From Cytophagales bacterium (GTDB taxonomy: Bacteria; Bacteroidota; Bacteroidia; Cytophagales; Bernardetiaceae): 64,000 bases of DNA. The translations under genes and the position numbers were made by a program. Location: positions 1 to 64,000 of the forward strand of contig JAAFJX010000006.1 of assembly GCA_013299045.1 (NCBI GenBank), written 5' to 3'. The notes under the pieces were generated by a model, which was not told where the DNA came from, ran no database searches, and saw nothing but the letters and a program-made list of their open reading frames with translations. Each line of letters starts with the position of its first letter. Positions within the stretch are counted from its first letter, which is position 1. Shown here piece after piece: positions 1 through 64,000 of this stretch.

Positions 1-1
1 C

Positions 2-280
2 TTCAATATTATGGCAGTAGATTTGTTTTTGCGAACAGGCAGACACGAATTTGCGTTTATGAATAGCGAAAAAATAAGTCATTCGCCTACTTCGCCTGAG
101 CATTTATACCAAAATTATACGATTGACGTACTCATCAAAGACGAAAAAACACAAGCCATTTTTACGCATCCTTGGTACAACGATATTGAAAAACTAATCG
201 AGCAAACTAAGCCAACAGCAAGGGAAATAGACGAAAGTCAATTAGACACAAGAGAAAATTTTGATGAAATAGACGAATAA
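2..280 (+). CDS. C-terminal end of an unrecognised protein, cut by the window start
   Basis: The frame is open from the first bases of the window, so this is the tail of a longer gene. About 92 residues are visible, ending in an acidic stretch (DTRENFDEIDE). It lies 69 bases upstream of the TrlF-like gene on the same strand, in the same AT-rich composition. By position it could be the end of a restriction subunit (HsdR-type) or another defence component, since the two genes after it are an ATPase/nuclease and a methylase-specificity fusion that lacks a visible restriction subunit. I recognise no domain in the visible part, so the function is unassigned and the HsdR idea is inference from context only. 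Confidence 0.6.
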   Translation, partial: FNIMAVDLFLRTGRHEFAFMNSEKISHSPTSPEHLYQNYTIDVLIKDEKTQAIFTHPWYNDIEKLIEQTKPTAREIDESQLDTRENFDEIDE

Positions 281-349
281 TTTTTATTTTACACAAATGT
301 GTGTTGTATTTGCACGTAGATGTAACATAAATCATAAACAACCAAAAAA

Positions 350-3040
350 ATGAATAATTATAATCAATATCCAAAAGGCTCTGAATGGTTAAAGTGGGAT
401 TTGCATATTCATAGCCCATTAACACATCTAAACAATCAGTTCAATGATGATTGGGAAAATTGGATTAAAAAACTAATTGAAAATAATATTAGGGTAATTG
501 GCTTAACCAACTACTTTAGATTTGCTGAAAATGAAATAGAAATAGTTAGAGAAAAACTAAATATGTATAATATATTAGTTTTACCTAACTTAGAGTTTCG
601 TATTGCACAACCTAATAAAAGCGGGGATTATATAAATTTGCATATTATTTTTAATCAAATTGTAACAACCGAAAGCATTAATCAATTTTTAAACAGATTG
701 AAGACAAGAGATGACAGATATTGTTTTAGCCTTAGTGCCAGAAATGATTTTGAAACTGTAGTTATTAATGAAGAAACACTAATTAATCAACTTAAAGAAG
801 ATTTCAAAGAAAAAAATCAATATTTTGTTGTATGTTGTCCAAATGGATATGGCGGGTTTCGTTCTGATAATAATGTTGGTAGAAGTGTATCTGTTGCTCA
901 AATTTTTGATAAAATGGCAGACTTCTTTTTTGGACGTTCTCAAGATAAAAGTCATTTTTTAAATACTGAAAGATATGAAAATGCACTACAAAAACCTGTT
1001 ATATTTGCTTCAGATGCACATAAAATAGATGTTATAGGGTTACAAAATTTTACTTGGATAAAAGCCAACCCAACCTTTGAAGGCTTGAGGCAAATTATTT
1101 TTGAGCCTGAATATAGGGTAAAAATACAAGAAGAAAAACCAGAGCAGAAAAGAAAGTCAGATTTTATAGATAAAGTTAGGTTTGTAGATGCTTCTGATGG
1201 ATTAGTATTTAAGAATGATTGGATAGAATTAAACCCAAATCTTAATGCAATCATTGGTGGTAAATCTACAGGAAAAACTTTACTGCTTCATTATATTGTG
1301 CAAACTATAGGTTATACTGAAAAGAAATATGACTTCAAAAATGATTTTGAGGTAATGTGGGCTGATGGAGAAACGTACAAACTAAGTGATAATTCTAAAA
1401 AACAAAGACCTGTTACTTATATTGCCCAACAAGATTTAATAAATATCGCAGAAAACAATAAACAGTTTTCTGAATTAGTTTTGACATTTTTACAAGAAAA
1501 AAATAATTTCCAAAATGAATTTGAAAAATTAGAAAATAATGTAAAAGGCATTAAAGTATCTATTAGTGATAATATTACTCAATATTTATTATTATTAGAA
1601 AATTTACAAAGTGAGAAAGACAAAAAATTAGGTGATAAAATTGCCAAACAAAATGAAATAAAAGAAAATCAAGAAAAAATAAAAAAAATTGAAGAAAAAG
1701 CAAATATTTCTCAAGAACAAAAAAATGAACTTGAAAAATTAAAAGAACAAAAAAACGAACTTGAAAAAAATATAAGAAATAAAGAAAATATATTTTCTAT
1801 TTTAAGAGAATATAAAACTATTACTTTATCTAAAATAAAAGCATTAAAAAATGATTTGCTTCGTGAAAAAGAAACAATAGAATTAAAATTTAATTCTCAA
1901 AACTTAGGTAAGGAAATATTAGATAGTATTAAAATTGATACTTTGATTGAAGAATTCAATCTAAAGATTGATAACAATTTTATTGTAAGTGAAAATATTG
2001 AACAAAAAATTATAGGGTTAAACACCCAATTAGGGCAAATAAATATTCAGATAGAAAACATAACTAATTTATTAGGTAGCGAAGATGCAATAAAAAAATT
2101 GCAAAATGAAATTAGTGATTTTCAAAATGAAATAGTAATTATTGAAAAAAATGAAAAATTAGTACAAGAATATACTGATAAATTAAATAATTTATCAAAT
2201 AGCATCTTTAAAAGATATGAAGATTTAATCAATGAATATCAAAACTTCATAAATACTATTAATGCAACTTCAGATTATTCAGCATTGATACCTGAAAGTA
2301 ACATAAATCTAACTGCATCATTAGAATATAACAATGAAAATTTTAATGGTAATTTTATTACTTGTTTCAATGGTAAACAAATATCAAGCACTTTTTCAAA
2401 TATTTTTCCAAATAGCGAATACACATTTGCTGGTAAAACCACACATTTAGAAACTATAAAGAAAATATTTAATATTATCACAACGAAAGAAAATTTGCCT
2501 TACAACAAAAATAAAGACATTAAAATATCTATAGAGGCATTATTCAATAATAATTTTTCTTATAAATTTAACCTTAATCAAGATGGAGATGATATACTAA
2601 AAATGTCCCCAGGTAAGAAAGGACTTGTTTTATTAAAACTTCATTTGTCATTACAACAAGCAAAATATCCAATCTTGATAGACCAACCTGAAGATAATTT
2701 GGATAATAGAACTGTTTTTCAAGAATTGAAAGATTTTATAAAAACAAAAAAAATACAAAGGCAAATCATTATTGTAACTCACAATGCTAATTTAGTTGTT
2801 GCTACAGATGCTGAACAGATTATTGTTGCAAATCAAAAAGGGCAAAATGGAACAGAACAACAAGAATATCAATTTGAATATATAACAGGTGCTTTGGAAT
2901 ATTCTTTTGAAAAGAAATCTAACAAAGGTATTTTATACGATAAAGGTATAAAAGAACACGTTTGTGAAATTTTGGAAGGTGGAAAAGAAGCCTTTAAGAA
3001 AAGAGATGAAAAATATGGTTTTACATCAAATAACAAATAA
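350..3040 (+). CDS. TrlF-like PHP-domain and SMC/ABC-type ATPase (defence-associated)
   Basis: The 896-residue protein has two parts. The N-terminus carries a PHP-type metal phosphoesterase signature: D17-L-H19-I-H21, then a SDAH motif near residue 222. A split SMC/ABC-type ATPase follows: Walker A GGKSTGKT at residues 303-310, a long lysine/glutamate-rich coiled coil at about 390-660, an ABC signature-like SPGKKG near 753, Walker B with LIDQPEDNLD near 776, and a THNAN H-loop near 809. This architecture matches the TrlF family, often found beside restriction-modification genes. The likely role is a nucleic-acid-sensing ATPase driving a metal-dependent nuclease, which is inference. The next gene starts two bases after the stop, so the two are probably co-transcribed. 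Base composition is much more AT-rich than the efflux operon to the right, consistent with horizontal transfer. Confidence 0.85.
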   Translation: MNNYNQYPKGSEWLKWDLHIHSPLTHLNNQFNDDWENWIKKLIENNIRVIGLTNYFRFAENEIEIVREKLNMYNILVLPNLEFRIAQPNKSGDYINLHIIFNQIVTTESINQFLNRLKTRDDRYCFSLSARNDFETVVINEETLINQLKEDFKEKNQYFVVCCPNGYGGFRSDNNVGRSVSVAQIFDKMADFFFGRSQDKSHFLNTERYENALQKPVIFASDAHKIDVIGLQNFTWIKANPTFEGLRQIIFEPEYRVKIQEEKPEQKRKSDFIDKVRFVDASDGLVFKNDWIELNPNLNAIIGGKSTGKTLLLHYIVQTIGYTEKKYDFKNDFEVMWADGETYKLSDNSKKQRPVTYIAQQDLINIAENNKQFSELVLTFLQEKNNFQNEFEKLENNVKGIKVSISDNITQYLLLLENLQSEKDKKLGDKIAKQNEIKENQEKIKKIEEKANISQEQKNELEKLKEQKNELEKNIRNKENIFSILREYKTITLSKIKALKNDLLREKETIELKFNSQNLGKEILDSIKIDTLIEEFNLKIDNNFIVSENIEQKIIGLNTQLGQINIQIENITNLLGSEDAIKKLQNEISDFQNEIVIIEKNEKLVQEYTDKLNNLSNSIFKRYEDLINEYQNFINTINATSDYSALIPESNINLTASLEYNNENFNGNFITCFNGKQISSTFSNIFPNSEYTFAGKTTHLETIKKIFNIITTKENLPYNKNKDIKISIEALFNNNFSYKFNLNQDGDDILKMSPGKKGLVLLKLHLSLQQAKYPILIDQPEDNLDNRTVFQELKDFIKTKKIQRQIIIVTHNANLVVATDAEQIIVANQKGQNGTEQQEYQFEYITGALEYSFEKKSNKGILYDKGIKEHVCEILEGGKEAFKKRDEKYGFTSNNK

Positions 3041-3042
3041 CT

Positions 3043-5019
3043 ATGCAAAACCTATTCGAAACCCAACCCGAAACTTCCCTACTAAAAAAGTTTTCAGAAA
3101 TCCATAACAGCATTTATGCTAATGATGGACTTTCTTCACAACAAGCCTTAGATGAAATGCTTAAAGTCTTATTTATCAAGGTTTTTGATGAAAAAGAGAG
3201 TAGCAAACAGTTTTTTATAAGCAACGAGGAGTTTAACGAAATCAAGTCAGGTAGAAAAAATAAAACCTTTCTACAACGCATAGAAAGTTTATTTCAAAAG
3301 ACAATTCAAGGTTTTTCTGACATTTTTGAGGCAAACGAAAGTATAAAACTTAGCCCTATTGCCTTATCTTTTGCTATCAATAAACTACAAAGTATTGATT
3401 TTTCAGATACAACAGACGCTAAAGGTTTGGCTTTTCAAAAATTTTTGGCAAATACAGAAAAGGCAGACAGAGGGCAGTTTTTTACGCCAGAGCCTGTAAT
3501 AAATTTTTGTGTACAGTTTTTACAACCGCAACCTAACGAGAAAATTATAGACCCAACTTGTGGAAGTGGCGGTTTTTTGTTTTCTGCCTATCAGTATCTA
3601 TTAGATAACTTTCAAGTTTCCAAACAAGAAATTATCCCTAATTTATTTGGCATTGATATTAACAAAACTATTGTAAAAATTGCCAAAATGAAATTATTGT
3701 TAGAGTGTAATACAAATTTGAATATTATTGCTCAAAATTCTTTAGAAGATTTGGACGAGTTGGCTTTATCTTTTGGGCAACCTATTGAAAAGCAAATAGA
3801 TATAGTTTTAGCAAATCCGCCTTTTGGCACAATGGGAAAAATTACCAACGAAAAGTTACTGAAAAAATATGAATTGGGTTATAAATGGCAAGGCGAAAAT
3901 TATAACTATTATAAAACTAAAACTTTGCATACAGGGCAAACACCTGAAATTTTGTTTATTGAAAGATGTTTGCAACTTTTAAAAGAAGGTGGTAGAATGG
4001 CTATTGTGTTGCCTAATGGAATGTTTGAAAATCCATCTTTGGAATATTTGCGCATTTTTATTAAGCAGAAAGCAAGGGTTTTAGCGGTTGTAAATTTGCC
4101 GCAAGAAACTTTTATACCTTTTGGAACAGGTGTAAAAACTTCCATTTTATTCTTGCAAAAAGAAAGTGAGATAGATTTAAGTAAAAAAGTGTTTTTTGGT
4201 AGAATTACCAAATTAGGTTATCAAGGTAATAAAAATGGTAATCCAATTTATCAAAAAGATGAATTTGGTAATTTTCTGAAAAATGAAAACAAAGAACTAA
4301 TTTTAGAGGAAGATTTTACTAAAATTATCAATGACTATAAAATATTTCAACAAACCAACGAATTAGAAACTGCAAACAGTTTTTTGTTTCCTGTTGCTGA
4401 ATTGAATGGTAGATTTGACTTTGATTATTACGCACCGCAAAACCGCAAATTACTCAATAAATTAAAAAGCCTCAATGCGGTAAAACTTTCGGAAATTTGC
4501 GATATTGTAAAAACGAAAAGTAAAAAACTTGCACAACTTAACGAAATGGTAGATTATATCGAACTTTCAGACATCAACACGCATAGTTACGAAATAATCA
4601 ATGCCAACAGTTATTTAGTCCACGAATTGCCAAGCAGAGCAAGTTACGAAGTGAGAGAAAACGACATTTTAACCGCAGTTGCAGGTAATTCTATAGGTAC
4701 GCACAAACACGCAACAGCCTTAGCAACAAAAGATTATGAAGGAAATATTTGCACAAATGGTTTTCGCATTTTGCGAAATTGCAAAGTGGATTTATATTAT
4801 TTGTTGTATTATTTGCGTTCAGAAATGTTTTTAAAGCAAGTTTTTATGTATCGCACAGGTGCAGCAATTCCTAATATTTCCGATTTTGATTTAAACAGAA
4901 TTTTGGTATATTTGCCAACAGAAAATATTTTACAAGAAGTTAGCGAGAAAGTTCGTTATTCTTTTGAACTCCGCAAACAAGCAAAAGAGGAAGTAGAAAA
5001 AATAACAGTTGAGTTTTAG
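3043..5019 (+). CDS. Type I-like N6-adenine DNA methylase fused to an HsdS-type specificity domain
   Basis: The 658-residue protein starts like HsdM, with a helical N-terminal domain, then GQFFTPE near residue 144, the SAM-binding motif DPTCGSGG at residue 170 and the catalytic NPPF motif at residue 258. These define an N6-adenine methylase. From about residue 470 to the end it looks like a single HsdS target-recognition half (an LSEICDIV-type start, a DILTAVAG stretch and a helical end). It is therefore a one-chain M-S fusion rather than separate HsdM and HsdS. A single recognition half suggests a dimer reading a palindromic site or a half-site, as in some Type I and Type IIB/IIG enzymes; this is inference. 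No restriction subunit is visible in the window unless it is the truncated upstream gene. It directly follows the TrlF-like gene. Confidence 0.88.
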   Translation: MQNLFETQPETSLLKKFSEIHNSIYANDGLSSQQALDEMLKVLFIKVFDEKESSKQFFISNEEFNEIKSGRKNKTFLQRIESLFQKTIQGFSDIFEANESIKLSPIALSFAINKLQSIDFSDTTDAKGLAFQKFLANTEKADRGQFFTPEPVINFCVQFLQPQPNEKIIDPTCGSGGFLFSAYQYLLDNFQVSKQEIIPNLFGIDINKTIVKIAKMKLLLECNTNLNIIAQNSLEDLDELALSFGQPIEKQIDIVLANPPFGTMGKITNEKLLKKYELGYKWQGENYNYYKTKTLHTGQTPEILFIERCLQLLKEGGRMAIVLPNGMFENPSLEYLRIFIKQKARVLAVVNLPQETFIPFGTGVKTSILFLQKESEIDLSKKVFFGRITKLGYQGNKNGNPIYQKDEFGNFLKNENKELILEEDFTKIINDYKIFQQTNELETANSFLFPVAELNGRFDFDYYAPQNRKLLNKLKSLNAVKLSEICDIVKTKSKKLAQLNEMVDYIELSDINTHSYEIINANSYLVHELPSRASYEVRENDILTAVAGNSIGTHKHATALATKDYEGNICTNGFRILRNCKVDLYYLLYYLRSEMFLKQVFMYRTGAAIPNISDFDLNRILVYLPTENILQEVSEKVRYSFELRKQAKEEVEKITVEF

Positions 5020-5049
5020 AACGACACAACAAACCACGCACAACACAGT

Positions 5050-5108
5050 CTTGGCGCAAGTGGGGCTAAAGTGCTGATTTATAAGTCTAATTCCCCACTT
5101 GCGCCAAG
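5050..5108. repeat. 16-bp perfect inverted repeat downstream of the defence block
   Basis: Arms 5050-5065 (CTTGGCGCAAGTGGGG) and 5093-5108 are exact reverse complements, separated by 27 bases. It begins 30 bases after the methylase-specificity stop codon. It is GC-rich compared with the AT-rich genes before it and is not followed by a T-run, so it is not a standard intrinsic terminator. It could be a recombination site (attC-like), a processing hairpin or a REP-like element. Confidence 0.7.
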
Positions 5109-5229
5109 CCTCCAGACGGCAGCGCTCATTGCAGAACAACAGACCGATAGAGCGAATCAGATGATTGTAAGACGGTAGTGGTTCATATTTTAGTTTTTAG
5201 GGCACAAAGTCTTTTTCTTGGACAAGTAT

Positions 5230-5279
5230 CAATAGGCAAAGTTCACAACTTCGCCTATTGCAAAATTGTGAACTTTTTT
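5230..5279 (+). terminator. Two interleaved inverted repeats ending in a T-run
   Basis: Arm A (5230-5237, CAATAGGC) pairs with A' (5253-5260). Arm B (5238-5248, AAAGTTCACAA) pairs with B' (5266-5276). The order is A-B-A'-B', so the two stems are mutually exclusive or form a pseudoknot. The B stem is 11 bp and is followed by T's on the plus strand, like an intrinsic terminator. It sits between the convergent defence operon and efflux operon and may terminate either one. Confidence 0.6.
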
Positions 5280-5300
5280 ACTGGGTTCAGATTGCTGTGC

Positions 5301-8300
5301 CTACTTTTTAGCAGTTAGCCTCTTAAATAATGCCAATACGCTATCCACGGTCAAGTACACAATGGGTACGTAAACAAGGGTCAAAAACATAGAGCTAGTT
5401 AGGCCACCAATCAATACCCACGCCAAGCCTTGTTTCCATTCTGTGCCAGCGCCACCACCCATTGCAATTGGAAACATACCAATCACCATTGCTACGGTAG
5501 TCATCAGAATTGGCCTCAGACGTTCTTTTCCAGCTTCAATGAGCGCATCATAACTAGAGAAGCCTCTCGTTTTGGCTTCGTTAGCAAAATCTACTAATAA
5601 AATGGCGTTTTTAGCGACCAGGCCCACAAGCATAATCAAGCCGAGTTGTGTAAAGATGTTCAAACTCTGCAAGCTAAGGCCGAGCGCCAAAAATGCTCCA
5701 CCAACTGCCAAAGGAATAGAAAACAACACCACAAGCGGGTAAACGAAATTATCGTAGAGCGCCACCATAATCATATACACAAAAATCAAGGCTGCTAAAA
5801 CGGCCATACCCATACTGGCTGCGCTGTCCTTTTGGTTCTTAACGTCGCCGGTGTAAGTGGCCTTTACGCCCTGTGGCAGCCCAGCTTTCAATATAGCTGC
5901 GTTTACGTCTGCTGCTATATCGGCCACACCACGCCCTACCGCCTGCGAAAATATTGTTACTGCTGCATTCCTGTTTTCGCGCTGCAAACGTCCTGGCCCC
6001 AAGCCTTGTTTGATGCTAGCAAATTGCTTTAGCTCAATTTGTTCGCCTTTTCGGTTAATAAAAGTCAGGTTTTCAAGACTGCTAGTCTGCGACTTATCGA
6101 ATTCATCAAGCAAAATACGCAGCGTGTATTCGTTGCTTCCGTCTCTAATTTTTGCATCGTCGTCGCCACGGAGAGCAATTTGGAGAGTCTGGCCAATTTC
6201 AGCCATGCTGAGGCCAAATGTAGCCAACTTGACGCGGTCTACCTCTATTCGGGTTTCGGGTTTTCCGTCCTCGAGTGAAGTGCGCACATCAGCCGTACCA
6301 ACAGTTTTAAGGATAATATTCTCAATCATATCGGTCGCTTTACGGACGCTGTCCATGTTTGAACCAGCCACCACGAGTTGAAATGGTGTGAAATTAGCCG
6401 TTCCAAAAATTCCTATTGCATTTAAGCGCGCCTTGACCCCCTCAATATCTGAAACCTTACGTTTCACGATGCGCATCATTTCATTGGTGGTTTCTTGGCG
6501 TTGTGCGAGCGGAACCAGAGTAACCACAAGTTCGGAAATGTTATTGGACGAGGACGAGAAGAAACCCTCGGAAGATGCGCCCACATTGGCATATATTTTT
6601 TTGACTTGTGGCATTTTGCTTAGCATCATCTCTACACGCTGCGACATTCTGTTCGTATTGGCAACCGTAGAGCCTGGTGGCATCTCCAACAGCACCGAAA
6701 ACTCACCTCGGTCAGCCGTGCGGATAAATTCAACCGTTACATAGCCGCGTTGAACAAGCTGAACAGCGCCCACAAAAGAGGCAATAACGAGTACCGTTGT
6801 CAAGATTTTATTTCGCAAACTCCAGCGCAAAGCCACTTCATAGACATTCACCAGAGCAGAAAATTGCGCTTCAAACCATAAACCGACATAGCCCATCAGT
6901 GTCCCTTTTGTAAGATGTTGCACACGGCTAAAACGAGAGGCCAGCATAGGGGTTATGGTGAACGATACGACAAGGCTCATGAGCGTAGAAACCAACGTAA
7001 CGACCGCAAACTGGCGCATAATTCCACCTACAACTCCTGGCAATACAGAAAGCGGAAAGAATACTACCACGTCCACAAGCGTAATAGACATGGCCGTAAA
7101 ACCGATTTCGTTTCGGCCTTCAAGAGCCGCTTCGCGCGGATTTTTGCCCATCTCTAAGTGGCGATAGATGTTTTCTAAAACCACAATGGAGTCGTCTACC
7201 AAGATGCCAATGACCAAAGAAAGCGCCAATAGGGTCATCAAATTCAGCGAAAAACCAAATAAGTACATGGCGATAAAAGTAGAGACCAAAGAGGCGGGTA
7301 TGGCTATCATCACAATCAAGGAGTTGCGGAGGCTGTGCAAAAAAATCAGCATAACTGCCGCCACTAGAATAATGGCAATAATCAAGTCATGCTGCACGGC
7401 TTGTGCTGCCTTGAGCGTAAAGTCGGACGAGTCCTGGGCAATATCAAATTTGAGTTTGATGTTCAGGTAGTCTTTTTCAAGCGAAGCGATTTCAATTTTG
7501 GCAGCCGCCACGGTTTCTACGGCATTGGCATCTGCCTGCTTTATAATGAGCAAACCAATGGAGTTGTTGCCATTGATGCGATTGATGCGTTCTACTTCAC
7601 GCACGCCATCTTGGATTTCAGCCACATCGCCTAGCCGTATTTCACCACCGCTTCGGCTAATGCCTACAGGGAGCAGTTTGAGTTCAGCCACACTACCGAA
7701 TTTGCCAGCCAAGCGCACGATAAACTGCTCGTTACCGTCTTTGAGCTTGCCAGTAGGCACATCAATATTGGCCATTTTGACAGCAGCCGCCACTTGCGGA
7801 ACAGACAAAGAAAAACTTTTGAGTTTATCAAGATTCAAATTCACTTTGAGTTCGCGTGCATCTCCACCCAGCACGACCACGTCGCCCACGCCAGGTACAG
7901 TCGCTAAACGCGGTAAAACGTTGTCTTGCAGGAACTGATAGAAGTCTTTGGACGGCATAGTCCCCGTGATGCCCATTCGTAAAACAGGGGTCTCATCAAG
8001 CGCAATTTTACTGACAGCGGGTGTCTTTACCTCTTTGGGTAAGTTGGCCGCAATAGCTAAAACCTTACGCTGAACATCTTGCATGGCAACATCTACGTCT
8101 GCATCTTGCTGAAATTCTATGGTTACAAAAGAGACATTTTCGGTAGAGGTAGAGCGTACATAGGCGGCCTTTTCTACACCAGCAACCACATTTTCTATGG
8201 GTTTGCTAACGTTTGTTTGTACCTCTTCGGGCGAGGCACCCGGATAAACCGACGTTACTGTAATAACAGGCGGACTAAACTTAGGCAAAAGCTCATATTT

Positions 8301-8396
8301 CAGTTGTTTGTAGCAAAAAAGTCCTACAACTGTGAGCGCCACGAAGATAATAATTATCAGCGAGGGCCTTTTAATGGAAAGTTCTGTAATAGTCAT
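5301..8396 (-). CDS. RND-family efflux pump permease (AcrB/MexB-like)
   Basis: The protein has 1031 residues, the usual length for RND inner-membrane pumps, with one N-terminal membrane helix, two large periplasmic loops and further helices in two clusters. The proton-relay aspartate pair is present in VDDSIVVLENIYRH (D401-D402). It also has the family motifs TITELSIKRP at the start and VGLVAKNAILLVDFANE in the second half. It forms the inner-membrane part of a tripartite drug/solute exporter with the adaptor and outer-membrane channel encoded just upstream; the gap to the adaptor gene is 27 bases. It is the last gene of the minus-strand operon tetR-OMF-MFP-RND. The substrate cannot be told from the sequence. 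Confidence 0.97.
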   Translation of the reverse strand: MTITELSIKRPSLIIIIFVALTVVGLFCYKQLKYELLPKFSPPVITVTSVYPGASPEEVQTNVSKPIENVVAGVEKAAYVRSTSTENVSFVTIEFQQDADVDVAMQDVQRKVLAIAANLPKEVKTPAVSKIALDETPVLRMGITGTMPSKDFYQFLQDNVLPRLATVPGVGDVVVLGGDARELKVNLNLDKLKSFSLSVPQVAAAVKMANIDVPTGKLKDGNEQFIVRLAGKFGSVAELKLLPVGISRSGGEIRLGDVAEIQDGVREVERINRINGNNSIGLLIIKQADANAVETVAAAKIEIASLEKDYLNIKLKFDIAQDSSDFTLKAAQAVQHDLIIAIILVAAVMLIFLHSLRNSLIVMIAIPASLVSTFIAMYLFGFSLNLMTLLALSLVIGILVDDSIVVLENIYRHLEMGKNPREAALEGRNEIGFTAMSITLVDVVVFFPLSVLPGVVGGIMRQFAVVTLVSTLMSLVVSFTITPMLASRFSRVQHLTKGTLMGYVGLWFEAQFSALVNVYEVALRWSLRNKILTTVLVIASFVGAVQLVQRGYVTVEFIRTADRGEFSVLLEMPPGSTVANTNRMSQRVEMMLSKMPQVKKIYANVGASSEGFFSSSSNNISELVVTLVPLAQRQETTNEMMRIVKRKVSDIEGVKARLNAIGIFGTANFTPFQLVVAGSNMDSVRKATDMIENIILKTVGTADVRTSLEDGKPETRIEVDRVKLATFGLSMAEIGQTLQIALRGDDDAKIRDGSNEYTLRILLDEFDKSQTSSLENLTFINRKGEQIELKQFASIKQGLGPGRLQRENRNAAVTIFSQAVGRGVADIAADVNAAILKAGLPQGVKATYTGDVKNQKDSAASMGMAVLAALIFVYMIMVALYDNFVYPLVVLFSIPLAVGGAFLALGLSLQSLNIFTQLGLIMLVGLVAKNAILLVDFANEAKTRGFSSYDALIEAGKERLRPILMTTVAMVIGMFPIAMGGGAGTEWKQGLAWVLIGGLTSSMFLTLVYVPIVYLTVDSVLALFKRLTAKK

Positions 8397-8423
8397 TGAC
8401 TTGTCTTTTTAGAAATTGGCTTA

Positions 8424-9482
8424 TTAGTTCACTACTTTAACATTAGAACCATTCTTTAAGTTGATTTGGCCGCTGATAACCACATTCTCACCCTGTGTAA
8501 GTCCTTGCAGCACTTCAATTTGTCCATCGGTCTCTTCGCCAACAGTTACGCTTTTGAGTAGGGCCTTGCCCGCTTCTACTACAAAAACTTGAGGGTTTTT
8601 TGTGCTGCCTATGAGAGCGTTACGGTCTATCGTGAGCATGGTTCTGCCCTTAATGCTTCCAAACTCCACCTTGCAGAACATACCTGCCTTCAGCGGTTTG
8701 CTGCTGTTATTGCTGAGTTCAATCTCTACAGGATAATTGTGGGACTCATCACCTTTGGGGCTAATCATACGTACTGTGCCGTTATAAACCTGACCAGGAT
8801 AAACTGCTGTAGTAACACTGACGCGCTCACCAGTCTTTAGTTTGAAAACATCTGCCTCCGCTACGCCCACTTTTACTTTGAGGCGGCTCACGTCCACCAC
8901 GTCCGCAATGGGTGTACCCGGATTCAGCATAGAACCAATCTCTACGCGTTTGGCAATGATTGTACCACCAATAGGCATATAGATTCTTGCGTCCTGAAGC
9001 TGTAGCTTAGCGTTTGTTAGCTGAGCTTCGGCTAGTTTGTAGGCGTGCGTATAGGCTTCGGCTTGCACCTCCGTAACGGCCTTGTCTTGCAGAAGCGCTT
9101 GATAACGGTCTAGGTCAGTTTTGGCTTTTTCTAGGTTAATTTGGGCAATTTGCAGAGTGTTTTGGCGCATATCGTCGTCCACCTGCACAAGTGCAGAACC
9201 CGTCGACTTGGTATCGCCGCTGTTAAAAAATATGGCCTTTACCCTGCCCATCACTTCTGATGCCACGGTTACTTCCGCATTGGGGATAACAGTGCCAACC
9301 ATGCTTAGATTTTCATTCAGTTCGGTAGTTTTTACGGCTGCGGTGTTTACAGGAACATCTTTTATTTCAACAATTTGAGCCTCTTTGTCAATGGCGGCCT
9401 TGTTTTGGGAGAGTGTAACTACTGCCCAGGCAGTAGCCGCTAAAAGTACTACTACGAGACCAATTATTTTTGCGTATTTCAT
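8424..9482 (-). CDS. Efflux RND periplasmic adaptor subunit (HlyD/AcrA family)
   Basis: This 352-residue membrane-fusion protein has an N-terminal signal-anchor helix (KIIGLVVVLLAATAWAVV), a split lipoyl-like beta domain (VASEVMGRVKAIFF and MPIGGTIIAKRVEIGSML), a central coiled-coil hairpin at about residues 110-165, and beta-barrel and membrane-proximal domains. There is no lipobox cysteine, so it is probably anchored by its helix rather than by lipid. It bridges the RND pump and the outer-membrane channel. It lies 53 bases downstream of the channel gene and 27 bases upstream of the pump gene, on the same strand. Confidence 0.96.
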   Translation of the reverse strand: MKYAKIIGLVVVLLAATAWAVVTLSQNKAAIDKEAQIVEIKDVPVNTAAVKTTELNENLSMVGTVIPNAEVTVASEVMGRVKAIFFNSGDTKSTGSALVQVDDDMRQNTLQIAQINLEKAKTDLDRYQALLQDKAVTEVQAEAYTHAYKLAEAQLTNAKLQLQDARIYMPIGGTIIAKRVEIGSMLNPGTPIADVVDVSRLKVKVGVAEADVFKLKTGERVSVTTAVYPGQVYNGTVRMISPKGDESHNYPVEIELSNNSSKPLKAGMFCKVEFGSIKGRTMLTIDRNALIGSTKNPQVFVVEAGKALLKSVTVGEETDGQIEVLQGLTQGENVVISGQINLKNGSNVKVVN

Positions 9483-9535
9483 TGCTATTTTTGATTTTGG
9501 GTTTAATTTTCGTTAAAACACGGAGTGGCTAAATT

Positions 9536-10900
9536 TTAATTTTCTTTGCCTATGGCGCGGTCTAGTCGGGCCTTGGCTAGCATCCAGTCTGCGCTAGTAT
9601 TCACGAGCGTAATCTGGGCATTCAAAACCTGCAAATTGGCATCGATGAGGTCGGAATTGAGCGCTAACCCCTGCTTAAACCGTATGCCTACTATGCGTTG
9701 ATTTTCTTGAGCCATTTTAAGAACTTCCTGCGCCATTTTGTAGCGTTCTTGGTGTTGTTGTAAAGCAAGGTACTGTTGTGTAACTTCCATAGCCACTTGC
9801 TCTTGCAGAATAAGATTATACTCTTTGGCCTGTTCGGTAGTTACCTGCGCACTCGCCACCTGATTTTTGACGCTGCGCCAGTTCCAAATGTCAAATGTGA
9901 GTGCAATACCTGCGTCCCAAGTTGGATAAAAAATATCGTCCGCTGGCATCAAACGCTGGTTGGGGTTACTCAAATAGCCATTGGCCGAGAGCACCACTTG
10001 CGGCATTGCTGCACCCTTTGCAATTTTGGTCGCCAGTTCGCTCATTTCTACACGCCCTTGTGCGGCTTTGAGTTCAGAACGTGTGCTTTGCGCCTCGTTT
10101 ACAAGCGCATCGGCATCTAAGGCTGCTTCGGTGAGGTTTGGGCTAGAGGTAAGCTTGTTTTGTGTGAGCAAAGGCTGCTGTAACAAATTATTCAAGAATA
10201 GCTGGGCTACATTAATACCTGTCTTTACATCAATGACTTGCATACGCACAGTGGCTATTTGAATTTCCATGCGTAGAACATCGTTGGGTGTAAGCATACC
10301 GCGCTTGAGCAAGTTCTTCAGGTCGGTAAGGTCAGCCTCCATTTGCTGTATAGAAAGCTCTATTTGCTGCAAACTCTGTTGTGCTTTATATAAGTTCCAA
10401 TAAGCTGTTTTGGTATTCAAGACCACCTCCGCTTGCGTTTTTTGTAAGTCAAATTGTGCATTTTGTTCATTTTTTTGAGCCAGGAGCAGGCTATTTTTCA
10501 AACGCCCACCCGCGTAAAGGGTTTGCCTTGTGCCTATCTGATTATAAAAAACATTTAAAATGACAGGGTTAAGAACGTTTGTTACCATTTCCCCATTTGG
10601 CCCTAAAGGCAAACTCACTTCAAAAGGCGGCACATAGCTGAGACGCGTGTAAGAGGTTGTGAACTTGACAGCCCCGTAGCGTGCTAAGTCTGCCTCTTTT
10701 GTTTTTAACGTCAAGCCTTTGGCTTTAATCTGCTCATTTTTAAGCAAGCGGTTAGCCGCTATGGCTTTGCTGATGGCCTCTTCAAGCGTCAAGCTATAAC
10801 TTGTCTGCGCATTTGTTTTTATGGCAAAAGCCATTTGAAAAAGGAGTGCCCCACTAAGAGTACACAATAAAAACTGAAATCGTTTTTTTAGTTTCCGCAT
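9536..10900 (-). CDS. TolC-family outer-membrane efflux channel
   Basis: The protein has 454 residues with a signal peptide (FLLCTLSGALLFQMAFA, with cleavage after NAQ likely). The mature part opens with SLTLEEAISKAIAANRLLKN, the standard start of outer-membrane efflux proteins. Long amphipathic helices rich in Gln/Ala/Leu recur in two similar halves, as in TolC. It supplies the outer-membrane exit duct for the RND system encoded after it. It is the second gene of the operon, 26 bases after the tetR stop. Confidence 0.95.
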   Translation of the reverse strand: MRKLKKRFQFLLCTLSGALLFQMAFAIKTNAQTSYSLTLEEAISKAIAANRLLKNEQIKAKGLTLKTKEADLARYGAVKFTTSYTRLSYVPPFEVSLPLGPNGEMVTNVLNPVILNVFYNQIGTRQTLYAGGRLKNSLLLAQKNEQNAQFDLQKTQAEVVLNTKTAYWNLYKAQQSLQQIELSIQQMEADLTDLKNLLKRGMLTPNDVLRMEIQIATVRMQVIDVKTGINVAQLFLNNLLQQPLLTQNKLTSSPNLTEAALDADALVNEAQSTRSELKAAQGRVEMSELATKIAKGAAMPQVVLSANGYLSNPNQRLMPADDIFYPTWDAGIALTFDIWNWRSVKNQVASAQVTTEQAKEYNLILQEQVAMEVTQQYLALQQHQERYKMAQEVLKMAQENQRIVGIRFKQGLALNSDLIDANLQVLNAQITLVNTSADWMLAKARLDRAIGKEN

Positions 10901-10926
10901 GGTTAAATTTTTTGCGATGAATGAAT

Positions 10927-11544
10927 TTACTGGTGAGGGGCGTAGTTTTGTGGATACATCAAGCGGCGGGCATTGTCAGTCAGAATGCCGCCCAGCAAGA
11001 TGCCAAATATAGTTTGGAATGCTTCTTCTGGCGAAAAAGACGCATTGTGAAGTACTTCGGGGCTTAGCGTGTAGTTAATAGCGTTAAAATACATTTGAAC
11101 AATAACATCAACATTATAAGTTCTAACAAAAAAGCCAGATTGGACTCCTTCTTCAATTAAAGCTCTAAACGAGGAAAAAATTTGCTCACGCCTAAACTGC
11201 TCTACTAAATTCCAATGATGCAAGTGGCTCCGCCTTAAATCATTCATAAGCGCCGGACTCATACGCGAGGACATCTGTGAGATGGTAGCAACCACCCGTT
11301 GCAATTTTTCAGGAAAAGGCATATTAGGCGCAAATACTATGCTGTCTATCGCTGTCTCACATTCTTCAAAAAAACTAGTAATGCAAGTTACGATTAACTC
11401 ATCTTTGCTTGAAAAATACTTATAAAGCGTTTTTTTACTAATGCCAACGCTCTGCGCGAGGTCGTCCATACGGACACCTGATACCCCAGATAGTATCATT
11501 TGAAAACTGCATAATTCAATTAAACGTGCTTTTAAAGCGTCCAT
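10927..11544 (-). CDS. TetR/AcrR-family transcriptional regulator
   Basis: The 205-residue protein has an N-terminal helix-turn-helix (VRMDDLAQSVGISKKTLYKYF, about residues 24-44) typical of TetR repressors. The rest is a helical ligand-binding domain too divergent to place. It is the first gene of the efflux operon, so it most likely represses itself and the pump until a substrate binds. A promoter and a symmetric GGAAACT-type site just upstream support autoregulation. The ATG at 11544 is used because it gives the usual TetR N-terminal length. Confidence 0.95.
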   Translation of the reverse strand: MDALKARLIELCSFQMILSGVSGVRMDDLAQSVGISKKTLYKYFSSKDELIVTCITSFFEECETAIDSIVFAPNMPFPEKLQRVVATISQMSSRMSPALMNDLRRSHLHHWNLVEQFRREQIFSSFRALIEEGVQSGFFVRTYNVDVIVQMYFNAINYTLSPEVLHNASFSPEEAFQTIFGILLGGILTDNARRLMYPQNYAPHQ

Positions 11545-11572
11545 GATACTCTTTCTAGCTAAACGAAACGAT

Positions 11573-11600
11573 GGAAACTTTATGAGTTTCTAAAGTTTCC
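11573..11600 (-). promoter_or_regulatory. Probable TetR operator upstream of the efflux operon
   Basis: GGAAACTTT (11573-11581) and AAAGTTTCC (11592-11600) form a perfect 9-bp dyad with a 10-base spacer. The spacer itself contains AGTTTC, which pairs with the left GAAACT, so three half-sites are packed in 28 bases. The site lies 29 bases before the tetR start codon and just downstream of the predicted -7 box, where a repressor would block initiation. Confidence 0.6.
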
Positions 11601-11601
11601 G

Positions 11602-11633
11602 CAAAGGAATACTTAAAAAAAATAGTATGCAAA
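11602..11633 (-). promoter_or_regulatory. Predicted promoter of the tetR-efflux operon
   Basis: Read on the minus strand, TTTG (11630-11633) is followed after 20 bases by TTCCTTTG (11602-11609), close to the Bacteroidota consensus TTTG-N(17-23)-TAnnTTTG. The inferred transcription start falls inside the dyad that I call the operator. Confidence 0.5.
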
Positions 11634-11802
11634 TTTTTTTTGCTTTTTTTGTAAACTTGCAGGCTAGAGCTAAACACCAAGCAAGCAAAAAAACAAAGAA
11701 GATGAGCCACTAAAAGCATGATAGCCAAAAAAATAGGAGTGAAGTGATGTTATTGAAATTTTGGGTGTATAACAGTAAAATAATAAAAAAAATCTTGCTT
11801 TT

Positions 11803-11835
11803 TTTGTAGTTTAGAAAATTAATTATTTATCTTTG
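11803..11835 (+). promoter_or_regulatory. Bacteroidota-type promoter of the T9SS cargo gene
   Basis: TTTG (11803-11806), a 21-base spacer and TATCTTTG (11828-11835) match the consensus exactly. The -7 box overlaps the upstream-most possible start codon (TTG at 11833), which therefore cannot be translated from this promoter. That supports the ATG at 11890 as the real start. Confidence 0.65.
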
Positions 11836-11889
11836 CCAAGATTAAATATAAAATTACCGTGTACACTTCCTTCCAAACTTCTTTTTCCT

Positions 11890-13368
11890 ATGATAAAACT
11901 CTACAAATACACATTTAGCACACTGCTTTTTGTATTGTTCCAAGTGCTTCATGTAAGCGCTCAGGTTACGAACATCAACGCGACCATCAATATTCTTGGT
12001 GGCGGAACCGTGATGGTCTGCAACTCTTTTTTTGACAATCAAGCAGCAGGCACTGTGAGCCTGACTGGCACCTTAGATGTGAATACCACACTGACAAATA
12101 ACGGTTTGTTTACTGGCAATGCAGGCAGTTTGCTCTTGATGTCCGGTACTGCCGAGCAGTTGATTGATGGTGCTTCGGTAGTCAATACTTATGATTTTCA
12201 GGTCAATAACGCTGGTTTTGGCGTAACGAACAACAACACAGGTCATATTCGCGTGGCAAACAGCTTGCTATTGACGAACGGCCGCCTGTTTACATCTAAC
12301 ACACGCCAGATTCGCTTTACACCCACAGCTCTGAACCCCGCTGAGAGCAATGCCAACCACATTGTAGGCACTGCTTATATGGAATCACGTGCAATCGGTG
12401 TGGCTGCCTTTGGCCCATTTCTTAACCTTAGTTTTGCGGCAGGCGGCAACATTACTAGCATGGACTTGTTCCGTCGTACGGGCAACGGTGCAGGGAACAC
12501 GCTCGCGCCAGCGCCCACTTCTGGCATTGTGAACGTCGGTGGCAACACAAGTATAGCAGCTTACTGGTCTATACAGTCGGCGGACAGCTTGTTATTTCCT
12601 AACCGCGACATGACTATTTCTTGGCTTTCGGCATGGGACAATGGCAAAAACCTTTTGCAGATGCAACGTTGGCGTTCACGCCAGTATGGTGCAGTTACGG
12701 CACCTTGGCGCGAAATGAACCCTTTAATTGATATGAGCGCAAGGACTTTTACCCAGAACTCTGGCATTGTTTTGGTGCGCGACTGGACATATTCTGACAT
12801 CGTGAATCCGTTGCCTGTTGATATCCTGAGCTTTAATGTGCAACAAAAGAACAACGATGCGCTTATAACTTGGGCAACCGCTAACGAAAAGAATTTGGCG
12901 CATTATGAAATTTTGAGAAGCACAGACGGCGAGAATTTCGTGAGCATTGGTCGTGTAAAAGCACAGTCAAAATCAGGAACGTCTATTTATAATTTTACAG
13001 ACCCTAATTTTGTAGCACTTCCTGTTCAAACGGTTTATTACCAACTCAAGCAAGTAGAACAAGACGGCAAGAGCGCCCTTTCTGCTACTAAATCCTTGAA
13101 CATAGCGCATACTGCTAGTTTTGCTGTAGCGGCTTATCCGAATCCGTTTTTCGAGAGCCTGTCTATCAACATTCAGAACTTGAATGAAGAAACTTGTACA
13201 ATCTCTTTGACGGATAATCTTGGACGCGAAGTGTATCGCGGTCAAACAAGCGACAAGTTTGCCCAAATTGTGTTGAGCACCGAGATTCAGAGCTTGGCAG
13301 CGGGCAGCTATATTTTAACGGTGCGCAGTTCAACTGAAAGCAAGTTTGTAAAGCTTATCAAGCGATAA
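11890..13368 (+). CDS. Secreted protein with T9SS type A C-terminal sorting domain
   Basis: The protein has 492 residues from the ATG at 11890, which begins a clear signal peptide (YTFSTLLFVLFQVLHVSAQ). The body is rich in Asn, Thr and Gly, suggesting a beta-helix or adhesin-like surface protein. Around residue 305 it contains PLPVDILSFNVQQKNNDALI, the usual linker before a fibronectin-like module in T9SS cargo. The last 80 residues (YPNPFFESLSI, then DNLGREVY, GSYILTV and FVKLIKR) are a type A sorting signal for export and surface attachment. The specific role is unknown. Confidence 0.9.
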   Translation: MIKLYKYTFSTLLFVLFQVLHVSAQVTNINATINILGGGTVMVCNSFFDNQAAGTVSLTGTLDVNTTLTNNGLFTGNAGSLLLMSGTAEQLIDGASVVNTYDFQVNNAGFGVTNNNTGHIRVANSLLLTNGRLFTSNTRQIRFTPTALNPAESNANHIVGTAYMESRAIGVAAFGPFLNLSFAAGGNITSMDLFRRTGNGAGNTLAPAPTSGIVNVGGNTSIAAYWSIQSADSLLFPNRDMTISWLSAWDNGKNLLQMQRWRSRQYGAVTAPWREMNPLIDMSARTFTQNSGIVLVRDWTYSDIVNPLPVDILSFNVQQKNNDALITWATANEKNLAHYEILRSTDGENFVSIGRVKAQSKSGTSIYNFTDPNFVALPVQTVYYQLKQVEQDGKSALSATKSLNIAHTASFAVAAYPNPFFESLSINIQNLNEETCTISLTDNLGREVYRGQTSDKFAQIVLSTEIQSLAAGSYILTVRSSTESKFVKLIKR

Positions 13369-13376
13369 AATTTTCT

Positions 13377-13411
13377 ACTAGGGCTATTTCATTCAAAGAG
13401 CTAGCCCTAGT
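13377..13411 (+). terminator. Intrinsic terminator-like hairpin after the T9SS cargo gene
   Basis: A 10-bp stem (ACTAGGGCTA, 13377-13386, with 13402-13411) with a 15-base loop lies eight bases after the stop and is followed by a T-rich stretch. Confidence 0.6.
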
Positions 13412-13474
13412 CATTTTCTCTTGTGTCTTTTTATTTCCTTTTCCTTCTTATTCATTCATTTAAATTGTTAAAAC

Positions 13475-14383
13475 ATGAAGAAGTTTTTACTTTCTATGTT
13501 GTTTGTGGCCTCGGTAGGCTACGCCAACGCTCAAGTGCAAATTAACCGTGAGGTGCAAATGAACGGCGCGGGTGTGGACGACCGCAAGGTTACTGGTCTG
13601 AGTGCGGCTAGTGCCGTTACGACACCTGTAGCCACAGATGCAGTGAGCAATGCGACCATACAGTCCAATTGGCTGACTTACAAAGTAGCTACTGGGGCAG
13701 TCAATACCTATGCGGTGGCACTAGTGCCCGCCATTACAGCTTATCAGACGGGTATGGTGGTAAACTTTCGTGCTAACACCACCAACACAGGCGCTTCTAC
13801 GCTCAACGTGAACGGTTTGGGTGCTATTGCCATACGAAAATTTGTAACAACCCCCCTCTCGCCTGGCGATATTCAAACGAACCAAATGGTTTCGGTTATG
13901 TATGATGGCACTAACTTTCAGTTGATTAGTGGGGTAGGCTCAAGCAGAATGCAAACTTTGCACGTGCGCGGTACGGCTACACGCGCTGCTGTAACATCTA
14001 CTACACTTACGCTCCAGCCAGGTGTAACACAAACTTTTACAATTCCTGCTGGTGTAACTGCGGATATTTATATCAATGCTACAATAGGTATGCGGAATGT
14101 GGATACCACACCGGGTGATTTTGCAAGTATAGATGCTGTCATACATGTTAATGGTACAGCTATGCCGGCTGGTGGCTGGAACAGAATGACAAATGTAAAC
14201 CACGATACGGGAAACTCGCTTAGCAATGTTTCTATAGCTGCTGCTGCTGTCTTAACGGGTGGCACACACACCATAGACTTGCGTACAAACCGTGTAAATG
14301 GCAACACTGCTATTGATATTGGCGGTGATGCTACGCTAGATGCTACGCCTGGTGAAATGACACTTTTGATTTTTTACAGATAG
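13475..14383 (+). CDS. Secreted protein with phage tail-fibre-like repeats, function unknown
   Basis: This 302-residue protein has a signal peptide (KKFLLSMLFVASVGYANA, then Q). The middle (about residues 68-130) reads like modules common in phage tail fibres and collar proteins: an AYQTGMVVNFRA stretch, then NTGASTLNVNGLGA and a YDGTNFQLIS ending. The C-terminal half is a beta-rich Thr/Val/Asn region. No enzyme motif is visible. It lies 106 bases after the T9SS cargo gene and 19 bases before the lysine-rich gene, so it may be co-transcribed with the latter. A surface or adhesion role is plausible but is inference. Confidence 0.8.
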   Translation: MKKFLLSMLFVASVGYANAQVQINREVQMNGAGVDDRKVTGLSAASAVTTPVATDAVSNATIQSNWLTYKVATGAVNTYAVALVPAITAYQTGMVVNFRANTTNTGASTLNVNGLGAIAIRKFVTTPLSPGDIQTNQMVSVMYDGTNFQLISGVGSSRMQTLHVRGTATRAAVTSTTLTLQPGVTQTFTIPAGVTADIYINATIGMRNVDTTPGDFASIDAVIHVNGTAMPAGGWNRMTNVNHDTGNSLSNVSIAAAAVLTGGTHTIDLRTNRVNGNTAIDIGGDATLDATPGEMTLLIFYR

Positions 14384-14402
14384 ACCTTAAAATAACGAAC
14401 TT

Positions 14403-14711
14403 ATGAAGCACATTTTAGTAATTTTAGGATTCTTACTGTTCTCTTTTGTCGGATACAGCAGAGTTCTTGCCCAAAATGAAACTTCTGGTAGTAGGAGTTT
14501 TGTGGGCAAAGAGGTGCCTGAAACCGACCCTGGTGCAGTCAATCCCGACTCGGTAGTAGAAAGCACCACCAAGCGCTCTGGCGAAACAAAAAAGAGTGGT
14601 GGTCGTAAAAAAGGTCAAAAAGCAGGACAAAAAGCGGCGAAGCAGGAGCAAGTCATTGGTATTCCTTCCGATTCTCGCCGTCTAGCGTCTGAAGCAAAAA
14701 AAGAAGACTAG
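14403..14711 (+). CDS. Small exported lysine-rich protein, unknown function
   Basis: This 102-residue protein has a signal peptide (KHILVILGFLLFSFVGYSRVLA, then Q). The mature part starts acidic/neutral and then becomes strongly basic (KKSGGRKKGQKAGQKAAK). It follows the tail-fibre-like gene by 19 bases and is followed by a terminator, so it is the last gene of that unit. I recognise no family. The basic tail might bind DNA, anionic polysaccharide or peptidoglycan, but nothing in the sequence decides this. Confidence 0.7.
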   Translation: MKHILVILGFLLFSFVGYSRVLAQNETSGSRSFVGKEVPETDPGAVNPDSVVESTTKRSGETKKSGGRKKGQKAGQKAAKQEQVIGIPSDSRRLASEAKKED

Positions 14712-14733
14712 TCGCCGTTTTCTTGAGTTAAAG

Positions 14734-14777
14734 AAGTCCTGGTGTTCAATTGAAAGTGCATCAGGACTTTTTTTTAT
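14734..14777 (+). terminator. Intrinsic terminator
   Basis: The stem AAGTCCTGGTG / CATCAGGACTT (14734-14744 with 14759-14769, one G-U pair) is followed directly by a run of T's. It lies 22 bases after the lysine-rich gene. Confidence 0.85.
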
Positions 14778-14786
14778 TGGTAAAAA

Positions 14787-14817
14787 TTGTAAACACAACG
14801 ATTATTCACGAATTTTG
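14787..14817 (+). promoter_or_regulatory. Predicted promoter of dusB
   Basis: TTG (14787-14789), a 20-base spacer and GAATTTTG (14810-14817) resemble the Bacteroidota consensus with one mismatch in the -7 box. It lies between the preceding terminator and the dusB start. Confidence 0.4.
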
Positions 14818-14853
14818 CACTTTTAAAACTCAAATTCTGATACAGGGGCTCGC

Positions 14854-15882
14854 ATGGTAAAAATTGGTAACATTGAAGTAGGTGAATTTCCACTACTCCT
14901 CGCGCCTATGGAAGATGTGAGCGACCCACCTTTTAGAGCCGTTTGTAAAGCAAAAGGTGCAGACCTGCTCTACACAGAGTTTATTTCGGTGGAAGGGCTT
15001 ATACGTAATGCCACCAAGAGCGTTCAAAAATTAGATATTTATGATTACGAACGCCCTGTTGGCATACAAATTTTTGGAGCGGATATAGAATCCATGCTCA
15101 AAGCCACCGACATGGTAGAAGCAGCACAGCCCGAAATATTGGACATCAACTATGGCTGCCCGGTCAAAAATGTGGCTTGCAAAGGCGCTGGAGCTGGTAT
15201 CCTGCTTGATATACCCAAAATGCAGCGCATGACCGCCGAAATTGTCAAACGAACCAATTTGCCAGTTACTGTTAAAACGCGGCTTGGTTGGGACGAAAAA
15301 TCTATCAAGATTGTAGAAGTGGCTCAGCGTATGCAAGATGCGGGGGTACAGGCCATGACTATACATGCTCGCACGCGCCACCAAATGTACAAAGGCGAAG
15401 CCGACTGGACCTACATTGACATGGTGAAGAATACGCCAGGTATCCATATTCCTATCTTTGGAAATGGGGACGTGGATACACCTCAAAAAGCATGGGAATA
15501 TAAAAATCGCTATGCGTGTGATGGCATCATGATTGGGCGAGGTGCGATAGGCTACCCTTGGATTTTTGATGACGTGAAGCATTATTTCAAATATCAGACA
15601 GAGCGGCCTTTGCCTACCTTAGCAGAACGGGTAGATACCTGCAAACAGCATTTTGAGTTTTCGGTGCGTTGGAAAGGCGAGCGCCTCGGTGTTGTTGAAA
15701 TGCGCCGCCATTATGCGCCTTATTTTAAAGGAATAGAAGATTTTAAACCTTACAGAGCGCGCCTCGTAACACTTGAAAACCCACAGGATATATTGGACAC
15801 GCTGGCAGAAATCAGGGTAGTATTTGCCAATGCGCGAGTTATGCGGAGTATCGTTATGAAAGAAGATAGTTTTTATAATTAG
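14854..15882 (+). CDS. dusB: tRNA-dihydrouridine synthase (DusB family)
   Basis: This 342-residue FMN enzyme reduces uridines in the D-loop of tRNA using NADPH. The family N-terminus is present (LLLAPMEDVSDPPFRAVCK), as are the catalytic-cysteine motif NYGCPVKNVACKGAGAG (Cys at residue 102), the VKTRLGWDE stretch and the FMN-phosphate site GNGDVDTPQKA followed by DGIMIGRGAIGYPWIF. The length is normal. It appears monocistronic, with its own promoter and a terminator before it. Its TAG stop codon (15880-15882) is also the first triplet of a long intergenic repeat. Confidence 0.95.
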   Translation: MVKIGNIEVGEFPLLLAPMEDVSDPPFRAVCKAKGADLLYTEFISVEGLIRNATKSVQKLDIYDYERPVGIQIFGADIESMLKATDMVEAAQPEILDINYGCPVKNVACKGAGAGILLDIPKMQRMTAEIVKRTNLPVTVKTRLGWDEKSIKIVEVAQRMQDAGVQAMTIHARTRHQMYKGEADWTYIDMVKNTPGIHIPIFGNGDVDTPQKAWEYKNRYACDGIMIGRGAIGYPWIFDDVKHYFKYQTERPLPTLAERVDTCKQHFEFSVRWKGERLGVVEMRRHYAPYFKGIEDFKPYRARLVTLENPQDILDTLAEIRVVFANARVMRSIVMKEDSFYN

Positions 15883-16632
15883 TCGTCCCTTAAAAAGTAC
15901 ATTCAATAGATGCAAGCTAAATTTAAGGAGAATGGTTCACCAATTTTGGGAACACCTTGACGGCCTTTGATAGACTTCTCTTCTCTACTTTTTGCCTTGA
16001 TGCAGCACTGAAGCGTGAGCTGAAAGTTCCGACCGTGGGGCATAGCAAAAAAATCAAGCCTCGCAAATGGCTTTTCTCTGATTCACTCTCTTACAAAACA
16101 AGCTCTTAATTAACCTCTCTAAGAGATGTACGTTTTAGGAAGCGAATAATTGTATTTTTTTAAGATAGGGACTTTACTTTTAAAGTACGGCCAACTACGG
16201 CTATGATACGGCTATGCTAGGGCTAAGGCAAAATAGGACAAAAGCAATCTTGAGGCATCAAGCGGGTTTGCGACTTTATCTCTTTTTTTATTATTGAGTA
16301 CGTCTATTGGCCTGTATTGGCGTTAGAGAGGCGGCGGGTTTAGTGCGTAACACCGAAGCGAAGCCCAAAGACGAACGACCGCGAAGCGGGAACGCCCAAT
16401 AAATTGTAGAAAAACAATCATTAGTCAAAAAGTAAGGTACAACGCGAGAAAAGGGCCTCTACAAAAGTGAAAAGAGGGCAATTAGAACTCAAAAAGGTTT
16501 TTTTGACGACTCAAGAGAGGCTAATTTAAGCGCTTGATTTCGTTCAGCCCCCCCGCAACTCTGCGGAAAGGACGGTTTTAATCAACGACAACCTTTTTTC
16601 ATCTAAACCAGCATATATTTTTAGGGACGACT
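15880..16632. repeat. Dispersed repeat, copy A, with terminal inverted repeats
   Basis: The region has no gene. It is bounded by AGTCGTCCCTTAAAAA (15881-15896) and its near-perfect inverse TTTTTAGGGACGACT (16618-16632; one T indel). The segment at about 15945-16060 is very similar to 38850-38955 in copy C, including TTTTTGCCTTGATGCAG and AGTTCCGACCG. Near its right end CATCTAAACCAGC is also shared with copy C. The central part (about 16140-16560) is not shared with the other copies and contains a GC-rich hairpin. The left edge overlaps the dusB stop codon. No transposase is encoded, so it resembles a MITE or a decayed element. Confidence 0.65.
16316..16400. repeat. GC-rich imperfect hairpin inside repeat copy A
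   Basis: ATTGGCGTT (16316-16324) pairs with AACGCCCAAT (16391-16400) with one bulge. Inside is a smaller CCGC-GAA-GCGG hairpin (16379-16389). The segment is much more GC-rich than its surroundings and holds no reading frame of note. It looks like a REP-like or structured-RNA insert. Confidence 0.4.
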
Positions 16633-16744
16633 GGCTATTTTGTGTAATTGATGTAAAAGTGCTAAAATTGCACCTCTCCTAATGTCGGTTCAGTAAGCTC
16701 TAATCATTAAATCCAAATATTCTTTTCAAATCTTACATCTAAAT

Positions 16745-18157
16745 TTAAAACCTTAAAGTAAACTCTGAACCTTTGCCGAGTTCGGTCATAACGCTGATGC
16801 TGCCTTTGTGCTGACGCATGATTTGTTTGGAAAGACTCAAACCAATGCCAGTTCCATATTTTTTGGTAGTATAGAATGGGATAAAAATTTTGTCCAAGGC
16901 CTCACGGTCTATACCGGGTCCGTTGTCTGAAACAGCAATCCAAACCCGGCTGAGGTCGTCTATGCCGGCTTTAAGAAAGACCTGTTTCTGTTTTTCTTCG
17001 CGGCTTTCTCGCAACGCTTGTAGTGCATTTTTTAATAAATTGATGATAACTTGTTCAATAAGAACGGGGTCGGCAGTAACGTAGAGGGATTCCGAACTGA
17101 CGCAAAGCTCAAATGCAATGCCGTTTTCTTGCATTTCGCGCTGCATAATCGTAAAGAGGTGTTGCAAGAGTTCTTTGACGCGAACGTGCGAAAAGGTGGG
17201 TGTGGGTAAATGGGACATATTGCGAAACTCCCGAACGAAATGAATCAGGGATTGTGAGCGCCTTTCAATAGCCCCAACAGCCAAGTGTATATCTTCTAAA
17301 TCAACGGGTTCTACCACATCGTCTTCGGCTTTTACCTTCAAATCCTGTATTTCACCCGCAACGGTGGCCGAAAGTGAATAAATTGGCGTAACCGAGTTCA
17401 TGATTTCGTGGGTAAGTACCCTTATTAAATTTTGCCATGCGTCAAGTTCTTTGTCTTCCAGTTCACGTCTTATATTCTGAATCGTAAACAACTTAAATCG
17501 GTCGTTTTTATGCTTAATTTCGGAAGCCTGAATACTTAACTCTACGGGGTCTTGTTGCGTAAAAATTTTTACAAGTGCTTGTGAGCCGCTTGTGAGCGTC
17601 TGAAAGGCATGGGCAATTTGTGGACTAATACTCTCAAAAGCGCTGATGTTATCGGCACTACTCATACCAAAAAGTTGTTTGGCTGCATTGTTATAAATAT
17701 GCACCTTGCCGTGCTGGTCAAAGGCAATAACACCTACATTGACGTGCTGTACTGTATTTCTATAAAATTCAAATTGGGCTTCGCGCTCATTGCGTATGCT
17801 GCGAAAGTGGCTCATAACGACATCTAGGGCTTGCGCCAAATCTTCAAATGAAGACCCTTTTATTCTTCTGTAAGCCAGATTGTTAAAGTCATCATACCGA
17901 ATATAATTTAGCAAACGCACTACCTCGCGGTTGGTTGTTTCAATTTTACGAACAAGCCCAAAAACTTGCAAAAAAATAGAAAGCCCTATTCCAAAAGTGC
18001 TAAAAGGAGCATCACCCTCAAAAGCTACTGTTGCAAACAAAAAAGAACTCATAATGAGCAAAACCACTCTGATAGCCAAGTTTGCCCTAAAAGTTGTAAA
18101 AAAACCTTTGGGTGGGCGTATCGTAAAAATTGAAAGCCAATCTTTTGAAGCGGACAT
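16745..18157 (-). CDS. PAS-containing sensor histidine kinase, NtrY-like
   Basis: The protein has 470 residues from the ATG at 18157; a TTG 12 codons earlier is less likely. It has N-terminal membrane segments (ANLAIRVVLLIMSSFLFA and FGIGLSIFLQVFGL), a PAS-like region (VGVIAFDQHGKVHIYNNAAK), the phosphoacceptor motif LTHEIMNSVTPI (His near residue 249) typical of NtrY-type kinases, and a catalytic ATPase domain with N-box NLLKNALQAL, DNGPGID and GTGIGLSLSKQI. It autophosphorylates in response to an unknown signal. No response regulator is adjacent, so the partner is encoded elsewhere. Confidence 0.93.
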   Translation of the reverse strand: MSASKDWLSIFTIRPPKGFFTTFRANLAIRVVLLIMSSFLFATVAFEGDAPFSTFGIGLSIFLQVFGLVRKIETTNREVVRLLNYIRYDDFNNLAYRRIKGSSFEDLAQALDVVMSHFRSIRNEREAQFEFYRNTVQHVNVGVIAFDQHGKVHIYNNAAKQLFGMSSADNISAFESISPQIAHAFQTLTSGSQALVKIFTQQDPVELSIQASEIKHKNDRFKLFTIQNIRRELEDKELDAWQNLIRVLTHEIMNSVTPIYSLSATVAGEIQDLKVKAEDDVVEPVDLEDIHLAVGAIERRSQSLIHFVREFRNMSHLPTPTFSHVRVKELLQHLFTIMQREMQENGIAFELCVSSESLYVTADPVLIEQVIINLLKNALQALRESREEKQKQVFLKAGIDDLSRVWIAVSDNGPGIDREALDKIFIPFYTTKKYGTGIGLSLSKQIMRQHKGSISVMTELGKGSEFTLRF

Positions 18158-18283
18158 ATAAGAGCGATGTACTGTAAGTTTGCCTGATGACAAAGCAAAC
18201 GGCTATTCAGCAAGAGCGTTGCGTTTATTATACAAAATTAGCATAATTCATTAGACGTACCAAACATTTTGGGTTTTAAATTA

Positions 18284-18326
18284 CAAAAAGAAAGCGCCCT
18301 CTTGTTTTAGAAAAGGGGCGCTTTCT
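18284..18326 (-). terminator. Intrinsic terminator of the SPOR-like gene
   Basis: The stem AGAAAGCGCCC (18289-18299) pairs with 18316-18326. On the minus strand the hairpin is followed by a T-run, 27 bases after the stop of the SPOR-like gene. Confidence 0.85.
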
Positions 18327-18352
18327 GCACTGTTTATGGTGGAGGAGTGAAT

Positions 18353-19057
18353 TTACCAATCGGTAGAGCCACCGCTCGTTCCGCCACTGTTGCCGCCATC
18401 ACTTTTAGTTTTACCCTCTTTTTTTTCACCTTCTTTTTTGCCGCCGCCTTCACCAGTGGTTGCAATATCCACACGCTTATTGTCTTCATACGCCACAATC
18501 CAGGCATCTTTTACACCAACAATGCGGACAGCTTTCTTGAAGCACTCGGCTTCGCAATAATCTCGGAATGAGGCAATAGAATATTTTTTAGCACCATCTT
18601 CGTCTGTTTCGGCATGAAAGCGCGGGTGATTGACAAACTTAGCCAAGTTCTGGTTTTTGAACACACCCACCTGTACTCTAAAGACTTTGCCTTTCGTATA
18701 ATCTTCGCCACTGAGCGCGCTCGCGTTTCCGCCAGTGCTACCGCCAGCAGTGCTACCTCCACCTGAATCTGAACCACCAGTACTCTGAGACAGTTCTTTT
18801 TTAAGGTTGTCTAGCTTTTCTTGTTTGGCCAAGTTATCGTTTCGGAGCTGGTTGAGTTGGCGTTTGAGCGTTCCTGTTTGGGTCTTTACGGCATCATACT
18901 CTTCCATAACACTCTTAAATTCCTCTACAGGCATTTCTTTTTTTTTCTTTTTCCACTCCTTAGTTTCTTCTTTGGTCAGGGCAGGTGCATCTTGGGCACG
19001 CACCCCAAAACTAAGAGCAGACAAGGCGAGTATAATGCCTAATGTTCTGATTATCAT
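18353..19057 (-). CDS. Exported coiled-coil protein with SPOR-like domain
   Basis: This 234-residue protein has a signal peptide (RTLGIILALSALSFGVRA, then Q). A charged coiled coil follows at about residues 30-90 (EWKKKKKEM through KLDNLKKEL), then a Gly/Ser linker, a domain of about 75 residues starting KGKVFRVQVGVFKNQNLAKF and ending DAWIVAYEDNKRV, and a Gly/Lys-rich tail. The domain has the SPOR pattern (a VQVG-F start and a W-V-Y end) that binds peptidoglycan stripped of stem peptides, although it is divergent. A periplasmic envelope role is likely. It is monocistronic, with its own terminator. Confidence 0.8.
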   Translation of the reverse strand: MIIRTLGIILALSALSFGVRAQDAPALTKEETKEWKKKKKEMPVEEFKSVMEEYDAVKTQTGTLKRQLNQLRNDNLAKQEKLDNLKKELSQSTGGSDSGGGSTAGGSTGGNASALSGEDYTKGKVFRVQVGVFKNQNLAKFVNHPRFHAETDEDGAKKYSIASFRDYCEAECFKKAVRIVGVKDAWIVAYEDNKRVDIATTGEGGGKKEGEKKEGKTKSDGGNSGGTSGGSTDW

Positions 19058-19287
19058 ACTTTTGTAAATTTTTGTTCAATTGTTTGATTTAAAATCAAAA
19101 GCCACACTTAAAAGCTATGCTTCCAAAGCAATTAGCAAATATGCGAATTTCTAGCCAAATGCCCAAAAAACGGAAAAAATATTTTTTTAACGCGCTAACA
19201 AGATACGCTGCCGTAAGCGCTTTGAGCTATTATGCTTTGCATTTACGCCTTTGTTGCTCATAATGCACCTATATTTTTTCTGAAATT

Positions 19288-19317
19288 TTTGAACTGCCTA
19301 CTTTTATTGTAATTTTG
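19288..19317 (+). promoter_or_regulatory. Consensus Bacteroidota promoter of the cysteine desulfurase gene
   Basis: TTTG (19288-19291), an 18-base spacer and TAATTTTG (19310-19317) match TTTG-N-TAnnTTTG perfectly, 26 bases before the ATG. Confidence 0.7.
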
Positions 19318-19343
19318 CAGTCGGAATATACTCTTTTTAAGTC

Positions 19344-20510
19344 ATGATGCAAACTTTAGCTTCCTCCACCTCGGTTTATTTGGACAACGCCGCTACTACA
19401 GCCCTAGACCCCAAAGTCCTTGAGGTCATGCTTCCTTTTTTTAAAGAACAGTTCGGCAATCCATCATCTATCCATAGCCACGGCGCTAAAGTTAAGTCTG
19501 CCATAGAAAGAGCACGCAAAAGCGTAGCCGCCTGCCTGAATGCTGCACCATCTGAAATCTTTTTTACATCAGGTGGTACAGAAGCAGACAATACTGTTTT
19601 GCGCTGTACGGTTCGCAATAAAGGGATTAAGCGGGCTATTTCTACTTGCTTGGAGCATCATGCAGTCTTACACACATTGGAAGATTTACAGCAAGCAGGT
19701 TTTATTGAATTGATATTTTTGCGTTTAGATGCAAAGGGTAATGCAGACTTGAATCATTTGGAGGAGCTTCTTCAAGAAAATGTGCCAACTCTGGTAACCC
19801 TTATGCACGGCAACAATGAAGTAGGCAATATGCTTGATTTACAACAGGCGGCTAGTTTATGCAAGCAGTATGGCGCTTATTTTCATTCAGATACAGTACA
19901 AACTATTGGGCACTTTGCACTAGACACGCAAAAAATCCAACTAGATTTTTGTGCGGGTGCTGCGCATAAATTTCATGGCCCTAAAGGCGTTGGTTTTATG
20001 TATATCCGCTCTGGCACAAAAATTAGCCCTTACCAAACTGGCGGCGCGCAGGAACGCAATATGCGTGGCGGCACAGAGAATGTTGCGGGTATTGTGGGTT
20101 TGGCCAAAGCCTTAGAAATTGCTATTTCTCAAATGGAGGCACATAGAACTCACATCATGAACCTCAAAAAACTTATGATACAAGAACTGAAAGCAAATTT
20201 TTCGGATATTGTTTTCAATGGTGAATCTGGAAGTTTAGAAAACAGCCTTTATACTGTTTTGAACGCGAGTTTTGCGCCCACTCCTAAAAGCGATATGTTA
20301 CTGTTCTACCTAGACATACAGCGTGTATCCGCATCAGGTGGTAGTGCTTGCTCGAGTGGCTCAGAACTTGGCTCACACGTTTTGCGCGGCATCAATGCAG
20401 ACCCACGCCGCAGCCCTGTGCGTTTTTCTTTTTCTAAATACAATACGGAGTCGGATATTCATTTCGCAATCAATGCGCTGAAGACTATTCTGAAGGGCGA
20501 AGTTAAATAG
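19344..20510 (+). CDS. Cysteine desulfurase (NifS/IscS family)
   Basis: This 388-residue PLP enzyme removes sulfur from cysteine as a persulfide for Fe-S cluster assembly or tRNA thiolation. It has the family N-terminus (YLDNAATT), the EFGTEAD-like TSGGTEADN, the PLP-binding lysine in GAAHKFHGPKG (K209) and the active cysteine in SGGSACSSGSE (C336). Ala-His-Lys and the short Cys loop point to the class I/NifS-like type. No iscU or suf genes lie beside it, so its sulfur acceptor is not evident. The TAG stop (20508-20510) abuts repeat copy B. Confidence 0.94.
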   Translation: MMQTLASSTSVYLDNAATTALDPKVLEVMLPFFKEQFGNPSSIHSHGAKVKSAIERARKSVAACLNAAPSEIFFTSGGTEADNTVLRCTVRNKGIKRAISTCLEHHAVLHTLEDLQQAGFIELIFLRLDAKGNADLNHLEELLQENVPTLVTLMHGNNEVGNMLDLQQAASLCKQYGAYFHSDTVQTIGHFALDTQKIQLDFCAGAAHKFHGPKGVGFMYIRSGTKISPYQTGGAQERNMRGGTENVAGIVGLAKALEIAISQMEAHRTHIMNLKKLMIQELKANFSDIVFNGESGSLENSLYTVLNASFAPTPKSDMLLFYLDIQRVSASGGSACSSGSELGSHVLRGINADPRRSPVRFSFSKYNTESDIHFAINALKTILKGEVK

Positions 20511-20700
20511 TCCGCTCTTGAAAAGGCTATAAAATTTGATTATCAGTAATTTATAACTAGCCACTCCTTAAAAAGGACGTAAATTACTTATTGTCAATAA
20601 ATTAACCAAGAATGTCGTCCTTGAGATTTCCTGCGGCCTACCCTGCCTTGCATCAGACAAAAGCGTGCAAGAGAGTGAGATTTTCTGTGCAGCTATGGTT
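20508..20700. repeat. Dispersed repeat, copy B (inverse orientation)
   Basis: This region matches the reverse complement of the right part of copy C. Shared stretches include TTATTGTCAATAAATTAACC with its AAGAAT continuation (20590-20615), GCATCAGACAAAAGCG near 20654 and GTGAGATTTTCTGTGCA near 20678. It begins at the TAG stop of the cysteine desulfurase gene, and it carries TCCTTAAAAAGGA-type edges at 20568-20580. The rest of the gap (20701-20849) shows nothing I can identify. Confidence 0.55.
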
Positions 20701-20849
20701 TTATAAAAGCTAAATTCAACCAATAAATGCAACCTTTTTTTGCCAAACTCGTTGCTATGCTCTTTGGCTAGTTTTTGACAAGCCGCCCCAAGTCTTTAAT
20801 GCCCTCCTCACTCAACTATTAGATTACAAACCAAGAAAATCCTAAGTCC

Positions 20850-22244
20850 ATGAAAGCATTTTTCACTATTATCTTAGATGCCATCAAAGGCAAGCATTAT
20901 ACCTACACGGGTGGCAGCATCAAAAAAGCCATTCTTCTGCTTGCAGTTCCTATGATTCTGGAATTGGCCTTAGAAAGCGTTTTTGCAGTAGTAGATACTT
21001 ATTTTGTGGGCAAACTTCCCAATAGCAAAAATGCCATTGCCGTAGTTGGGCTTACAGAAAGCGTTATTAGTCTCATCTATACGCTTGCTATTGGCTTTAG
21101 TATAGGCGCAACGGCTTTGGTGAGCAGGCGTGTGGGCGAAAATAATCTTGAGGAGGCAGCACGCACCAGTGCACAAGTTTTAATGACCTCTGCTGTATTT
21201 TCTTTGTTGCTAAGCGCTCTGGGTTTTGTTTTTGCTGAAAATATATTGCAACTGATGGGTGCTGCACCTGCGGTAGTGGCAGAAGGCTTGCCTTTTGCGA
21301 GGCTCATGTTTGGTAGCAGTACGGTTATTGTCTATTTGTTTGTTATCAATGGCATTTTTAGAGGTGCTGGCAATGCCGCTATGGCCATGTATAGCCTTTG
21401 GATAGCAAGTGCAATTAATATATTGCTTTGCCCTGTGTTAATTTATGGCTTAGGGCCTATACCCGCTATGGGGCTAACGGGAGCGGCATTGGCCACTGTT
21501 ATTGGTCGTACTGTGGGTGTTTTGTTTCAGTTGTACAGTCTTTTTAGAGCGGGTAGCAGCTTTAAGATTGACTTGAGCTATTTTAATATCAATCTTGAGG
21601 CCATCAAATCATTTTTGAATGTGGCATGGCCAGCCACTTTTCAGTTTTTTATACAAACGGGCAGTTGGATTTTTATGGCCTATTTGGTGAGCGAAACAGG
21701 GAGTACGGAAGCCAGCGCGGGTTATCAGATAGCGATTCGTTGTATCGTGTTTTTTATATTGCCAGCATGGGGTTTGAGCAATGCAGCAGCCACTCTGGTG
21801 GGTCAGAATCTAGGAGCAAATCAACCCGACCGCGCCGAACGCAGTGTGTTGATTTGCGCTAAGATAAACGTGGCCTTTATGGCGCTTGTAACACTGATTT
21901 TTGTGTTTTTACCTGAGCCTATTGCAAGGCTTTTTACAAAAGACGTAGCGGTTATCAGCTATGCAACGCTTTCTTTACAAGTTATTGGTGCAGGTTTTCT
22001 GTTTTACGGAATCGGTATGGTAATGGTTCAGGCGCTGAATGGTGCTGGCGATAGCCGAACTCCTACCCTTATCAACTTTATCTGCTTTTGGTTGGTGCAG
22101 GTGCCGCTCGGCTACCTTCTCGCAAAAACCTTTGATTTAGGCCCTCTGGGGGCACTTATTGCCATACCCTCTGCCGAAACTCTGCTTGCTATTATGGCCT
22201 TTTACTACTTTAAAGTAGGCAAATGGAAGGAGATAAAGGTATAG
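20850..22244 (+). CDS. MATE family efflux transporter
   Basis: This 464-residue inner-membrane protein has about 12 helices in two similar halves. It starts with a short cytoplasmic segment, then KKAILLLAVPMILELALESVF, followed by VDTYFVGKL and VVGLTESVISL, the usual MATE pattern. The second half has WGLSNAAATLVGQNLGA, the matching motif. It exports cationic drugs or metabolites using a Na+ or H+ gradient; the substrate is unknown. It stands alone between repeat copy B and a new promoter. Confidence 0.95.
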   Translation: MKAFFTIILDAIKGKHYTYTGGSIKKAILLLAVPMILELALESVFAVVDTYFVGKLPNSKNAIAVVGLTESVISLIYTLAIGFSIGATALVSRRVGENNLEEAARTSAQVLMTSAVFSLLLSALGFVFAENILQLMGAAPAVVAEGLPFARLMFGSSTVIVYLFVINGIFRGAGNAAMAMYSLWIASAINILLCPVLIYGLGPIPAMGLTGAALATVIGRTVGVLFQLYSLFRAGSSFKIDLSYFNINLEAIKSFLNVAWPATFQFFIQTGSWIFMAYLVSETGSTEASAGYQIAIRCIVFFILPAWGLSNAAATLVGQNLGANQPDRAERSVLICAKINVAFMALVTLIFVFLPEPIARLFTKDVAVISYATLSLQVIGAGFLFYGIGMVMVQALNGAGDSRTPTLINFICFWLVQVPLGYLLAKTFDLGPLGALIAIPSAETLLAIMAFYYFKVGKWKEIKV

Positions 22245-22331
22245 AACACGCCCCCTGGCTCAAAAAACAGACTAAATTTTTGTTCTTTTATCATAAATAA
22301 CCTTAAATTTTTGAGGCTTGCCTTGTTTGCC

Positions 22332-22363
22332 TTGTGGCCTTTTAGATGTTTTGCTTAAATTTG
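22332..22363 (+). promoter_or_regulatory. Predicted promoter of the DUF5683-lipoprotein pair
   Basis: TTG (22332-22334), a 21-base spacer and TAAATTTG (22356-22363) fit the Bacteroidota consensus, 25 bases before the ATG. Confidence 0.6.
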
Positions 22364-22388
22364 TGCTTTCTAAAATTATCTCTTGCTT

Positions 22389-23021
22389 ATGAACCACTTA
22401 AAGCATATTTTTGTTTTTGTTTTTGTGCTGGCTGCTGGCTGTTTTTTTGCACCAAATGTGGCTGGGCAGCGCGCTGATAGCCTGCTGAAGATAATGGAAG
22501 ATACATCAAGTAAGCGCGTTTATCAGAAACCGCTCAGCAAGGCTGCTCGTGCGGCCATCATGTCGGGCGTGCTGCCAGGCGCTGGTCAGATTTACAACAA
22601 AACACTTTGGCAAATTAAAGTGCCGATTATCTATACAGGCTTTACAATACTTGGTTATCTGATTCTGGATAACCATGCGAGATATAAAGGCTACCGAGAG
22701 GCTTATATTTATCGCCTAGACGATAACCCTGATACAATGCCAGACCTATTCTATGGTACTTTTACAAACGAAAGTTTGCTCCGTAATCGCGACAATTACC
22801 GCCGCGACCGTGACTTTTACATGATACTGACCACTCTGCTTTATACGTTGAATGTAGCGGAGGCGGCTACAACTGCACATTTGAACGAATTTTCTGTCAA
22901 AGATGATGTTTCTTTCAACTGGAAGCCTTACCGCGAACGCATGGGCTGGGGCGCACCACAAGTACTTGGTCTTACGCTTACTGGCACTCTGCACACCAAA
23001 ACATATTCCCCAAAACGCTAA
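22389..23021 (+). CDS. DUF5683-type envelope protein
   Basis: The protein has 210 residues from the ATG at 22389; a TTG two codons earlier is possible. It has an N-terminal signal peptide (HIFVFVFVLAAGCFFAPNVAG, then Q), then SKAARAAIMSGVLPGAGQIYN, the hallmark of DUF5683 proteins, and one or two membrane helices (VPIIYTGFTILGYLIL). A Tyr/Arg-rich middle and a helical stretch near YMILTTLLYTLNVAEA follow. The exact function is unknown, and the family is widespread in Bacteroidota envelopes. It is probably co-transcribed with the lipoprotein gene five bases downstream. Confidence 0.85.
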   Translation: MNHLKHIFVFVFVLAAGCFFAPNVAGQRADSLLKIMEDTSSKRVYQKPLSKAARAAIMSGVLPGAGQIYNKTLWQIKVPIIYTGFTILGYLILDNHARYKGYREAYIYRLDDNPDTMPDLFYGTFTNESLLRNRDNYRRDRDFYMILTTLLYTLNVAEAATTAHLNEFSVKDDVSFNWKPYRERMGWGAPQVLGLTLTGTLHTKTYSPKR

Positions 23022-23026
23022 AAAAC

Positions 23027-23431
23027 ATGAAAAATCTCTATACAATTGGTCTTTTGCTTAGCATTGCTACGCTCGCTTGCAAGAGCGACCACAAACACGG
23101 CGTGAATCCAAGCGACACAACCAAACCACTTATTAGCATTACAGCGCCTAGCGAGGGTAATTCCTACTCTGCTGCCACGCCCGTAGAACTTAAAGGTTTG
23201 GTTACAGATGAGAGCTTGCACGAAGTAAAATGGGCTATCAGACAAAAAGCAGACGGTGCGGTGCTTGCTGAAGAGATAAAGGACGTTCATGGACTCAAAA
23301 GTTACACCTTAGAAGCGACCTACAATCCTATAGGGCTTCGCCGCCCAACAGCAGCCATCTTAACCGTAAAAGCCAGTGATGCCAATAAAAATGCGGATTC
23401 GGTTAGTTTAAGTTTTATCATAACGCCCTAG
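23027..23431 (+). CDS. DUF4625-like lipoprotein
   Basis: This 134-residue protein has a lipoprotein signal (LLLSIATLAC, Cys at residue 18). The mature part is a single Ig-like beta sandwich: TKPLISITAPSEGNSYS, then LKGLVTDESLHEVKWAI and ILTVKASDANKNADSVSL. This pattern fits DUF4625-type lipoproteins. It lies five bases after the DUF5683 gene. Its 3' end overlaps the next gene, which runs in the opposite direction, by 14 bases. Confidence 0.8.
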   Translation: MKNLYTIGLLLSIATLACKSDHKHGVNPSDTTKPLISITAPSEGNSYSAATPVELKGLVTDESLHEVKWAIRQKADGAVLAEEIKDVHGLKSYTLEATYNPIGLRRPTAAILTVKASDANKNADSVSLSFIITP

Positions 23432-23912
23432 TTTGAGCCTCTAAATAAGCAGCAAAGGTTTGTTCTGAAAGCACTACGCTTTCATTATCGTCTATGTGGC
23501 TATTTCTACCTGTTTGCATGAGCGGCCTCACCAGTAAATTTGGAGGGGTTAAGCTATCTAAAAATAAAATGCAGGCACCAACGCTATCGTTGGCTATACA
23601 GGCAGCCATAGTACTTGGGGGCAGTTTATAGATAACAAAATCGGCGGGTGTCAAAGGCACAGGCTGGGTCATGAACTCCCTTATCTTGAAAAGCACACTA
23701 TCCCTCTTGTATGCTATTTTCAAACAAACTCTGAAGATAGGCTGCCCTAATACGCCCTTTCTTTCTTCAAAAACAAAGCGTGCCTTGCATAACCTATGAA
23801 AATCAGTTGGTTTGGCCTGTAATTTTTGGTTTCTTTCAGATTGGGGCAAACAGGCTACACCCAAAAGCATCAAAAAGATTAGATAAGCCCATTTTTTATA
23901 CAAAACAAGCAT
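23418..23912 (-). CDS. Putative lipoprotein, unknown function
   Basis: This 164-residue protein has a lipoprotein-type signal (YLIFLMLLGVAC, Cys near residue 21). The mature part is a mixed domain without motifs that I recognise. It is convergent with, and overlaps by 14 bases, the DUF4625-like gene. The long frame, codon use and plausible signal peptide support a real gene. It is transcribed away from the E2 terminator region and appears monocistronic. Confidence 0.7.
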   Translation of the reverse strand: MLVLYKKWAYLIFLMLLGVACLPQSERNQKLQAKPTDFHRLCKARFVFEERKGVLGQPIFRVCLKIAYKRDSVLFKIREFMTQPVPLTPADFVIYKLPPSTMAACIANDSVGACILFLDSLTPPNLLVRPLMQTGRNSHIDDNESVVLSEQTFAAYLEAQTRAL

Positions 23913-23937
23913 TTTTTTGTAGAATAGATAGCGGATA

Positions 23938-23983
23938 AAAAAAAATAGCGCACTTGCTTTGTTCTAGAGTAAGTGCGCTATTT
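23938..23983 (-). terminator. Intrinsic terminator of the E2 gene
   Basis: The perfect 13-bp stem AAATAGCGCACTT (23943-23955) pairs with 23971-23983. On the minus strand it is followed by a run of T's, 16 bases past the E2 stop. Confidence 0.9.
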
Positions 23984-23999
23984 GTATGGTGTTTAGGAA

Positions 24000-25313
24000 T
24001 TATATGCCTCTCGTTATATCAAACTTCTCTAAGTGGTCTGCCACTTTGCGAACAAACATACCCCCCAGCGCACCGTCCACAATTCTGTGGTCGTAGGAGT
24101 GAGAAAGGAACATCATTTGGCGTATACCAATCATGTCTGAACCACCCATACTGATAACTGCTGGCTTTTTGATAATAGCACCTGTAGAAAGAATAGCCAC
24201 TTGAGGCTGCATGATAATCGGTGTGCCGAGCATATTGCCAAAAGTGCCAATGTTGGAAAGGGTGTAAGTGCCGCCGTCTAGGTCGTCGGTTTTGAGTTTG
24301 TTTTCACGTGCTCTTACTGCGAAGTCATTGACTTTTTGTGCCAAACCCATGAGGTTCAGGTGGTCAGCATTTTTTATAACGGGTACAATCAAGTTGCCAG
24401 AGGGCAAAGCAACAGCCATACCTACATTGATGTCTTTTTTAAGAATAATTCGGCTGTCGCCATCAACAGAGGCATTAATCATAGGGAACTCTTGCAAGGC
24501 TTTGGCCACCGCCTCAATGAAGATAGGCGTAAAGGTGAGGTTAATGCCACGCTTTTTGAACTCTGTTTTCCATTTGTTGCGCCAGTTCACAATGTTGGTA
24601 ACATCTGCCTCTACAAAGGAGGTAACGTGTGGCGAAATTCGTTTAGAATCCACCATGCGTTGTGCAATCATTTTACGCATTCTGTCCATTTCCACAATCT
24701 CAAAGTTACCGCTAAAAGACACAGCGGGCTTGAGCTGCTCAGTTTTGCTTTCTTGAGCGGGTGCAACGACGGGTGCAGCCACTGCGGCCGCTGGCGCACT
24801 AGTCGCTGTTTGGGTTACAGGCGCAGTTTTGCGTTTTTCAACGTATGCCAATAGGTCGTTTTTGGTGAGACGACCTTCACGGCCACTGCCCTTAATAGCT
24901 TCTAGCTCTTGCATACTAATTTTTTCTTCTTTCGCAATATTGAGAACGAGTGGCGAATAGAAGCCAGAGTTTGTGCCTGTTTCAGCAACAGTTGCGGGGG
25001 GTGTAGCAATGAGGGGTGCGGCGGCAGTAGGTGCTTGTGGTGCAGCAGCGGGCACTTCAGCAGCAACCGAGGCATCGGTTTGAATACGCGCAACGGGCTT
25101 ACCTACTTGCACCACGTCGCCCACCTTAGCGAGCATTTCTACGAGTATTCCTGCGTTTACGGCTGGCACTTCGGTATCAACTTTGTCCGTGGCCACTTCT
25201 AACACGGATTCATCTTGAGCAATCTTGTCGCCCACTTTTTTGAGCCAATTCAAAATTGTGCCCTCCATAACGCTTTCGCCCATTTTGGGCATCAGCATAT
25301 CAACTATTGCCAT
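24000..25313 (-). CDS. 2-oxoacid dehydrogenase E2 (dihydrolipoamide acyltransferase)
   Basis: The protein has 437 residues in the standard E2 order. An N-terminal lipoyl domain carries the lipoate-accepting lysine in ATDKVDTEVPA (K44). An Ala/Pro-rich linker is followed by an E3-binding domain (residues about 120-160, FYSPLVLNIAKEEKISMQEL and GSGREGRLTKNDLL), a second linker, and the catalytic acyltransferase domain ending in SYDHRIVDG (H409, D413). It transfers acyl groups to CoA in a pyruvate, 2-oxoglutarate or branched-chain dehydrogenase complex. The sequence seems closest to the branched-chain/BkdB-like or generic E2 type. E1 and E3 are not beside it, and it is followed by a strong terminator. 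Confidence 0.94.
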   Translation of the reverse strand: MAIVDMLMPKMGESVMEGTILNWLKKVGDKIAQDESVLEVATDKVDTEVPAVNAGILVEMLAKVGDVVQVGKPVARIQTDASVAAEVPAAAPQAPTAAAPLIATPPATVAETGTNSGFYSPLVLNIAKEEKISMQELEAIKGSGREGRLTKNDLLAYVEKRKTAPVTQTATSAPAAAVAAPVVAPAQESKTEQLKPAVSFSGNFEIVEMDRMRKMIAQRMVDSKRISPHVTSFVEADVTNIVNWRNKWKTEFKKRGINLTFTPIFIEAVAKALQEFPMINASVDGDSRIILKKDINVGMAVALPSGNLIVPVIKNADHLNLMGLAQKVNDFAVRARENKLKTDDLDGGTYTLSNIGTFGNMLGTPIIMQPQVAILSTGAIIKKPAVISMGGSDMIGIRQMMFLSHSYDHRIVDGALGGMFVRKVADHLEKFDITRGI

Positions 25314-25427
25314 ACAATTAACTGGTGTTTCTGATGTATATTTTTGAGATTTGGATTCAGTTCAATGCGAATTAGCAACAAAAGTTCAAAACAAACAAAT
25401 ACAGGACTATTTTTATTGTTGCAAATG

Positions 25428-26543
25428 TCATATTTTTAAGACCCACGCGCCGCTAAACTGGCCTCTGAGTTCATTGCGGCGTTTTTGTGCGCTGGCCTGG
25501 TCGCCAAAAGTGCCTACAACAATACGGTAAATGCCATTTGAATTGACAACTTTGGCATCGGGCACAGCGCCTATAAGTTTCTTGAGCGCTTTTTGGGCTG
25601 CTGTGTTGTTGTTATAGCTGCCCACCGATACCGTGAACGTGCCGTTAGGGAGGGTGCTCGCACCTAGTTTTTCTTCGCTTGCCTCATTGCTTTTGGTTTT
25701 TACTTTGGGGCTATTGCTTGTAGTGGTGCTAGCTCCGCGATGATTTTCTACGCGCTCTTCTTCTGGTGGGTCTTGCGGTTGAGCTTCTTCCTGTGCGGCG
25801 GCATGGCTGGTGGCATTGTTGCGGTCGTCTTGAACTATCATGCCAGTATTCTCGTTGTTTTCATTGTTCTCATCAACCACTTCGGTACTTGCACCCAAAT
25901 TTTCTTCTGGGGTGGTGCGTTGGGTAAAGTAATAGAACAAAAAAGCAAAGCCTATCAGCAATGGAAAAATGATAAACCACATGATGCCATCTCTACTTTT
26001 GGGTTCGGTAGTTGTTTTTTGGGCATCGGGTGTTGTTTGGCCTGTTTGTGTAGCAGTGGCGTTAGTGGCGGCAGGCACCTCTGTTTTATCGTCTTTGGTT
26101 TGGTTCTCAGTAACGGCTGGATTTTTAGTTTTGCCTATAGGTGTGCGGGTGAGGCGCGGAAGGCCATAGGCATCAGGCAAAAAGTTGAGTGTCTCATCTT
26201 GCCTAAACTCTAAGTCTCCATTCGGATTTTTAACGAGCAGGCCAAGGTCTGGAAATTCGGCGCGGCCATTGGCCTCTAAAGCGGTATTGACGCGGCCAAT
26301 AAAAACTTGCAGATGTTCATCAAAATCAGATTCAGACAAGCCCTCTGCCGCCATAACAGTTGTTTTGAGTAAATTATTTTTATCCTGCTGCAAACGCGGA
26401 TAAAACGCAATTTTTTTGTTGGGTGGCAAAATATCCGTACCAACCACCTTTGATTCAACGAGGGTTGTCATGAATGTTCCTAAGCCAGGTACAACAACCT
26501 CATCTTTAGAACTTACCAAATCCGAAATGTACTGCTCTATCAT
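25428..26543 (-). CDS. HU-CCDC81-like and SPOR domain membrane protein
   Basis: This 371-residue protein has an N-terminal region (IEQYISDLVSSKDEVVVPGL, then GTFMTTLV) matching the CCDC81-type HU domain found in Bacteroidota. Two such domains probably fill residues 1-135. A single membrane helix follows (GIMWFIIFPLLIGFAFLFYYF, about 190-210), then a Pro/Glu/Asn-rich linker and a C-terminal SPOR domain (TFTVSVGSYNNNTAAQKALK, IYRIVVGTFGD and SGAWVLKI). SPOR domains bind denuded peptidoglycan at division sites. The protein therefore probably links a cytoplasmic HU-like part to the cell wall across the inner membrane. Confidence 0.9.
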   Translation of the reverse strand: MIEQYISDLVSSKDEVVVPGLGTFMTTLVESKVVGTDILPPNKKIAFYPRLQQDKNNLLKTTVMAAEGLSESDFDEHLQVFIGRVNTALEANGRAEFPDLGLLVKNPNGDLEFRQDETLNFLPDAYGLPRLTRTPIGKTKNPAVTENQTKDDKTEVPAATNATATQTGQTTPDAQKTTTEPKSRDGIMWFIIFPLLIGFAFLFYYFTQRTTPEENLGASTEVVDENNENNENTGMIVQDDRNNATSHAAAQEEAQPQDPPEEERVENHRGASTTTSNSPKVKTKSNEASEEKLGASTLPNGTFTVSVGSYNNNTAAQKALKKLIGAVPDAKVVNSNGIYRIVVGTFGDQASAQKRRNELRGQFSGAWVLKI

Positions 26544-26792
26544 TTTTCTGAAAGAAATATTTTGAGAAAATAGCGTTTAAAATTGTGCAACCGCAGATTC
26601 CATTTTGTCATGCAAGACCTAAACTTTGCCTTGACAAATACTCAGATGCTGCGAAGCAAAATTCGTTAATTGTTCTTAGAATAGTCATACACAAAGCCCA
26701 AAATATCAGACTAAGCGCAAATAAGGCTAATAATATGAATAAAAACAAGAGAGAGTCTAAAAAGAAATTTTTTTTGCATGAGATAGTTAGCG

Positions 26793-27452
26793 CTAGCCAA
26801 ATAGCAAGCTGCCAATGCGTACCATAGTGCTGCCTTCTGCAACAGCTATAGGATAATCGCCGCTCATGCCCATAGAGAGCTGCGCCCAGTCTTGTGTTTG
26901 TTCGGGAAATAGCTGTTTAGTACGCTCAAAAATGGCTTTTAGCTGCCTGAACTCCGCTTGTGTTTTTTGACTGTCTTGGGTGAAAGTGCCCATACCCATA
27001 AGTCCTTCTAAACGAATATTTTGCAAAGTAGCTAAGGAGGGGTCTTTCAATAGCGTGTGTAGTTCTGTTTCCGAAAGGCCAAACTTGCTCTCTTCGTCTG
27101 CAATGTGCATTTGCAGGAGGCAAGTAATCTTTCTGCCATTCTGAGCAGCGCGCTTGTTTATCTCTTGCAATAAACCAAGGCTATCTACAGAATGAATGCA
27201 GTGCACAAAAGGCGCGATGTACTTTACTTTATTGGTTTGTAAATGCCCAATCAAATGCCATTCTATATCTTTGGGAAGCTCTTCATAGCGTTTAAGCAGC
27301 TCTTGAACGCGGTTCTCGGCCATAACGTGCACACCTGCCTCATAAGCGGCTTGCAAGCTGGCTATGGGCTGGGTTTTGCTGACCAAAATCAACTGAACGT
27401 TTTGTGCTAGGAGTTCCGCTTTAATGCTATTATATCGTATTTTGTTAAACAT
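26793..27452 (-). CDS. yggS: YggS/PROSC family pyridoxal 5'-phosphate homeostasis protein
   Basis: This 219-residue single-domain PLP-binding TIM barrel resembles the N-terminal domain of alanine racemase. The PLP lysine lies in LILVSKTQP (K26). Other family motifs are AENRVQELLKRYEEL, WHLIGHLQTNKVKYI, LEGLMGMGTF and LSMGMSGDYPIAV. It buffers PLP and affects amino-acid pools rather than catalysing a known reaction. It is downstream of adk on the same strand, but a terminator-like hairpin separates them. Confidence 0.95.
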   Translation of the reverse strand: MFNKIRYNSIKAELLAQNVQLILVSKTQPIASLQAAYEAGVHVMAENRVQELLKRYEELPKDIEWHLIGHLQTNKVKYIAPFVHCIHSVDSLGLLQEINKRAAQNGRKITCLLQMHIADEESKFGLSETELHTLLKDPSLATLQNIRLEGLMGMGTFTQDSQKTQAEFRQLKAIFERTKQLFPEQTQDWAQLSMGMSGDYPIAVAEGSTMVRIGSLLFG

Positions 27453-27504
27453 CTTTAGTATATCAGAACTACTAACTTTTAGAGAAAATTAAGGCAAGAA
27501 AACC

Positions 27505-27544
27505 CCTCCCATTTTAACGACATAGGCTGACTAAAAATGGGAGG
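27505..27544 (-). terminator. Terminator-like hairpin after adk
   Basis: The perfect 11-bp stem CCTCCCATTTT (27505-27515) pairs with 27534-27544. It lies 46 bases past the adk stop on the minus strand and is followed there by TTTTCTT. Confidence 0.7.
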
Positions 27545-27590
27545 AATAGAGTCAAAAAAGAAAGTACAAATACCTAGAGCCGCTTAAAAA

Positions 27591-28163
27591 CTATATTTTA
27601 TTCATAATTTCAAACAAATCCTTTTTAATGTTTTCTATTTCACCAATGCCGTTTACGCTGTGATATTTACCTTTTGCGGCGTAATAGTCTGCAACAGCTT
27701 TTGTTTTGGTGTTATATTCCGAAACGCGCTTTTGTACAAGCTCTTCATTTTGGTCGTCGGCTCGGCCAGAGGTTTTGCCGCGCTCAAGAACGCGCTTTAC
27801 GAGTTCTATTTCATTAACTTCCAAGCCCAAAACACCTCTAATAGGTTGTCCTTTGCTTTCCAAGAGCGCGTCTAGCGCTTGTGCTTGCGGAATTGTACGC
27901 GGAAAACCGTCAAAAATTACGCCTTGGGCATTGCTGCTTTCTTTCAATTTAGCATCAATCATACCTATAACTACCTCGTCTGGTACAAGAACTCCTTGCT
28001 CCATAAAGGCTTTGGCTTTGAGACCTAGCTCAGTACCGGCGTTCATTTCTGCACGCAGAACGTCGCCCGTTGAGATATGAATGAGTTGATATTTTTCAAT
28101 CAAGAATTGACTTTGAGTGCCTTTGCCAGCACCAGGAGGGCCAAATAAAATAATGTTAAGCAT
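27591..28163 (-). CDS. adk: Adenylate kinase
   Basis: This 190-residue enzyme interconverts ATP + AMP and 2 ADP. It has the P-loop GPPGAGKGT (residues 8-16), the AMP-binding stretch HISTGDVLRAE, the DGFPRT motif and RVLERGKTSGRADD in the lid region. The lid is short and carries no zinc-binding cysteines, as in short-type bacterial enzymes. It is cytoplasmic and essential in most bacteria. It has its own promoter and a hairpin after it, so it is probably transcribed alone. Confidence 0.97.
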   Translation of the reverse strand: MLNIILFGPPGAGKGTQSQFLIEKYQLIHISTGDVLRAEMNAGTELGLKAKAFMEQGVLVPDEVVIGMIDAKLKESSNAQGVIFDGFPRTIPQAQALDALLESKGQPIRGVLGLEVNEIELVKRVLERGKTSGRADDQNEELVQKRVSEYNTKTKAVADYYAAKGKYHSVNGIGEIENIKKDLFEIMNKI

Positions 28164-28224
28164 GAGAACAAGAAAGCACGAAAGCCAGAAAGGATAAAAG
28201 AAGTACTGAATGCAAATTTTGCCG

Positions 28225-28255
28225 CAAATCTAATACAGTCAGCGCTGATATGCAA
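28225..28255 (-). promoter_or_regulatory. Predicted promoter of adk
   Basis: On the minus strand, TTG (28253-28255), a 20-base spacer and TAGATTTG (28225-28232) match the Bacteroidota consensus about 60 bases before the start codon. Confidence 0.65.
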
Positions 28256-28420
28256 GGACTTTCTACGGATAAAAATTCTATTTGAATATTTCTACCGAAC
28301 GGATTGCTACCGAATTCATCATTTTACAAAATTCTGCTCAGATTTTGGGAGCTAATTTTTTTTAAGTAGCTTGCGCTTTCTAATTGTTTTATGATTTCTT
28401 AATCCTTTTTTAGAAAAACT

Positions 28421-29062
28421 ATGTTATCGTTATCAAAAACACGCATTTTTTGTTTTTTTGCTTGTCTTGTGCTTTGTTTCATTGGGCGGGCTTCTTTTTC
28501 ACAAAGCCTTAATATTAAGCCATTTATTAATCCTTTTGCGATTAAGGTGAAAGAGCGCATTCCGCTTTCTTTTGGTGGTATGCTAGAATATGGCTTTTCG
28601 CCTAAAATGGCCATACAAACAGAATATGCGCTGCGGCTCTATCCTGAAACGGAAGGCCAAAAATCTGATTTTGGTGGGCGTTTTACGGCTAACTTTAAAT
28701 ATTTTACTGGCAAATCTTCAAAAATGAACAACAGTGGTTTTTACTGGTCGGGTCTTTTGAGTTATAGCCGTGTGCAGAATGGGGCGCTCAAAGATGAAAA
28801 TTTAAGTAGAGTACAAGACCTTTCGCAAGATTATGGTTTTAGCGGTTTGATTGGCTTACAAACACGCGGTATCGTGTTTATTGATGCCTTCATGGGGCCA
28901 GAACTGGTTTATGCTACAACCAACGCCAACTATCTGAATAAAACTACTAACACCAATGAAATAAACAACGACGATGGCCTTACTTACGACTTTCGCTGGG
29001 GATTGCGCGTAGGCTACCGTATGTGGGGGCTGGCTCGTGAAGGCAGAAAGACAAACAAGTAA
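28421..29062 (+). CDS. Putative outer-membrane beta-barrel protein
   Basis: This 213-residue protein has a signal peptide (IFCFFACLVLCFIGRASFS, then Q). The mature part alternates aromatic and small residues in short strands: LSFGGMLEYGFSP, AIQTEYALRLYP, FTANFKYFTG and WGLRVGYRMWGL. This is typical of a small beta barrel of the kind annotated as DUF3575 or generic OMP. It most likely sits in the outer membrane as a small porin-like or structural protein. It is transcribed toward nuoN but is not obviously part of an operon with it. Confidence 0.75.
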   Translation: MLSLSKTRIFCFFACLVLCFIGRASFSQSLNIKPFINPFAIKVKERIPLSFGGMLEYGFSPKMAIQTEYALRLYPETEGQKSDFGGRFTANFKYFTGKSSKMNNSGFYWSGLLSYSRVQNGALKDENLSRVQDLSQDYGFSGLIGLQTRGIVFIDAFMGPELVYATTNANYLNKTTNTNEINNDDGLTYDFRWGLRVGYRMWGLAREGRKTNK

Positions 29063-29224
29063 GCCTGCCAAAGATTTAGTTCGGCGCAATTTTATTTAAA
29101 AAATAGGGAGGTGTTTGCTTTTGATAGAATTTTATGAATAAATTGCGCTCAAATATTGCAGCAAAAGTTTTTTATTGCGCTTTTACTGCCTCAAAACATT
29201 GTTTTTCAGTTTATTGATACTAGA

Positions 29225-30604
29225 ATGGTCGCTATCACACTGTTGTCTGTTTTCGGAATGGTCAGTATGTTCTTGGGTTTTAGCAAATCTAAAGGACACC
29301 TACTGCCAGCAACCCTCGTATTTTTGCTTCTGGCTCTGCTCGGCAATTTTTATGAGTTTAATCAGCCTCAGAACTATTTTATAGCGATGATGGAAACTAC
29401 CCCTGTTTCAGTCGTCTTTTCATCTGTTATCATCTTAGCCGCCTTTTTAACCGTTCCGCTCTCTACACGCTATGTGAACGATGCGCGTGCGCAACCAGCC
29501 GAATACTATGCTATTTTGTTGTTTTCATTAGTAGGTGCAATTATGATGACCAACTTTGAAAATATGCTTATGCTTTTTGTGGGTGTTGAAATTCTCTCAA
29601 TTTCTATGTACGTATTGGCGGGTAGCGAAAAGCGTAATCTCCGCGCCAACGAAGCCGCCCTCAAATACTTTCTGATGGGTGCATTTACGACAGGAATTTT
29701 GCTCTTTGGCGTGGCTATGTTGTATGGCGCTACTGGGTCTTTTAGTGTTTCAGGTATAGGTACTTACGTCAATCAAAATGCCAGCAATCCATCGCCCTTA
29801 TTGATTTTGGGGCTTTCCTTGATTTTAGTAGGTGTTCTGTTTAAAGTTTCGGCTGCACCTTTTCATTTCTGGACTCCCGATGTTTATGAAGGTGCACCTA
29901 CATTCTTCACAACTTTTATGTCCACGGTTGTCAAAACGGCTGGCTTTGCCGCTATTTACAAGCTATTATCAGTTTCGTTTATTGATATTTATACGAATTG
30001 GTGGTATATCATTGCGGGTGTGGCTGCACTGACCTTAATCATTTCCAATATAACTGCTGTTTATCAAAATAGCTTCAAACGCATGATGGCCTACTCTAGC
30101 ATTTCGCACGCGGGCTATTTGCTCATTGCGGTTTTGGCTATGAACGAACAATCACAATCGGCCATTTTGTTTTACGCCTTAGCCTATACAACGGCTACTG
30201 TCGCTGCTTTTGGCGTTTTAATGTCCGTATCAGAGCGTCATAATAGCGAAGCTTTCTCTGCATTTAATGGCTTGGCTAAGCAGAATCCTTTTTTAGCTTT
30301 TGTGCTGGCGGTTTCTATGTGTTCTCTGGCCGGTATTCCACTTACAGCAGGCTTTGTAGGTAAATTAATGGTCTTTTTAAGTGCTGCAGAAGGTGGTTAT
30401 GTTTGGCTTATCGTTGTTTCGGTGCTGATGGCTGCCGTTGGCATTTATTACTATTTTCGTGTCATCATTTCTGCCTACATGCGGGAGAATAACGAACCTA
30501 AAGTTATAGAGGTAGATGCCTATGGTAAAATGACTTTAGCATTGGCTACATTGCTGACGCTTCTTTTAGGTATTTTACCAAACTTAGTTTTGGGTTTAAT
30601 TTAA
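29225..30604 (+). CDS. nuoN: NADH-quinone oxidoreductase subunit N
   Basis: The ATG at 29225 gives 459 residues; a TTG start at 29156 would add 23 and is less like the family. It is a membrane protein of about 14 helices with the antiporter-type core of complex I. The conserved glutamate lies in MLMLFVGVEILSISMYVLAG, the first lysine in LRANEAALKYFLMGAFTTGI, the second in VLFKVSAAPFHFWTPDVYEG, and a SSISHAGYLLI-type loop follows. It pumps protons as part of the inner-membrane NADH dehydrogenase. NuoN is normally the last gene of a nuo cluster, but no other nuo genes lie beside it. DUF4199 follows after 21 bases. Confidence 0.95.
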   Translation: MVAITLLSVFGMVSMFLGFSKSKGHLLPATLVFLLLALLGNFYEFNQPQNYFIAMMETTPVSVVFSSVIILAAFLTVPLSTRYVNDARAQPAEYYAILLFSLVGAIMMTNFENMLMLFVGVEILSISMYVLAGSEKRNLRANEAALKYFLMGAFTTGILLFGVAMLYGATGSFSVSGIGTYVNQNASNPSPLLILGLSLILVGVLFKVSAAPFHFWTPDVYEGAPTFFTTFMSTVVKTAGFAAIYKLLSVSFIDIYTNWWYIIAGVAALTLIISNITAVYQNSFKRMMAYSSISHAGYLLIAVLAMNEQSQSAILFYALAYTTATVAAFGVLMSVSERHNSEAFSAFNGLAKQNPFLAFVLAVSMCSLAGIPLTAGFVGKLMVFLSAAEGGYVWLIVVSVLMAAVGIYYYFRVIISAYMRENNEPKVIEVDAYGKMTLALATLLTLLLGILPNLVLGLI

Positions 30605-30625
30605 AATATACACAAATAAAAAAAC

Positions 30626-31156
30626 ATGAAATCAATTTACAGAAGTGTTATTATTTCGGCCTTAGTGTATGCTTGCTGGGTAGTCATCAAAGGCTTTGGT
30701 GGTGTAGATTTGATGCTTAACCAATGGGCTGGCTGGATAGTTTCTGCCATCATGATTGCGCTCACCCTTGTTTTTGCTACGCAAGAGCGCAAAGAGCAGG
30801 GCGGTTACATGAGTTACGGGTCTGCATTCAAAACCTGCATTTTTTTGATGCTCATTCCTTATTTTGCAGGAATTTTGTTTGAGTACTTGTATTTTACTAC
30901 AATTCTGCCAGATGTTGTGGATAGCTTCCATGTGAAAATGGAGCAAAATATTATGGCCGAGTTGGATAAGTCTGAACAAGAAATGCCCGAAGAGGCAAGA
31001 GAAATGGCTATCAAGATGGGAACGGGTTTTTCACCTTATAAACCAGGCGGCGTGGCGTTTGTCATTCTTTCTGCGGGTGTGCTTTCGGCAGTCTTTTCAG
31101 CTATTTTGGCTATTTTTGTTAAAAAGCTAGACCCCAATGCCGCTGATGAGTTTTAA
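30626..31156 (+). CDS. DUF4199 family membrane protein
   Basis: This 176-residue protein has four predicted helices: IISALVYACWVVI, WAGWIVSAIMIALTLVFA, FKTCIFLMLIPYFAGILFEY and FVILSAGVLSAVFSAILAIF. The soluble stretch between helices 3 and 4 is acidic and Met-rich (EQNIMAELDKSEQEMPEEA). The four-helix layout with GGYMSYGSAFKT in the middle matches DUF4199, a Bacteroidota family of unknown function. It is probably co-transcribed with nuoN, 21 bases upstream, and is followed by a terminator. Confidence 0.9.
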   Translation: MKSIYRSVIISALVYACWVVIKGFGGVDLMLNQWAGWIVSAIMIALTLVFATQERKEQGGYMSYGSAFKTCIFLMLIPYFAGILFEYLYFTTILPDVVDSFHVKMEQNIMAELDKSEQEMPEEAREMAIKMGTGFSPYKPGGVAFVILSAGVLSAVFSAILAIFVKKLDPNAADEF

Positions 31157-31186
31157 TGCAAAGCGGTAGGTATCTCTCAACTAACC

Positions 31187-31236
31187 AAAGAAACGCTTGT
31201 TAGGCATAAAAAACCTCAACGTTTCTTTTGTTTTTT
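31187..31236 (+). terminator. Intrinsic terminator after DUF4199
   Basis: AAAGAAACG (31187-31195) pairs with 31220-31228, with further weak pairing inside the loop, and is followed by a T-rich run on the plus strand. Confidence 0.75.
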
Positions 31237-31266
31237 CACCTATACCAAAAACCTTCCTTATTACAA

Positions 31267-31307
31267 CAAAAAAAGACTAGCAAAGTTGTATTGGCTTTGC
31301 TAGTCTT
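31267..31307 (-). terminator. Intrinsic terminator of the minus-strand lipoprotein gene
   Basis: The perfect 13-bp stem AAGACTAGCAAAG (31273-31285) pairs with 31295-31307. On the minus strand it is followed by a T-run, about 50 bases past the stop. Confidence 0.85.
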
Positions 31308-31355
31308 AATATTTCAGAATATGCAGGTTTGCTAAGAAGTTCTTATGCAAAATAA

Positions 31356-31859
31356 TTAGTCTAATGGCAATCGGAACGAGCCACCAGTAACTGTTACACT
31401 GCCAGAGGAATCGGCAAAAGAAAGTTCAAATTTACCAACAAAGTCTATGATGCCATTGCTGTATTGACGCACGTCCGTAATATCAATACTTCCGCTTGTG
31501 CAACGCATTTCAACGTTCTTGAAACGGTTGGCCTTAAAAAAACCATAATTTGTAGAGTCGCCTTCGGCTATGGTAAAAGTGCCAGGAAGCCCTTTGAAGC
31601 CATTGATAACCATTTTGATAGCGGAGGTGTCTTGTTTGTCTTCGCCAAAAAGCGTAAGGCCCTGATAAGGCACACTGCGCATATAGCTAGTACGTGGAAA
31701 TTTGTAATTTCTGGTAGTTATCCAAGGTTTACCTTCAATGTTAGCGGACATAAAGTAGCCGCGAGGGTCCACAGGATTGATGTCGCTCTTGCCGCAAGAG
31801 GCCACAATAACTGCGGTCAGAGCAACAAGTATAGTGTAGAAAATGTGAGACAAGCGCAT
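31356..31859 (-). CDS. Putative lipoprotein, DUF6252-like beta-sandwich
   Basis: Using the ATG at 31859, the protein has 167 residues with a lipoprotein signal (IFYTILVALTAVIVASCGK, Cys near residue 21). The upstream-extended start gives an N-terminus that does not resemble a signal peptide. The mature part has MSANIEGKPWIT, then a Lys/Phe-rich region, a DVRQYSNGIIDFVGKFELSF stretch and a VTVTGGSFRLPL end. This looks like the small lipoproteins of Bacteroidota that end in a GxF strand. The function is unknown, and the family call is tentative. Confidence 0.75.
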   Translation of the reverse strand: MRLSHIFYTILVALTAVIVASCGKSDINPVDPRGYFMSANIEGKPWITTRNYKFPRTSYMRSVPYQGLTLFGEDKQDTSAIKMVINGFKGLPGTFTIAEGDSTNYGFFKANRFKNVEMRCTSGSIDITDVRQYSNGIIDFVGKFELSFADSSGSVTVTGGSFRLPLD

Positions 31860-32246
31860 ATTCAAAATGATTGTGTTTTGAATTACAAAATATTTTATTG
31901 GGATTTTTATGTTTTTAGAACGCATCTAATAGCAAATTATTACTTTTGCAGTATCTAAAATGGACGGATTCAAACCACAAATTTAAAACTTTTTTACACT
32001 ACTCATTGGGCAGCGTGAATAACTTTTAGTAAATTTCGTAAAAGTTTGGAAACGTATTTGCAAATCAATTCATTCAAAACGAAAACCACGCAAACTTAAT
32101 TGGTTGGGGTATGAAATGTGCCGCAACCTAAAAAATTTACTTTGTTTTACCTATTTATTGAACCCAGCTGTGTTTTGAGGCTCGGAAAGTTTTAACTTAT
32201 TCGGATGGGCGAGAAGCCAACAGCTTTCAAATTTTATTATCGGGAT
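31860..32246. other. Intergenic region with no gene
   Basis: This AT-rich stretch lies between divergent genes. A TACTTTTG box occurs at about 31943 on the plus strand, but I see no matching upstream element. No RNA gene, repeat or plausible short reading frame is apparent. Confidence 0.5.
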
Positions 32247-34124
32247 ATGAAAAAGAACTCTGCTTTGTGGATATTGCTATGCGTTTTGAGCGCTAGTATG
32301 ACCGTGTATGCACATGATGGTTGCAAAAAAATGGCTCAAATGTACTTTTCAAAGGATAAGCACACATTCGCTAAACCAGAAGAGGCTTTCGTTACGCACT
32401 TAGACTGGAAGGCCAAAATCGTCTTTGAAGAAAGGGTCATTAAAGCCGTAGCCACTTATACAATCAAAAATGTGTCAAATGCTACACATATTTTATTGGA
32501 TACCAAAGATTTAATCATTGAAGAGGTGTATGCAGACGGAACGCCAACGCCTTATCAGCTGGGTAGCCCAGTGGACTATTTAGGGCAATCTCTGGACATT
32601 CAGATTACACCCAGCACACAAAAGATTAGTATACGTTACCGAACTAAGCCCGAAGCCGAAGCGCTGCAATGGCTCACCAAAGAGCAAACATTGGGCAAGC
32701 AGCATCCGTTCTTGTTTACGCAGTCTCAGGCTATTCTAGCCAGAACTTGGCTACCCTGCCAAGACAGTCCTGGTATAAGAATTACCTATGATGCCAATGT
32801 TAATGTGCCTAAAGACCTTTTAGCTTTAATGAGCGCGAATATTAACCCAACAGAAAAAAACTTTGAGGGAAATTACCACTTCAAGCAAGAAAAGCCTATT
32901 CCTGCATACCTGATGGCTTTGAGCGTGGGCGACATCGGCTTTAAGAGCGTGGGCTCACGCACAGGCGTATATGCCGAGCACGGTATGTTGGCCAAAGCAG
33001 CCTACGAGTTTGCCGAAATGGAAAAAATGTTGTTGGTGGCCGAGGAGCTTTATGGCCCTTACAGGTGGGGGCGTTATGACCTCATTGTATTGCCGCCAAG
33101 TTTTCCTTTTGGCGGTATGGAAAACCCCTGTCTAACCTTCGCAACACCAACTGTAGTGGCGGGCGACCGTTCTCTGACCTCTCTTGTTGCGCATGAATTG
33201 GCGCACTCTTGGTCTGGCAACTTGGTTACGAATGCAACATGGGACGATTTCTGGCTCAATGAAGGCTTTACAGTTTATTTTGAAAACAGAATTATTGAGG
33301 CCGTTTATGGCAAATCTTATGCTGAGATGCTTGCACTTATTTCTTATCAAGACCTACTCGAAGAGATAGAGGGCATGGAAAAAAAGGCTGACACAAAACT
33401 CAAGCTAGACCTCACAGGTCGTAATCCTGATGATGGTTTAACCGCAATAGCTTATGATAAAGGTTACTACTTTTTACGCCATATCGAGCAGACAGTAGGG
33501 CGCGAAAAGTTTGACGCTTTCCTGCGCGGCTACTTTGATAAATTTGCCTTCCAGACCATCAATACCGAACAATTTGTAGCACACCTCCGCGCCGAACTAT
33601 TAGACAAAGTGCCGAATGCTACCAACTGGATAGACATCAACGCATGGGTATATGGCGAAGGTATCCCTAAAAATTGCCCTAAAGTGGTTTCTGAAAAAAT
33701 TAACCGCGCAATAGAAGAAGCAAAAGCCTTTACGAATGGTAAAAAAGCGCATTTGATAGACATAAAAAGTTGGTCTTATCAGCAATATGTACTTTTTCTT
33801 AGAAATTTGCCAAAAAAAATATCGCAAGAACGCATTGCAGCGCTGGATAATCACATGAAGCTCTCTAGTTCAGGCAATAGTGAGGTTTTATTTGTTTGGC
33901 TCTCTATAGTGGCGAGGAATGAATACCTATCTGGTTTCTCTAAATTAGAAGAGTTTTTGCTGAGCGTAGGCCGTCGTAAATTTATCGCACCACTCTATAA
34001 GTTGTTGGCAGAGAACGAAAGGACATTAGTTTTTGCAAAAAATGTGTACGCCAAAGCGCGCCCCAACTATCATGCAGTGGCTACTCAGACCATAGACCAG
34101 ACGTTGAAATGGGACGCTAAATGA
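32247..34124 (+). CDS. M1 family metallopeptidase (LTA4 hydrolase/aminopeptidase type)
   Basis: The ATG at 32247 gives 625 residues and a signal peptide (SALWILLCVLSASMTVYA); an ATG 14 codons earlier would bury it. The zinc site is complete: HELAH (H316, E317, H320) and the third ligand E339 in FWLNEGF. The substrate-binding motif GGMENP lies just before, near residue 291. N-terminal beta domain, thermolysin-like domain and C-terminal helical domain follow the order of leukotriene A4 hydrolase and aminopeptidase B. It probably removes N-terminal residues from peptides in the periplasm. It appears monocistronic, with a terminator after it. Confidence 0.94.
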   Translation: MKKNSALWILLCVLSASMTVYAHDGCKKMAQMYFSKDKHTFAKPEEAFVTHLDWKAKIVFEERVIKAVATYTIKNVSNATHILLDTKDLIIEEVYADGTPTPYQLGSPVDYLGQSLDIQITPSTQKISIRYRTKPEAEALQWLTKEQTLGKQHPFLFTQSQAILARTWLPCQDSPGIRITYDANVNVPKDLLALMSANINPTEKNFEGNYHFKQEKPIPAYLMALSVGDIGFKSVGSRTGVYAEHGMLAKAAYEFAEMEKMLLVAEELYGPYRWGRYDLIVLPPSFPFGGMENPCLTFATPTVVAGDRSLTSLVAHELAHSWSGNLVTNATWDDFWLNEGFTVYFENRIIEAVYGKSYAEMLALISYQDLLEEIEGMEKKADTKLKLDLTGRNPDDGLTAIAYDKGYYFLRHIEQTVGREKFDAFLRGYFDKFAFQTINTEQFVAHLRAELLDKVPNATNWIDINAWVYGEGIPKNCPKVVSEKINRAIEEAKAFTNGKKAHLIDIKSWSYQQYVLFLRNLPKKISQERIAALDNHMKLSSSGNSEVLFVWLSIVARNEYLSGFSKLEEFLLSVGRRKFIAPLYKLLAENERTLVFAKNVYAKARPNYHAVATQTIDQTLKWDAK

Positions 34125-34717
34125 CTGCAGAATAGCCCTAAAAAAAACAAAAGAAGATAACATTCTATTCAAAGAATCTAAAGAGGCCACCTGATTCCGA
34201 CGACAATCTGAGAGGTGGTCTCTTTTCCGTCTTATTGCCTATAGGCTACGTCTTTGTTAAAGATAAAGCACTGTATGCTCTGTGAGTTCTTTAGAGTTTT
34301 ACATGAAGCTCGTTTAGATTTCCTTTCTGCCCGTATGTAAAATTCTTGCTTTGTCTGCCGCTTTGTGAAAGACCTGTATATGAGATAGAAAACTAAGCAT
34401 CTTTGGGTAGGTTAGCATTGGAACGCTTTAAGCGGTGGCTTTTTTAGAGTTTATCGTGTACTAAGATACTTCTGCTACTGGCTCGGAAGTTTCTTTTTTT
34501 AGGCTTGATGTGTTCCTATTTTTTCAACAAAACCTCAAATAATTTGTATAACAATTTAATTATTGCAAAATTTAGCGCATTAAAGCGCTATGGCGAAGTC
34601 TGTTTTAATACTAGGCAACTATGCTCACAAAACCTCGCATAGCGTTTTAATCCTAAAAATAATGATAGTAAAAGGCAATTACCGACCTAAGTTCGGGCTA
34701 CCAACTAATTTTGTGAT
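34125..34717. other. Intergenic region containing one terminator and a small hairpin
   Basis: Apart from the terminator at 34180-34225, there is a small perfect hairpin TAGCGC-ATTAAA-GCGCTA (34573-34590). A TAATTTTG box (34706-34713) lies only five bases before the next gene and lacks a matching upstream TTTG. No gene is apparent. Confidence 0.5.
34180..34225 (+). terminator. Intrinsic terminator after the M1 peptidase
   Basis: The stem AAAGAGGCCACCT (34180-34192) pairs with AGGTGGTCTCTTT (34213-34225, one G-U pair) and ends in T's. Confidence 0.75.
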
Positions 34718-37195
34718 ATGAATAAGGCATTGTTGTATAGAGTTTTAAATAGGCGCGCTCAAATTCAGGACGCACAAGAACTAGATGTTTTTATAGAGCA
34801 GTATCCCTATTTCTCTGTTCCCTACCTACTAAAAGCGGATACTACACATGAACAAAACGACATATACGATGCTGCCCTGCGTCTCTATGACCGAAGCAGA
34901 TTAAAAAAGAGATTAGCAGATAGCAGGTTACACGCCCTTAAAACAGAAGAAGATATTTTTGCGAGCGTGCAAAAACAACAGCCTGCTCAGCCTCTGGATA
35001 GTTTTTATCCGCAAACCAAAGAAAAAACAAATGAAAGTGATACTACCGAGGCATCGGCAATAGGTCTAGAAGTGCCCTCAAATATCATAAAAGAGGCAGA
35101 GGTAGAGCCTGCAATTACTCAAGAGGTTACTGATAAAAAACACCTCGCATCAAACAGTGCAGTAGCAGAAGCCAATGCAGAGAGCAGTCTGCTCAATGAA
35201 GAAACATCAAACTTGGCGCATTCTGAGCTTGAGGCTAATGTAACTGCGTTGCCTCAAAATACTGACGGCTCTGAAACAGCGAAAGTATCTGAGGCGGAAC
35301 TGACTCTGACTGACGAACATAAAAAAGAAAACTCTGAAAAAATACTGTCAGACGAAGAACACGCTGCTTTAGAATTAAATGTTATAAAGGCTAAGTTGTT
35401 GGATTATGATGACGACCCCGACCATGAAGACGACCACAAAGAGCTGGTAGAGGTGGCACATGAGGTATATGATAAGGACAGGGACGAGCATGGTCATTGG
35501 CTGGATTCAGACGGCGACGGCATTCCTGACCACTTGGACAAAGATGCAGAGCTGGACGAAAATGCCGATATTGACCACGCCGACGACCACAGCGAGTTGG
35601 TAGAAGCAGCCCACGACACCCACGATAAGGACAAGGAGGAACACGGCCACTGGCAAGACTCAGATGGCGACGGCATTCCCGACCACTTGGACAAAGAGGC
35701 AGAGCTGGACGAAAATGCCGATATTGACCACGCTGACGACCACAGCGAGTTGGTAGAAGCAGCCCACGACACCCACGATAAGGACAAGGACGAACACGGC
35801 CATTGGCAAGACTCAGACGGCGACGGCATTCCCGACCACTTAGACAAAGAGGCAGAGCTAGACGAAAATGCCGATATTGACCACGCTGACGACCACAGCG
35901 AGTTGGTAGAAGCAGCCCACGACACCCACGATAAGGACAAGGATGAACACGGCCATTGGCAAGACTCAGACGGCGATGGCATTCCCGACCACTTAGACAA
36001 AGAGGCAGGACTAGACGAAAATGCCGATATTGACCATGAGGAGGACTATAACGAACTTATATATTCTCATACGAACTTACGCGACTCTGACAAAGAGCAA
36101 CATGGCCATTGGCAAGACTCGGACGGCGACGGCATTCCTGACCACTTGGACAAAGAGGCAGAGCTAGATGAAAATGCCGATATTGACCACGCCGACGACC
36201 ATAGCGAGCTACTAGAAGCCACCCACGACACCCACGATAAGGACAAAGAGCAACACGGCCATTGGCAAGACTCGGACGGCGACGGCATTCCCGACCACTT
36301 GGACAAAGACGCAGGGCTAGACGAAAATGCCGATATTGACCATGAGGAGGACTATAACGAACTTATATATTCTCATACGAACTTACGCGATTCTGACAAA
36401 GAGCAACATGGTCATTGGCAAGACTCAGACGGCGACGGCATTCCCGACCACTTGGACAAAGATGCAGAGCTAGATGAAAATGCCGATATTGACCATACCG
36501 ACGACCACCGCGAACTCGTTGAAATTCGGCACGAAGACCACGATAAAGATAAAGAAGAGCACGGTCATTGGCAAGACTCAGACGGCGACGGCATTCCTGA
36601 CCACTTGGACAAAGAGGCAGAGCTAGACGAAAGCGCCGATATTGACCACGCCGACGACCACCGCGAACTCGTTGAAATTCGGCACGAAGACCACGATAAA
36701 GATAAAGAAGAGCACGGCCATTGGCAAGACTCAGACGGCGACGGCATTCCTGACCACTTGGACAAAGATGCAGAGCTAGACGAAAGCGCCGATATTGACC
36801 ACGCCGACGACCACCGCGAACTCGTTGTTGCCTCACACGCTATCTTTGATACAGATAAAAATGAATTTGGCCATTGGCAAGACTCAGACGGCGACGGTAT
36901 TCCCGACTATCTGGATAAGGATTCTCTTAGCGCTCCAGTTGCCAAGACTGACCTTCTAGACTATGAGCTGCCTTCCCTCTTGCACGTACCAGCACCCATC
37001 GGCAAGAAGAATTCCCGCTACCACTATTCTTTCTTTGATGAGGCAGCGCATTTGCTCAAAAGCAATAGTTCCAGCATTATAGATGAAACAGCTATTTATC
37101 TACGTCCCATCAAAAAACAAGCGCCAGCTCCGCCTACAAAGCTGGACGAAAAAGAGTCGTTTTTTGATGATAAACATGACACCGCCGAAGACTAA
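34718..37195 (+). CDS. Cytosolic-type protein with about ten TSP3-like calcium-binding repeats
   Basis: The protein has 825 residues. Its N-terminus (residues 1-75; ALLYRVLNRRAQIQDAQ, then IEQYPYFSVPYLLKA) belongs to a Bacteroidota domain with a YPYF motif that lacks a signal peptide. A low-complexity Glu/Ala/Thr region follows at about 85-220. From about residue 258 to 734 come ten copies of DSDGDGIPD-HLD, the thrombospondin type 3 Ca-binding motif, spaced 51 residues apart in HGHW-to-HDKDK units. The C-terminus (YHYSFFDEAAHLL) is unrelated. TSP3 repeats usually sit in exported proteins, so their presence without a signal peptide is odd. The units differ mostly by a few residues, and two variant units (EEDYNELIYSHTN) recur, which suggests unit duplication and gene conversion. 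Confidence 0.85.
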   Translation: MNKALLYRVLNRRAQIQDAQELDVFIEQYPYFSVPYLLKADTTHEQNDIYDAALRLYDRSRLKKRLADSRLHALKTEEDIFASVQKQQPAQPLDSFYPQTKEKTNESDTTEASAIGLEVPSNIIKEAEVEPAITQEVTDKKHLASNSAVAEANAESSLLNEETSNLAHSELEANVTALPQNTDGSETAKVSEAELTLTDEHKKENSEKILSDEEHAALELNVIKAKLLDYDDDPDHEDDHKELVEVAHEVYDKDRDEHGHWLDSDGDGIPDHLDKDAELDENADIDHADDHSELVEAAHDTHDKDKEEHGHWQDSDGDGIPDHLDKEAELDENADIDHADDHSELVEAAHDTHDKDKDEHGHWQDSDGDGIPDHLDKEAELDENADIDHADDHSELVEAAHDTHDKDKDEHGHWQDSDGDGIPDHLDKEAGLDENADIDHEEDYNELIYSHTNLRDSDKEQHGHWQDSDGDGIPDHLDKEAELDENADIDHADDHSELLEATHDTHDKDKEQHGHWQDSDGDGIPDHLDKDAGLDENADIDHEEDYNELIYSHTNLRDSDKEQHGHWQDSDGDGIPDHLDKDAELDENADIDHTDDHRELVEIRHEDHDKDKEEHGHWQDSDGDGIPDHLDKEAELDESADIDHADDHRELVEIRHEDHDKDKEEHGHWQDSDGDGIPDHLDKDAELDESADIDHADDHRELVVASHAIFDTDKNEFGHWQDSDGDGIPDYLDKDSLSAPVAKTDLLDYELPSLLHVPAPIGKKNSRYHYSFFDEAAHLLKSNSSSIIDETAIYLRPIKKQAPAPPTKLDEKESFFDDKHDTAED
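35489..36918 (+). repeat. Tandem 153-bp coding repeats of the TSP3-like protein
   Basis: Ten GACGGCGACGGCATTCC-type units are spaced 153 bases apart, with near-identical DNA. The last two full units (36490-36790) are almost indistinguishable. Long open frames on the opposite strand here are by-products of this repetition. Confidence 0.9.
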
Positions 37196-37297
37196 TACTT
37201 CAAAACAAATTCTGTTTTGCTATCCCTACAATATCAATTTTAACTTTTTTGAGCTTTCTTCATGCAAAACGCTCAAAATCTAACTATTTGATTTTCT

Positions 37298-38701
37298 ATG
37301 AATTCTATCCGCAACGTTTTTATTGGCTTTTTGGTGTTGTTCACTCTGGCGGTGGGGCTAAGTGTTATGGCTTCTTATGACATCAGCCTGCTGCCCAATG
37401 CGGCTTTAATTGGCCTCAGGTGGTCTGCACTAGCTGTTTTGGCATGGTTGGCTTTCCTTAAAAAAGACCTTACAGTTTCTATTATGGTGGGCATGGCCTT
37501 TGGTATTGAGATAGGCATAGATTTTTCTAAAACAGCCTTCCCCGAAGCAGATTATCCTCAAATGTCTGCTTATTTCCAAATGTTCAGCAAAATATTTATC
37601 AAGCTCATCAAAACCATTGTGGCACCCTTGCTTTTTGCTACACTGGTGGTGGGTATAGCGGGGCACTCTGACATAAAACAAGTAGGCAGAATGGGAGTTA
37701 AATCCTTGATTTACTTTGAAATAGTAACAACTTTGGCCTTGTTCATTGGCGTAGCTGCTATCAACTTAACTAAGGTGGGCGAGGGCGTAAACTTACAAAA
37801 CGCCAATGAAGATTTGAGTAAATACGAAGCCAAAAAGCAAAGCGGTGTGGATATTATTCTGCATACTTTTCCCGAAAATTTTGCCAAATCCGTAGCAGAT
37901 GGCGAAGTGCTGCAGATTGTTATATTTAGTATTCTTTTCGGTACAGCTATGTTGTTGGTGGGCGCAGAAAAGCGTAAACCTGTTCTTGAGTTTGCGGAGA
38001 GCCTCTCTGAAATCATGTTCAAATTCACCAAAATAGTCATGTACTACGCACCATTTGGCGTTTGTGCGGCAGTCGCTTATACTGTCCGTCAGATGGGCTT
38101 GGGTGTATTGCTTAATCTCTTTCAATTATTAGGAACGCTCTATTTGGCTCTGGCCGTATTTATTTTATTGGTGCTTTTGCCTATTGCACTCATAGTGCGT
38201 GTGCCGCTGCGCAAATTTATCAATGCCATTAGCGAGCCTGTTTCTATTGCTTTTGCCACAACCAGCAGCGAGGCTGCTCTCCCCCGTGCTATGGAAGCTA
38301 TGGAAAAAATAGGCGTGCCACGCAAGGTGGTCGCTTTTGTTATGCCCACTGGTTATAGTTTTAACCTTGATGGCACAACTCTTTATTTGGCGCTAGCCTC
38401 TATCTTTGTGGCGCAAGCAGGCGGTATTGACCTAACGTGGCAGCAACAGTTGGTCATGGTTTTTACCTTAATGCTGACAAGTAAGGGCGTAGCTGGTGTG
38501 CCTCGTGCCTCTTTGGTTATTCTTATGGGCACTGCCGCCAGTTTTGGCCTACCGTATGAGCCCATTATGGCCATCTTGGGCATAGATGCCCTTATGGATA
38601 TGGCCAGAACATCTGTAAACGTCATGGGTAACTGCCTCGCTACATTCGTAGTAGCGCGCTGGGAGGGCGAAATTGACGAAGAAAAGCTCAAGAATGGCTA
38701 G
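37298..38701 (+). CDS. Dicarboxylate/amino acid:cation symporter (SDF family)
   Basis: This 467-residue inner-membrane protein matches the GltP/DctA glutamate and C4-dicarboxylate transporters. It has the KTIVAPLLFATLVVGIAGH segment, the serine-rich re-entrant loop ATTSSEAALPRAMEAM near residue 320, and NLDGTTLYLALASIFVAQA near residue 351. It couples import of glutamate, aspartate or dicarboxylates to H+ or Na+. A longer N-terminal part with two extra helices precedes the usual start. The TAG stop (38699-38701) coincides with the edge of repeat copy C. Confidence 0.95.
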   Translation: MNSIRNVFIGFLVLFTLAVGLSVMASYDISLLPNAALIGLRWSALAVLAWLAFLKKDLTVSIMVGMAFGIEIGIDFSKTAFPEADYPQMSAYFQMFSKIFIKLIKTIVAPLLFATLVVGIAGHSDIKQVGRMGVKSLIYFEIVTTLALFIGVAAINLTKVGEGVNLQNANEDLSKYEAKKQSGVDIILHTFPENFAKSVADGEVLQIVIFSILFGTAMLLVGAEKRKPVLEFAESLSEIMFKFTKIVMYYAPFGVCAAVAYTVRQMGLGVLLNLFQLLGTLYLALAVFILLVLLPIALIVRVPLRKFINAISEPVSIAFATTSSEAALPRAMEAMEKIGVPRKVVAFVMPTGYSFNLDGTTLYLALASIFVAQAGGIDLTWQQQLVMVFTLMLTSKGVAGVPRASLVILMGTAASFGLPYEPIMAILGIDALMDMARTSVNVMGNCLATFVVARWEGEIDEEKLKNG

Positions 38702-39243
38702 TCTTCCCTTAATAAATATCTAAGATGTTTTAAAGATGAAGTGCTTGTTTAATTAGCTGATAATAAATGCTTTAGATAGTCGTCCTTTAAAACGTTTGTA
38801 TAAGAACAAGCACATCAATTGATTGATATGATTTATCTGCTTTAGGAACACCCTCATGATTTTGGGTAGCTTTTTCTCTCTACTTTTTGCCTTGATGCAG
38901 AACTGAAGCGCGAGCTGAAAGTTCCGACCGTAGGGCATAGCAAAAAAATCAAGCCTCGTAAAAGGCCAATTTAGATGAAAAAACAGGCTTTTTTCATCTA
39001 AACCAGCGAATGGCTTTTTCTTTGATTCATTCTCTCACAAAATATAGTTGCACAGAAAATCTCACCCTCTGACATTTGAGCCATTCGCTTTTGTCTGATG
39101 CGAGGCAGTGCAGGACGTAAAAAGCCCTTGAGATTTTGCTAGTTATTTGACAAAATAGGCTAAAAACTAGTAGATTTTAAAGATAAAATTCTTGTTTAAT
39201 TTACTGATAATAAATACCTTAGATATATTTTAAGGGAAGGCTA
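38699..39243. repeat. Dispersed repeat, copy C, filling the gap between two convergent genes
   Basis: The region is bounded by inverted repeats CTTCCCTTAATAAATATC-type (38703-38724) and 39218-39239, which match at 20 of 22 positions. On each side the flanking gene's TAG stop sits just outside. A 51-base direct repeat (38728-38778 and 39175-39225) has 44 matching positions. Inside are the core shared with copy A (about 38845-38960) and a perfect 14-bp hairpin. No convincing gene is present. Confidence 0.75.
38970..39002. repeat. Perfect 14-bp hairpin in repeat copy C
   Basis: TTTAGATGAAAAAA (38970-38983) pairs with TTTTTTCATCTAAA (38989-39002) around the loop CAGGC. The equivalent hairpin in copy D (45856-45888) has TTTTGATGAA paired with TTCATCAAAA, so one pair changed on both strands. 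It could also act as a bidirectional terminator for the two convergent genes. Confidence 0.75.
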
Positions 39244-40845
39244 CTTAGCAAAACTAACCGCACGCTTTTCGCGAATGACAGTTACTTTAATTTGGCCAGG
39301 ATACTGCATATCTCTCTCAATTTGTTGTGCTATTTGGAAGGAAAGCGCGTCAGCTTTTTCGTCTGTAACATATTCTGAATCAACCATAACACGCAATTCA
39401 CGGCCTGCTTGCATCGCAAAACACTTATTAACGCCCTGATGCGACAGCACAAGATTTTCTAAGTCCTTGAGGCGTTGAATGTATGACTCCATCGTTTCGC
39501 GGCGTGCGCCTGGCCTAGAGCCAGAAATAGCATCGCAGGCTTGCACTATAGGCGAAATTATAGAGGTCATTTCAATCTCGTCATGGTGCGCGCCAATGGC
39601 ATTACACACTTCTGGGTGTTCATTGTACTTGATGGCCAACTCCATGCCCACAATGGCGTGAGGCTTATCGGGGTCTTCGGTATAGACCTTGCCGATATCG
39701 TGCAAAAGGCCCGCTCTTTTGGCTAATTTGGTATTGAGGCCAAGTTCAGAGGCCATAGCCGCACAAAGTTTGGCTACTTCGCGAGAATGCTGCAAAAGGT
39801 TTTGCCCATAAGAAGACCTAAAGCGCATTTTACCTACCATTTTTATCAACTCAATGTGCAAGCCATGAATGCCTAGTTCAACAATGGTGCGCTCACCAAG
39901 TTCTAGAATCTGCTCCTCAATTTGTTTACGGACTTTGTGCACAATCTCCTCAATTCGCGCTGGGTGTATTCGCCCATCAGCCACCAATCGCTCGAGCGAG
40001 AGGCGAGCAATTTCGCGGCGCACAGGGTCAAAACCAGAAATGGTAATAGCCTCTGGGGTATCGTCCACAATGATTTCTACGCCCGTTGCAGCTTCTAATG
40101 CTCTGATGTTGCGGCCTTCACGCCCAATGATTTTGCCCTTTACCTCGTCGCTTTCCAGGTGAAATACCGAGACGCAGTTTTCAATAGCGTGTTCGGTAGC
40201 CGTGCGCTGTATCGTCGTCAAAACAATTTTTTTGGCTTGTTTGGTGGCTGTTAGTTGAGCTTCTTCCAAGAGTTCGCGAATTTTGGCAGAAGCTTGGGTT
40301 TTGGCTTCTTCCGTCAGGGCATCTGTAAGTTGCTTGCGTGCCTCCGCTGCTTTAAGGCCAGAAATACGCTCTAACTGCTCAATTTGTTGGGCCAAAAGTT
40401 GTTCGGCATTCTCTAGTTTTTGAGTCGCTAAATCAAATTTTCGTTCGGCATCAGCCTTTACTTTGAGGCTGTCGGCAGTTTCTTTTTTGATTTGCTCTTG
40501 ACTTTTGGCCAAACTGGTTTCCTTCTGCTTGAGAGCGGTTTCTTTTTGTTTCAGTTTGCCTTCATAACTTTTGATGCGTTTTTCGGCAGCATCAAGGGCT
40601 TGGCGCTTGTTTTCCTGTTCGGCCAGGTGCTCAGTTTTTAACTTATTAATGCTCTCTGCTGCCTTTAGCTGTTCGGCTTTGAGCACACTTTCGGCTTTGA
40701 GCTGAGCTTCTTTTTCAATCAGACGTGCTTTTTCTTTAGCTGTTTGTTCTATTTGTGCTGAAAAGCGCTTTAAAAAAAATCTGTCCACCAATATACCAAC
40801 CACAATGCACACAAGTGCTACTGATACGATGAGAATAATATCCAT
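39241..40845 (-). CDS. rny: Ribonuclease Y
   Basis: This 534-residue endoribonuclease starts with an N-terminal membrane anchor ([20 protein letters not shown]). A long coiled coil follows (about residues 30-200; [17 protein letters not shown] and similar), then a KH RNA-binding domain ([20 protein letters not shown]) and an HD metal domain with the catalytic pair in LLHDIGKVY (H382, D383) and AHHDEIEM. It initiates mRNA decay at the membrane. The length is normal for the family (about 520). It is convergent with the symporter gene across repeat copy C. Confidence 0.97.
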
Positions 40846-41291
40846 ACTTAATCAAGAACGAGTTTTTGAAGTGAATTCAAATCTTCGCCCTGTTCATTGA
40901 TATTTACTTAAAAAGCATACTTTCTGCCTGAAAAACATGGTTTTACAAACACTTTTTACTTTGCATTACCCAATTAACTACACAACACATTGCTGAGCAG
41001 GCAGTTGATAAAATTTAAAATGCGGTTTTGTAAGATTCATTCAGAATACTCTTACGAAACTGACTACAAATTTTAAGAAAATATTGGTTATAAGCCAATT
41101 AAATTTTCTTGATGTATGTAAAAAGCACGAAGGCTCTATCAGCAAATTTGAACAAAGCGCACTATGCCATTCAATAGACCATGCTAAGCAAGGTTTTTTT
41201 GAACTACGTAGTGCGGCAAATTTAGTATTTTTTTTGTTTGGTTAGTGTAAAAAAAGCATAAAATTCTTGTTTTGATTGGTATTTGTTGTTA
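40846..41291. other. Intergenic region with no gene
   Basis: This stretch of 446 bases lies between rny and aroC, both on the minus strand, and should contain the rny promoter. It is AT-rich. I see no clear promoter match, hairpin, RNA gene or short coding frame. Confidence 0.5.
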
Positions 41292-42275
41292 CTAAGAAGT
41301 AATACTCTTGGTAATAAGCAACAAATCTGCCAATACAATAGCTGTTGCGGCCTCTAAAACTGGCGGAACACGCAGAGCAATACAAAGGTCATGGCGACCC
41401 TGAACCAAAAAATCATCTATGCTCTGACTGCTATAACTGAAGGTTTTTTGTGGTTTAGGCGTACTGGAAGTGGGCTTAATCGCGACTCTAAAAACAAGCT
41501 CATTGCCATTACTCAGCCCCCCATTAATTCCGCCAGCATTATTTGTAAGTGTAAGGCCATCTGCATTTTGAAGTGCGTCGTTGTGCGTGCTGCCACGCGC
41601 CGAAGCAGCCTCAAAACCGCTGCCGAACTCAATGCCTTTTACGGCAGGAATCGCAAAAACGATATGCGCTAAAAGAGATTCTAAAGAATCAAAAAAAGGC
41701 TCACCTAGCCCAACAGGCAAATTTTGAACACGGCACTCCACGATTCCGCCAATAGAATCTTGTTCGGTTATGGCGCGGTCTATGGCTGCCTCAATGTCTG
41801 AACTGCCACCTGCCTGAATTAGTTTGGCTTGAATTTGAAAAGAAGCGCATATTTTTTTGGCCACCACCCCCGCAGCCGTAATCGCCAACGTGAGACGACC
41901 TGAAAAATGACCTCCGCCGCGATAATCATTGTAATCATTGAACTTTTTTGCAGCAACAAAATCGGCATGGCCAGGGCGTGGTGTTTTTTTAAAAGCCTCA
42001 TAATCAGCGGATTTTTTGTTCTGATTTTCAAAGAAGATAGCCAGAGGTGCACCACTCGTGTAGCCATTAAACACCCCGCTTTTGAGCATGGGTAAATCCT
42101 TTTCTACCCGTGGAGTTGTGCCTTTTGCACCCGCTTGCCGTCTGGCCAAGTCCGCCAAAAAGTCAGACTCGGTTAGGGGAATACCGGCAGGGCAACCGTC
42201 TAAAAGAACACCGAGCCCGTGCCCATGCGACTCGCCAAAAATATGTACCCTAAATAGTCTTCCAAAACTGTTCAC
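41292..42275 (-). CDS. aroC: Chorismate synthase
   Basis: This enzyme makes chorismate from EPSP using reduced FMN, the last step of the shikimate pathway. The GTG at 42275 begins the family N-terminus (NSFGRLFRVHIFGESHGHG); the longer ATG frame adds 16 unrelated residues and overlaps the upstream gene. Other signatures are GGGHFSGRLTLAITAAG, GIEFGSGFEAASARGSTHND and NAGGINGGLSNGNEL. That gives 327 residues, slightly short. It follows the OsmC gene by 19 bases and may be co-transcribed with osmC and accC. Confidence 0.95.
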   Translation of the reverse strand: MNSFGRLFRVHIFGESHGHGLGVLLDGCPAGIPLTESDFLADLARRQAGAKGTTPRVEKDLPMLKSGVFNGYTSGAPLAIFFENQNKKSADYEAFKKTPRPGHADFVAAKKFNDYNDYRGGGHFSGRLTLAITAAGVVAKKICASFQIQAKLIQAGGSSDIEAAIDRAITEQDSIGGIVECRVQNLPVGLGEPFFDSLESLLAHIVFAIPAVKGIEFGSGFEAASARGSTHNDALQNADGLTLTNNAGGINGGLSNGNELVFRVAIKPTSSTPKPQKTFSYSSQSIDDFLVQGRHDLCIALRVPPVLEAATAIVLADLLLITKSITS

Positions 42276-42294
42276 GCGCTGTGTTTTTTTCTGG

Positions 42295-42714
42295 CTAAGG
42301 CTTTGTCTTGAAGTCAAAAACAATGGTTTGCTTAACCTCTGACGAAAGACTCAAGCCTACAGGGCAGGTAAGAGCCGCATTTTCTAACATAGATTTTTGC
42401 TTGTTGGTTAGCAAAAGCGCTTCTGGTGAATGATAAATGATGCGGATTTCGGCCACTCGCCTTGGGCTTGCCTGCATGATTTTTTCAACGTCCACCCAAA
42501 GCCCTTCCAGAGCAATGTTTTCGCGCTTTGCCACAATACCCATAATGCTGAGTTGGCAGCAAGCCAAGGCCGTACACATTAAATCGGTTGGCGAAAACGC
42601 CTCACCTCGTCCATGATTGTCGGGTGGCCCGTCTGTAACGAGCGTATTACCAGAGAGCAAATGCTCTGCAAAAGTTCGGATATCGCCCTCATAGCGGACG
42701 CGCATTTTAGCCAT
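42295..42714 (-). CDS. OsmC family protein
   Basis: This 139-residue protein is a typical OsmC/Ohr-like fold. It has GEAFSPTDLMCTALACCQLSIMG, with the first conserved cysteine in CTALACC, and LTCPVGLSL, with the second conserved cysteine. The two cysteines reduce organic peroxides with a thiol in this family. The protein sits between aroC and accC on the minus strand, 49 bases after accC and 19 bases before aroC. Confidence 0.93.
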   Translation of the reverse strand: MAKMRVRYEGDIRTFAEHLLSGNTLVTDGPPDNHGRGEAFSPTDLMCTALACCQLSIMGIVAKRENIALEGLWVDVEKIMQASPRRVAEIRIIYHSPEALLLTNKQKSMLENAALTCPVGLSLSSEVKQTIVFDFKTKP

Positions 42715-42763
42715 TACGTTCTAATTTTTGAGGTAAAAATTTTTATTATAGATTATTTTGGGT

Positions 42764-44266
42764 TTAAACGCGGTTTTTTCGCCAGTTGCTGGTGCTGGCT
42801 GCTTCATTCTCTAGCACGGAGGTTTTCTGTGTTGCTTTGTTTTTTTCTAACAAATGCGCTACAAATGCGGCTGCTATCTTGCTGCCTTCTGCATCTGTTT
42901 CGGGCTTAATGGCCTCTAGCTGAAAGTACTTTTCGATGAATTTGGTATCAAACTGACCACTCAAGAAGGCTTCGTGCTGCATGACAAACTTACAAAAGGT
43001 AAGCGTTGTTTGCACACCTGTTATCGTAAACTCATCAATGGCGCGTATCATGCGCTGTATGGCCTCTTCGCGGTCTTTGCCATAAGTAATGAGCTTAGCC
43101 AGCATAGAATCGTAATGAATTGGGATTTCCATACCTTCCTCATAGCCGCTGTCTAGCCTTATGCCCGCACCCTGTGGTGGTTTATAGGTCTTGAGTTGGC
43201 CAATATCGGGCAGAAAATTGTTGTGTGAGTCTTCGGCATAAACGCGAATTTCCATGGCATGGCCTTGTATCTTGAGGTCTTCTTGCTTGAAAGTGAGTGG
43301 CTTGCCTTCCGCTACATTGATTTGCTCTTTGACCAAATCTATTCCTGTAATCAGTTCAGTAACAGGATGTTCTACTTGCAAGCGCGTATTCATTTCCAAA
43401 AAATAAAAGTTGAGTTGTTCGTCCATGATAAATTCCACAGTACCAGCACCGTAGTAGTTGCAAGCGCGGCCTACCTCAATGGCACACTCCCCCATAGCCT
43501 TGCGGATTTCTGGGGTTAATACAGCAGAAGGTGCTTCCTCTACCACTTTTTGGTGGCGGCGCTGCACGGAACAGTCGCGTTCAAACAAATAGGCTATTTG
43601 GCCATGATGGTCGCCAATGATTTGAACTTCAATATGACGGGGCGAGGCAATATACTTTTCTATAAAAACAGCACCATCGCCAAAAGCCGAAACAGCTTCG
43701 CTGACTGCTCTTTCCATCTGAGATTCAAATTCTTGGCTGTTTTCTACTATGCGCATACCTTTGCCACCGCCGCCAGCACTAGCCTTGATGAGAATAGGGT
43801 AGCCAATTTCTTCGGCCTTTCGTTTGGCTTCTTCTATATCCGTAATGGCTTCTTTGGTGCCTGGTACGAGCGGGATATTGCGAGCTGCAACGGCATTTTT
43901 GGCGGCAATTTTACTGCCCATAACTTCAATGGCCTCTGGCGAAGGGCCTATAAAGATGATGCCAGCCTGGGTTACAGCTTTAGCAAAGGCCGCGTTCTCT
44001 GACAAGAAGCCGTAGCCTGGATGTATGGCATCAACCTCGTACTCTTTACAGACTTCAATGATTTTGTCGCCTCGCAAATACGAGGCAGCTGAAGGTGCTT
44101 GGCCTATGCAAACAGCAAAGTCAGCTTCGCGGACGTGTGGAGATTTACGGTCGACCTCGCTAAAAACAGCAACGGTTTCAATGCCTAGTTCACGGGCAGA
44201 ACGCATAACGCGGAGGGCAATTTCACCACGGTTAGCTACCAAAATCCTTTTGATGGTCTTTTGCAT
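42764..44266 (-). CDS. accC: Acetyl-CoA carboxylase biotin carboxylase subunit
   Basis: The ATG at 44266 gives 500 residues, the usual length, beginning KRILVANRGEIALRVMRSA. A longer frame to 44350 is less likely: a -7-like box TAGATTTG sits at 44321-44328, downstream of that start. It is an ATP-grasp enzyme that carboxylates biotin on BCCP with bicarbonate. It has the glycine-rich ATP loop (ASAGGGGKGMR), FIEKYIASPRHIEVQIIGD, RDCSVQRRHQKVVEEAPS and EMNTRLQVEHPVTE. There is no fused BCCP domain. The C-terminal extension of about 50 residues is Lys/Glu/Ser-rich and of unknown role. Confidence 0.94.
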   Translation of the reverse strand: MQKTIKRILVANRGEIALRVMRSARELGIETVAVFSEVDRKSPHVREADFAVCIGQAPSAASYLRGDKIIEVCKEYEVDAIHPGYGFLSENAAFAKAVTQAGIIFIGPSPEAIEVMGSKIAAKNAVAARNIPLVPGTKEAITDIEEAKRKAEEIGYPILIKASAGGGGKGMRIVENSQEFESQMERAVSEAVSAFGDGAVFIEKYIASPRHIEVQIIGDHHGQIAYLFERDCSVQRRHQKVVEEAPSAVLTPEIRKAMGECAIEVGRACNYYGAGTVEFIMDEQLNFYFLEMNTRLQVEHPVTELITGIDLVKEQINVAEGKPLTFKQEDLKIQGHAMEIRVYAEDSHNNFLPDIGQLKTYKPPQGAGIRLDSGYEEGMEIPIHYDSMLAKLITYGKDREEAIQRMIRAIDEFTITGVQTTLTFCKFVMQHEAFLSGQFDTKFIEKYFQLEAIKPETDAEGSKIAAAFVAHLLEKNKATQKTSVLENEAASTSNWRKNRV

Positions 44267-44386
44267 GAGTGCAGAGGTTTGTATGGTCATTAATGTTTTG
44301 AAGAGCTGTGTTTGCGAGCGCAAATCTATTCTAAAATTTTTCAAGTTCATCTTTTGGCCTCCTAAAAAGTACCAAATTAACTCTTT

Positions 44387-45676
44387 CTAGGTTTTAGCGC
44401 AGGCTTCAATAGCCTCAACAAGCCTATCCAAATCCTTGAGTGAAGTGTAGAGATGTGGCGTAACGCGGATTCCTTTGATGTTTTCCCACGTAATGGATAC
44501 TGTATGAATTTTAAATTTATTAAACAGGAACTGGTCTACCTCTGTGGGTTCTTTGCCCTCTATGGCAAACATGGCTAATGCACAGGAATAATTTGCTTTC
44601 AGAGAAGTGAGCAGTTTTACACGCGGAATTTTGGCAGCTTTTTCTGCCCAGTAATTTTTCAAATAACGCAAACGCGCTTCTTTTCGTTCTGCACCAATGA
44701 GTTCGTGAAAATTGATGGCGTGGCCAATGGCTTGTTCGATAGCAATAGAGCGTGTCCCTAAATGTTCAAATTTTTTGATGTCCTCGCCTTCAGGCTCTAC
44801 AGCCCCAAATAGTGGCCATACCTTCTTAATGAGTGGCTTTCTGATATATAACAACCCTGAACCGAAGGGTGCACAGAGCCATTTGTGCAGGCTTGTTCCG
44901 AAATAATCTGCTCCTAAATCGGAGATTTTGTAATTGATGTGCGCAAAGGAGTGCGCTGCATCTACCAACACTTCAATTCCTCTTTTATGGGCAGCATCTG
45001 CTATTTTTTTGCAGGGTAAAATCTGCCCTGTCCAATTAATCATGTGCGTAACTTGCACGACTTTAGTTTTGTCGGTAAACTGCTCTTCAAACTTTTTGAG
45101 CACGTAGTCGTCGTCTTCAGTGGGCAGCTCAAGGTTTACCCATTTCAGGACTATGCCTTCACGTATGGCGCGCTGTTTCCAAGCCTGAATCATGTTGGGG
45201 TAGTCTTGCTTGGTAAGAACTACCTCGTCGCCGCGCTGCAAAGGTAGGCCAAAAATGATTGTTTCTAAGGCTTCGGAGGAGTTTCTGTTGATAGCCACCT
45301 CTTCGGGTAGGCAGCCCGCTAAACGTGCGAGGTTCATGCGTAGGGCTTCACGGTTGCCGTCCAGCACGCGCCACATATAATACGTAGGTGCTTCGTTGGC
45401 AAGACGATTATAGGTTTCTACAGCTTCCTGTACCACCTTGGGCGAAGGGCTTACACCTCCATTGTTGAGATTAATGAGATTAGGCGAAGTAGTAAAGGCT
45501 TGACGCACCTCATACCAAAAGCTCTCATCAGTAGCCACTTGTTGTGGTGCTAAGCCTGCCACACGAGCAGCTGCCTGCGCTAACTGAGGCGCAAACACGG
45601 TGCTAAGCGTACCAGAGAGCGCTGCTCCACCCACAACAGCACCTATCTTTTGTATAAAATCTCTTCTGTTTGCCAT
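44387..45676 (-). CDS. Class V aminotransferase with Tat-like signal (isopenicillin N epimerase-like)
   Basis: The ATG at 45676 gives 429 residues, starting with a twin-arginine-type signal (ANRRDFIQKIGAVVGGAAL, later APQLAQAA). A much earlier start would bury the signal. The rest is a PLP-dependent class V fold: LINLNNGGVSPSPKVVQEA, NRNSSEALETIIFGLPLQRG, VDAAHSFAHINYKI and the Schiff-base lysine in GTSLHKWLCAPFGSG. It resembles isopenicillin N epimerase and cysteine desulfurase relatives. It is probably exported folded with its cofactor. The substrate is unknown. It is divergent from a 2OG-Fe oxygenase gene. Confidence 0.9.
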   Translation of the reverse strand: MANRRDFIQKIGAVVGGAALSGTLSTVFAPQLAQAAARVAGLAPQQVATDESFWYEVRQAFTTSPNLINLNNGGVSPSPKVVQEAVETYNRLANEAPTYYMWRVLDGNREALRMNLARLAGCLPEEVAINRNSSEALETIIFGLPLQRGDEVVLTKQDYPNMIQAWKQRAIREGIVLKWVNLELPTEDDDYVLKKFEEQFTDKTKVVQVTHMINWTGQILPCKKIADAAHKRGIEVLVDAAHSFAHINYKISDLGADYFGTSLHKWLCAPFGSGLLYIRKPLIKKVWPLFGAVEPEGEDIKKFEHLGTRSIAIEQAIGHAINFHELIGAERKEARLRYLKNYWAEKAAKIPRVKLLTSLKANYSCALAMFAIEGKEPTEVDQFLFNKFKIHTVSITWENIKGIRVTPHLYTSLKDLDRLVEAIEACAKT

Positions 45677-45821
45677 TTTAGAAAAATGATATTGTGAACT
45701 CAAACGCTGAAAACCGAATGGCCAAATGTAAATAATCTTTTTGGCTTGCACCAATGATTTCAGGAAAATATGATGACGCTTAGATTCAACTGATAAATGC
45801 CACGTTTTGCATATTGGAACA

Positions 45822-45990
45822 AAGAGGCAAAAAACAAGCCTTGCAGATGGCCAATTTTTGATGAAAAGAATAGTTATCTTCATCAAAACCAGCATTTTTT
45901 TTCTTTGATTGGGCGCATTTTTACCAAACATTCTTGCATAGAAAATCTCATCTGTGCTATTTGAGCCATTCGCTTTTGTCTATTACAAAA
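45822..45990. repeat. Dispersed repeat, copy D
   Basis: The gap between the divergent aminotransferase and oxygenase genes holds a partial copy. Stretches shared with copy C include GGCCAATTT (45849-45857), a TTCATCAAAACCAGC end of the hairpin (45879-45893), GAAAATCTCA (45941-45950) and TTTGAGCCATTCGCTTTTGT (45960-45979). The copy lacks the terminal inverted repeats. No other feature was seen in this gap except a TAGTTTTG box at 46044-46051, which may be the -7 element of the oxygenase gene. Confidence 0.65.
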
Positions 45991-46073
45991 AAATATACTT
46001 GTTTTGTGCTAAGAACGCGCCCTAGGTGTTGGCTTGCGTTTTATAGTTTTGAACAAAAAAAACATTTAGTTCT

Positions 46074-46889
46074 ATGCTTCCTGCAAATTTTCACAAACAG
46101 TTGGTAGAAGAAGGCTTTTGTTATTTGGATATGCCTACTTCGCTCAAACAAGACATTGTAACGCTATTTGATTTGACTGCCGAATTTTTTGAGTTGCCTC
46201 AAGCCCAAAAAAATCTTATCTCTTGGGAAGACGTAATGACGGGCTATCGTTCTATAGGCATTGAATACTCAGCCACACCCGATAATCCAGACCTCAATGA
46301 ATCGTTTTCTTACAAAAACATAGAGGAGGCACGCGTTTTTAACGATAAATTCCTTTATGCTCGCACATTTTTGAACCAAGTGCGCCAAGTATATCTCCAA
46401 ATGGATAAGATAGCTACTGAAGTTATTGTACATTTGGCTGATATTTATACAAAAAATGCGCGCCACATCAACACCGACTTGCATTCTTGGTTGCAACTGA
46501 ACTGCTACCGTCCATATTTGCACAAGCGCGAATTTTTGCAAGATGAACACGAAGACGGCCACATTGTTACCATCATTACAGCGAACCAAAAGGGTTTAGA
46601 GTTGCGTGGCAATAGAGACTATCATGCAGTTAAAGGTTCTCTAGATGAACTAGTTGTGATGCCGGGCGAACTTTTGGCGCTGCTTACAGGAAATGACATA
46701 CAGCCGCTCTACCACCGTGTTCGTAACCACCAAGACATCAAACATCGTACAGCTATGATGTACTTCTGTAATCCAAATACCAACGAAGGGCCTCTCATGC
46801 CCTGGGTAGAAAACGACACCAATCGTCAAATAGACATTATTGCACGGGCTACCTCTAACCCAAGCCGTTACGGTTTACCTGTTCTTTAG
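46074..46889 (+). CDS. 2OG-Fe(II) oxygenase, isopenicillin N synthase-like
   Basis: This 271-residue protein has the N-terminal alpha region of the IPNS-type dioxygenases (FDLTAEFFELPQAQK). The iron site is complete: H159-x-D161 (EHEDGH) and the distal histidine in LYHRVRNH (H214). The cosubstrate-binding arginine lies in HRTAMMYFCNP (R225), where the usual RxS is RTA. Substrate and reaction are unknown; related enzymes hydroxylate, cyclise or desaturate small molecules. It is divergently oriented to the aminotransferase, and a hairpin follows it. Confidence 0.88.
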   Translation: MLPANFHKQLVEEGFCYLDMPTSLKQDIVTLFDLTAEFFELPQAQKNLISWEDVMTGYRSIGIEYSATPDNPDLNESFSYKNIEEARVFNDKFLYARTFLNQVRQVYLQMDKIATEVIVHLADIYTKNARHINTDLHSWLQLNCYRPYLHKREFLQDEHEDGHIVTIITANQKGLELRGNRDYHAVKGSLDELVVMPGELLALLTGNDIQPLYHRVRNHQDIKHRTAMMYFCNPNTNEGPLMPWVENDTNRQIDIIARATSNPSRYGLPVL

Positions 46890-46909
46890 AATTTTTATAG
46901 CCGCAGAGG

Positions 46910-46935
46910 TGGGCAAAAAACGCGCGCTCTGCGGC
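46910..46935 (+). terminator. Terminator-like hairpin after the oxygenase
   Basis: The perfect 9-bp GC-rich stem GCCGCAGAG (46910-46918) pairs with 46927-46935 and is followed by a short T-rich stretch. Confidence 0.6.
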
Positions 46936-47025
46936 ACTTGTTTTGTAACAAAAGGCTAAAAAATAGTACTATTGTCAGAAAATGCAGATTTTTTGAAATA
47001 AAGACAAAACAAAGAGCAACTTTAG

Positions 47026-47073
47026 GTGCAGTTAATGGGTCTTATCAATAAAGACACCTTAAAGCTACTGCAC
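47026..47073 (+). promoter_or_regulatory. Leader hairpin before a small membrane peptide
   Basis: GTGCAGT (47026-47032) pairs with ACTGCAC (47067-47073). Nested inside are GTCTT/AAGAC (47039-47043 with 47051-47055) and a flanking GG/CC pair. The structure ends three bases before the ATG and could mask the ribosome-binding region. Confidence 0.4.
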
Positions 47074-47076
47074 ACT

Positions 47077-47178
47077 ATGAAAACGCTCAATTTACTTAGA
47101 ACTTATACTGCTGTTTTAATCGTTCAGGTGCTGCTCGTGGTGCTTGCCATTAAAGGCATTTGTTATTTATTGAGCTAA
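47077..47178 (+). CDS. Possible 33-residue single-helix membrane peptide
   Basis: This short frame reads MKTLNLLRTYTAVLIVQVLL, then VVLAIKGICYLLS. It has a basic N-terminus, a continuous hydrophobic helix of about 20 residues and no charged residues inside it except one Lys after it. It fits a small inner-membrane peptide. It lies between the oxygenase terminator and the OmpA-type gene, preceded by a hairpin. It is too short to be convincing by itself; conservation in related genomes would decide. Confidence 0.4.
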   Translation: MKTLNLLRTYTAVLIVQVLLVVLAIKGICYLLS

Positions 47179-47232
47179 TTTTTTTGCAGGGATAAATACA
47201 AGTTGAATCCTCTTTGAACGTGCTTTTAAACT

Positions 47233-48756
47233 TTACAATTCCAATATTTTAAGCTCAACACGCCTATTTTTTTCTGCATCATTCGGGTCTATGGGTCGTG
47301 TCCCGCCAAAAGCGCGAATCGTGATTCTGCCTTTATCAATACCACGCTTGACGAGGAAGCTCACTACTTCACGCACCCTGTCGCCCGAAAGTTTGAGATG
47401 CAGCTTGCTGATGCGGTCATAGTCGGGCGAGGTGGTTTCGGGGTCTTTGTCGGTATGTCCTGCTAGTTCAATTTTTACTTTCGGATTGGCCTTCATAAAC
47501 TGATAAAGGCTATAAACGCCCACTGTGTCCAACAATTTATAGCTTTTGTTTTCAAATAAAATATTTGCTAAGGAGACACTTTCGCCTTTAGCAACGGCGG
47601 TTTCGCCTATGGTTACGGTGGGTTCTTTCTTAACAACTTTTACAGTATCTTGCTTCGGTACGTCTAAAACTGCACTTACAACAGCCTCTTCGCTTACTCC
47701 GGTTATGTTTTTCTCAGGAATGGTTGTTTTCTTGATAATTTTGGGGTCTAGTGAATAAAACCCTTGGTCTACTGTACCAATCCAGACTTTGCCCTTAGAG
47801 TCTATATCAATACAAGTGGCTTCAGCGCTTTTAAAGTCTGAGTTATTTTTATCATAAAAAACCCAGTCTGGCTCTTTTTCTTGGCCTTTTTTTGTTTCCT
47901 TTTTCTCATATCCGCCTATGTAGGAACTTGCTATCCAAGTGGCTTTGCCTTGATAAATAGCAGCATCGTTAAATCTTTCAGCGCGCCTTATTCCTTTAGA
48001 GGCCAGTTCAGTAAGTTCTTTGAATTTGTAGAAACAACTAAATTCCAAACGCCCTTTTTCGTCTATATAACTTGCGCAAGCACTTGGTGTGCCGCGAGTT
48101 AGGATTTTTACTACTTCTGTATAAACGTTATAATTGTACCATTTAGAGCCATCAATAGTACTAAAAAGCCCTTCTTTTGTTCCCACCCATACATTGCCTG
48201 ATACATCGACTCCTATTGATGTAATTTGATTAGAGCTTAAACTATAATTGGTAGTTGTGATATCATAGGCAGACCAGTCGCCGTTGGCCTCTAAGACGTA
48301 AACACCCGCATCGGCTGTAGCTATCCATTTGCGGTTTTCTGCATCAACGGCTATATCCTTGACGTATAGATTTTTGTTTTTGAATATGGGGAATCTGTAT
48401 TGCTGCAAGACCTTCCCTTGTGGCGAAATACACAAAATGCTGTAACCTCGGTAATAAGAGCCAACCCAGGCATTGCCTTGTTTGTCAAAATCAATGGCGC
48501 TGATGTTCCTGACGATGGTATCCATGCTGTTGGCTTCATTAAAAATGCGCCAAGTGGAATCGCTGCGGTAGCAAGTCAGGTAGTTCTCGGTACCTACCCA
48601 AACATTGTCCGAAACATCAACGGCAATACAGGTAACACGGCTTTCGGGTAGTTTGGAATTGGTGGTGTTGAAGTTCCTAAAATGCTGTGCAGAACAAGTG
48701 AGAGCAAGTGCCCCAAAGAACCAAAAGAATGAAAAGACACGCAGAAGTAGAGTCAT
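47233..48756 (-). CDS. Propeller-type sensor-like protein with C-terminal OmpA domain
   Basis: The ATG at 48756 gives 507 residues and a signal peptide (TLLLRVFSFFWFFGALALTC, then SAQ). The first 330 residues hold repeats of the two-component-regulator propeller type (NVWVGTENYLT, NAWVGSYYRGY, KWIATADAGVYVLE, NVWVGTKEGLF and KVWIGTVDQGFY). A linker is followed by an OmpA-like peptidoglycan-binding domain (LAGHTDKD, KLSGDRVREVV and RRVELKIL). A periplasmic or outer-membrane scaffold anchored to the wall is likely. This propeller-OmpA fusion lacks the usual kinase or HTH output. Confidence 0.9.
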   Translation of the reverse strand: MTLLLRVFSFFWFFGALALTCSAQHFRNFNTTNSKLPESRVTCIAVDVSDNVWVGTENYLTCYRSDSTWRIFNEANSMDTIVRNISAIDFDKQGNAWVGSYYRGYSILCISPQGKVLQQYRFPIFKNKNLYVKDIAVDAENRKWIATADAGVYVLEANGDWSAYDITTTNYSLSSNQITSIGVDVSGNVWVGTKEGLFSTIDGSKWYNYNVYTEVVKILTRGTPSACASYIDEKGRLEFSCFYKFKELTELASKGIRRAERFNDAAIYQGKATWIASSYIGGYEKKETKKGQEKEPDWVFYDKNNSDFKSAEATCIDIDSKGKVWIGTVDQGFYSLDPKIIKKTTIPEKNITGVSEEAVVSAVLDVPKQDTVKVVKKEPTVTIGETAVAKGESVSLANILFENKSYKLLDTVGVYSLYQFMKANPKVKIELAGHTDKDPETTSPDYDRISKLHLKLSGDRVREVVSFLVKRGIDKGRITIRAFGGTRPIDPNDAEKNRRVELKILEL

Positions 48757-48964
48757 AAGAACCTTTTTTTGAGATAAGAGCCTTAAAAATGTGGCATGAT
48801 GCTGGCCATCAAAGCACAAAATAGCCACAACTAAACGATATTTGCAAAAATCATTCCTTTTGTTTTGTGCTTTTGTCAATGAAAACACCTTTGCAGAAAC
48901 AAAACGCTTTTAAAAGTGCATGAATGCTTATCCTCAGCACAACTTGGCCTCAAAAGTGCATTCA

Positions 48965-51595
48965 TCAAAGGCGCATACCGAATATTAAGATATCGTCTGT
49001 TTGTCTCTCATTGCCTTGTAAGCGCCAATCAGTCAATACTTTGTCTAGTTCATTGCTCTGCTTGTCGGCCTTCCATTGGTGTATGCGCAAAAATAAATTT
49101 TTCAAATTTCTACTCTGGAATCGCCTGTTGTTGGGGCCTCCAAACTGGTCGCGGTAGCCGTCTGAGGCAAAATAAATTTGGGTATTCTCAGGAAATTGCA
49201 GATGGTGCGTATCAAAATTTAAAATTGTTTTTTTTTCTCCTATGGAAAATGCGTTGCCTTTTACTTCGTTACACTGGCCTTCGGCTATCCAGTAGAGTGG
49301 TGAATGTGCACCTGCAAACTCAATAGCATTACTTTCTCGGTTGAGCAAACAGAGCGCAATATCCATACCGTCGCGGCTGGCTGTATCTTCTTTATGTAGG
49401 CTTTTGCAGAGTTCTGTGTGTAGCCGCGAAAGAATAGCGCCTGCGCTCAGAGGCTCTGGTGTATAAGTTACAAGGTTCAGCAAGTCATTGGCTATCATAG
49501 ACATAATGGCACCTGGTACGCCATGCCCTGTGCAGTCGCATATAGCAATGAGCGTGCGTCCGTGATAGCTGTCCACCCTATAAAAATCCCCACTGACAAT
49601 ATCGCGTGGTTTCATAAAGATAAAGTGCTCTGGTAGTAAGGCATTGAGTACATTTTGTTGTGGTAGAATGGCCTTTTGAATGCGTAAGGCATAATTGATG
49701 CTGGCGGTAATGCTTTGTCCTTTTTTCTCTATAATCAGTTTTTGTTCATTAATTTCATCATTTTTAGTCTGTAGGAGTTGGTTTGAGCGTTTTTTTTGTG
49801 CATTAGAGCGATAAAGTACAAAAAGTACAATTCCGAACAATAAAAGCAAACTTAAACCAGCGGCCAGAAGCCCTAATTGAAGCCTATTTTGTTCTTTTTG
49901 GGTTTCCAGTTCTAAGTTTTGAAGTTCTTTTTCTTTTTTGAGGAGCTGATTTTCTTTGAGTTTTGCCAAGTTATCAGACTCCATTTTGCGCTGAACAGCC
50001 CATTGTTTTTCTAGTTCTGTATCGTTTAGCTCATTTTCGGCAAGCAGAAAACGGTTTCTTTCACGTTCATTTTCAGCAGCTAGTTTAATTTGTTCGGCCA
50101 GTAATTTGGCTTTTTCTAGGTCAGAGCCTCGTAAAAGCACTTCTTTGTTGGCAATTTCTAGCTCTCTGGACTTTGCCTCTACGTCGTACTGCGCCTGCAT
50201 ACGCACAAGTTGCTCGCGTTTTTGCATATTGGCAATGGAGTCGCTCAAATTCTTATAGTTTTTGAAACTTTCTAAGGCCGCACCGTAGTTACCTTGTTGT
50301 AAATACGTATCTGAAAGCCTCAAAAAAGCAATTTTTCGTTCTTCGGGTAGGCCAGCATTGGTGGCAGTACCGAGGGCTTCATGAGCGGCATAAAGGCTGG
50401 CATCTAAAAGCGCTCGCTTGCTATCTTGATTGATGGCACTACCAGCCTGCTGCGTATAAAAATCTGCTATTTGGCTATTAACGATGGAAAGAAGTTGCTT
50501 ATCGCCCATTTTGTTGGCCGCCAAGCGCGCCTTATCTAAGTACATGCGTGCGCTATCGGGCTTTTTGAGAGCAATGTACTCGTCTCCAATAGCAGAAAGG
50601 GCGCTGGCTACTGATATTTCATCTTTGACTTCAGTTGCCAAACTCATGGCCATTTGTAAAGATTTAATAGATTCATCATTTTTCTTGAGTTTAGAGTTGG
50701 CCTTGCCCAAGATGAGATAGGTGCGTGCTAGTTCACGCTTATCGCTAGCCACAATGGTACTTACAAGCGCCATCTGAGCGTACTTGGCAGCACTTTCGTA
50801 GTTTTCTAAACGAGAATGGCAGAGTGCCAGAGAGCGGTAATTCGTGCCCTTAGCGCGTGCATCGTTTGCTTTTTCCGCCAGAGTGAGTGCTGCCAGAATA
50901 TTCTCGATAGCTCGGTCGTAGTTGCCGCGTTTGATTTGAATGTTGCTGATAAAGTTCAGGCAGTAAGTCTGTTTAAGTTCAGCTAATTGGTCTTGTTTGG
51001 CTATCTCTAAAGCAGACTGCGCTGCCAACAAACCCTCTTCGTAACGGCTCAAGGCGGCATAAGCAGAGGCTATATTTAGCTTTGTTCCTATTTGACGGTT
51101 TTTATCGTTTACTTTTGAAGCTATATCGTTGGCTTTTAGGTAATTAGATAGGGCTTTTTCTACCTGACCTGTACTGCTATATACCAAACCTTCGGCAATA
51201 AGCGCATCATGTTTGCCTGCATCAAAGCGCAGTTTTTCGGATAAAATAAGTGCCTGCTGCGCATAATCAAGCGCTTTGTTCTGATTCTTTGTAGCAGTAT
51301 AACGCCTTGCTAAATCAGTATAAAGATTAACGCGGTTGGTGTCTAATTTACTGTAAGTAGCCAAAACATTTTCAAGGCTGTCTATTTTCTTGTTGCCCTG
51401 TGCAAAGACCTGTAGATGTACTAAGATGCAGCAAAGCACTGTAAGTGTTCTACTCACAGCACTTTGAGTCGTCTTATGTCTATTGCCTATACGCAACAAT
51501 AAAGATTCCAACTTAAAAGATATTTTAAAAACACACAAAGACCTGACAGCAAAAAAATCTGCTATCCTATTTTCTGTAGTCAAAAAGCACTCCAA
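48965..51595 (-). CDS. TPR-repeat SpoIIE-family serine phosphatase
   Basis: The protein has up to 876 residues; the start is uncertain. The longest frame begins with MECFLTTENRIADFF, which is not a signal peptide, while a TTG near 51495 would begin closer to one (TLTVLCCILVHLQVFA, then Q). About ten TPR-like repeats (YARQALEIAK pattern) fill residues 75-450. A membrane helix (LGLLAAGLSLLLLFGIVLFVL) and coiled coil follow, then a PPM/SpoIIE domain with IVSGDFYRVD and DCTGHGVPGAIMSM. It probably dephosphorylates an anti-sigma-factor antagonist in response to a periplasmic signal sensed by the TPR part. It is the last gene of a minus-strand group with a STAS-like protein and patatin. Confidence 0.9.
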   Translation of the reverse strand: MECFLTTENRIADFFAVRSLCVFKISFKLESLLLRIGNRHKTTQSAVSRTLTVLCCILVHLQVFAQGNKKIDSLENVLATYSKLDTNRVNLYTDLARRYTATKNQNKALDYAQQALILSEKLRFDAGKHDALIAEGLVYSSTGQVEKALSNYLKANDIASKVNDKNRQIGTKLNIASAYAALSRYEEGLLAAQSALEIAKQDQLAELKQTYCLNFISNIQIKRGNYDRAIENILAALTLAEKANDARAKGTNYRSLALCHSRLENYESAAKYAQMALVSTIVASDKRELARTYLILGKANSKLKKNDESIKSLQMAMSLATEVKDEISVASALSAIGDEYIALKKPDSARMYLDKARLAANKMGDKQLLSIVNSQIADFYTQQAGSAINQDSKRALLDASLYAAHEALGTATNAGLPEERKIAFLRLSDTYLQQGNYGAALESFKNYKNLSDSIANMQKREQLVRMQAQYDVEAKSRELEIANKEVLLRGSDLEKAKLLAEQIKLAAENERERNRFLLAENELNDTELEKQWAVQRKMESDNLAKLKENQLLKKEKELQNLELETQKEQNRLQLGLLAAGLSLLLLFGIVLFVLYRSNAQKKRSNQLLQTKNDEINEQKLIIEKKGQSITASINYALRIQKAILPQQNVLNALLPEHFIFMKPRDIVSGDFYRVDSYHGRTLIAICDCTGHGVPGAIMSMIANDLLNLVTYTPEPLSAGAILSRLHTELCKSLHKEDTASRDGMDIALCLLNRESNAIEFAGAHSPLYWIAEGQCNEVKGNAFSIGEKKTILNFDTHHLQFPENTQIYFASDGYRDQFGGPNNRRFQSRNLKNLFLRIHQWKADKQSNELDKVLTDWRLQGNERQTDDILIFGMRL

Positions 51596-51638
51596 TTTAA
51601 TGCTTTTTTGTTTTTATTTCAGGGATACGAATAAGGCA

Positions 51639-52040
51639 CTAAGCGATGCTCTTGAGCCATTCTTTGGCAGCTGCCGCATCTTCACAGAACTGAATAACTG
51701 CCTCACGACCTGCTAAATTCTGAACAATATTCTTGACAGCCATTTTGTTGAAAATATCCTTCGCTACAATAACAGCATTGTACTTATAGCCATTTTCTAG
51801 GGCGCGCTTCATCCAGTCTGTGCCGAGCCATTCTTGGTCTTGTGGCGAAACAACTTTTGCATCTGAGTTGTCTGCTATCAGTTTTGAGCATTTTGTGTCT
51901 ATGATAACCTGCAAAGAAGCATTGCAGGCTTCGCGGAATTGCTCACTTGTAAAGAAACCCTTCCACTCAAGATGCACACAGGGAACGTCCTCGTGGAAAT
52001 AAATTTTACAAAAAGGTTTGTCGTAACGTAAAGTACTCAT
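51639..52040 (-). CDS. STAS/SpoIIAA-like protein
   Basis: This 133-residue protein is of SpoIIAA-like size, starting YDKPFCKIYFHEDVPCVHLE and running through KLIADNSDAKVVSPQDQEWL to the end KEWLKSIA. The central LIADNSD stretch sits where STAS proteins carry their phosphorylatable serine, although I cannot show that the residue is equivalent. It lies 43 bases upstream of the SpoIIE phosphatase gene on the same strand and 45 bases downstream of patatin. The neighbours suggest a partner-switching role. The family call is moderately sure, and the phosphosite is inference. Confidence 0.75.
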   Translation of the reverse strand: MSTLRYDKPFCKIYFHEDVPCVHLEWKGFFTSEQFREACNASLQVIIDTKCSKLIADNSDAKVVSPQDQEWLGTDWMKRALENGYKYNAVIVAKDIFNKMAVKNIVQNLAGREAVIQFCEDAAAAKEWLKSIA

Positions 52041-52085
52041 TTTGATAGATGATTTTGAGCTGTGAGTAATGTTTGACTGTATTTT

Positions 52086-53132
52086 CTAATTCGGAGCGCT
52101 TTCTAATGCTGTTTTGTATTCTTGTAGCGCCTGCTCCATGTCGCGGTAGCCAGTACGTATGCGGAGCGTCATTTTATCGGGTGTGAAGTCATCTGTACCA
52201 GCAACACCTTCGGCTTCATATTGCAAAACGGCATGGTGGTTAATTTTTTTGTGTTTGGCAATATCCTTATAACCAGGCATTTTGCGTATAGGACTATTGG
52301 CGGGAATAACGGCATCAATGGCGTTTACCAAATCCACGTAGTGGTTCATTTTAGCAAAGAACTTCCAATCTAAGTTAATTTTACTTTCAAACATCAATTC
52401 TTGAATGCGCTCTGTAATTTGGTTGAAATTAGTAGGCATTGGTGAGTTTTTCCTAAAAAGGTTAATCACAATCAGGTTACGCTGGGTGTCATTGTCGCCT
52501 ACTTTTTCTAGATAGTTGATGGCTGGTGAAAGCGGCATATTCATAAACAAGCCACCGTCCCAGTAATAATTTTCGGCGATATGCGCGGCCGGGAAATTTG
52601 GCGGAATGCTCATACTCGCTATAATATGCTCTAGCTTTACTTCATAGCCTTTGCGGGTTTCAAAAATAGTGCGCTCGCCTGTTTCTACATTAACCGCTTC
52701 AACAGACAACTTGCTGTCTTTGTTGTTATTAAGTTTGTCAAAATCAATCAAGTTGCCCATAAGCTGATACATAGGCCCAAGGTCGTAGGTGCTCATAGCC
52801 GTCATCGGCGAAATAAAAGCCATTGGATTCAATGTGTACATGGCGGGGTTACCCATTTTTGAGGCTTTGGCCTGCCAGTCTTGCGGCACAAAAGGCACTG
52901 TTGGCATCTCTACAGTTTTCCAAAATGCTTCTAAGGAAGCCACAGGGCCTAGTTTGCCACCAACAATGAGCGCCGCATTGATAGCTCCAATAGAAACTCC
53001 TGTTACAATACAGGGCGTAAAATTAGGAAACTCCTCATAAAGGCACTTAACGGCTCCATACTGGTAAGCACCTAATGCACCACCACCTTGCAAAACCAAG
53101 GCCGTTTTAATATCCAATGGATTGTTGTTCAT
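52086..53132 (-). CDS. Patatin-like phospholipase
   Basis: This 348-residue protein has the oxyanion loop GGGALGAYQ (residues 16-24), the nucleophile in GVSIG (S47) and the catalytic aspartate in DGG (D192), the Ser-Asp dyad of patatins. It probably hydrolyses acyl esters of phospholipids. It has no signal peptide, so it acts in the cytoplasm or at the inner membrane face. It is the first gene of the minus-strand group that continues with the STAS-like protein and TPR-SpoIIE phosphatase, with a divergent SpoIIE gene upstream. Confidence 0.93.
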   Translation of the reverse strand: MNNNPLDIKTALVLQGGGALGAYQYGAVKCLYEEFPNFTPCIVTGVSIGAINAALIVGGKLGPVASLEAFWKTVEMPTVPFVPQDWQAKASKMGNPAMYTLNPMAFISPMTAMSTYDLGPMYQLMGNLIDFDKLNNNKDSKLSVEAVNVETGERTIFETRKGYEVKLEHIIASMSIPPNFPAAHIAENYYWDGGLFMNMPLSPAINYLEKVGDNDTQRNLIVINLFRKNSPMPTNFNQITERIQELMFESKINLDWKFFAKMNHYVDLVNAIDAVIPANSPIRKMPGYKDIAKHKKINHHAVLQYEAEGVAGTDDFTPDKMTLRIRTGYRDMEQALQEYKTALESAPN

Positions 53133-53315
53133 ACAAGTATTGGTCAGAATTAATAAATATCTTTTGTCTTTTGGAATTGATTAGCTATTTTTGCGAAGTA
53201 GAAGGATAGAAACTTTTGCAAATAAGCAAAAAAAAAGATTCGTAGCATTATAATTGCAAAGTTTCATTAGATTTTTGTGCAATCAACCAGTACAGATACG
53301 CGGTTTAGCGTAGTT

Positions 53316-54407
53316 ATGACAGACTTAGAAAAACTTGTTGTTCAATTAAAAGAAGAAAACATACGTCTTTGGGCTGAAATCAAGGCTAAAGATGAGCATA
53401 TTTCTATGTTTGAGCAGCAGCTAGATGCGCAAGCTCTTGTTTTTGAGCAGGTTTACATTTTGAATGAGCAGCTAGAACTCCAAAAGAAGCAGTTGCAAGA
53501 GCAAAGCTACCAACTGCAAGAAATGAACGATGAAATCGTTACACAAAACGAGGAGATTCAACAGCAAAGTGAGGAAATCTTAACCCAACGGGACGCGCTT
53601 GCCGAAACTCTTGAGCAGCTTAATATACGCAATTTGGACGTTACGGCCAGTATCATGTATGCCAAACGCATACAAACAGCCATATTCCCTTCTTCCGAGC
53701 AACTCCAAAAACTCCTCCCCGAGTCTTTTATTTTTCTAAAACCAAGGGATATAGTCAGCGGAGATTTTTATTGGTTCACGTCGCTCAATGCCAACCAAGT
53801 TTTTTTAGCAGTTTGCGATTGCACAGGGCATGGTGTTCCTGGTGCTTTTATGAGTCTTTTAGGCTATGAAATTCTGGAAAGGATATTTTATAATAAACTT
53901 GCCAGCGACCCTGCCGAAGTGCTCAAAGCAATGAATGAGTCCTTGCATAGTTTGCTCATCAATACCAACAATACCATTCAGGACGGCATGGACGTAGCAG
54001 CGGTTATCATTGACTTTGAAACTAAGGTATTGCGCTATGCCGGTGCTATGAATCCACTTTATTATGTTCAGGACAACCTGCTCAACGTCATCAAAGGCGA
54101 TAAACAACCGATAGGTGGCTCTTTTAAGGGCAATACAGAGCGGCAATTTGTTACACACGAAGTAACGCTTAGTAAAAAGACAAGCTTTTATCTCTGCTCG
54201 GACGGCTACCAAGACCAGTTTGGCGGCCCTCATGCACGTAAGTTTATGACCAAGAATCTGCGTGCGCTTTTCGGTCAGATTCATACGCTACCTATGCCTG
54301 AGCAAAGGGAAGTTTTGAAAGAAACACTCAAAAGCTGGCAGGGCAGTACGAAGCAAACTGACGATATTTGCATAGTGGGTTTTGAGATTCAGGCGCTCCT
54401 CTCATAA
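53316..54407 (+). CDS. SpoIIE-family protein phosphatase with N-terminal coiled coil
   Basis: The ATG at 53316 gives 363 residues; a GTG at 53277 would add 13. Residues 1-115 form a Gln/Glu-rich coiled coil (IRLWAEIKAKDEHISMF through QNEEIQQQSEEIL). The rest is a PPM domain with FLKPRDIVSGDFYWF and DCTGHGVPGAFMSLL, very like the other SpoIIE protein in this cluster (FMKPRDIVSGDFY, CDCTGHGVPGAIMSM). It has no membrane part and is probably cytosolic. It is divergent from patatin, with 183 bases between starts. Confidence 0.93.
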   Translation: MTDLEKLVVQLKEENIRLWAEIKAKDEHISMFEQQLDAQALVFEQVYILNEQLELQKKQLQEQSYQLQEMNDEIVTQNEEIQQQSEEILTQRDALAETLEQLNIRNLDVTASIMYAKRIQTAIFPSSEQLQKLLPESFIFLKPRDIVSGDFYWFTSLNANQVFLAVCDCTGHGVPGAFMSLLGYEILERIFYNKLASDPAEVLKAMNESLHSLLINTNNTIQDGMDVAAVIIDFETKVLRYAGAMNPLYYVQDNLLNVIKGDKQPIGGSFKGNTERQFVTHEVTLSKKTSFYLCSDGYQDQFGGPHARKFMTKNLRALFGQIHTLPMPEQREVLKETLKSWQGSTKQTDDICIVGFEIQALLS

Positions 54408-54465
54408 TAACAAAGAGAACTCACCTTGCGGTAAGCCCTCTTCGTAATGCCTCTAGAACCTATGG

Positions 54466-54825
54466 TTATTGACGACGATAGAGCGTCCAGCCATCTCCCG
54501 TGCCACCGATTTGATTCACTTTAATTTTGTCACCAGAGCGGTAGTAGTCAATGGTATAGCGATTGCCAACACCATCACGAACTGTGTAAATAAAGCCACC
54601 ATCGGAAGAGTCTTCGAGGTCAGTATAGTCTTCAATCTCAAAAGTATTCCATTCATTGTTTGCAGAAAATGATACTTTTGTTACGCGACTATTGTCATTT
54701 GTGCAAGTGAGCATAACGTTGAAGTCATCACCATCATACACGAAATACTTCTGTGCAAAAGCCGTAGAAGACTGCAACACAACGAGCGCCAAGCCAATGA
54801 TAGAGGCAAACACAAACTTTTTCAT
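54466..54825 (-). CDS. Small secreted protein, unknown function
   Basis: This 119-residue protein has a signal peptide (FASIIGLALVVLQSSTAFA, then Q). The mature part is rich in Asp, Tyr, Thr and Gly, has two cysteine-poor beta-type stretches and ends GGTGDGWTLYRRQ. No family is recognised. It is convergent with the second SpoIIE gene, with 58 bases between stops. A symmetric AAACAGCAA dyad lies upstream. Confidence 0.75.
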   Translation of the reverse strand: MKKFVFASIIGLALVVLQSSTAFAQKYFVYDGDDFNVMLTCTNDNSRVTKVSFSANNEWNTFEIEDYTDLEDSSDGGFIYTVRDGVGNRYTIDYYRSGDKIKVNQIGGTGDGWTLYRRQ

Positions 54826-55178
54826 CTGATTTTGTAGGGGTTAAAATGATAACAATTCTTTTTTTAAGATGTAAAAACAGCAACTTGCTGTTTCTAAAAA
54901 AATAAACGGCAGACTATTTAATTTGTTACACTAAATTTCATTTGGGCTTTTGCAGAAGATAAAAAAAGGCACAAAAAACGCGAATTTAAGCCCAGAACAG
55001 TGTTTTTGAGTTATGTTAATGATTTCTTATTGAATTGCAAACGAGGTTTTAAGAAATTAAACGGGCATTTTTAGGCTGCAAAAGGGCATCATGCTCTATC
55101 ACGAATATGCTTTGGTGCATATCGCTTTTATTTTATGGCACGAGAAAACTTCCTACGCCTCAGCGCTAAAATTACCTA
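54826..55178. other. Intergenic region holding one palindrome
   Basis: The only structure is a 19-base palindrome (54875-54893, AAACAGCAA-C-TTGCTGTTT) 50 bases before the start of the small secreted protein gene. It could be an operator or a hairpin in its leader. The remainder is AT-rich with no coding frame or RNA gene seen. Confidence 0.5.
54875..54893 (-). promoter_or_regulatory. Possible operator or leader hairpin of the small secreted protein gene
   Basis: It is a perfect 9-1-9 palindrome, AAACAGCAA-C-TTGCTGTTT, 50 bases upstream of the minus-strand start. The tight spacing fits a dimeric regulator better than an RNA loop. Confidence 0.35.
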
Positions 55179-55385
55179 TTATCTTTTTTCTTGATTGGCC
55201 TCTACCTTTGGTTTTTCGGGCGGGAGCAGAAACCGAATAGCAGCCAAGCCCCCCGCCATGGAAAGCAAAAAAAGCACTGCCAGTTTCTTGACGTAATCAT
55301 AGTCATAAATGTAATAGGCTATATGCCCCAGAACGAGCAAAATAGACAGAACAAGGCGAAGAATATTTTTGGTGGAAGGAGACAT
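55179..55385 (-). CDS. Small two-helix membrane protein
   Basis: The ATG at 55385 gives 68 residues; a further 31-codon extension to 55478 adds a second signal-like segment and is less likely. Two membrane helices (LRLVLSILLVLGHIAYYIYD and LAVLFLLSMAGGLAAIRFLL) are separated by DYDYVKK, with a basic tail (KPKVEANQEKR). I recognise no family. The tight hydrophobic pattern and normal codon use support a real gene, but it is short. Confidence 0.6.
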   Translation of the reverse strand: MSPSTKNILRLVLSILLVLGHIAYYIYDYDYVKKLAVLFLLSMAGGLAAIRFLLPPEKPKVEANQEKR

Positions 55386-55627
55386 AGCAAACAAATGGTT
55401 AAGCAAAAGAACGAAGACAAAGACAAGAAAGATGTAACGCATCGGTCGCTTATAACAAAGCAAAAAAACATTTCTCATATTTTTATGCCGTCTTTCCTCT
55501 GTGCTTTTGCGTCTTTATGCGCTATGCACTTGAAAAGCACCATGATAGATTACTCTGCCATACACCATGCAAAAAATTAATACAAAATAATCAGCAAGGG
55601 CTTTCATCTATTTTGACTCGCCGGCGT

Positions 55628-55810
55628 TTAATATTCTTCAGGAAGCACAAAGGCTAAAAAAACATAAATGCCTATTACCGTGCCAAAACTGACAGGTGCA
55701 AAGGCAATAAAAGCCAAACGAACGAAGTTTCTACTCCAGCCAAAATGGTCTGCAATGCCGCTACATACACCCAAAGCAAATTTATTGTATCTTGAACGCA
55801 TTAATTTCAT
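55628..55810 (-). CDS. PspC domain protein
   Basis: This 60-residue protein is almost entirely a PspC domain: KFALGVCSGIADHFGWSRNF and VRLAFIAFAPVSFGTVIGIY are typical, followed by FLAFVLPEEY. One or two helices anchor it in the inner membrane. PspC proteins sense or stabilise the envelope under stress, often with PspA. No pspA or pspB lies nearby, so it is a stand-alone copy as is common in Bacteroidota. Confidence 0.9.
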   Translation of the reverse strand: MKLMRSRYNKFALGVCSGIADHFGWSRNFVRLAFIAFAPVSFGTVIGIYVFLAFVLPEEY

Positions 55811-55978
55811 AACAGTCTGGTTTTCTTTATTTTGAAAATATTTAGAAAAATACTTTTGTTTTCTTTTGGCATCTGGTTTACGTAATAGCTTAAAAAGAGT
55901 TGCACAAAACTACCAAAAAATTGTGTTTTACAACAAAATGATGGAATAAAGAAAGGCTTTAGTGTTTGATTTTATATC

Positions 55979-57190
55979 TTAGATGGGCATCAATAAAGAG
56001 CTATCCCCAAAACTCAAAAATCTGTAATCGTTTTGCATGGCAGCATCATATACCATGCGCCAATCTTTGCCAATAAAAGCAGCTACGAGCAAGACAAGCG
56101 TAGTGCTGGGCAAGTGAAAATTTGTGATAAGGGCCTTGCAAACCTGAAAACGATAAGAAGGGAAAATGAATATTTCAGTTTCGCCAACCAAAACATCAGT
56201 TTTGAGTGTATCCATACGCTTGAGAACCGCCTCAAAGGCTTGTTGTGTTGTCGCGGTTTTTGTGGTTTGATAGGCTTGCAATTTTTCTACAAAAAATGGC
56301 GCACTGGGGTTCTCGCACAGATTATTACCGTACCAAAACAAGCTCTCAAGAGTACGCATGGCGGTTGTGCCTACGGCCAAAACTCTTTTTCCACCCAAAA
56401 GACGTTCTAAGTTACTCCGATAAACAACAATCTGTTCGGAGTGCATGGCGTGGTCGGGCAAATAGCTCGCTTTGAGTGGCTGAAAAGTGCCTGCGGATAC
56501 GTGTAGGGTGAGAAAGTCTGTCGTAATATTCTTTTTTTGAAAATTCTGCAAAACACGCTCTGTAAAATGTAGGCCAGCAGTTGGTGCTGCAACAGCGCCA
56601 GCATGACGGTTATAAACAGTTTGATATTGGGTATTGTCATGTTCATTGGCAGCACGTTTAATATAAGGAGGCAGAGGCATAGCCCCTAAGGCCGCCAAAA
56701 CATCTGACCAAATTTGCCCTCCTTCCCATTCAAAGCGAACGGTCTGCTCTTCTCGCTGTTCAATTTTTGCTTTGAGCAAGCCTATCGGGAGTCTAGCAAT
56801 CAATATTTCCTCATCTTTCCATTTTTTTAAGTTGCCTACCATGCAGTTCCATACGCAATATCTTTCGCTAGTCATTGCTTTTTCTAGAAGAGACGATGGT
56901 TCTAAGGGGTTTAGCAACAAGATTTCTATGAGCGCGCCTTCCTGGCCAGTTGGCCCTCTTCTGAAAAAAAGCCTTGCAGGAATAACCTTCGTATCATTAA
57001 AAAATACGGTATAATCGCTGTTCAAATAATCACTTACTGCCCTAAACTGACTGTGCTGCACCTGCCCCTGCCTATAGACCAGTAATTTGGCCGCATCGCG
57101 TTCATTCAGGGGGGTTTGTGCTATGCGTTCTGGTGGCAAATCGTAATGATAATCACTCAGTTTTATTTCTTCAAAAGGACGCTTGCTCAT
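55979..57190 (-). CDS. queA: S-adenosylmethionine:tRNA ribosyltransferase-isomerase
   Basis: The ATG at 57190 gives 403 residues and a start SKRPFEEIKLSDYHYDLPPE, which is the QueA N-terminus (DY-YDLP-E). It transfers ribose from SAM to preQ1 on tRNA, making epoxyqueuosine. It has LYRQG-like LLVYRQGQVQHSQF, FFNDTKVIPARL, APTAGLHFT, LHVSAGTFQPL and SLFWYGNNL signatures. The length is longer than the usual 340-360 because of an insertion after SLLEKAMTSE. No other queuosine gene is beside it. Confidence 0.94.
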   Translation of the reverse strand: MSKRPFEEIKLSDYHYDLPPERIAQTPLNERDAAKLLVYRQGQVQHSQFRAVSDYLNSDYTVFFNDTKVIPARLFFRRGPTGQEGALIEILLLNPLEPSSLLEKAMTSERYCVWNCMVGNLKKWKDEEILIARLPIGLLKAKIEQREEQTVRFEWEGGQIWSDVLAALGAMPLPPYIKRAANEHDNTQYQTVYNRHAGAVAAPTAGLHFTERVLQNFQKKNITTDFLTLHVSAGTFQPLKASYLPDHAMHSEQIVVYRSNLERLLGGKRVLAVGTTAMRTLESLFWYGNNLCENPSAPFFVEKLQAYQTTKTATTQQAFEAVLKRMDTLKTDVLVGETEIFIFPSYRFQVCKALITNFHLPSTTLVLLVAAFIGKDWRMVYDAAMQNDYRFLSFGDSSLLMPI

Positions 57191-57432
57191 TTGATTACAT
57201 TGGGCAAATTCAAAAAAACTAGAAACAATCAACTTGGCATTTGGCCACAAAAATACACATTATTTTTCTCAAAAGGATTGAAACAAAAGGAAAATTGGCC
57301 GAGTGGTTAATTTTATCAAAAAATATACTCATCAAAAATTACTTTGTTTTTTAACCTATTTTTTTGAAAATAAACTATTTTTTGAATTTTTGCGTTCAAA
57401 TACAAAGTCATATTCAAAAAAAAAATACAAAA

Positions 57433-59616
57433 ATGGCAAAATTACGTTTTGCTGCTTTACAAGCGGCGCAAAGCAGACAACCCAAACGCGTGAACGTTCC
57501 GTCTGCAAAAATCTCAGAATTCTACGGCTCACACGTCTTTTATTTAGAAACCGCTCAAGCCTATCTCTCCTCTACCGACTTCAAGCGCCTGAGCGCGTGC
57601 ATAGAGCGCGGCGAACGTATTGATACTGACTTAGCCGACTCGGTGGCCTCAGCCATGAAAACATGGGCTGTAGAGCGCGGTGCAACCCACTTTACGCACT
57701 GGTTTCAGCCACTACGCGGCACAACCGCCGAAAAGCACGACTCTTTTTTTGAGTTAAACAGCAAAGGACAGGCCATAGAAAAATTCAAAGGTGGAGAGTT
57801 GATTAAGCAAGAGCCAGACGCTTCCTCCTTTCCTAGTGGCGGCCTTCGCAATACTTTTGAAGCGCGCGGTTATACGGCTTGGGATTCTAGCTCTCCTGCT
57901 TTTATACACGAAGCAGGTAGCATCAAAACGCTTTGTGTACCGTCTATTTTTGTGTCTTATACAGGTGTCGCTTTGGATTACAAAACCCCACTCCTGAAGT
58001 CCTTAGATTTGCTCAACAAAGCCGCAACCGCCGTTTGTCAATATTTTGACAAAGACGTAACCAAGGTAACCGCCACGCTCGGCATTGAGCAAGAGTACTT
58101 CCTCATAGATAAAGCCTTAGCCACTGCCAGACCAGACCTTGTACTCTGCGGACGTACCATTTTTGGTCATTCACCCGCCCGCGGCCAGCAGCTCTCAGAC
58201 CATTATTTTGGTTCTATTCCCTTGCGCGTCAAAAGCTTTATGCAAGAGTTTGAAAACGAAGCGCTTAAACTCGGTATTCCTGTACGCACCCGCCACAACG
58301 AGGTAGCGCCAAGCCAATATGAGTGCGCCCCAGCCTTTGAAGAGGTAAACTTGGCCGTAGACCACAACTCCTTGCTCATGGATATTATGAACAGCGTGGC
58401 TGATGCGCATGACTTTAGAGTTCTTTTCCACGAAAAACCCTTTGCAGGCATCAACGGAAGCGGTAAACACAACAATTGGTCTTTGCAAACCAACACGGGT
58501 AGGAACTTACTGGCTCCTAGCAGCAAACCCAAAGAAAACTTACAGTTCTTGGTCTTTTTTGTAAACGTCGTCAAGGCTGTTCATAGCTACGCTGATTTGC
58601 TCCGTGCCAGCATTGCCTCTGCTTCAAACGATTTCCGTTTGGGTGGCCACGAAGCTCCGCCAGCTATCATGTCCGTATTCATTGGCACTCAGCTTTCTAG
58701 CGTTCTTGACGAGTTAGAAAAAAATGCGACTGTGAACATAGGCAAGGGCGAAAATATGTATATGAAACTCGGCATAGACAAAGTGCCACCTATTTTGTTG
58801 GATAATACCGACCGCAACCGTACTTCACCATTCGCTTTCACGGGTAATAAATTTGAGTTCAGGGCAGTAGGTTCTTCGGCCAATAGCGCCAACCCTATGA
58901 TGATTCTGAACTGCATTGTGGCCAACCAACTCATGGAATTCCATAAGGAAGTAGAAAGCCGCTCAAAAGACGGCCAAAAGCGCGAATTGGTGCTTATTGA
59001 TGTGCTGCGCGAATATATACGCACCTCTAAATCCATTCGTTTTGAGGGCGACGGCTATAGCGACGAATGGGCAAAAGAAGCTCAAAAACGCGGCCTCAAA
59101 AACATCAAGAACTCAGTTCATGCGCTTGAGGTTTATAGCCGCCCAGAAATCAAACAACTGTTTAGCAAACTCGGTATTTTCTCGGAGGCAGAACAAGATG
59201 CGCGTCAAGAAATTGAGTACGATAAGTACGTTTTACAGGTGCAAATAGAATCCCGCCTTATCAACGATTTGGCACAGAGCCACGTTGTACCAGCAGCCTT
59301 GGCTTATCAGAATCGTTTGGCCGAGAATATTAAACTCCTGCGCGAACTGGGCTTGGATAAAGAGGCCAAAGAGCGTATGGAACTATTACAAGTGGTTTCT
59401 ACGCATATCAGCACTGTACTCAAAAACTCTAGCGATATGCTAGAAGCGCGCAAAAAAGCCAACGTGCTAGACACCAAAAATGCAGCATTGGCCTACTGCG
59501 ACAAGGTAAAACCTTACTTCGAAAAAATACGCAAGAGTGTGGACGAACTAGAACTCCTGATTGATGACGAACTTTGGACACTGCCCAAATACCGCGAATT
59601 ACTGTTTATAAAATAA
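57433..59616 (+). CDS. glnN: Type III glutamine synthetase
   Basis: The ATG at 57433 gives 727 residues, the usual GSIII size; a longer frame to 57364 adds an unlike start. It makes glutamine from glutamate, ammonia and ATP in the cytoplasm. Motifs are PRNTFEARGY-like LRNTFEARGYTAWD, IEQEYFLI (metal and glutamate site), GRTIFGHSPARGQQLSD, NEVAPSQYECAPAFEE and GINGSGKHNNWSLQTNTG. GSIII forms large dodecamers and is common in Bacteroidota. It appears monocistronic, with a strong terminator after it. Confidence 0.97.
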   Translation: MAKLRFAALQAAQSRQPKRVNVPSAKISEFYGSHVFYLETAQAYLSSTDFKRLSACIERGERIDTDLADSVASAMKTWAVERGATHFTHWFQPLRGTTAEKHDSFFELNSKGQAIEKFKGGELIKQEPDASSFPSGGLRNTFEARGYTAWDSSSPAFIHEAGSIKTLCVPSIFVSYTGVALDYKTPLLKSLDLLNKAATAVCQYFDKDVTKVTATLGIEQEYFLIDKALATARPDLVLCGRTIFGHSPARGQQLSDHYFGSIPLRVKSFMQEFENEALKLGIPVRTRHNEVAPSQYECAPAFEEVNLAVDHNSLLMDIMNSVADAHDFRVLFHEKPFAGINGSGKHNNWSLQTNTGRNLLAPSSKPKENLQFLVFFVNVVKAVHSYADLLRASIASASNDFRLGGHEAPPAIMSVFIGTQLSSVLDELEKNATVNIGKGENMYMKLGIDKVPPILLDNTDRNRTSPFAFTGNKFEFRAVGSSANSANPMMILNCIVANQLMEFHKEVESRSKDGQKRELVLIDVLREYIRTSKSIRFEGDGYSDEWAKEAQKRGLKNIKNSVHALEVYSRPEIKQLFSKLGIFSEAEQDARQEIEYDKYVLQVQIESRLINDLAQSHVVPAALAYQNRLAENIKLLRELGLDKEAKERMELLQVVSTHISTVLKNSSDMLEARKKANVLDTKNAALAYCDKVKPYFEKIRKSVDELELLIDDELWTLPKYRELLFIK

Positions 59617-59638
59617 GGCTGATACAAATTTTCATTAA

Positions 59639-59674
59639 AAACCTTACAAGATTATTCAAATTCTTGTAAGGTTT
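59639..59674 (+). terminator. Intrinsic terminator of glnN
   Basis: The perfect 13-bp stem AAACCTTACAAGA (59639-59651) pairs with 59662-59674, with a T-rich tail, 22 bases after the stop. Confidence 0.85.
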
Positions 59675-59729
59675 TGTGTATTGAATAAGTATATTGCAAG
59701 CCATAATAATGCTCTAAAAATACTTGATT

Positions 59730-62633
59730 ATGCGCAGTGTGATTCTGATTTCTATTTTACTCTTTTTGAGCACTTTGGTACAAGCCCAAACCTGGCAACA
59801 ACTGGATAGCCTAGGACAAGCGCTAACCAAACAGCAGAAGTTCCAAGAAGCAGACTCTGTTTTGCAAATTGCCCTCAAGAAAGTGGAGGCGCAGTACGGC
59901 AAGGATGTAAGTTACGCGAGTGTACTTATGAATCTGGGTTTTGTATTTTATCACTCTGGACTCCACAAAAAAGTTGAGCCGCTCTGGCTTGAGGCCAAGC
60001 AAATCAGAGAAAAATATTTGACCAAAAAACATTCCGAGTATATTAAGTCTTGCAATAGTTTAGCTGGGCTTTATCACGTACAGGGTCTCTATGAAAAGGC
60101 TGAAGTTTTATATACAGAAGCAAAAAATATTGTAGAAGAGATATTTAACAAAAAGCATGAACTCTACATCAGCTCATGTAGCAATCTTGCTATATTATAT
60201 AATCATCAAGGTTTTTATGCAAAGGCAGAAATACATTATAAAGAAGCCTTACAGATAGCTGAATCGCTTTTAGGCAAAAAGCACGCAATGTATGCAGCCA
60301 TTTGCAATAGCTTAGCAATTTGCTATTATGAGCAAGGGTTTTATGACCAGGCAGAATTGCTCTACATAGAATCCAAAAATGCTAGAGAAGACATTTTTAG
60401 CAAGAAACATATCAATTACATTAGCTCGTGTAGTAATCTTGCCGTACTATATCAAGAACAAGGGCTTTATCATAAGGCAGAACCTCTTTTTTTAGAGTCC
60501 AAAGCGCTTACTGAAGAAATTTTAGGCAAAAAGCACCCCGCCTATGCAAGTGTGTGCAATAACTTAGCCGTTTCATACCAAGAACAAGGTTTTTATGACA
60601 AAGCTGAGCCGCTTTATTTGAATACAAAAACACTAAATGAAGAAAATTGGGGTAAAAAACACCCTGAATATGCGTCTGTCTGTACTAACCTAGCAAATTT
60701 ATATGGAAGGCTTGGTATTTATGAGAAAGCAGAACCTCTTTTCTTAGAGGCCAAAGCCATAGAAGAAGAAGTTTTAGGCAAAGAACACCCTGCATACGCT
60801 GTTGATTGTTCTAATTTGGCAAATCTATACAAGAATCAGCAACTTTATGATAAGGCAGAATCTCTACTTTTAGAGTCCATAAGAATACATGAAACTATCT
60901 TTGGAAAAAACCACCCCGATTATGCGAATACATCTAATCATTTAGGCCGCTTATACCATCAACAAGGCTTGTATGATAAAGCTGAGCCAATTTTTCTTGA
61001 TGTAGTGGCCAATAAACGCAACCAAATTCAGGTTCTGTTGCCTTCTTTTTCAGAAAAAGAGAAGTATGCCTACTGGCAATCTATTCTCTGTTATTTTGAG
61101 AGCTTTACACAATTTTGCGAAAGTTATGGTAATCAAAAACCCGCCATCATGGCTGACCTCTATGACCAAACTATCTTCACCAAAGGCATTATTTTCTCCT
61201 CTACCCAAAAAATGAAAAATGCCATTCTAAGCAGCGGAGATACTCTTCTAGTCAATCAATACAACAACTGGAAGCAGCAGCGCGAAACCTACACCAAGCT
61301 CTATCAACTGCCCTTAGAAGAACAAAAAATGCAAAATTTGGACTTGGACGACATGAAAAACCAAATCAATGATTTGGAAAGAGACCTTTCTAAAAAGTCC
61401 GCCCTTTTTGGTCAGAACGTGCAAACAAAATCTTACAAATGGCAGGAAGTAAAAACCAAATTAGCTAAAAATGAAGTGGTTATAGAAATCATCAAGTCAG
61501 ATTCTGCCTACATTGCCCTCTTCCTGACGGCTCAAACAGAAAACTATCCTGCTTTTTATCTCTTCAAAAATGCCCAAGAACTTGAAGACAAATTCTTGAA
61601 ATATTACAAAAACTGCATTGAGTTCAAAATTGAAGATACGGTTTCCTACAACGCCTTCTGGAAGCCCATAGCCGATAAGTTATTGACTTTGAACAAAAAA
61701 GGCTTCAAAAAAATCTATTTGTCGCCAGATGGTGTTTTTCATCAACTCAGCCTGAATACCCTCAAAAATACTAAAACAGGCAAATTTCTTTTAGACGAAG
61801 CCAATATTCAACTCATTGGCAGCAGCCGCGACTTGATTGAACTGAATAAAAAAAGCCGCGATTTGAGCCAAAACTACGAGAATTATCAGGCGCATTTGCT
61901 CGGCTACCCCATTTATGGGACTGAAAATAGCGAACCTATGAAGAACCGCGACCGTGCAGCAGGTTTTTCAGGTGTGCAGTCCGCTGTGGGTGTGGCGGGT
62001 TCGGTTTCCTTGCTGCCCGGAACAAAAAAGGAAGTGGAAAACGTGTTTGGTTTGTTCAATCAAAAAAAGCTGAAAGTAAACTTGCTTTTGGCCGAAAACG
62101 CCACCGAAGAAGCCCTTAAAAACCTCAAAAGCCCCACCATTTTGCACGTGGCCACGCATGGTTTCTTCATTCCCGAAATCACGGATTCTGAAGTGCAAGA
62201 TATGCAAACAGCCATGAACAGAAATCTTTTGAAAAACCCTTTTATGCGCTCTGGCCTTTTGCTGGCTGGCTGCCAAAAACCCAACCCAGAAGGCGAAGAC
62301 GGCATTTTAACAGCCGAAGAAGTGATGAATTTGACGTTGGACAATACGGAACTCGTCGTGATGTCCGCTTGCGAAACAGGCTTAGGCGATATACAGGCGG
62401 GTGAGGGCGTTTTTGGTTTGCAACGCGCTTTTCAGCAAGCGGGTGCAAAGTCCGTACTGATGAGCCTCTGGAAGGTAGATGATGAGGCTACCCAAACCCT
62501 GATGACCGAATTTTACACAGCCCTACTCAAAGGCCAAAGCAAGCGCCAAGCCTTCAAAACAGCCCAAATGAACCTCAAAAAACGCTTCCCAGAGCCATAT
62601 TACTGGGGCGCTTTTGTGATGGTGGGGGAATAA
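59730..62633 (+). CDS. Exported TPR-repeat CHAT-domain protease-like protein
   Basis: The ATG at 59730 gives 967 residues; a TTG two codons earlier is possible. It has a signal peptide (SVILISILLFLSTLVQA, then Q). About nine TPR-like repeats of 42 residues (YEKAEPLFLEAKAIEEEVLG and similar) fill residues 35-425. A helical linker and a CHAT domain (caspase-like) follow, with catalytic His in HVATHGFF (H810) and Cys in MSACETG (C881), then YYWGAFVMVGE at the end. CHAT proteases cleave or regulate partner proteins, and the TPRs probably bind them. No obvious toxin, gasdermin or Cas partner lies beside it. Confidence 0.92.
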   Translation: MRSVILISILLFLSTLVQAQTWQQLDSLGQALTKQQKFQEADSVLQIALKKVEAQYGKDVSYASVLMNLGFVFYHSGLHKKVEPLWLEAKQIREKYLTKKHSEYIKSCNSLAGLYHVQGLYEKAEVLYTEAKNIVEEIFNKKHELYISSCSNLAILYNHQGFYAKAEIHYKEALQIAESLLGKKHAMYAAICNSLAICYYEQGFYDQAELLYIESKNAREDIFSKKHINYISSCSNLAVLYQEQGLYHKAEPLFLESKALTEEILGKKHPAYASVCNNLAVSYQEQGFYDKAEPLYLNTKTLNEENWGKKHPEYASVCTNLANLYGRLGIYEKAEPLFLEAKAIEEEVLGKEHPAYAVDCSNLANLYKNQQLYDKAESLLLESIRIHETIFGKNHPDYANTSNHLGRLYHQQGLYDKAEPIFLDVVANKRNQIQVLLPSFSEKEKYAYWQSILCYFESFTQFCESYGNQKPAIMADLYDQTIFTKGIIFSSTQKMKNAILSSGDTLLVNQYNNWKQQRETYTKLYQLPLEEQKMQNLDLDDMKNQINDLERDLSKKSALFGQNVQTKSYKWQEVKTKLAKNEVVIEIIKSDSAYIALFLTAQTENYPAFYLFKNAQELEDKFLKYYKNCIEFKIEDTVSYNAFWKPIADKLLTLNKKGFKKIYLSPDGVFHQLSLNTLKNTKTGKFLLDEANIQLIGSSRDLIELNKKSRDLSQNYENYQAHLLGYPIYGTENSEPMKNRDRAAGFSGVQSAVGVAGSVSLLPGTKKEVENVFGLFNQKKLKVNLLLAENATEEALKNLKSPTILHVATHGFFIPEITDSEVQDMQTAMNRNLLKNPFMRSGLLLAGCQKPNPEGEDGILTAEEVMNLTLDNTELVVMSACETGLGDIQAGEGVFGLQRAFQQAGAKSVLMSLWKVDDEATQTLMTEFYTALLKGQSKRQAFKTAQMNLKKRFPEPYYWGAFVMVGE

Positions 62634-62858
62634 CTGACAATAAACAGTACATTTCTTAAAATACGAGCAACTTGTTTTTCTTTACGACTTTGCGTAAAAC
62701 TATTTGATTGGCTTTGTGGTATGGCAAATCTACACACCGATAAGATTGACTACTTGCTTAAAGATACACCCATTTTATTCACAACTTTTTCATAGCCTTG
62801 TGTAAATACCATAATTTTACCATATTGCGGACTATACCAAGCATAGCAATATTGAATT

Positions 62859-64000
62859 ATGGAACAAAATAATCCCAAAGTCATTCATGGCTGGGCTATG
62901 TACGACTGGGCGAACTCGGTTTATAGCCTTGTTATTACAACAGCGCTTTTTCCTATCTATTACAATGCTGCCACAGAGGCCACCTTTGGGGGAGACATGG
63001 TACAATTTTTTGGTATAACGCTAGACAAAACAGCGCTTTACTCTTATTCTCTGTCCGTATCATTTTGGATAATAGCTGTCATTTCGCCGCTTTTATCGGG
63101 TATGGCGGATTACGGTGGTAAAAAACGCCAGTTTCTGCAATTTTTTACCTATATGGGTGCGTTGGCTTGCATGACCCTTTTCTTTTTTACTGGTGCAAAT
63201 GTTGAACTGGCCATTTTGGCTTCCTTGATAGCAAGTATTGGCTTTGCGGGTGGCCAGTTATTCTATAATGCCTTTTTGCCTGAAGTCGCCAGCCCAGACC
63301 GGGTAGATGCTGTAAGTGCCAAAGGCTTTGCATACGGCTATGTAGGCAGTGTTATTTTATTGATTTTGAACCTTGTTCTGATTGAAAAATACAATTGGTT
63401 TGGCTTTGAGAGTAAAGCCTTGCCCACACGCCTGAGTTTTTTGATGGTTGGTTTTTGGTGGGTACTTTTTGCTCAAATTCCTTTTCGTGTTCTGCGCGAT
63501 AACCCTGCGCACACCCATAAAGGCAATTTACTCAAAAAAGGCTTTGAGGAGGTACTGAAGGTATGGGCTTATATCAAGCAAGATGCGTCTATGCGTATGT
63601 ATTTGCTTGCCTTTTTTTTCTTCAATATGGGAGTGCAAACCATTATGCTTCTGGCCACATCTTTTGGACAAGAAGAGCTTGGTTTACAAACTGGTGAACT
63701 AATTGCGGTATTGTTGGTTATACAATTAGTGGCTATTGGTGGAGCTTATTTATTCGCGTATCTGGCTGGGCATTTTGGTAATAAGCTGGCTATCAGCACG
63801 ATGCTGGTCGTTTGGGCGGGCATTTGCTTAGTAGCTTACTTTGTTAAGGAAGCCGCACATTTTTATGCCCTAGCTGCTGTGGTTGGGCTTATGATGGGCG
63901 GCATACAGTCTTTGTCGCGTTCTACATTTTCAAGACTGATTCCGCCAGAAAGCAATGACACAGCCTCATTTTTTAGTTTTTTCAATGTAGCTGATAAAAT
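62859..64000 (+). CDS. MFS transporter (UMF1/Atg22-like), cut by the window end
   Basis: The frame opens with MEQNNPKVIHGWAMYDWANS, followed by VYSLVITTALFPIYY, the UMF1-type start with a conserved YDWANS motif. It continues to the last base of the window without a stop (about 380 residues). Membrane segments follow the MFS layout, with the cytoplasmic loop motif GMADYGGKKRQFLQF after helix 2 and GGIQSLSRSTFSRLIP before helix 10. It is probably an inner-membrane exporter of small molecules; the substrate is unknown. It is likely to be almost complete. Confidence 0.92.
   Translation, partial: MEQNNPKVIHGWAMYDWANSVYSLVITTALFPIYYNAATEATFGGDMVQFFGITLDKTALYSYSLSVSFWIIAVISPLLSGMADYGGKKRQFLQFFTYMGALACMTLFFFTGANVELAILASLIASIGFAGGQLFYNAFLPEVASPDRVDAVSAKGFAYGYVGSVILLILNLVLIEKYNWFGFESKALPTRLSFLMVGFWWVLFAQIPFRVLRDNPAHTHKGNLLKKGFEEVLKVWAYIKQDASMRMYLLAFFFFNMGVQTIMLLATSFGQEELGLQTGELIAVLLVIQLVAIGGAYLFAYLAGHFGNKLAISTMLVVWAGICLVAYFVKEAAHFYALAAVVGLMMGGIQSLSRSTFSRLIPPESNDTASFFSFFNVADK

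What the first reader, a model, noticed from the sequence alone, without database searches (positions are those of the whole stretch)
1..5019. TrlF-like PHP-ATPase paired with a one-chain methylase-specificity fusion
Seen: a PHP/SMC-type ATPase gene ends two bases before a gene that fuses an N6-adenine methylase to a single HsdS half. Known: TrlF-type ATPases are often found in defence islands, and Type I systems normally separate HsdM, HsdS and HsdR. Inference: a modified-DNA-marking enzyme coupled to a sensor-nuclease in place of HsdR, with the truncated gene at the window start as a third part. The block is far more AT-rich than the efflux operon beside it, which suggests recent transfer.
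Basis: partly seen in the sequence, partly recalled or inferred. Interest (0 to 1): 0.62.

Follow-up and report, generated by a model that had tools for sequence, protein, structure and literature searches.

The report
Toxin-like gene nested in restriction cassette
A predicted toxin-like enzyme (TrlF) sits in an insertion slot between the cutting and marking genes of an ordinary two-gene bacterial DNA-defence system, a slot that is empty in some relatives and holds an unrelated predicted RNA-cutting toxin in others, which suggests an exchangeable backup weapon.

Summary
TrlF (350-3040) and an N6-adenine methylase fused to one specificity half (MS, 3043-5019) lie 2 bp apart. The window starts at a contig end. 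The cut gene (2-280) is not HsdR: it is the C-terminus of a ~320-aa PD-(D/E)xK endonuclease (R). Its N-terminus is at the end of contig C43; about 474 bp, with part of the catalytic centre, are unassembled. R+MS is a conserved two-gene, Type II-like system: MS follows R in about 50 of 56 loci from many phyla, TrlF in none. TrlF is thus an insertion between R and MS. In the closest relatives (MS 78-93% identical) that slot is empty (2), or holds TrlF (2 with the window), a DUF4209/HEPN gene (3) or DUF4365 (1, decayed). The companion lies behind a promoter-like spacer and abuts MS. The two slot TrlFs share the PHP half (60-74%) but not the ATPase half: a domain swap. R-[slot]-MS has matched, attC-like cassette ends. 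Best explanation: a PrrC-like arrangement, a swappable latent toxin guarding restriction. The slot is shown; guarding is inferred. Replacement of R by TrlF fits this locus poorly, although R is undetected in two relatives.

The parts
2..280 (+). C-terminal 92 codons of R, a ~320-aa PD-(D/E)xK restriction endonuclease; the N-terminal 75 codons are at C43:1-225 (minus strand) and about 474 bp between them are unassembled
   Evidence: 28-37% identical to the C-terminus of R proteins upstream of MS elsewhere; both pieces 89% identical to the intact R of G397; fold of the family from an AlphaFold model. Adjacency of C43 and C62 is inferred.
281..349 (+). R-companion spacer with a promoter/operator-like sequence (TTTTACACAAATGTGT, then a TATTTG box) that is also present in empty-slot relatives
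   Evidence: alignment of six loci; promoter function is inferred
350..3040 (+). TrlF: PHP domain (about residues 9-263; H19, H21, E82, H98, D222, H224) and SMC/Rad50-type ABC ATPase with coiled coil (about residues 271-890; Walker A to K309, signature S753-G755, Walker B D778/E781, H811)
   Evidence: NF045780 528.3 bits; alignments A2 and A4; model and fold search
3043..5019 (+). MS: N6-adenine methylase (about residues 125-430) fused to one HsdS-like target-recognition half (about residues 434-658)
   Evidence: N6_Mtase 140.7 bits; PADLOC MTase_II 276 bits and Specificity_I; PDB relatives BsaXI and Type I M/S subunits
5035..5044 (+). CACGCACAAC, the 3' end of the cassette; exact complement of GTTGTGCGTG, which lies just before R on C43
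   Evidence: same 3' end after MS in G406, same 5' end before R in G397
5050..5108 (.). attC-like hairpin (perfect 16-bp arms CTTGGCGCAAGTGGGG), member of a repeat family dispersed in this genome

Best explanation
A Type II-like restriction-modification cassette whose nuclease (R) and methylase-specificity fusion (MS) are separated by a companion slot, here holding TrlF. Shown: R+MS is a widespread two-gene unit; the slot is empty, TrlF, HEPN or DUF4365 in the closest relatives; the companion lies downstream of a conserved promoter-like spacer and abuts MS, so it is very probably co-expressed with MS. Inferred: MS methylates host sites and R cuts unmethylated phage DNA; TrlF is a latent toxin whose SMC-like ATPase senses that the restriction system is inhibited or overrun (for example by a phage anti-restriction protein, or by DNA ends), then lets the PHP metallo-phosphoesterase cut nucleic acid and stop growth of cell and phage. 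It would work like PrrC inside a Type I operon, with a PHP effector in place of a HEPN RNase.
For: R-MS pair in about 50 of 56 loci, no TrlF there. Slot contents in the eight-locus clade: empty 2, TrlF 2, DUF4209 3, DUF4365 1. DUF4209 proteins carry the HEPN RNase motif RNxxxH, and DUF4209 was assigned to HEPN and reported from R-M operons (PMC3710099). HEPN PrrC is the proven guard embedded in a Type Ic operon (PMC2610378; PMC12707154). TrlF lies between HsdS and HsdR in a Type I operon in L074. The TrlF ATPase profile matches PARIS AriA and retron PtuA; the PHP fold matches nucleases such as RNase AM. All catalytic motifs are intact. The ATPase was swapped while PHP and MS stayed, as expected if the sensor is under arms-race selection.
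Against: No experiment. Most TrlF genes stand alone: about 8 of 53 full-length loci have R-M genes within 6 kb. R is undetected in G406 and G475, which keep companion and MS, so there is nothing of R to guard there. The catalytic centre of R is in an assembly gap here, so an intact R is not proven.
Confidence: 0.48

Rival explanations
1. Hitchhiker: TrlF is an autonomous single-gene defence that landed between R and MS and only borrows their promoter; there is no functional contact with R-M.
For: On plasmids TrlF is usually solitary, in islands with a Gabija-like pair, Abi or BREX genes. About 45 of 53 full-length TrlFs have no R-M gene found within 6 kb. R+MS works without it in the wide family.
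Against: The same slot is filled repeatedly and by unrelated nuclease-type genes, TrlF occurs there twice and also inside a Type I operon, and the companion always abuts MS.
Confidence: 0.3
2. Replacement: TrlF is the restriction effector guided by MS; R is dispensable or broken.
For: G406 has TrlF+MS and G475 has HEPN+MS with no R found in genomes rated 100% and 97% complete. The catalytic centre of R is missing from this assembly.
Against: Both ends of R are present and 89% identical to an intact R, with their reading frames open. R+MS without a companion is the common state. TrlF is common without any methylase.
Confidence: 0.15
3. Repair or housekeeping: TrlF is a Rad50/SMC-like end-processing enzyme that tidies the breaks made by R.
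For: The fold resembles SMC/Rad50 heads and the PHP domains of DNA polymerase III.
Against: The slot alternates with predicted HEPN RNases, which are not repair enzymes; many R+MS pairs lack TrlF.
Confidence: 0.05

Closest known systems
PrrC in the EcoprrI Type Ic R-M operon (and RloC, a 'restriction-linked orf')
   Same: ABC-ATPase plus nuclease gene nested in an R-M operon; in L074 TrlF lies inside a Type I operon between HsdS and HsdR; only a minority of RloC genes map to R-M loci (8 of 72 in PMC2610378), as here for TrlF
   Different: PHP metallo-phosphoesterase domain at the N-terminus instead of a C-terminal HEPN RNase; the host system is Type II-like (R + MS); no demonstrated silencing or trigger
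DUF4209/HEPN companions of R-M operons (Anantharaman et al. 2013, PMC3710099)
   Same: The same slot in three near relatives (G397, G452, G475) holds such a gene
   Different: TrlF is unrelated in sequence and fold
TrlF of the Photorhabdus temperature-restricting locus (PMC7554251)
   Same: Same NCBIfam family; in Y. ruckeri pYR3 two small HsdM-type genes lie between trlR and trlF
   Different: No trlR/trlG here; whether TrlF itself acts in Photorhabdus was not shown
PARIS (AriA-AriB)
   Same: ABC-type ATPase sensor coupled to a nuclease, known to react to anti-restriction proteins; the TrlF profile matches AriA
   Different: No AriB (Toprim) gene found beside TrlF; one-chain PHP-ATPase
R + M.S two-gene restriction systems (family of the Thermus plasmid pair, L082)
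   Same: R 35-38% identical and MS 37-38% identical to the Thermus pair, same order
   Different: Extra gene between R and MS

Membership tests
TrlF family (NCBIfam NF045780) | whole-protein score above the curated cut-off | tested here: met
   528.3 bits against 350, full length
Type I R-M | HsdR with SF2 helicase motor | tested here: not met
   the upstream gene belongs to a ~320-aa PD-(D/E)xK family without helicase; the middle of the window's own copy is unassembled
Type I R-M | separate HsdS with two target-recognition domains | tested here: not met
   one half fused to the methylase
Type II-like R + M.S system | conserved nuclease gene directly upstream of an M.S fusion | tested here: met
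   about 50 of 56 loci and Thermus; TrlF is inserted between them here
Type II-like R + M.S system | R and MS act on the same site | not testable with these tools
   only indirect: the target-recognition part is as conserved as the methylase part
MADS (methylation-associated defence system) | MAD2 and MAD5 above cut-off | tested here: not met
   MAD2 321 bits against 720, MAD5 62 against 400
BREX | PglX above cut-off | tested here: not met
   45 bits against 500
PrrC/RloC anticodon nucleases | C-terminal HEPN RNase domain with Rx4-6H | tested here: not met
   the window protein is full-length TrlF with an N-terminal PHP domain
PrrC-like guard of an R-M system (works like) | gene nested in an R-M operon | tested here: met
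PrrC-like guard of an R-M system (works like) | silenced by the R-M enzyme and activated by anti-restriction | not testable with these tools
   needs an experiment
Integron gene cassette | matched ends and attC-like hairpins bracketing the unit | tested here: met
   10 of 10 complementary bases; 4 of 12 units with 9 or more contiguous matches, permutation p 1.5e-4; the strict core GTTRRRY is not matched by GTTGTGC
Integron gene cassette | integron integrase in the genome | tested here: inconclusive
   best candidate (C47) scores 196.6 against cut-off 265 and 210.4 against 220

The most novel reading that the evidence does not exclude
A mobile restriction-modification cassette with a plug-in effector slot: unrelated toxins (PHP-SMC TrlF, HEPN DUF4209, DUF4365) are exchanged between R and MS while the methylation site stays fixed. 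Within TrlF the effector (PHP) half is kept while the sensor (ATPase and coiled coil) half is replaced, so the system can renew its trigger against phage anti-restriction without changing its site specificity.
Probability: 0.4. Interest if true: 0.75.

Novelty: new variant of a known kind. Interest (0 to 1): 0.55.

Why it matters
Companion toxins that guard restriction systems are established for Type I (PrrC), but the widespread TrlF family, common on enterobacterial plasmids, has no assigned biochemical role that I could find. A natural series of near-identical R-MS cassettes with empty, TrlF and HEPN slots gives a ready comparison: same methylase and probably the same site, different companion. 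It makes the question of what R-M-linked ATPases sense and what they cut directly testable, and the PHP-kept, ATPase-swapped pair suggests which half is effector and which is sensor.

Tried and rejected
Rejected: (1) truncated gene = HsdR: both pieces match a ~320-aa PD-(D/E)xK family. (2) TrlF as a normal part of the R-MS system: 0 of 56 R loci carry it in the fetched flanks. (3) BREX or MADS membership: far below cut-offs. (4) Phage-borne R-MS: no R relative found in viral contigs; TrlF occurs in some viral contigs, usually without R-M genes. (5) Type I-like hypervariable recognition domain: it is as conserved as the methylase. In one search three Type I query proteins were empty through a coordinate slip, so the count of R-M-linked TrlFs is a lower bound. 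My ORF caller missed MS in L060; tblastn recovered it. Foldseek alone gave only weak hits for R (best E 0.097); the PD-(D/E)xK assignment rests on the invariant motif plus the VIA-align second look. BLASTP with default composition adjustment missed the similar PHP halves of the two slot TrlFs; MAFFT and blastn showed them.

Full report
What is there. The window begins at base 1 of contig C62 of a 79-contig genome. Gene 350-3040 is a TrlF-family protein (NF045780, 528.3 bits, cut-off 350). Gene 3043-5019 is an N6-adenine methylase fused to one specificity half. They are separated by 2 bp. The block is AT-rich (TrlF 25%, MS 31% G+C) beside the 46% efflux operon. Low G+C is also seen in the companion genes of relatives (23-28% for the HEPN genes), so it is weak evidence of recent transfer by itself.

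The truncated gene. The 92-aa piece at 2-280 matches the C-terminus of a 318-aa protein that lies directly upstream of MS in relatives. A search of the whole genome with that protein found its N-terminus at C43:22-219, minus strand; C43 ends in the codon of the conserved Asp. Both pieces are 89% identical to one intact 325-aa protein in relative G397, and alignment to G397 leaves about 474 bp between the contigs. The family has an invariant D, then E-x-K motif (D74, E89, K91). An AlphaFold model of a relative (pLDDT 81) aligns best to PD-(D/E)xK nucleases: I-Ssp6803I Z 10.2 (rmsd 4.0, 146 residues), Hjc Z 8.7, then SPARDA, HinP1I and HhaI; Foldseek alone was weak. So this is most likely a restriction endonuclease (R), not HsdR. 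Whether it is intact here is unknown, because the E-x-K part lies in the gap, and adjacency of C43 and C62 is inferred.

The core system. A profile of R found 56 loci in genome contigs labelled as many phyla (Bacteroidota, Chloroflexi, Planctomycetes, Nitrospirae, Spirochaetes, Microcystis and others; most are MAGs). MS lies directly downstream of R in about 50 of them, nearly always within 175 bp (one has a gap of about 0.8 kb), and TrlF is found in none. The pair also sits on a Thermus plasmid. Across 45 MS proteins the target-recognition part is as conserved as the methylase part, unlike what is usual for Type I HsdS (background knowledge). This suggests a fixed recognition site shared with a separately recognising R, a Type II logic (inference).

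The slot. In 390 genomes of the same order, seven relatives have MS 78-93% identical over the aligned part (G420, at 61%, is left out); the window locus makes eight. Between R and MS: nothing (G536, G565; 57 bp), TrlF (window; G406), a DUF4209 protein (G397, G452, G475), or a DUF4365 gene in a decayed locus (G521). In G536 R carries a frameshift. A spacer TTTTACACAAATGTGT..TATATTTG is present in empty and filled loci, and the companion is inserted after it and within a few bases of the MS start; G406 lacks the spacer. It looks like a promoter with an inverted-repeat operator (inference). The three DUF4209 proteins share RN[DK][IV][AS]H; DUF4209 was assigned to the HEPN RNase superfamily and reported from R-M operons (PMC3710099). 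G406 and G475 have no detectable R; the G406 contig ends 143 bp upstream of TrlF.

Domain swap. Between the two slot TrlFs, residues 1-290 (PHP) are 60-74% identical but residues 291-896 only 20-38%. The G406 ATPase half is closer (40%, 26% and 62% over three parts) to the TrlF of a Type I operon in L074, and similarly close to that of L064. The DNA match between window and G406 stops within the PHP half near the junction and resumes at MS. So the PHP part stayed with MS while the SMC-type ATPase was replaced.

TrlF elsewhere. In L074 the order is HsdM-HsdS-TrlF-HsdR with overlapping ends; in L069 TrlF overlaps HsdR. On plasmids TrlF mostly stands alone among defence genes (a Gabija-like pair, BREX, Abi). 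Of 53 full-length TrlFs, about 8 have R-M genes within 6 kb (a lower bound). The predicted structure is a PHP domain (2anu Z 15.3; RNase AM and Pol III PHP among Foldseek hits) plus an SMC/Rad50 head (4i99 Z 18.6) with coiled coil. The PHP metal-ligand candidates and ATPase motifs invariant in the family are all present. The ATPase profile also matches PARIS AriA and retron PtuA.

Mobility. The three genes are bracketed by attC-like hairpins (C43:291-393; window 5050-5108) of a repeat family with 70 pattern hits against 9 for the control. The unit starts GTTGTGCGTG and ends CACGCACAAC. Matched ends recur in other units (permutation p 1.5e-4). Homology to G397 begins at that same start, next to a different hairpin, and G406 carries the same 3' end. 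No clear integron integrase was identified.

Mechanism. Shown: gene order, conserved R-MS pair, repeated companion insertion, intact motifs, domain swap. Inferred: restriction by R, methylation by MS, and TrlF as a latent effector triggered when R-M fails, by analogy with PrrC (PMC2610378) and PARIS (PMC12707154) and by slot equivalence with predicted HEPN RNases. The main alternatives are an autonomous hitchhiker (0.3) and replacement of R (0.15).

Verdict. The 'in place of HsdR' reading does not fit this locus, but the suspicion of coupling is strengthened in another form: a companion slot in a Type II-like cassette. This is a new variant of a known kind.

Noticed in passing
window 5050-5108 and G000 contigs C4, C9, C15, C20, C23, C27, C29, C40, C43, C48, C50, C67 (L117-L128): A dispersed family of attC-like hairpins brackets units of one or a few genes (DNA methylases, a Type I R-M operon on C67, GNAT and DinB-like genes), several with 9-10 nt complementary ends: an integron-like cassette system scattered over a Bacteroidota-type chromosome.
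   Followed up: partly
L132 3756-4823 (G000 C47), minus strand: Tyrosine recombinase scoring 210 bits against the XerA/integron-integrase model (cut-off 220), next to an SSB gene and cassette-like small genes; candidate enzyme for the attC-like sites.
   Followed up: partly
L276 2248-4884 compared with window 350-3040: Two TrlF proteins in the same slot share the PHP half (60-74%) but not the ATPase half (20-38%): a domain swap at the PHP/ATPase junction.
   Followed up: yes
L074 5923-15150; L069 9119-15584: TrlF lies between HsdS and HsdR of a Type I operon (L074) and overlaps HsdR in another (L069).
   Followed up: partly
L128 (G000 C9:65940-76221): Genes that look like cas2, cas1 and a 1589-aa Cas9 lie beside a hairpin-bracketed unit holding a second HsdM-like methylase and a RhuM-like gene (by eye, no family scan).
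   Followed up: no
L080 420-1391 (C43), minus strand: A 323-aa AT-rich gene directly upstream of the cassette hairpin, possibly HARE-HTH plus nuclease by eye; no Pfam or NCBIfam hit.
   Followed up: no
window 35001-37000: Strong AT skew (0.30-0.36) with raised G+C (0.49-0.51), unlike the rest of the window.
   Followed up: no
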